NCBI GenBank assembly: GCA_036939755.1
Contig: JALLAZ010000474.1
Location: 1 to 15,124 of the forward strand
Direction of reading: 5' to 3'
Source: Stephanodiscus triporus
Lineage: Eukaryota > Bacillariophyta > Thalassiosirophyceae > Thalassiosirales > Thalassiosiraceae
DNA length: 15,124 nt
The position numbers and the translations under genes are program-made. How positions within the stretch are numbered: the stretch's first letter is position 1; each line of letters begins with the position of its first letter. This document shows positions 1 to 15,124 of this stretch, one piece after another. A model generated the notes under the pieces. The model was not told the origin of the DNA, did no database searches, and saw only the letters and a list, made by a program, of their open reading frames with translations.

Positions 1-191
1 GTCTAATAAGGATTAACACAGCCCTCAATCTTAACTTTTTACGATATGGGGAACACGGTACGTAGGGGTGCATTTTCTCGCGGATTGCTTATGCAGCGTA
101 TTGACAGCGTATTTTTTACGGTAGAGGCCGCCGTGTTGGACCCCGCCCGCCCGCCAAGGCGAGGTGGGGACACGGCAAACAACGAAGGAAA
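1..191 (+). promoter_or_regulatory. Upstream region of the superoxide dismutase gene
   Basis: This stretch has no open frame of note and holds the promoter and leader of the SOD gene that starts at 192. It contains a tandem 9-mer, cagcgtatt, at 94-102 and again at 105-113 (11-bp period), then a GC-rich segment that folds into the hairpin listed separately. No TATA box or initiator could be assigned with confidence. Confidence 0.5.
130..176 (+). promoter_or_regulatory. GC-rich hairpin just before the SOD start codon
   Basis: Seen in sequence: gccgtgt (130-136) pairs perfectly with acacggc (170-176). After a four-base bulge (137-140), cccc (141-144) pairs with gggg (166-169). A G-U pair, two C-G pairs and a final 4-bp stem (148-151 with 158-161) lead to a six-base loop at 152-157. 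That is about 18 pairs, ending 15 bases before the ATG. If the leader is transcribed through it, it should strongly affect ribosome scanning. It could instead act as DNA or be incidental to GC-rich promoter sequence. Confidence 0.5.
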
Positions 192-1189
192 ATGAATCCA
201 CGCAAGCTCTTCGTATCCATCATCGTTGCCATCGGCTCATCTGCGACTTATGCTGCACCGTTCGAACTACCTCCTCTTCCCTACGGTTATGAAGCCCTTG
301 AACCGTTCATCGGTAAGACAACGTTAATGACGCATCACTTGAAACATCATGCAAAGTGAGTGGCAACTTTGTTGCGTCGTTGCAAATGAATGCGTGCCGT
401 GTTTTTTTTTCTAATTAGGAGTATTTGTTGATATTAACCCAAAACAACCTCGGACTGCTTGTTTGAAGGTATGTCGCCACGGCGAATATGTTGATCGAAA
501 GTGGAGGCGCCCTACTGAAGAATCTCTCACAAGAGCAAATCATTACTGCCGTCTCTTCCGGCACCGAACTCCACACCGAAAACGTTGGTCTATTCAATAA
601 CGTGGCCCAGTCGTGGAATCACAATTTTTACTGGCACTCCATGAAACCAGGCGGTGGCGGCGAGCCACACGGTTTGCTCGCGGACAAAATTAAGGAGGAC
701 TTCGGTTCGTACGATAAATTGATGGGAGAAATGGAGAAAGCTGCGATGACTACATTCGGGTCAGGATGGGCATGGTTGGGATTTGATAAGTATCATAGAA
801 AGTTGGTTGTTACCAAAACTACAGGTGAGGTTCTATGCGCCCATTTAAATGCTTACGTTTGGATTTAGTTAGGCTTAATTCCAGGTTATTTTTTTATTTT
901 ATTGAATATCGCTAGGAGCTGGAAATCCGCTTACGGATGGCATCGTGCCTATTTTGACAATCGATGTGTGGGAGCATGGTAAGAACTAATGTGTATTTTT
1001 CTGCTGGTCTCAGTGGTGAAAAAGTTGCACTAAGCTTTCCCAGCATATTACCTAGACTACCAGGAGCGACGTCAAAATTATGTGAATACATTTTTTGCCG
1101 AGCTTGTCAATTGGAATTTTGCAGAATCGAATTTCATCATAGCCGCTGCTGAAGATGTCGTGGAGACGGGTGAGGCAGATGAGCTGTAG
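192..1189 (+). CDS. Iron superoxide dismutase with signal peptide (4 exons)
   Basis: It converts superoxide to oxygen and hydrogen peroxide. Exons 192-355, 469-824, 916-978 and 1044-1189 are joined at GT..AG introns of 113, 91 and 65 nt and give 242 residues. Residues 24-31 (FELPPLPY) match the usual start of bacterial and plastid Fe-SODs. Predicted metal ligands are H48, H106, D190 and H194. Y56 is the active-site tyrosine, and Q102 before WNH (residues 104-106) favours iron over manganese. The body ([10 protein letters not shown], then WEHAYYLDYQ) is full length. Residues 1-22 are a hydrophobic signal peptide ending TYAAP, and the SOD domain begins at once, leaving little room for a plastid transit peptide. 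The protein ends GEADEL, which resembles a K/HDEL-type ER-retention tail. The ATG has A at -3. The family call is firm; the location (ER, secreted or plastid) is inference. Confidence 0.95.
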
Positions 1190-1304
1190 GCCAGTTGATA
1201 GGTTTCAGTGAGCAATGAAGAAAGAACAATCCAAAAAATGCTATTGGGGAGTTTAGAAATACTGCAGAGGTGTGCAGCTAGAAGTGTTATCATTTTAGGG
1301 GACT
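1190..1304. other. Convergent 3' intergenic spacer
   Basis: These 115 bases separate the stop codons of two converging genes (SOD and the coiled-coil protein). The only structure seen is a small perfect stem, ctgca..tgcag, near 1262-1277. It presumably holds both 3' UTR ends and polyadenylation signals, but none could be assigned. Confidence 0.4.
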
Positions 1305-2060
1305 TTACCGCGTCAAACTTTTTCGATCAGCTATAATTCCGAGGGCAGCACCCAATTTTTCTGCAGCTATTCTCTCCATCTTTTGACTGGCCTCCAATTC
1401 AACTTTGATATTAGTGTATCGCCGCATAAGTCGCTCTAAGGCAAACTGACGGCGTTTCTTCTGCTCTTCCTTGCCGGCATTGATCCGTTTCTGGAGCGCA
1501 CTCAACTCCTGTCGCTTGGCAGCCTTGAATTGATTCTCTTGCTGGAGCATCTCCTTCTGCTTCATTTGGTTCCATTGTTCTGTTTCAGTGGCTTCCATGA
1601 GGTCGGCCTTAACCTTGACTTTGTGTGCTTCGTTGTATTTCTTCGACTTCGCCAGGTGCTCTTCAATATTGCGATAATTGAGCAATACTGGGGAGAATTT
1701 CGGTTTTTGCTGCCTCTCGAGCAGAGTCTGCTGAAATTCTTTCAATTCATTCAAATGTCTTTCTTTCATGGCATTTATTTGATTTTGACATTGGTCGTCA
1801 AACTCTTTGCCTTTCTGATCCCACTGTGTATTGAACTGTTGGTATTCCAGCATGTGTGCTTCCTCCACGCCAAGCCTCTCCTTACGTTGCTGCGCTTTCA
1901 TTGTCTCGTGCCGCCGATTCGCTTCATGAGACTTAAGTTCTTCGAAACGCTTCTTCGCCACCTCCGCTTCTACATATTTTCCTTGCTGCTCGCAATTTTT
2001 TCTATGCTCTTCTAGAATCTGCAAAAAGTCTGCAATGGTAGACTCCTGCGTTTCATTCAT
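1305..2060 (-). CDS. Conserved coiled-coil protein, function unknown
   Basis: Single exon, 251 residues, almost entirely charged and helical, with long runs of E, K, Q and R predicted to form a coiled coil. There is no signal peptide or membrane segment. The start is the ATG at 2060 (MNETQESTIADFLQ), with G at -3; the frame is open for 12 codons further but has no other ATG there. The centre carries motifs that look conserved rather than generic: LEYQQFNTQWDQ, MKERHLNELKEFQ, KPKFSPVLLNYRNIEEHLAK and YNEAHKVKVKADLMEATE. From memory these resemble a family spread across plants, algae and other protists, but I cannot name it or give it a function. It is divergent from the calpain gene and shares its upstream region. 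A structural or cytoskeletal role is possible but not shown. Confidence 0.85.
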   Translation of the reverse strand: MNETQESTIADFLQILEEHRKNCEQQGKYVEAEVAKKRFEELKSHEANRRHETMKAQQRKERLGVEEAHMLEYQQFNTQWDQKGKEFDDQCQNQINAMKERHLNELKEFQQTLLERQQKPKFSPVLLNYRNIEEHLAKSKKYNEAHKVKVKADLMEATETEQWNQMKQKEMLQQENQFKAAKRQELSALQKRINAGKEEQKKRRQFALERLMRRYTNIKVELEASQKMERIAAEKLGAALGIIADRKSLTR

Positions 2061-2406
2061 TTCAGTCAAGAAGTGTTTAATACCCAAGCAAGCCAATGGT
2101 CGCCTCGACTACTTTACCTATAGAGACATGAGAGAGAGAGAAAAGAAAAGAGAGCAAAGAAACCTGAGAACTGAGAACTCTACGCAAACGCGCCATTTTC
2201 TTTGGAGCAAACCGCGCGCTCTGCGTGTCGAATAAAAGGTACCATTCGCTACACAGGAATAAGTATCTATCTACGTATCTACTCACTCTTCTACTTCGTT
2301 CGATAAACCGCTGAATTCGCCACCCCTACCTCCACCTCCACCCCCGCCCGCATCGCGCATCGTATTCTTGCCTCCCCCGGCAGCCGTTGGCGTCGGCGAA
2401 AAAAAT
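2061..2406. promoter_or_regulatory. Shared divergent upstream region of the coiled-coil and calpain genes
   Basis: These 346 bases lie between two divergently transcribed start codons, so both promoters must be here. It contains a 25-base pure purine tract (2130-2154, GA-rich) and a pyrimidine/C-rich stretch (about 2319-2350, cctccacctccacccccgcc). Both are the kind of low-complexity sequence often seen in compact promoters and leaders. No TATA box was recognised. The calpain frame is open upstream of its ATG as far as an in-frame TTG at 2368, but there is no upstream ATG to extend it. Confidence 0.5.
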
Positions 2407-5400
2407 ATGGATGTGGTGGAGGTGATTGATCTATTTTCGGACGATGAAGGCTTTGGAAGTGCCAAGGAAAACGAAACTTCCAAAGCCAACGATCATCTGC
2501 CGCGTCGTGGTGTTATTGGTGACCACGAAAGCAAAACGCTGCAACGTCCCGGCGACCACGCGGAGGGGGGTGGCGTCGGGGAAAACTCCTATCAAATCGC
2601 CAGGGAAAAAAAATTGACCGGTGCTATAATGATAGACGTCGATTGCTCGCCAAAGCAGCCGTCGATGAACAAAGTGAGCAGCAGACAAGCTGTGAAGAAT
2701 CCCTACAAAAAGCTGCCGGAGGATGCGCCCTCATTACAGAATCCCAGCAAAAAGAAGAGAAAAACTTATCAGGTAAAACATCCACCCTGTCAAAGAGAAC
2801 TGCAAGCGGGTCTTGTTTTTGAGGAGGACGTAGACCACAACACCCAACATGGTCGTGCATCTCCCTCGTTAAAATCGTTCGAAAATGATGATCATTCATC
2901 CGGGGACGGAGAGTTAGACAGTCTTCTGACGAATCCTCCGTCGGCTCGAGTATATTCACAGCATCAGTTGACAACTCGCCTAGCCCATCACCTCCCGCCA
3001 ATACTTCATCACGACCTTGATTTCGTCGCGGGCAACCCTGCAACAATAGACGGCAGTGGTGCCAAGAACAGCAAATCAATTGCGCCGCCAACATGCAGAT
3101 GCCGTCCGCCGAGGCCATGTAGGCTTGCATATTCTTCTAAGGCTGGGCCCAATCATGATAGACCATACTATTGTTGCCAAGAGAGCAGGGTTGGTGGATG
3201 TAACTTCTTTTCCTGGGCATTCACCTCACACATTATGCACTGGTATAGATTTGGTAGTCACAATGGCCATGTGTTGGTGAATTCGAACAGAGGATTCCGC
3301 GCAGAAGATTTGGTGCAGGGTAAAGTTGGTGATTGCTGGTTTTTGAGTGCTTTGGCAGTCGTCGCGGAACGAAATGACCTCATCGGTCGTTTGTTCGGTG
3401 CCAGTCCCGTAACAGATGGCGGCGTCTGCTTTGAAAGAAATGGTGTGATGCACCCAAGAACCAGCGATAATTTTGGAGTGGTAGAGGTGAAACTGTTTGT
3501 CGATGGCTTTTGGAAGATAATCATCATGGATGACTTCTTACCCTGTATCATAGACCTACAAAGTGAGAAGGAGGAAGAAGACAGCATTCAATTAGCGGTA
3601 AAAATGAGTTTGGAAGATGCTGGAATCAAACACAAATGGCACGCAAATACAGCCGACTCGAACAAAAAAGATAGCAACAGACGAGTTTCCAGTAAATTTG
3701 ATCCACATTCCATAGCAGATGACTGCCGTCAGACCCTCCATGAAATCCACGACTTTCTTCACCAAGATAGATTTCGCAAAGACCCTTCGTATCGTTCCAA
3801 TCCTCAGACCTTCCTCGGCCATAGTACTCGTCCTCTTCATAGGAATGTCATGACCTCTGACCTAGCATATTCCAAGGCACGGCATAATCAACTATGGGTT
3901 CCATTTGTCGAGAAGGCATATGCTAAAATTCATGGATCTTATCGTGCCATCAGTGGAGGTCAGGTTGAAGAGGCGTTCTTGGTGAGTGGATTGGTTCTAA
4001 TACTTGCAATATTGAGTGTGATATTTGATATAAAATACTGAATTTTATTTCTCACATAACAATAGGATCTTACCGGTGCTCCGACGGCAGTCTACTATTT
4101 TGATCACCAGGACTTCAATCCGCGTCTGTTTTGGAGTGAACTAATGCAATTCAGATCGAAGGAACTTCCGATGGGATGTGGAACTTCGAGTTCGCAAGTC
4201 GGAATAATCGGTATGCATGCATACAGTATTCTCGACGTGCGAGAGGTGAGAAATGTTGGCCTCGACTTCTTCCGTGATAAACTAGCACAACGAACATTGG
4301 GGAACGTCAGTGGATACACTGAGTTTGATGGAACAGTTCGTTTGCTTCGTATTAGGAATCCGCACGGCCAAGGTGAATGGAAAGGAGAGTTCAGCGACAC
4401 TTCTCCTGTATGGGAGCGATTGATGAAAAACAAAAATGACAATTGGAAGGAATCAAAAGGCTTGGTTGATCTGACGGTCCCACAAAGCCCTGAGCTCGAA
4501 CGCACCATGATAAACGATGGGACTTTTTGGATCGATTATGATTCATTTTTGATGGGTTTCTCAAATGTCGATGTTGTATTGGCATTCCACGGTAATCACG
4601 CCAAATCCTTCAATAGCAACTTTCCTACGAAAACTTCCAACCACCGTTGTAGCAGAGCATTCGAACTGAGCGCAATCGATCGGCAACCGGGAGAGGATGG
4701 GCCCTACAGCAAAAAGGTTGAAGTATACGTCATGATCATCCAAAAAACAAGGCGTGGTGCTTCTCTTGGCAGGTCTGACCGGAAGAAAAGCTACAAAGCA
4801 TGTGATGTAGGCATCCTTGTGGGTGAACGTTCAAACACAGGAGAGATAAGTGGAGAAGGAGAGCTAAATGCTGTTGATGGGCGATTTTTCGGTTTGACGA
4901 GAAATGGACATATACGGTTAGTCTTGGACCGCAGTTTACCAGGCAAGAAGGTCGTCGTTATGCCTATATCTTTTGGCCACCCGAGCGCCACGGATGAAGA
5001 ACGAAGTTTTGTTGTGAGAGTCGTTTCAGACTCACCTCTCTTGTTTGAAGAACTTCAAAAACCGCCAAAAATGAATTTAGTTTTACAGAAATACTGCTTT
5101 GGCGAAAAGGTCATGTCGCTCAGCAATGCCGGCACATCACGGCATGTAGGCACGCAAGGAACAAAGTCAGTTCTGCTGGAGTGTAGGGTAAACAATTCTT
5201 ACCTGTACAGAATTCTACGAATCGATTGCCTAGCTGGTGGCGGTGGAACTATACTGTTATTTCTAGTGGTAAACGATGAACTTGTTTCTATGAAGTCAGA
5301 AGAGATTTCATTTTCTATTGAGATTAATTGTCGTGGGATGGTATGCAGATCAGTGGAGGGACTAGAGAATCATGAAGTCATAACAAAAGGTAAAAAGTTT

Positions 5401-5883
5401 GAGGCTGCGTGGCGGCGATTTTCTCTCAGTTTTTTCGGTGAAAACAAGTCCAGGCTATTAGCAGCTGTGGTCCAAGGAGGTCAAGACTACCAGATAGGTT
5501 CAATTAAATGCATAAAATCGGATGCATGTCCTGCTGCTACCAGGCCAATGCGTGCAGTCTCGATGGATAAATACCACAAATACGAAGACTTCGGTGTTTT
5601 TGCATCTTTAGATATGCCACCTGAAATTCTCAGAGCTGAATGTGTTGATTTATCATCGACTTCCCCCTATCCAAAGAAGAAAGGCGAACAACTCCAAATA
5701 GACTCTCATGAGCTACCTGGGATTGACGAGGATGCTCACCTGGATGCCGCAATAATGGCGTCAATAATGGAGAATAACGGTGGTGTTGATGTCACAGAAA
5801 CTCGATGTTCATTTGATCAAGACATAGAAAAGGCAATCGCGTTGTCGTTAAAAGATCAGCAGTTTCAACTTCCGCAATCATAG
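2407..5883 (+). CDS. Calpain-type cysteine protease with SIM-like motif, NLS, GRF zinc finger and three UIMs
   Basis: Exons 2407-3981 and 4066-5883 (84-nt intron) give about 1130 residues. The ATG at 2407 has A at -3 and G at +4. Order: SIM-like VIDL plus SDDE (6-14); basic cluster KKKRK (115-119); disordered linker; GRF-type zinc finger (230-272: CRC, KAGPN, DRPYYCC, CNFFSWAF); calpain catalytic domain (about 272-692) with C310 in GKVGDCWFLSA, H576 in GMHAYSILDVRE and N623 in RNPHGQGEWKG, so the triad is intact; beta-sandwich-like region (about 700-1060); two C-terminal UIMs (1079-1096, 1109-1122). A roughly 105-residue insert inside the protease core (about 385-490) carries another perfect UIM match. 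No EF hands were seen. The protease call is firm. SUMO/ubiquitin/DNA binding is motif-based, and a nuclear role in removing or trimming modified proteins is inference. CAPN15/SOLH is a known analogue in having N-terminal ubiquitin-binding zinc fingers. Confidence 0.93.
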
Positions 5884-6171
5884 ATTGGATAAGAGATGAA
5901 GGGTGGAGTGTTGTGGGATGCATAGCTTTTATTCTTGTTTCGCTTACAACACATAAGCAACAGTTCTTTGGGCCTGTTGTCCGCACCTTCTGGAAAGACT
6001 ACATCCGTGGGGCGTAAGATGGAGGAACCAAATGTTCCCTAAGTTCCTCCAGCCTGTCTTATCATTGCACACATTTCACTGATCCCACAAACGAAGCTCA
6101 CAAGGTTCAAATCTTGGCCTAACTTTCATTCTTTCCATGTGTAATACTACGACTTCATTGAACTAGTGCTT
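5884..6171. other. Convergent spacer with a 9-bp hairpin
   Basis: No coding sequence is seen between the stop codons of the calpain (+) and PrsW-like (-) genes. At 6020-6051 tggaggaac and gttcctcca form a perfect 9-bp stem around a 14-base loop. The loop also holds gttcc, which could pair alternatively with ggaac. This may be a 3' UTR element on either transcript. A tRNA T-arm look-alike sits at 6101-6117 but has no tRNA around it. Confidence 0.5.
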
Positions 6172-8663
6172 TTAATCGCTCTTCGTTTTCTTCAGCATTG
6201 CATCGGTTTGCAACTTGGCATTGAAGGCATGCAACTTGCCAGAATACGTAGTTGTGCGTTTCATTGCCTGACGACAAATGAGGTAATAGTTCTTTATACA
6301 AAACCCATAGACGCGACAGAGTATTGTCAGCCAGACAAGTTTGGCATAACTCTTGGGCAGGAGTTGTTTCCAAACTTGATCACTGCCGCCTTTCAGCTGA
6401 TTTAATTGCATTTCGGACCACGGTGTGGATGAGTTCCATTTGAATATTGGCTAGACAGTAAAGTCGAAGAGAGAGAAAGCAGCATCAAAAGTTTATACAC
6501 AGTACGATAACAGAGAAGGCATTTTCCTTCAAAACCTGACAACGCTGAACAGCTTACCTTCATCCCTCTAAAATTTGCCATTCCGTGTATGAAAACGGCT
6601 GGGCCTAGTATTTGCCACTGCGGCAGGTTAACACCTAAGACATCCCTACGAGCAAGCAGTAGAGCTGTCATCGTACCACAAAGCTCATGTATTGGGAACG
6701 TCCCCCGACAGATAGCATATGTGCGTTTATACAAATCACTGCCTTTCGTGTACATCAAAATCCTTCGAGTAACATCGAATAATTTCAGGCCTAAACTCGC
6801 CGCGAGCATCTGCCACGAATTAAGGAGCTTATTAATAGCACAAGATAAACATGCAAGAAGATGACTACAGCATATTCTACCCACCTGTGTCACGTAGCAA
6901 TTGATATTCGTTACCTGTGGAGCGTCAATGCTCCTCACGGGCTGAAGAGAATAATTCTGCTTCCTCCGCCTTTTACTCTTCTGAACCTTCTTGCTCTGTT
7001 TGAAGTTTCTGCGTAGCGGACGAGAAGATAAACAAATAAGACGAAGTCAGATTGACACTCTCCCGTAAAGAGTACATGTGGCGGCTAACCTTGGCAGCTT
7101 GCATGTCCACTGCACCACCTTCAATTTCAAATACTCCTCAATGATCGGACTAGCCAAACAGCTGGCGAAAAAGTCTGCAGCGAACAATGTGATCCTCTTC
7201 GGCTTGTACTGTTTCTCGCGCAATACCCATGGCAATACAATCGATGGTACCATGGGAGTTAAGGAAAAGATGGCCGGTTCCCAGATCTTGAACACTCCCA
7301 ACCGAACTATTGTAGTTACAACAACTTCTGATATTAAAGCCAAGGCATACCCCAAGGTGAAGGAAACATGAAACGTCCCAATCTTCATTGGAAACACGAT
7401 GGAAAATAATGCCGCAAAAGAGCAAAACAACGCTCGTCAGTGTAGGAGGAAGAAAAAGAAAATCTAGTTGGATAGCAAGATATCTTTGGTAACTCACTGC
7501 AGCATTGATATTGTTATACCTTCCATCAAACACACTCAGGAACATTACGACAGGAGCAATCGTTCCAATTGCGACGATAGATAAATTTTGTAGAAACAGT
7601 CGATTGTACTCGGGGAATGGAACCGATCGCGGCGATACTGCACAATATGATAAGAGCGCCATGCTCACGGTCGCGAATATCACCTTTTGGATGGAATCGA
7701 AAGAAATTTCGGTGTTGGCGCCGGATATTAGTACATCATGCTCAGATTCGTCATCTATCAGTTGTTCAGCACTATCGTCTCTAGACTTGATCATTGGTGT
7801 TTTCACATTAGTGGCCACAGTGGAATCGACGATTATCCCCCTACTACTGCCGCTTGACATCATGGATATAGATGCCGATCGTGGTGATATGAATGCAGAT
7901 TTGACCCCCATTCTTGTCCTCCCGTCCATTGTATCGGCTTCGCCATTTGTCATCTCTGCAAGGTTCGCGGCCGCGGTAGCAGAGATTGCATTTCCATCCG
8001 TGGGAATCGGTATGGCCAATGTATTGGTTCGTTCTCCTCCATGATTGTTCACACGCTGACCGTAGTTTTGTTGTTGCTGCTGCTGTTGATGCGGCTGGGA
8101 TAATGGCCGCTTCATTGACCAGCCACCATTGGCATTGTTATTTTTGCGATTGTAGACGCCTACTCCTTGATGCTGAAGTTGTTGTTGCTCACTACTACTG
8201 CCGCCATCTTGATAGTAGCTTGATAAGGGCTGTTGTTGCTGCTGTTGTTGTGGCGGTAGAGGGGGGGGGAGATGAGGGGGATGAGGGTGATACAACGGTG
8301 CTCCTTGTTGCTGGGGAGGGATATGCAAGTACGATGACGGTACGCCTCCACCTCCCTGCTGCTGATGCTGCTGCTGCAAGTGGTAGAGGTGTTGAATATG
8401 TCGTGGCGCCGTAGTTGCATATGATGCCGTTCCCTGAATCTGCTGCTGTAGGTGAGGATTATCTATATACGGATATTGCTGGGACTGTTGTTGTTGCTGG
8501 GGTGCCACTTGAAAGGGAGTTTGAGAAGATGGAGGAGGCGGCGGAGGGGGCAGAACAGGGTAATAATACCCATTGGCAGCAGCGGCAGCGGCAGCCTGTG
8601 CCCACATAGCATACTGCTCCTGATCGTATTGCCCGTACTGACTCTGTTGCATCGTCGTTTGAA

Positions 8664-8730
<67 letters not shown>

Positions 8731-10338
8731 ATAATTATGGCCGTAATGATATTGCTGCGATAATGGCACCGCCTGTTGTTGCTGATGTGGCGGTTGCTGT
8801 TGAAGATAGTGCGGGTATTGTTGCTGGGAATTTTGATAGACACCCTTATTTGACAAGTGCAGAGGAGGAGGCTGTTGCTGCTGCTGTTGATTTTGACCTT
8901 GGCGTGCTTCTGGAAAATTATAGTATGGCTGGCTCATGATACCACCAACATTTAGACCAGGTAGAGGAGGAGGTGGGGTCACTTTTTGTTGCATTGCTTG
9001 ATGGTACCTTTGTTGTTGGAGTTGCTGCTGATTGTTTCTAGTACTGGAAGATCCAGCAGGTGGGTGAAGATTGCTTTCCTCGTCATCCTCGTCGTCCTCT
9101 TCCTCCTCCGTCTCGCCATCGCTCAAGTATACCGGCAAGTTAGGCAACTCAAATCCCATGCTACTGCCTCCACCTCCTACTCCTCCGTAATAGCCATACC
9201 CGTCATCGGTTTCGTCATCCGTTAAGTCGGTAGTCTCGTCAAATTGAGATACTTGCTGCAGCTTCGACTGCAGTTCCTCCTCCTTCTTTTCCAACGACAA
9301 CAAAAACTCCTTCTTTCGTTCGCGCTCTTCGAATATGATTCGCTGTCGTTCCATGTCACGCAACTTACGCGCATTTTCATCCCGCTGGCGTTGTTTCTCT
9401 GTGCGTCGCGTGCGGCGATATTTGGCTCGATCCTTGGATGTCCATAACTTCTCGGGTTGTGGCGGTGAGGTAAGGTCGTTATCTGCTGCTGATGATGACA
9501 TTGCTTCTTTCGATGCTGCAGCCAAGGCTCTCTTCTTCTTCTCATCATCGCTATCTATTGTCGATGACGTTGGTGTTATCATTGATGATGACGACGATGA
9601 CGACGATGACGATGAGACAGAATGAGTGGCATAATCGGTATCATCCAACATCGCCTGGAGTCTTTTCAGCGTTCGGAGCGGCTGAGAAGATGCCACGGTA
9701 GTATCCAATGACGTGATTTTTTGCTGCAGGGACGCATTGATTGATGTTAGCGGTGACCACGACGCCGATGACGAAGACGACGATGAAGAGGTCGTCCCAC
9801 CATCAAAAACCTCTCCCCCCCCTGGGGCAGGGTAATAATCGTCATCTGCTTCTTGTCCATTATCATTTTCATCATCTGCATCAGATCCTCCGGGGTATCC
9901 TCCTCCTCCTCCTCCGCCTGAAATCGCGTCAAAACTTTCGTCATCCCTCATTCGATATTCACGTTCGCCATCACTGGCATGGTCATTAATTCTATCTGCT
10001 GCCGGTGGACCCTCCCCACCATTGTCGACATTCTTGGTCCCTCCATCATAACTGCCTTCGCCATAAACGACAGCGTCATCGTCGTCATGATCATAATTCT
10101 TGATTAGGTCATTCCCAAGAGCACGTCCATCACCGTTGCCGTCGTCCATGACTGTGATTTCCGACATCACCAGAAATGGCGCATTGTTATCATTGCCCGA
10201 TGGTGACGATGCGCCAACAAGAATCAAAAAGGCGGGAAGACCCCCGAGTAATGCGGTAGTAGGCAATGATGACGTTGATGATATTATGACGACAACGGCA
10301 CACAATGCCGACAGCGAAATGCTTCCCAGTCGGCTCAT
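6172..10338 (-). CDS. PrsW-like intramembrane protease with long polyQ/low-complexity N-terminal region (5 exons)
   Basis: Proposed exons, in transcript order: 10338-7498, 7382-7090, 7008-6885, 6809-6558 and 6450-6172, with introns of 115, 81, 75 and 107 nt; about 1262 residues. The frame is kept across every junction. The N-terminus has a hydrophobic signal-like stretch (about 8-43). Then come D/G/S-rich acidic tracts, a charged helical segment (about 300-355), a Q/P/Y-rich prion-like region (about 430-770) including Q537-Q558, and hydrophobic segments from about 887. The C-terminal part has the PrsW signature: E1029-E1030-x-x-K1033 in SPIIEEYLK, H1127 in FPIHELCG, and H1161/N1165 in FIHGMANF, each in or next to a membrane segment. 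PrsW proteins are glutamic intramembrane proteases, close to the CAAX-protease/ABI group. The 115-nt intron is the least certain junction, since its upstream frame stays open for about 350 nt. Substrate and organelle are unknown. Confidence 0.8.
8665..8730 (-). repeat. CAG trinucleotide repeat coding for 22 glutamines
   Basis: Read on the minus strand, 18 uninterrupted CAG codons (8730-8677) are followed by CAA and three more CAG. They encode Q537-Q558 of the PrsW-like protein. Shorter CAG/CAA runs are scattered from about 8060 to 9030. The pure run should be length-variable by slippage. Confidence 0.98.
9580..9615 (-). repeat. Degenerate trinucleotide repeat coding for poly-serine
   Basis: The plus strand reads gat/gac repeats; the minus strand reads tca/tcg codons for about 11 consecutive serines in the PrsW-like protein. 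A similar serine run lies near 9765-9790. The mixed codons (TCA, TCG) suggest an older or more constrained tract than the pure CAG run. Confidence 0.85.
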
Positions 10339-10558
10339 TTTTCTTCAACTTCTTCCGTTGCATCCGCAGTAGTGGGTAGTGGCCGTCGCCGACGAGTAGA
10401 CAATTTTGGAAACAATTCTCTTGCCGATGACTGGCACCGTTATTCCTGCCCCAGCGCCGCCGCCGCCCAGAGGAGATTTTGCTGCTGCGCTGCCTCTGCG
10501 CGTTGATGATCGTTTCGACTTCGGTGTCGTTTGCGAGTGCAGCCTAGGTAGACAGGTA
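10339..10558. promoter_or_regulatory. Upstream region of the PrsW-like gene
   Basis: No convincing gene is seen. The minus-strand gene starts at 10338, so this contains its promoter and leader. The plus strand has an open frame through here (from a TTG at 10406) with a proline-rich stretch, but no ATG and no recognisable domain. Confidence 0.4.
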
Positions 10559-10760
10559 CGTACTACAGTCTCCAGTACAACTGCACCAAGGGAAAAATCG
10601 AGATATTTCCCTTTGTACTGTTCCTACAGTAGCTGTCTACGAGAAGCTAGGGGAAGCTAGAGGTTCCCCTAGCTTCTCGTAGAGACCTACTGTAGGAACA
10701 GTACAAAGAGAAATATCTCGATTTTTCCTCTGGTGCAATTGTACTGGAGACTGTAGTACG
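10559..10760. repeat. Long inverted repeat, 97-bp arms, 8-bp loop
   Basis: The left arm 10559-10655 and right arm 10664-10760 are reverse complements over 97 bases without gaps and with six mismatches; the spacer is gctagagg. Arm ends are cgtactacag and ctgtagtacg. The element lies in intergenic DNA. It could be a foldback/MITE-type element, a small-RNA precursor, or a local inverted duplication. No clear target-site duplication was found. Just beyond the right arm, tacgatac and gtatcgta (about 10757-10796) form a further small inverted pair. As RNA the whole element would be a nearly perfect long hairpin. Confidence 0.93.
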
Positions 10761-10835
10761 ATACATACTAGAGTACGACGTATCGTAGAGTACATTTTGA
10801 ACCCAGGCAGGGGATTTGCGAGAATCATAGAAGGA

Positions 10836-10976
10836 CTAACTCTCTTCGGCCTGTTCCGCTGAATAGATAGTACGTATGGTATCCATCGTGGCGGAGAACT
10901 TCAGGGAATCGGAAGCCAATTCGTCGTACGTTATGTCATGCGGATATTCATTTTTAGGTATTTTGTGAGCTCCCAT
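10836..10976 (-). CDS. Possible small protein of 46 residues, unrecognised
   Basis: A minus-strand frame starts at ATG 10976 and ends at TAG 10836-10838. The start context is accATGg, an ideal eukaryotic one; an in-frame ATG two codons earlier (10982) could add MT. The sequence (MGAHKIPKNEYPHDITYDEL, then ASDSLKFSATMDTIRTIYSA, ending EQAEES) is acidic and of normal composition, with no signal peptide or membrane segment. An in-frame stop upstream of 10982 rules out a longer unspliced start, but it could be the last exon of a spliced gene. It is divergent from the NTF2-like gene about 110 bases away, and its 3' UTR would run into the long inverted repeat. I do not recognise a family. It may be a chance frame. 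Confidence 0.4.
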   Translation of the reverse strand: MGAHKIPKNEYPHDITYDELASDSLKFSATMDTIRTIYSAEQAEES

Positions 10977-11089
10977 GGTCATTGAATATGGAATAGTCTC
11001 TCAATTCTCAACTTCATTCGAGCATATCCACAAGCATAATATTGTTTCTTTATACTTGCGGTGCAGAGGTTTAGTCACTGGAAGTAGCC
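10977..11089 (+). promoter_or_regulatory. Upstream region of the NTF2-like gene
   Basis: About 110 AT-leaning bases precede the ATG at 11090. If the small minus-strand frame is real this is a divergent promoter. No specific element was recognised. Confidence 0.35.
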
Positions 11090-12365
11090 ATGCGATTTCT
11101 TTTCATCCTCATCAGCATTCTGGCGGTCCGATTCGACCACTCGTCGGCCTTCGTTTCTCCTCCCATTTCTGGTGCCTCCTCCACCCCTCTTGCTACTGCT
11201 ACCATTAGACCTGACATCATTCGATGCAATAACGACGCTACTTCTCCTACCAAACCTCCTACCGACGCCACCATTGGTGGCGGTGGCGACAACAAAAACA
11301 TTTTCAACTCCTTCCTATCGTCTATATTCAACAACAGGGAAAATGGAGGACAGAAGTCCCTCGCGGCGCGATCCCTCCTCCTGTCGCTGATCAACGACGA
11401 GCGATGCTTTTCCACTGTCGACGGGGCGAAGAAATTCGCCATGTCGTGCGCCGTCGACGTCGTGTATGAGGATTGCTATGCCTCCTCCCAACCCATCGTG
11501 GGCCGATCGGCCGTGGAGGAGCACCTAACGTCCAGGGCTCTTGCGCGCATCGGCGGCGGCACGGATGAGCCCGGCTTTCGAATCGACAGGATTTCCGACG
11601 GGTCGATTGCCTGCGGCTTCGCGTGGACGTGGACGTCGCCGTCGGCGTCATTGGAGGGATTGCGCGGTACGACGTTCGTGGAATTGGACCCCACCACCGA
11701 TGAAATCAGATACGTCAGGGAGATACCGGAACCGCTGTACAAGCCCGGGAATTTGATATTGGATCTCCTCAAGGCCGCGACAGCCAACGCCGTACCCAGG
11801 CCCCCTCCGCAATTCGTGCGAAGGACTCCCACTGCGGCGAACGAGATCGCGAAGTACCTGTTCAACGACTTGCAGGGATCCGATTCTTCGGAGGCAATGC
11901 GATTCTTCGACGAGGGGATCGTGTACAGGGATTTCAATTTCGAGGAGGTGCTCAGAGGAAAGGTGGAAGTTAAGAAGTTTATCGATGGTGAGTTTAGCAT
12001 GTCCACGCGGCGCACGCGTAGGTATTTGTAAAAGAAAGCTCAAAAGCGTCGGACATTTCTTGACACTTTCTCCTCCAGATTTTAGCTTCCCCGGAATCAC
12101 CTTCGCCACGCAACGATTCGATGATGGAGTGAAATCTACCTGTTTCACTTGGGAGGTGGTCCTGGATGGCGCCCCCGAGGGCAGTACAACAAAGGGCATT
12201 AGCTTTTACGAGGTTGATCCAGTCACGGGCCTCATTACGTACGTAAGAGACGTGCCTGAGAGTGGGATCAAACCGCCACCTCTCGGAAGGCTAGCGAGGT
12301 TGATTCGTCCTGCATTGGGCGTATTTCGACCAGTCGCCATGGGAAGCAGAGAGGGTGGCCTCTGA
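11090..12365 (+). CDS. Probable plastid-targeted protein with two NTF2/SnoaL-like domains (2 exons)
   Basis: Exons 11090-11987 and 12079-12365 (91-nt intron) give 394 residues. Residues 1-20 are a signal peptide ending HSSA, then FVSPP: phenylalanine right after the predicted cleavage site is the diatom plastid-import pattern, and the following S/T/P-rich stretch (about 21-60) fits a transit peptide. The mature part has two similar halves. Half one (about 95-225) has CAVDVVYEDCYASSQPIVGR, the strand pair ending FAWTWTS and TTFVELDPTTDEIRYVREIP. Half two (about 255-380) has the parallel features EGIVYRDFNFEEVLRGK, FTWEVVLDG and GISFYEVDPVTGLITYVRDV. This layout (helices, then repeated strand pairs ending in xxYVRDxP) is typical of SnoaL-like/NTF2-fold proteins of algal plastids. 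No catalytic residue or ligand can be assigned. The fold call is by pattern; targeting is inference. Confidence 0.85.
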
Positions 12366-12773
12366 ATGAAAAATTCTTTCGTCTTTGCGGTGGTGTGGTG
12401 TGTGTGCATGTGAGACTTAAGCAATCATAAGATTTTGTTCAAAATGAGAAGAACCATTTAGATATTGTAAAATGCGGTCTGTTTGCATCGATCCCTCTGA
12501 CAAATCACAATTGTCATGTACAGCAACCGATCTTCCAAACAAATGACAAGACTCATAAGGGACCTGCTCGAGCGTTCCGGGTGAGAGGGTCTGCACTCTC
12601 AAACGCTCCGATGAGAGTTGATATGTACACATGAAAAAGGTCTGTGTGTCGTGACATGACAGCGTAATAATTCCTAGGTATGGAAATCTTCATACAATAG
12701 TCAGGAAATAACTTTCGAACATCGTTACACAATGCTTAACCATATCCAACAGATGCTAGATACATCGAAATCC
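12366..12773. other. Convergent spacer with a two-part stem-loop
   Basis: No gene is seen in these 408 bases between two converging stop codons. At 12570-12608 gagcgtt pairs with aacgctc (7 bp) and, inside a 5-base bulge, tgagag pairs with ctctca (6 bp) around an 8-base loop, giving 13 pairs in 39 bases. This could be a 3' UTR element of either neighbour. Confidence 0.5.
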
Positions 12774-13955
12774 TCATACGGCCTTTTGCTTCGATGCCAA
12801 CGGTCCCAAGAACTTGGCCTTCTCCTCGGCCGTCTGGAACCTCCCGTGTCCGAGCTTCGAGCTCGTGTCGATGAAGCGCAGGTCGATGCTCTCCAGGTGC
12901 TTCCTCGAAGAATGCGCCATGAGGGCCTTCCGCAGGATGAGCGGTCGCTTCTTGACCCCGACGACGGCGCCCTTGAGCATGACCCAGTCCTCGCGGATCA
13001 TTCCGTAGTGCACGAACCCCCCCATGGGGGTGATGGACTTCTCGGTGAGGTCGGCCTCGGTCTGGCAGGAGGCGTTGTCCCCCTTCTTCCCTATGCGGTA
13101 GATCTTCTTGTTCATCTCCGTGCGGTGGAAGTACCCGTTCTGTCCCGCGCGCGGAACGGTGGACGAGACGCGACTGGGATGCCACGAGCCGATGCAGGCC
13201 ACCTTGCGCAGACCGCGGTGGGTCTTTCGGGGGAGGCGGGAGACGCCCCAGCGGGTGACGACGCCCTCGTATCCGTGTCCCTTCGTCACGCCTAGCACAT
13301 CGACGAGCTCGTCCTTCGCGAAGACCGAGTCAACGGTAACCTCCTTCTCGAACAGGCTCTTGGCGAAGTCGACCTTGGCCTTGGCGTCGGCGCCTCCATT
13401 GATCTGCACCTCCATGATGTGGGCCTTCTTGATACGAAGGTGGAGCTTCTTGGGCTGGGAGTGGGTGATGACCCTCACGACCTTGCAAAACTTCGCGATC
13501 CGATCCAGCTCGGCCTCGATGTCCTTCCCGTCGTTCTCGGTGTACTTCTTCGCGTACTTGGAGTAGGCCTTCTTCTTGGACTTGTACCAGTTCTTGTAGC
13601 ATCTGCGCTTGAACTCCTCGCTCAAGTGCTCGGCGAAGACGGTGGTGAGGGTGCGAAGTCCGCGGGGGGTCTCGAGGTAACCGACGACGCCGACGACGAC
13701 CATGGGAGGGGTCTCGAGGATGGAGACGGCGTCGACGACCTCGCGCTTGTGCATGACGGCGCCGGGGCGGTCCACGCCTCGGACGACGTGGGTCATCCCC
13801 GCCTTGTAGGCGCGGAAGGCGGTGAGGTGGGGCGGCGCTGAGGGGTCGGCATCGCGGGGGAAGGATCGGATGCGACCGGAGTGGTGCTTCGTGCGCTTCT
13901 TGGGGAGGAAGCCGAGGTTGCCCCGGCGGGGGGCTTCAAACTTGCGGTGGGACAT
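12774..13955 (-). CDS. RPL3: Cytosolic 60S ribosomal protein L3 (uL3)
   Basis: Single exon, 393 residues, the normal length for eukaryotic L3. The protein is a core large-subunit component close to the peptidyl-transferase centre. It shows the standard N-terminus [20 protein letters not shown], the start of the beta-barrel in [14 protein letters not shown], and the highly conserved [18 protein letters not shown] and [12 protein letters not shown] regions. It ends in a basic tail, [13 protein letters not shown]. The start at 13955 is chosen because it matches the family N-terminus exactly; an in-frame ATG at 14045 would add 30 unlike residues and is rejected. Codons end mostly in G or C, unlike the neighbouring genes, as expected for a highly expressed gene. 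This also gives long open frames on the opposite strand, which are shadows. Confidence 0.98.
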
Positions 13956-14794
13956 GGTTCGGTTTTTTTGCGTTTTGTAGGAGAAAGGGTGATGTGGTAT
14001 CGTAGTTACCGCTTTACTTGATTTTTTTACAACTGCGCTATGCACTCGTTCCCGCCTTAAAACCAGGTATTTTGTATGTGGGGTTGACTAAAATGTAACC
14101 ATCTCTTTTTTCGGATGGTGCTCTGACTTTTCTGGTACATAATGAAAACGTACTATCCCATTGTTGGGATGGTGTCTAAAATTATTTGGTAATAAATGTA
14201 CAGATTCCCTCATACCTGGGCTCAAGGTGGAATCCATTTTTTTGGACCGGAGTTTTAAATTTTGTCCGCCAAATGCAGATTGATATGAAATCGTATTAGT
14301 GAGACGAATTCGTACTTATCATTAAATGATACGAATTTGTATCATGTTATGTCATGTTGCTAGAAAATTATCTTTCTCTCTTGTAGTTGTTCAGGCGGTA
14401 AGTGAGTTTTATGTGAGGATGTTGTCGTTGACTCTTCGTAGCTTTGACTCTAAGTAAGGGAAATGAGCGTATTCCGATTCTGCAAAGTATTAGGTAACTA
14501 CGATACCGGAAATCCGATCAGTAATTTTTCTCAGGGACACTTTTTGACCAAAAGGAATTCAGACGCAAAATGGCGGGAGCGTTGCTTAGACTGCGTATTC
14601 CGATTCGCCTTGTGAACAGATTTGATTAACAATAAAGAAGATTATTTCCGTAAAGGGTAAAGTCACATTTAATTCTTCAAAATAGGCTCTCTTTGAGAAA
14701 TCCCAACTCAGGGTGTGATCCTTAGTTTTGCTTTAACTCTAGTAGTCCAGTTCCCAGGGGGCGGGGGCACGTCCAGCGGGCTTTGGTGTAAGCC
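13956..14794. promoter_or_regulatory. Gene-free region upstream of RPL3 with palindromes and short repeats
   Basis: No coding region or RNA gene was recognised in about 840 AT-rich bases. It must contain the RPL3 promoter and leader on the minus strand and the 3' end of the serine protease transcript. Visible structure: two small perfect hairpins (14098-14119 and 14155-14170), two palindromes (14304-14313 and 14326-14345), and a 14-bp direct repeat (14467-14480 and 14593-14606). Confidence 0.5.
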
Positions 14795-15124
14795 TTAGTA
14801 TTGGAAAAGGCCCTCACCTCCGGAGGACAAGTTAACACACACCCAATCGAGCGCGCTGGCATGGTCCACGCGGAAGTAGCCGCCAGTACCGGCACAATTT
14901 TGGTTGAGAACGAAGGAGGACACCCCGGCAACTACATCACTGTCATTGAAGAAAGCAGGACCGCCAGAATCGCCAAGGCAGATTCGGCCCATGGCTGCAT
15001 TGTTTGAAACAACTATAGCATCATAGTCATGAACGATGCCGCTGTTGATCTGGATCAGATTAACGGTTGTATTCATATGGACTCGATAGGCTTCAATTTT
15101 GCTTTCGACAGGGCTTGCATATTG
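14795..15124 (-). CDS. Trypsin-like serine protease, C-terminal fragment (cut by window edge)
   Basis: The frame is open from the window edge to the TAA at 14795-14797, giving the last 109 residues. It contains the chymotrypsin-family nucleophile motif in RICLGDSGGPAFF (serine codon 14966-14968). The usual downstream elements follow: a strand DVVAGVSSFVL, a cysteine in NQNCAGTGGYFRVD and the terminal helix start HASALDWV. The cysteine before GDSGG and the later one (in NQNC) fit the conserved disulfide. The histidine and aspartate of the triad lie beyond the window, so activity cannot be judged. Diatoms encode many secreted proteases of this type; the substrate is unknown. Confidence 0.9.
   Translation of the reverse strand, partial: QYASPVESKIEAYRVHMNTTVNLIQINSGIVHDYDAIVVSNNAAMGRICLGDSGGPAFFNDSDVVAGVSSFVLNQNCAGTGGYFRVDHASALDWVCVNLSSGGEGLFQY

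Follow-up and report, generated by a model that had tools for sequence, protein, structure and literature searches.

A diatom calpain that joins a GRF zinc finger to SUMO- and ubiquitin-reader-like motifs

The analysed stretch of DNA (the window, 15,124 nucleotides) contains one two-exon gene whose product joins a GRF zinc finger to a calpain catalytic domain, together with a SIM-like motif, a basic cluster and three matches to the ubiquitin-interacting motif (UIM). The catalytic triad and the zinc ligands are invariant among aligned relatives, the short motifs are conserved, and many diatom relatives additionally end in a p97/VCP-interacting motif (VIM). We consider it about an even bet that this diatom GRF-calpain is a nuclear cysteine protease, held at ssDNA or damaged DNA and aimed at SUMO- or ubiquitin-modified chromatin proteins.

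Gene structure and calpain catalytic domain

The gene and its product can be divided into the following features.

2407..5883, + strand: GRF-calpain gene, two exons, joined product 1130 aa
2407..3981, + strand: exon 1, aa 1-525, open frame, donor GTGAGT after 3981
2422..2448, + strand: SIM-like motif VIDLFSDDE, aa 6-14
2749..2763, + strand: basic cluster KKKRK, aa 115-119, NLS-like
3088..3219, + strand: GRF zinc finger (PF06839), aa 228-271, with an own-genome profile match at the equal place; matches NEIL3 GRF chains
3235..4575, + strand: calpain catalytic domain (PC1, insert, PC2), split by the intron; PF00648 pieces 3235-3549, 3856-3978 and 4063-4575
3334..3336, + strand: catalytic Cys310
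3574..3618, + strand: UIM in the PC1-PC2 insert, aa 390-404, EEDSIQLAVKMSLED
3982..4065, + strand: intron, GT-AG, 84 bases
4066..5883, + strand: exon 2, aa 526-1130, stop codon included
4216..4218, + strand: catalytic His576
4357..4359, + strand: catalytic Asn623
4591..5067, + strand: beta-sandwich domain that follows the protease, about aa 701-859; approximate limits, carried over from residues 723-881 of relative P0003
5128..5520, + strand: second beta-rich region, about aa 880-1010; limits approximate, from strands at residues about 912-1035 of the P0003 model
5644..5658, + strand: weak second SIM-like motif VDLSS, aa 1052-1056, with a poor acidic flank
5728..5772, + strand: tail UIM 1, aa 1080-1094, EDAHLDAAIMASIME
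5812..5856, + strand: tail UIM 2, aa 1108-1122, near the C-terminus, FDQDIEKAIALSLKD

The coordinates (2407-3981 joined to 4066-5883), the two-exon structure and the length of 1130 residues given in the original prediction were all correct. The intron is supported because joining the exons restores the calpain frame, with Pfam Peptidase_C2 spanning both of them, and the alignment of relatives covers the exon junction. The Met at 2407 is supported by the many relatives in which V-I-[DE]-L stands at the equivalent place, a short run after the start. SIM-like motif, GRF finger, protease and UIMs are also found within one protein in the transcriptome-derived Pseudo-nitzschia sequence P0057 (MMETSP).

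Searches for homologues were made three times and gave 357, 385 and 338 proteins, the best 120 of each being listed. Named sources among the matches listed are Thalassiosira, Cyclotella, Nitzschia, Pseudo-nitzschia, Seminavis, Amoebophrya, Symbiodinium, Durusdinium, Effrenium, Prymnesium, Aureococcus, Cymbomonas, Mesostigma and Chloropicon. An alignment of the window protein with 36 relatives shows the intact Cys-His-Asn triad that had been proposed, with Cys310, His576 and Asn623 each identical in 37/37 sequences, and the oxyanion-type Gln304 is invariant as well. A wider alignment of 67 sequences gives Cys in 67/67, His in 67/67 and Asn in 64/67, the other three having Asp. The predicted fold of P0003 matches calpain cores, and the solved structures closest to the window protein by sequence are human calpain cores and NEIL3 GRF fingers. 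The second beta-rich region of the P0003 model is barely covered in the fold comparison used for the question of a SOL-homology domain. By its CysPc domain and triad the window protein is a calpain of peptidase family C2, with predicted proteolytic activity.

Three positions that we take to be calcium ligands of the calpain core, Glu629, Asp636 and Asp676, are each kept in 37/37 sequences, but the fourth presumed ligand position is Thr678 (T in 25/37). A calcium-regulated calpain serving motility, adhesion or cell division, with reader-like motifs that merely control its turnover, would agree with the ligands that are kept and less well with the Thr. In the Seminavis genome paper, adhesion and motility are tied to eight calpain-domain genes that bear a raphid signature; this published view of calpains in raphid diatoms counts against our best explanation. 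A 2026 review proposes a calpain role in cytokinesis. The available text of neither paper offers a test of a GRF-calpain. The lineage of the window protein, however, is centric and non-gliding as judged by its relatives (Thalassiosira, Cyclotella), and a profile search of its own genome (21.65 Mb, 1324 contigs) matched the calpain family at this locus alone. We regard this alternative as improbable.

Other reading frames surround the gene. Pieces of an iron/manganese superoxide dismutase, probably of a multi-exon gene, lie at 488-868 and in the flanks (Sod_Fe_C, E 1.5e-12), and ribosomal protein L3 is encoded on the minus strand at 12774-14045 (E 1.6e-164). Two further minus-strand frames match no Pfam family at E <= 0.001: a charged, coiled-coil-like frame of 263 aa at 1305-2096, divergent from the calpain gene, and a long open frame with glutamine, serine and glycine runs at 7150-10338.

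GRF finger, SIM-like motif and UIMs

Both large domains of the original prediction were recovered well above background in the Pfam scan of the window protein: Peptidase_C2 (PF00648) exceeds its cut-off with E 1.4e-48, and Zn_ribbon_GRF (PF06839) reaches E 1.5e-8 and 35 bits, compared with a cut-off of 25.9. The finger lies N-terminal to PF00648, which is the GRF-calpain architecture. Searched alone against solved structures, the GRF region matches the NEIL3 GRF chains 7omk (E 2.6e-9) and 7jl5 (E 3.4e-9), and APE2 with E 0.011. The GRF of APE2 has been published to bind ssDNA. The GRF model is matched at E <= 0.01 by only 19/37 aligned proteins, yet cysteines 230, 232, 257 and 265 are invariant in 37/37, so that many pennate relatives have a diverged finger whose ligands have nevertheless been kept.

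The content and order of the predicted motif list were borne out, except that only two of the UIMs follow the protease, the first one being part of the insert that interrupts the catalytic domain. The VIDL/SDDE SIM-like motif and the KKKRK cluster are both present and conserved in the clade of the window protein (12 members, SH-aLRT 99): a V-I-[DE]-L type motif stands near the N-terminus in 10/12 members, a four-residue basic cluster is found in 12/12, and [IV][DN]LS, the pattern of the weak second SIM-like motif, occurs in 9/12. The two members without the N-terminal motif are P0001, whose record has no start Met, and P0006. Because at least one SIM-like match arises in 14.6% of 5000 whole-protein shuffles, the SIM call rests on conservation and not on the single sequence.

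We then counted strict patterns against shuffled tails, a control that leaves the kinship of these proteins uncorrected, in a diatom-type set of 48 proteins (44 of the diatom clade, Amoebophrya and three further relatives) and in a comparison set of 76 GRF-calpains with a short insert outside it, 75 of which entered the counts. A SIM in the N-terminal tail is found in 30/46 diatom-type proteins (shuffled mean 1.0, max 4) and a SIM in the tail after the protease in 28/48 (shuffled mean 2.5, max 7); the latter occurs in 12/75 short-insert proteins (shuffled mean 2.46, max 7). The N-terminal tails are mostly unalignable apart from conserved islands, namely V-I-[DE]-L-L-S-D, NPY, LQAGLV-EED and a block right before the GRF finger. 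These results suggest that the SIM-like motif is a conserved candidate SUMO-binding site. In the variable N-terminal tail of diatom relatives, the islands NPYxK and LQAGLVFEEDV correspond to aa 85-150 of the window protein (DNA about 2659-2856).

The three UIM cores begin at aa 394, 1084 and 1112. In 5000 whole-protein shuffles the mean number of UIM matches is 0.04 and none has three. With the Pfam UIM model the window protein reaches no more than 10.6 bits, over two stretches, short of the cut-off of 21, so that the UIM call also rests on conservation; of the predicted UIMs the consensus matches and their conservation have stood, and the Pfam score has not. The same model is matched at E <= 0.01 by 22/37 aligned proteins, and its cut-off is exceeded in P0046, P0111 (Prymnesium), P0129 and P0149. 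The insert UIM is found in 32/48 diatom-type proteins (shuffled mean 0.14, max 2) and a tail UIM in 42/48 (shuffled mean 0.86, max 4) as well as in 54/75 short-insert GRF-calpains (shuffled mean 2.16). Close relatives keep the UIMs together with the SIM-like motif and the basic cluster, 10/12 of the clade having a strict insert UIM and 11/12 at least two tail UIM cores (P0034 is short, 736 aa).

These counts bear on whether the SIM, UIM and VIM matches arose by chance in acidic low-complexity tails, leaving a plain GRF-calpain. SIM and VIM are short patterns, and the shuffle rate of the SIM and the low Pfam UIM score point in that direction. The shuffled-tail controls and the UIM matches of relatives oppose it, as do the folded-region controls: inserts and tails of the diatom-type proteins contain 132 occurrences of the UIM pattern, against 0 in 32,741 folded residues and 0 in 8,731 residues of the N-terminal tails. 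Chance is a very improbable explanation.

VIM and other readers among the relatives

The consensus of the VIM is RX5AAX2R; the motif forms a basic helix and binds to the N domain of p97, and in gp78 it has an extra arginine before and a hydrophobic residue after it (PMC5389986). C-terminal stretches of relatives such as KRRLAAEAALRRM fit this description. A VIM is found in the last 30 residues of 29/48 diatom-type proteins (shuffled mean 0.55, max 3), including 4/4 of Amoebophrya and its neighbours and 25/44 of the diatom clade, where it is present in 25/33 proteins outside the clade of the window protein and in 0/11 counted inside. In the short-insert set a terminal VIM occurs in 2/75 and is no commoner than in shuffles (mean 0.57). 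The pattern scan found no VIM in the window protein, nor did any of the three forward frames of the window between 5861 and 7100 contain one. Since Amoebophrya and its neighbours (four) group with the diatoms (55-row set, SH-aLRT 96), the simplest reading is that the VIM arose early in this branch and that the Thalassiosira-like lineage later lost it. At least 10 changes are needed to explain its distribution over 123 rows, so that its stability as a trait is imperfect. The own genome has one CDC48_N match and eight SUMO-like matches, some of which may be other ubiquitin-like proteins.

Two green-algal GRF-calpains, P0109 and P0107, end in LRAARLARF and LRAARLRHF, which seem more reminiscent of another p97 motif, the VBM (consensus EhRRRRLxhh; PMC5389986), than of the VIM.

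Further modules sit on the same scaffold in other relatives. In P0163 and P0166 (Chloropicon) UBA_4 scores above its cut-off, as does PBZ in P0129 and P0138; in precomputed Pfam lists, among the matches listed, UBA_4 is present in at least seven proteins and PBZ in at least three, while many relatives of the dinoflagellate type carry a CCHC knuckle. The PBZ proteins group with the haptophyte Prymnesium (support 100). PBZ reads poly-ADP-ribose. Zhao's table ties Zf_CCHH to DNA strand-break repair, which supports this role. In P0129 and P0138, and by precomputed Pfam in P0140, the PBZ zinc finger adjoins or lies just behind the catalytic domain, and P0129 combines PBZ and UIM above cut-off in one GRF-calpain.

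Known proteases and the proposed function

A GRF finger directly before CysPc, as in the window protein, has been described in Zhao 2012, Rawlings 2015 and the 2026 review, and UBA-GRF-calpains are listed for Ostreococcus and Micromonas (Rawlings 2015). Diatom calpains of Thalassiosira and Fragilariopsis have been published as having a divergent MIT domain. The available descriptions of Zf_GRF-CysPc calpains leave SIM, UIM, VIM, PBZ and function unmentioned, whereas the window protein has a SIM-like motif and UIMs. The original prediction that no calpain with the full set had been described thus went too far for the GRF- and UBA-GRF-calpains, but the wider motif set appears undescribed. The literature searched contained no report joining a calpain with both a SUMO-interacting and a ubiquitin-interacting motif; as most subscription papers lay outside the search, this is no proof of novelty. 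The same literature contained no experiment on any GRF-calpain, and among the matches listed for calpain and crosslink repair no title concerned a calpain in such repair.

CAPN15 is reported to cleave E-cadherin as a ubiquitin-directed calpain, and like the window protein CAPN15 and the SOL calpains have N-terminal zinc fingers. The fingers of CAPN15 are of RanBP/NZF type, whereas the window protein has a GRF finger and UIMs, and its Pfam scan, taken up to E 10, shows no RanBP family; Zhao suggested independent origins for the two types of calpain zinc finger. The window protein could act as CAPN15 does, in the cytoplasm or at membranes, with the GRF finger as a protein-protein or structural module outside DNA repair. 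That no motif is spread more widely among GRF-calpains as a whole than the UIM (its tail form in the short-insert set) and that Pfam recognises GRF in only about half of the aligned relatives would favour such a role; the conserved N-terminal SIM-like motif and basic cluster, the PBZ domains in two scanned relatives and the four fully retained GRF cysteines argue against it, and we consider it unlikely.

The resemblance to Wss1, a yeast WLM metalloprotease, was already part of the original prediction, and it is strengthened by the VIM-like C-terminus of the relatives, since Wss1 itself carries VIM, SHP and SIMs and is activated by DNA (PMC4559962). The diatom family has SIM-like motifs and a finger of DNA-binding type, to which relatives add a VIM. 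Unlike Wss1, the window protein is a cysteine protease of calpain fold, has UIMs, and lacks both VIM and WLM; six Pfam families are found in it at E up to 10, with neither a WLM nor a SprT domain among them. Most economically put, it may act like Wss1 yet is no Wss1, and as a calpain it belongs to a kind already known. NEIL3 and APE2 carry GRF on DNA repair enzymes, whereas here it is carried on a protease. In the available text of a review of DNA-protein-crosslink proteases, metallo-, aspartyl and serine types are covered and 'cysteine protease' occurs 0 times.

Under the DNA-held protease model, to which we gave an even chance at the outset, the GRF finger would tether the enzyme to ssDNA or damaged DNA, by analogy with the APE2 GRF, and the basic cluster would send it to the nucleus. 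Family knowledge further suggests that the N-terminal SIM, the insert UIM and the tail UIMs would pick SUMO- or ubiquitin-modified chromatin proteins for proteolysis, and through the UIM in the PC1-PC2 insert the catalytic site could close in step with ubiquitin binding. In relatives the C-terminal VIM would bind p97 and couple the protease to Cdc48/p97, a connection missing in the lineage of the window protein. Wss1 as a DNA-activated SIM/VIM protease and CAPN15 as a ubiquitin-directed calpain are the precedents. Most speculatively, the substrates might be DNA-protein crosslinks or trapped chromatin proteins, as those of Wss1 are, and crosslink repair by a GRF-calpain is offered as a hypothesis. 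The original reading is plausible and better supported than could be known at first, its function being predicted.

More broadly, GRF-calpains could be an ancient, unrecognised class of DNA-tethered cysteine proteases, directed by SUMO and ubiquitin to crosslinked or trapped chromatin proteins, coupled in many diatoms to Cdc48/p97 through the VIM and in other algae equipped with UBA or poly-ADP-ribose readers instead, and convergent with Wss1, SPRTN and FAM111A; we hold this only tentatively, as clearly less probable than its failure. Counted against our best explanation are the sub-threshold UIM score, the missing VIM in the clade, the limited Pfam recognition of GRF and a SprT-like protease in the own genome, by which the calpain would be one of at least two candidate proteases of this kind. 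No WLM domain was matched in the own genome, which is weak evidence. The SprT-like protease (contig C178, 7812-8147; locus L004, 22-1896) has a long acidic disordered region with SIM-like IIEILDDED and VVILSDDEE before its SprT domain, and is reminiscent of GCNA.

If true, crosslink proteases would gain a fourth catalytic chemistry from calpains that carry modules of the DNA, SUMO, ubiquitin and p97 type, and the widespread algal GRF-calpains would have a testable function. Diatoms would provide a simple test bed, with one calpain locus found here and a single calpain reported in Thalassiosira pseudonana. Even without a role in repair, the repeated attachment of ubiquitin readers would extend the idea of ubiquitin-directed calpains, so far bound to CAPN15, to algae.
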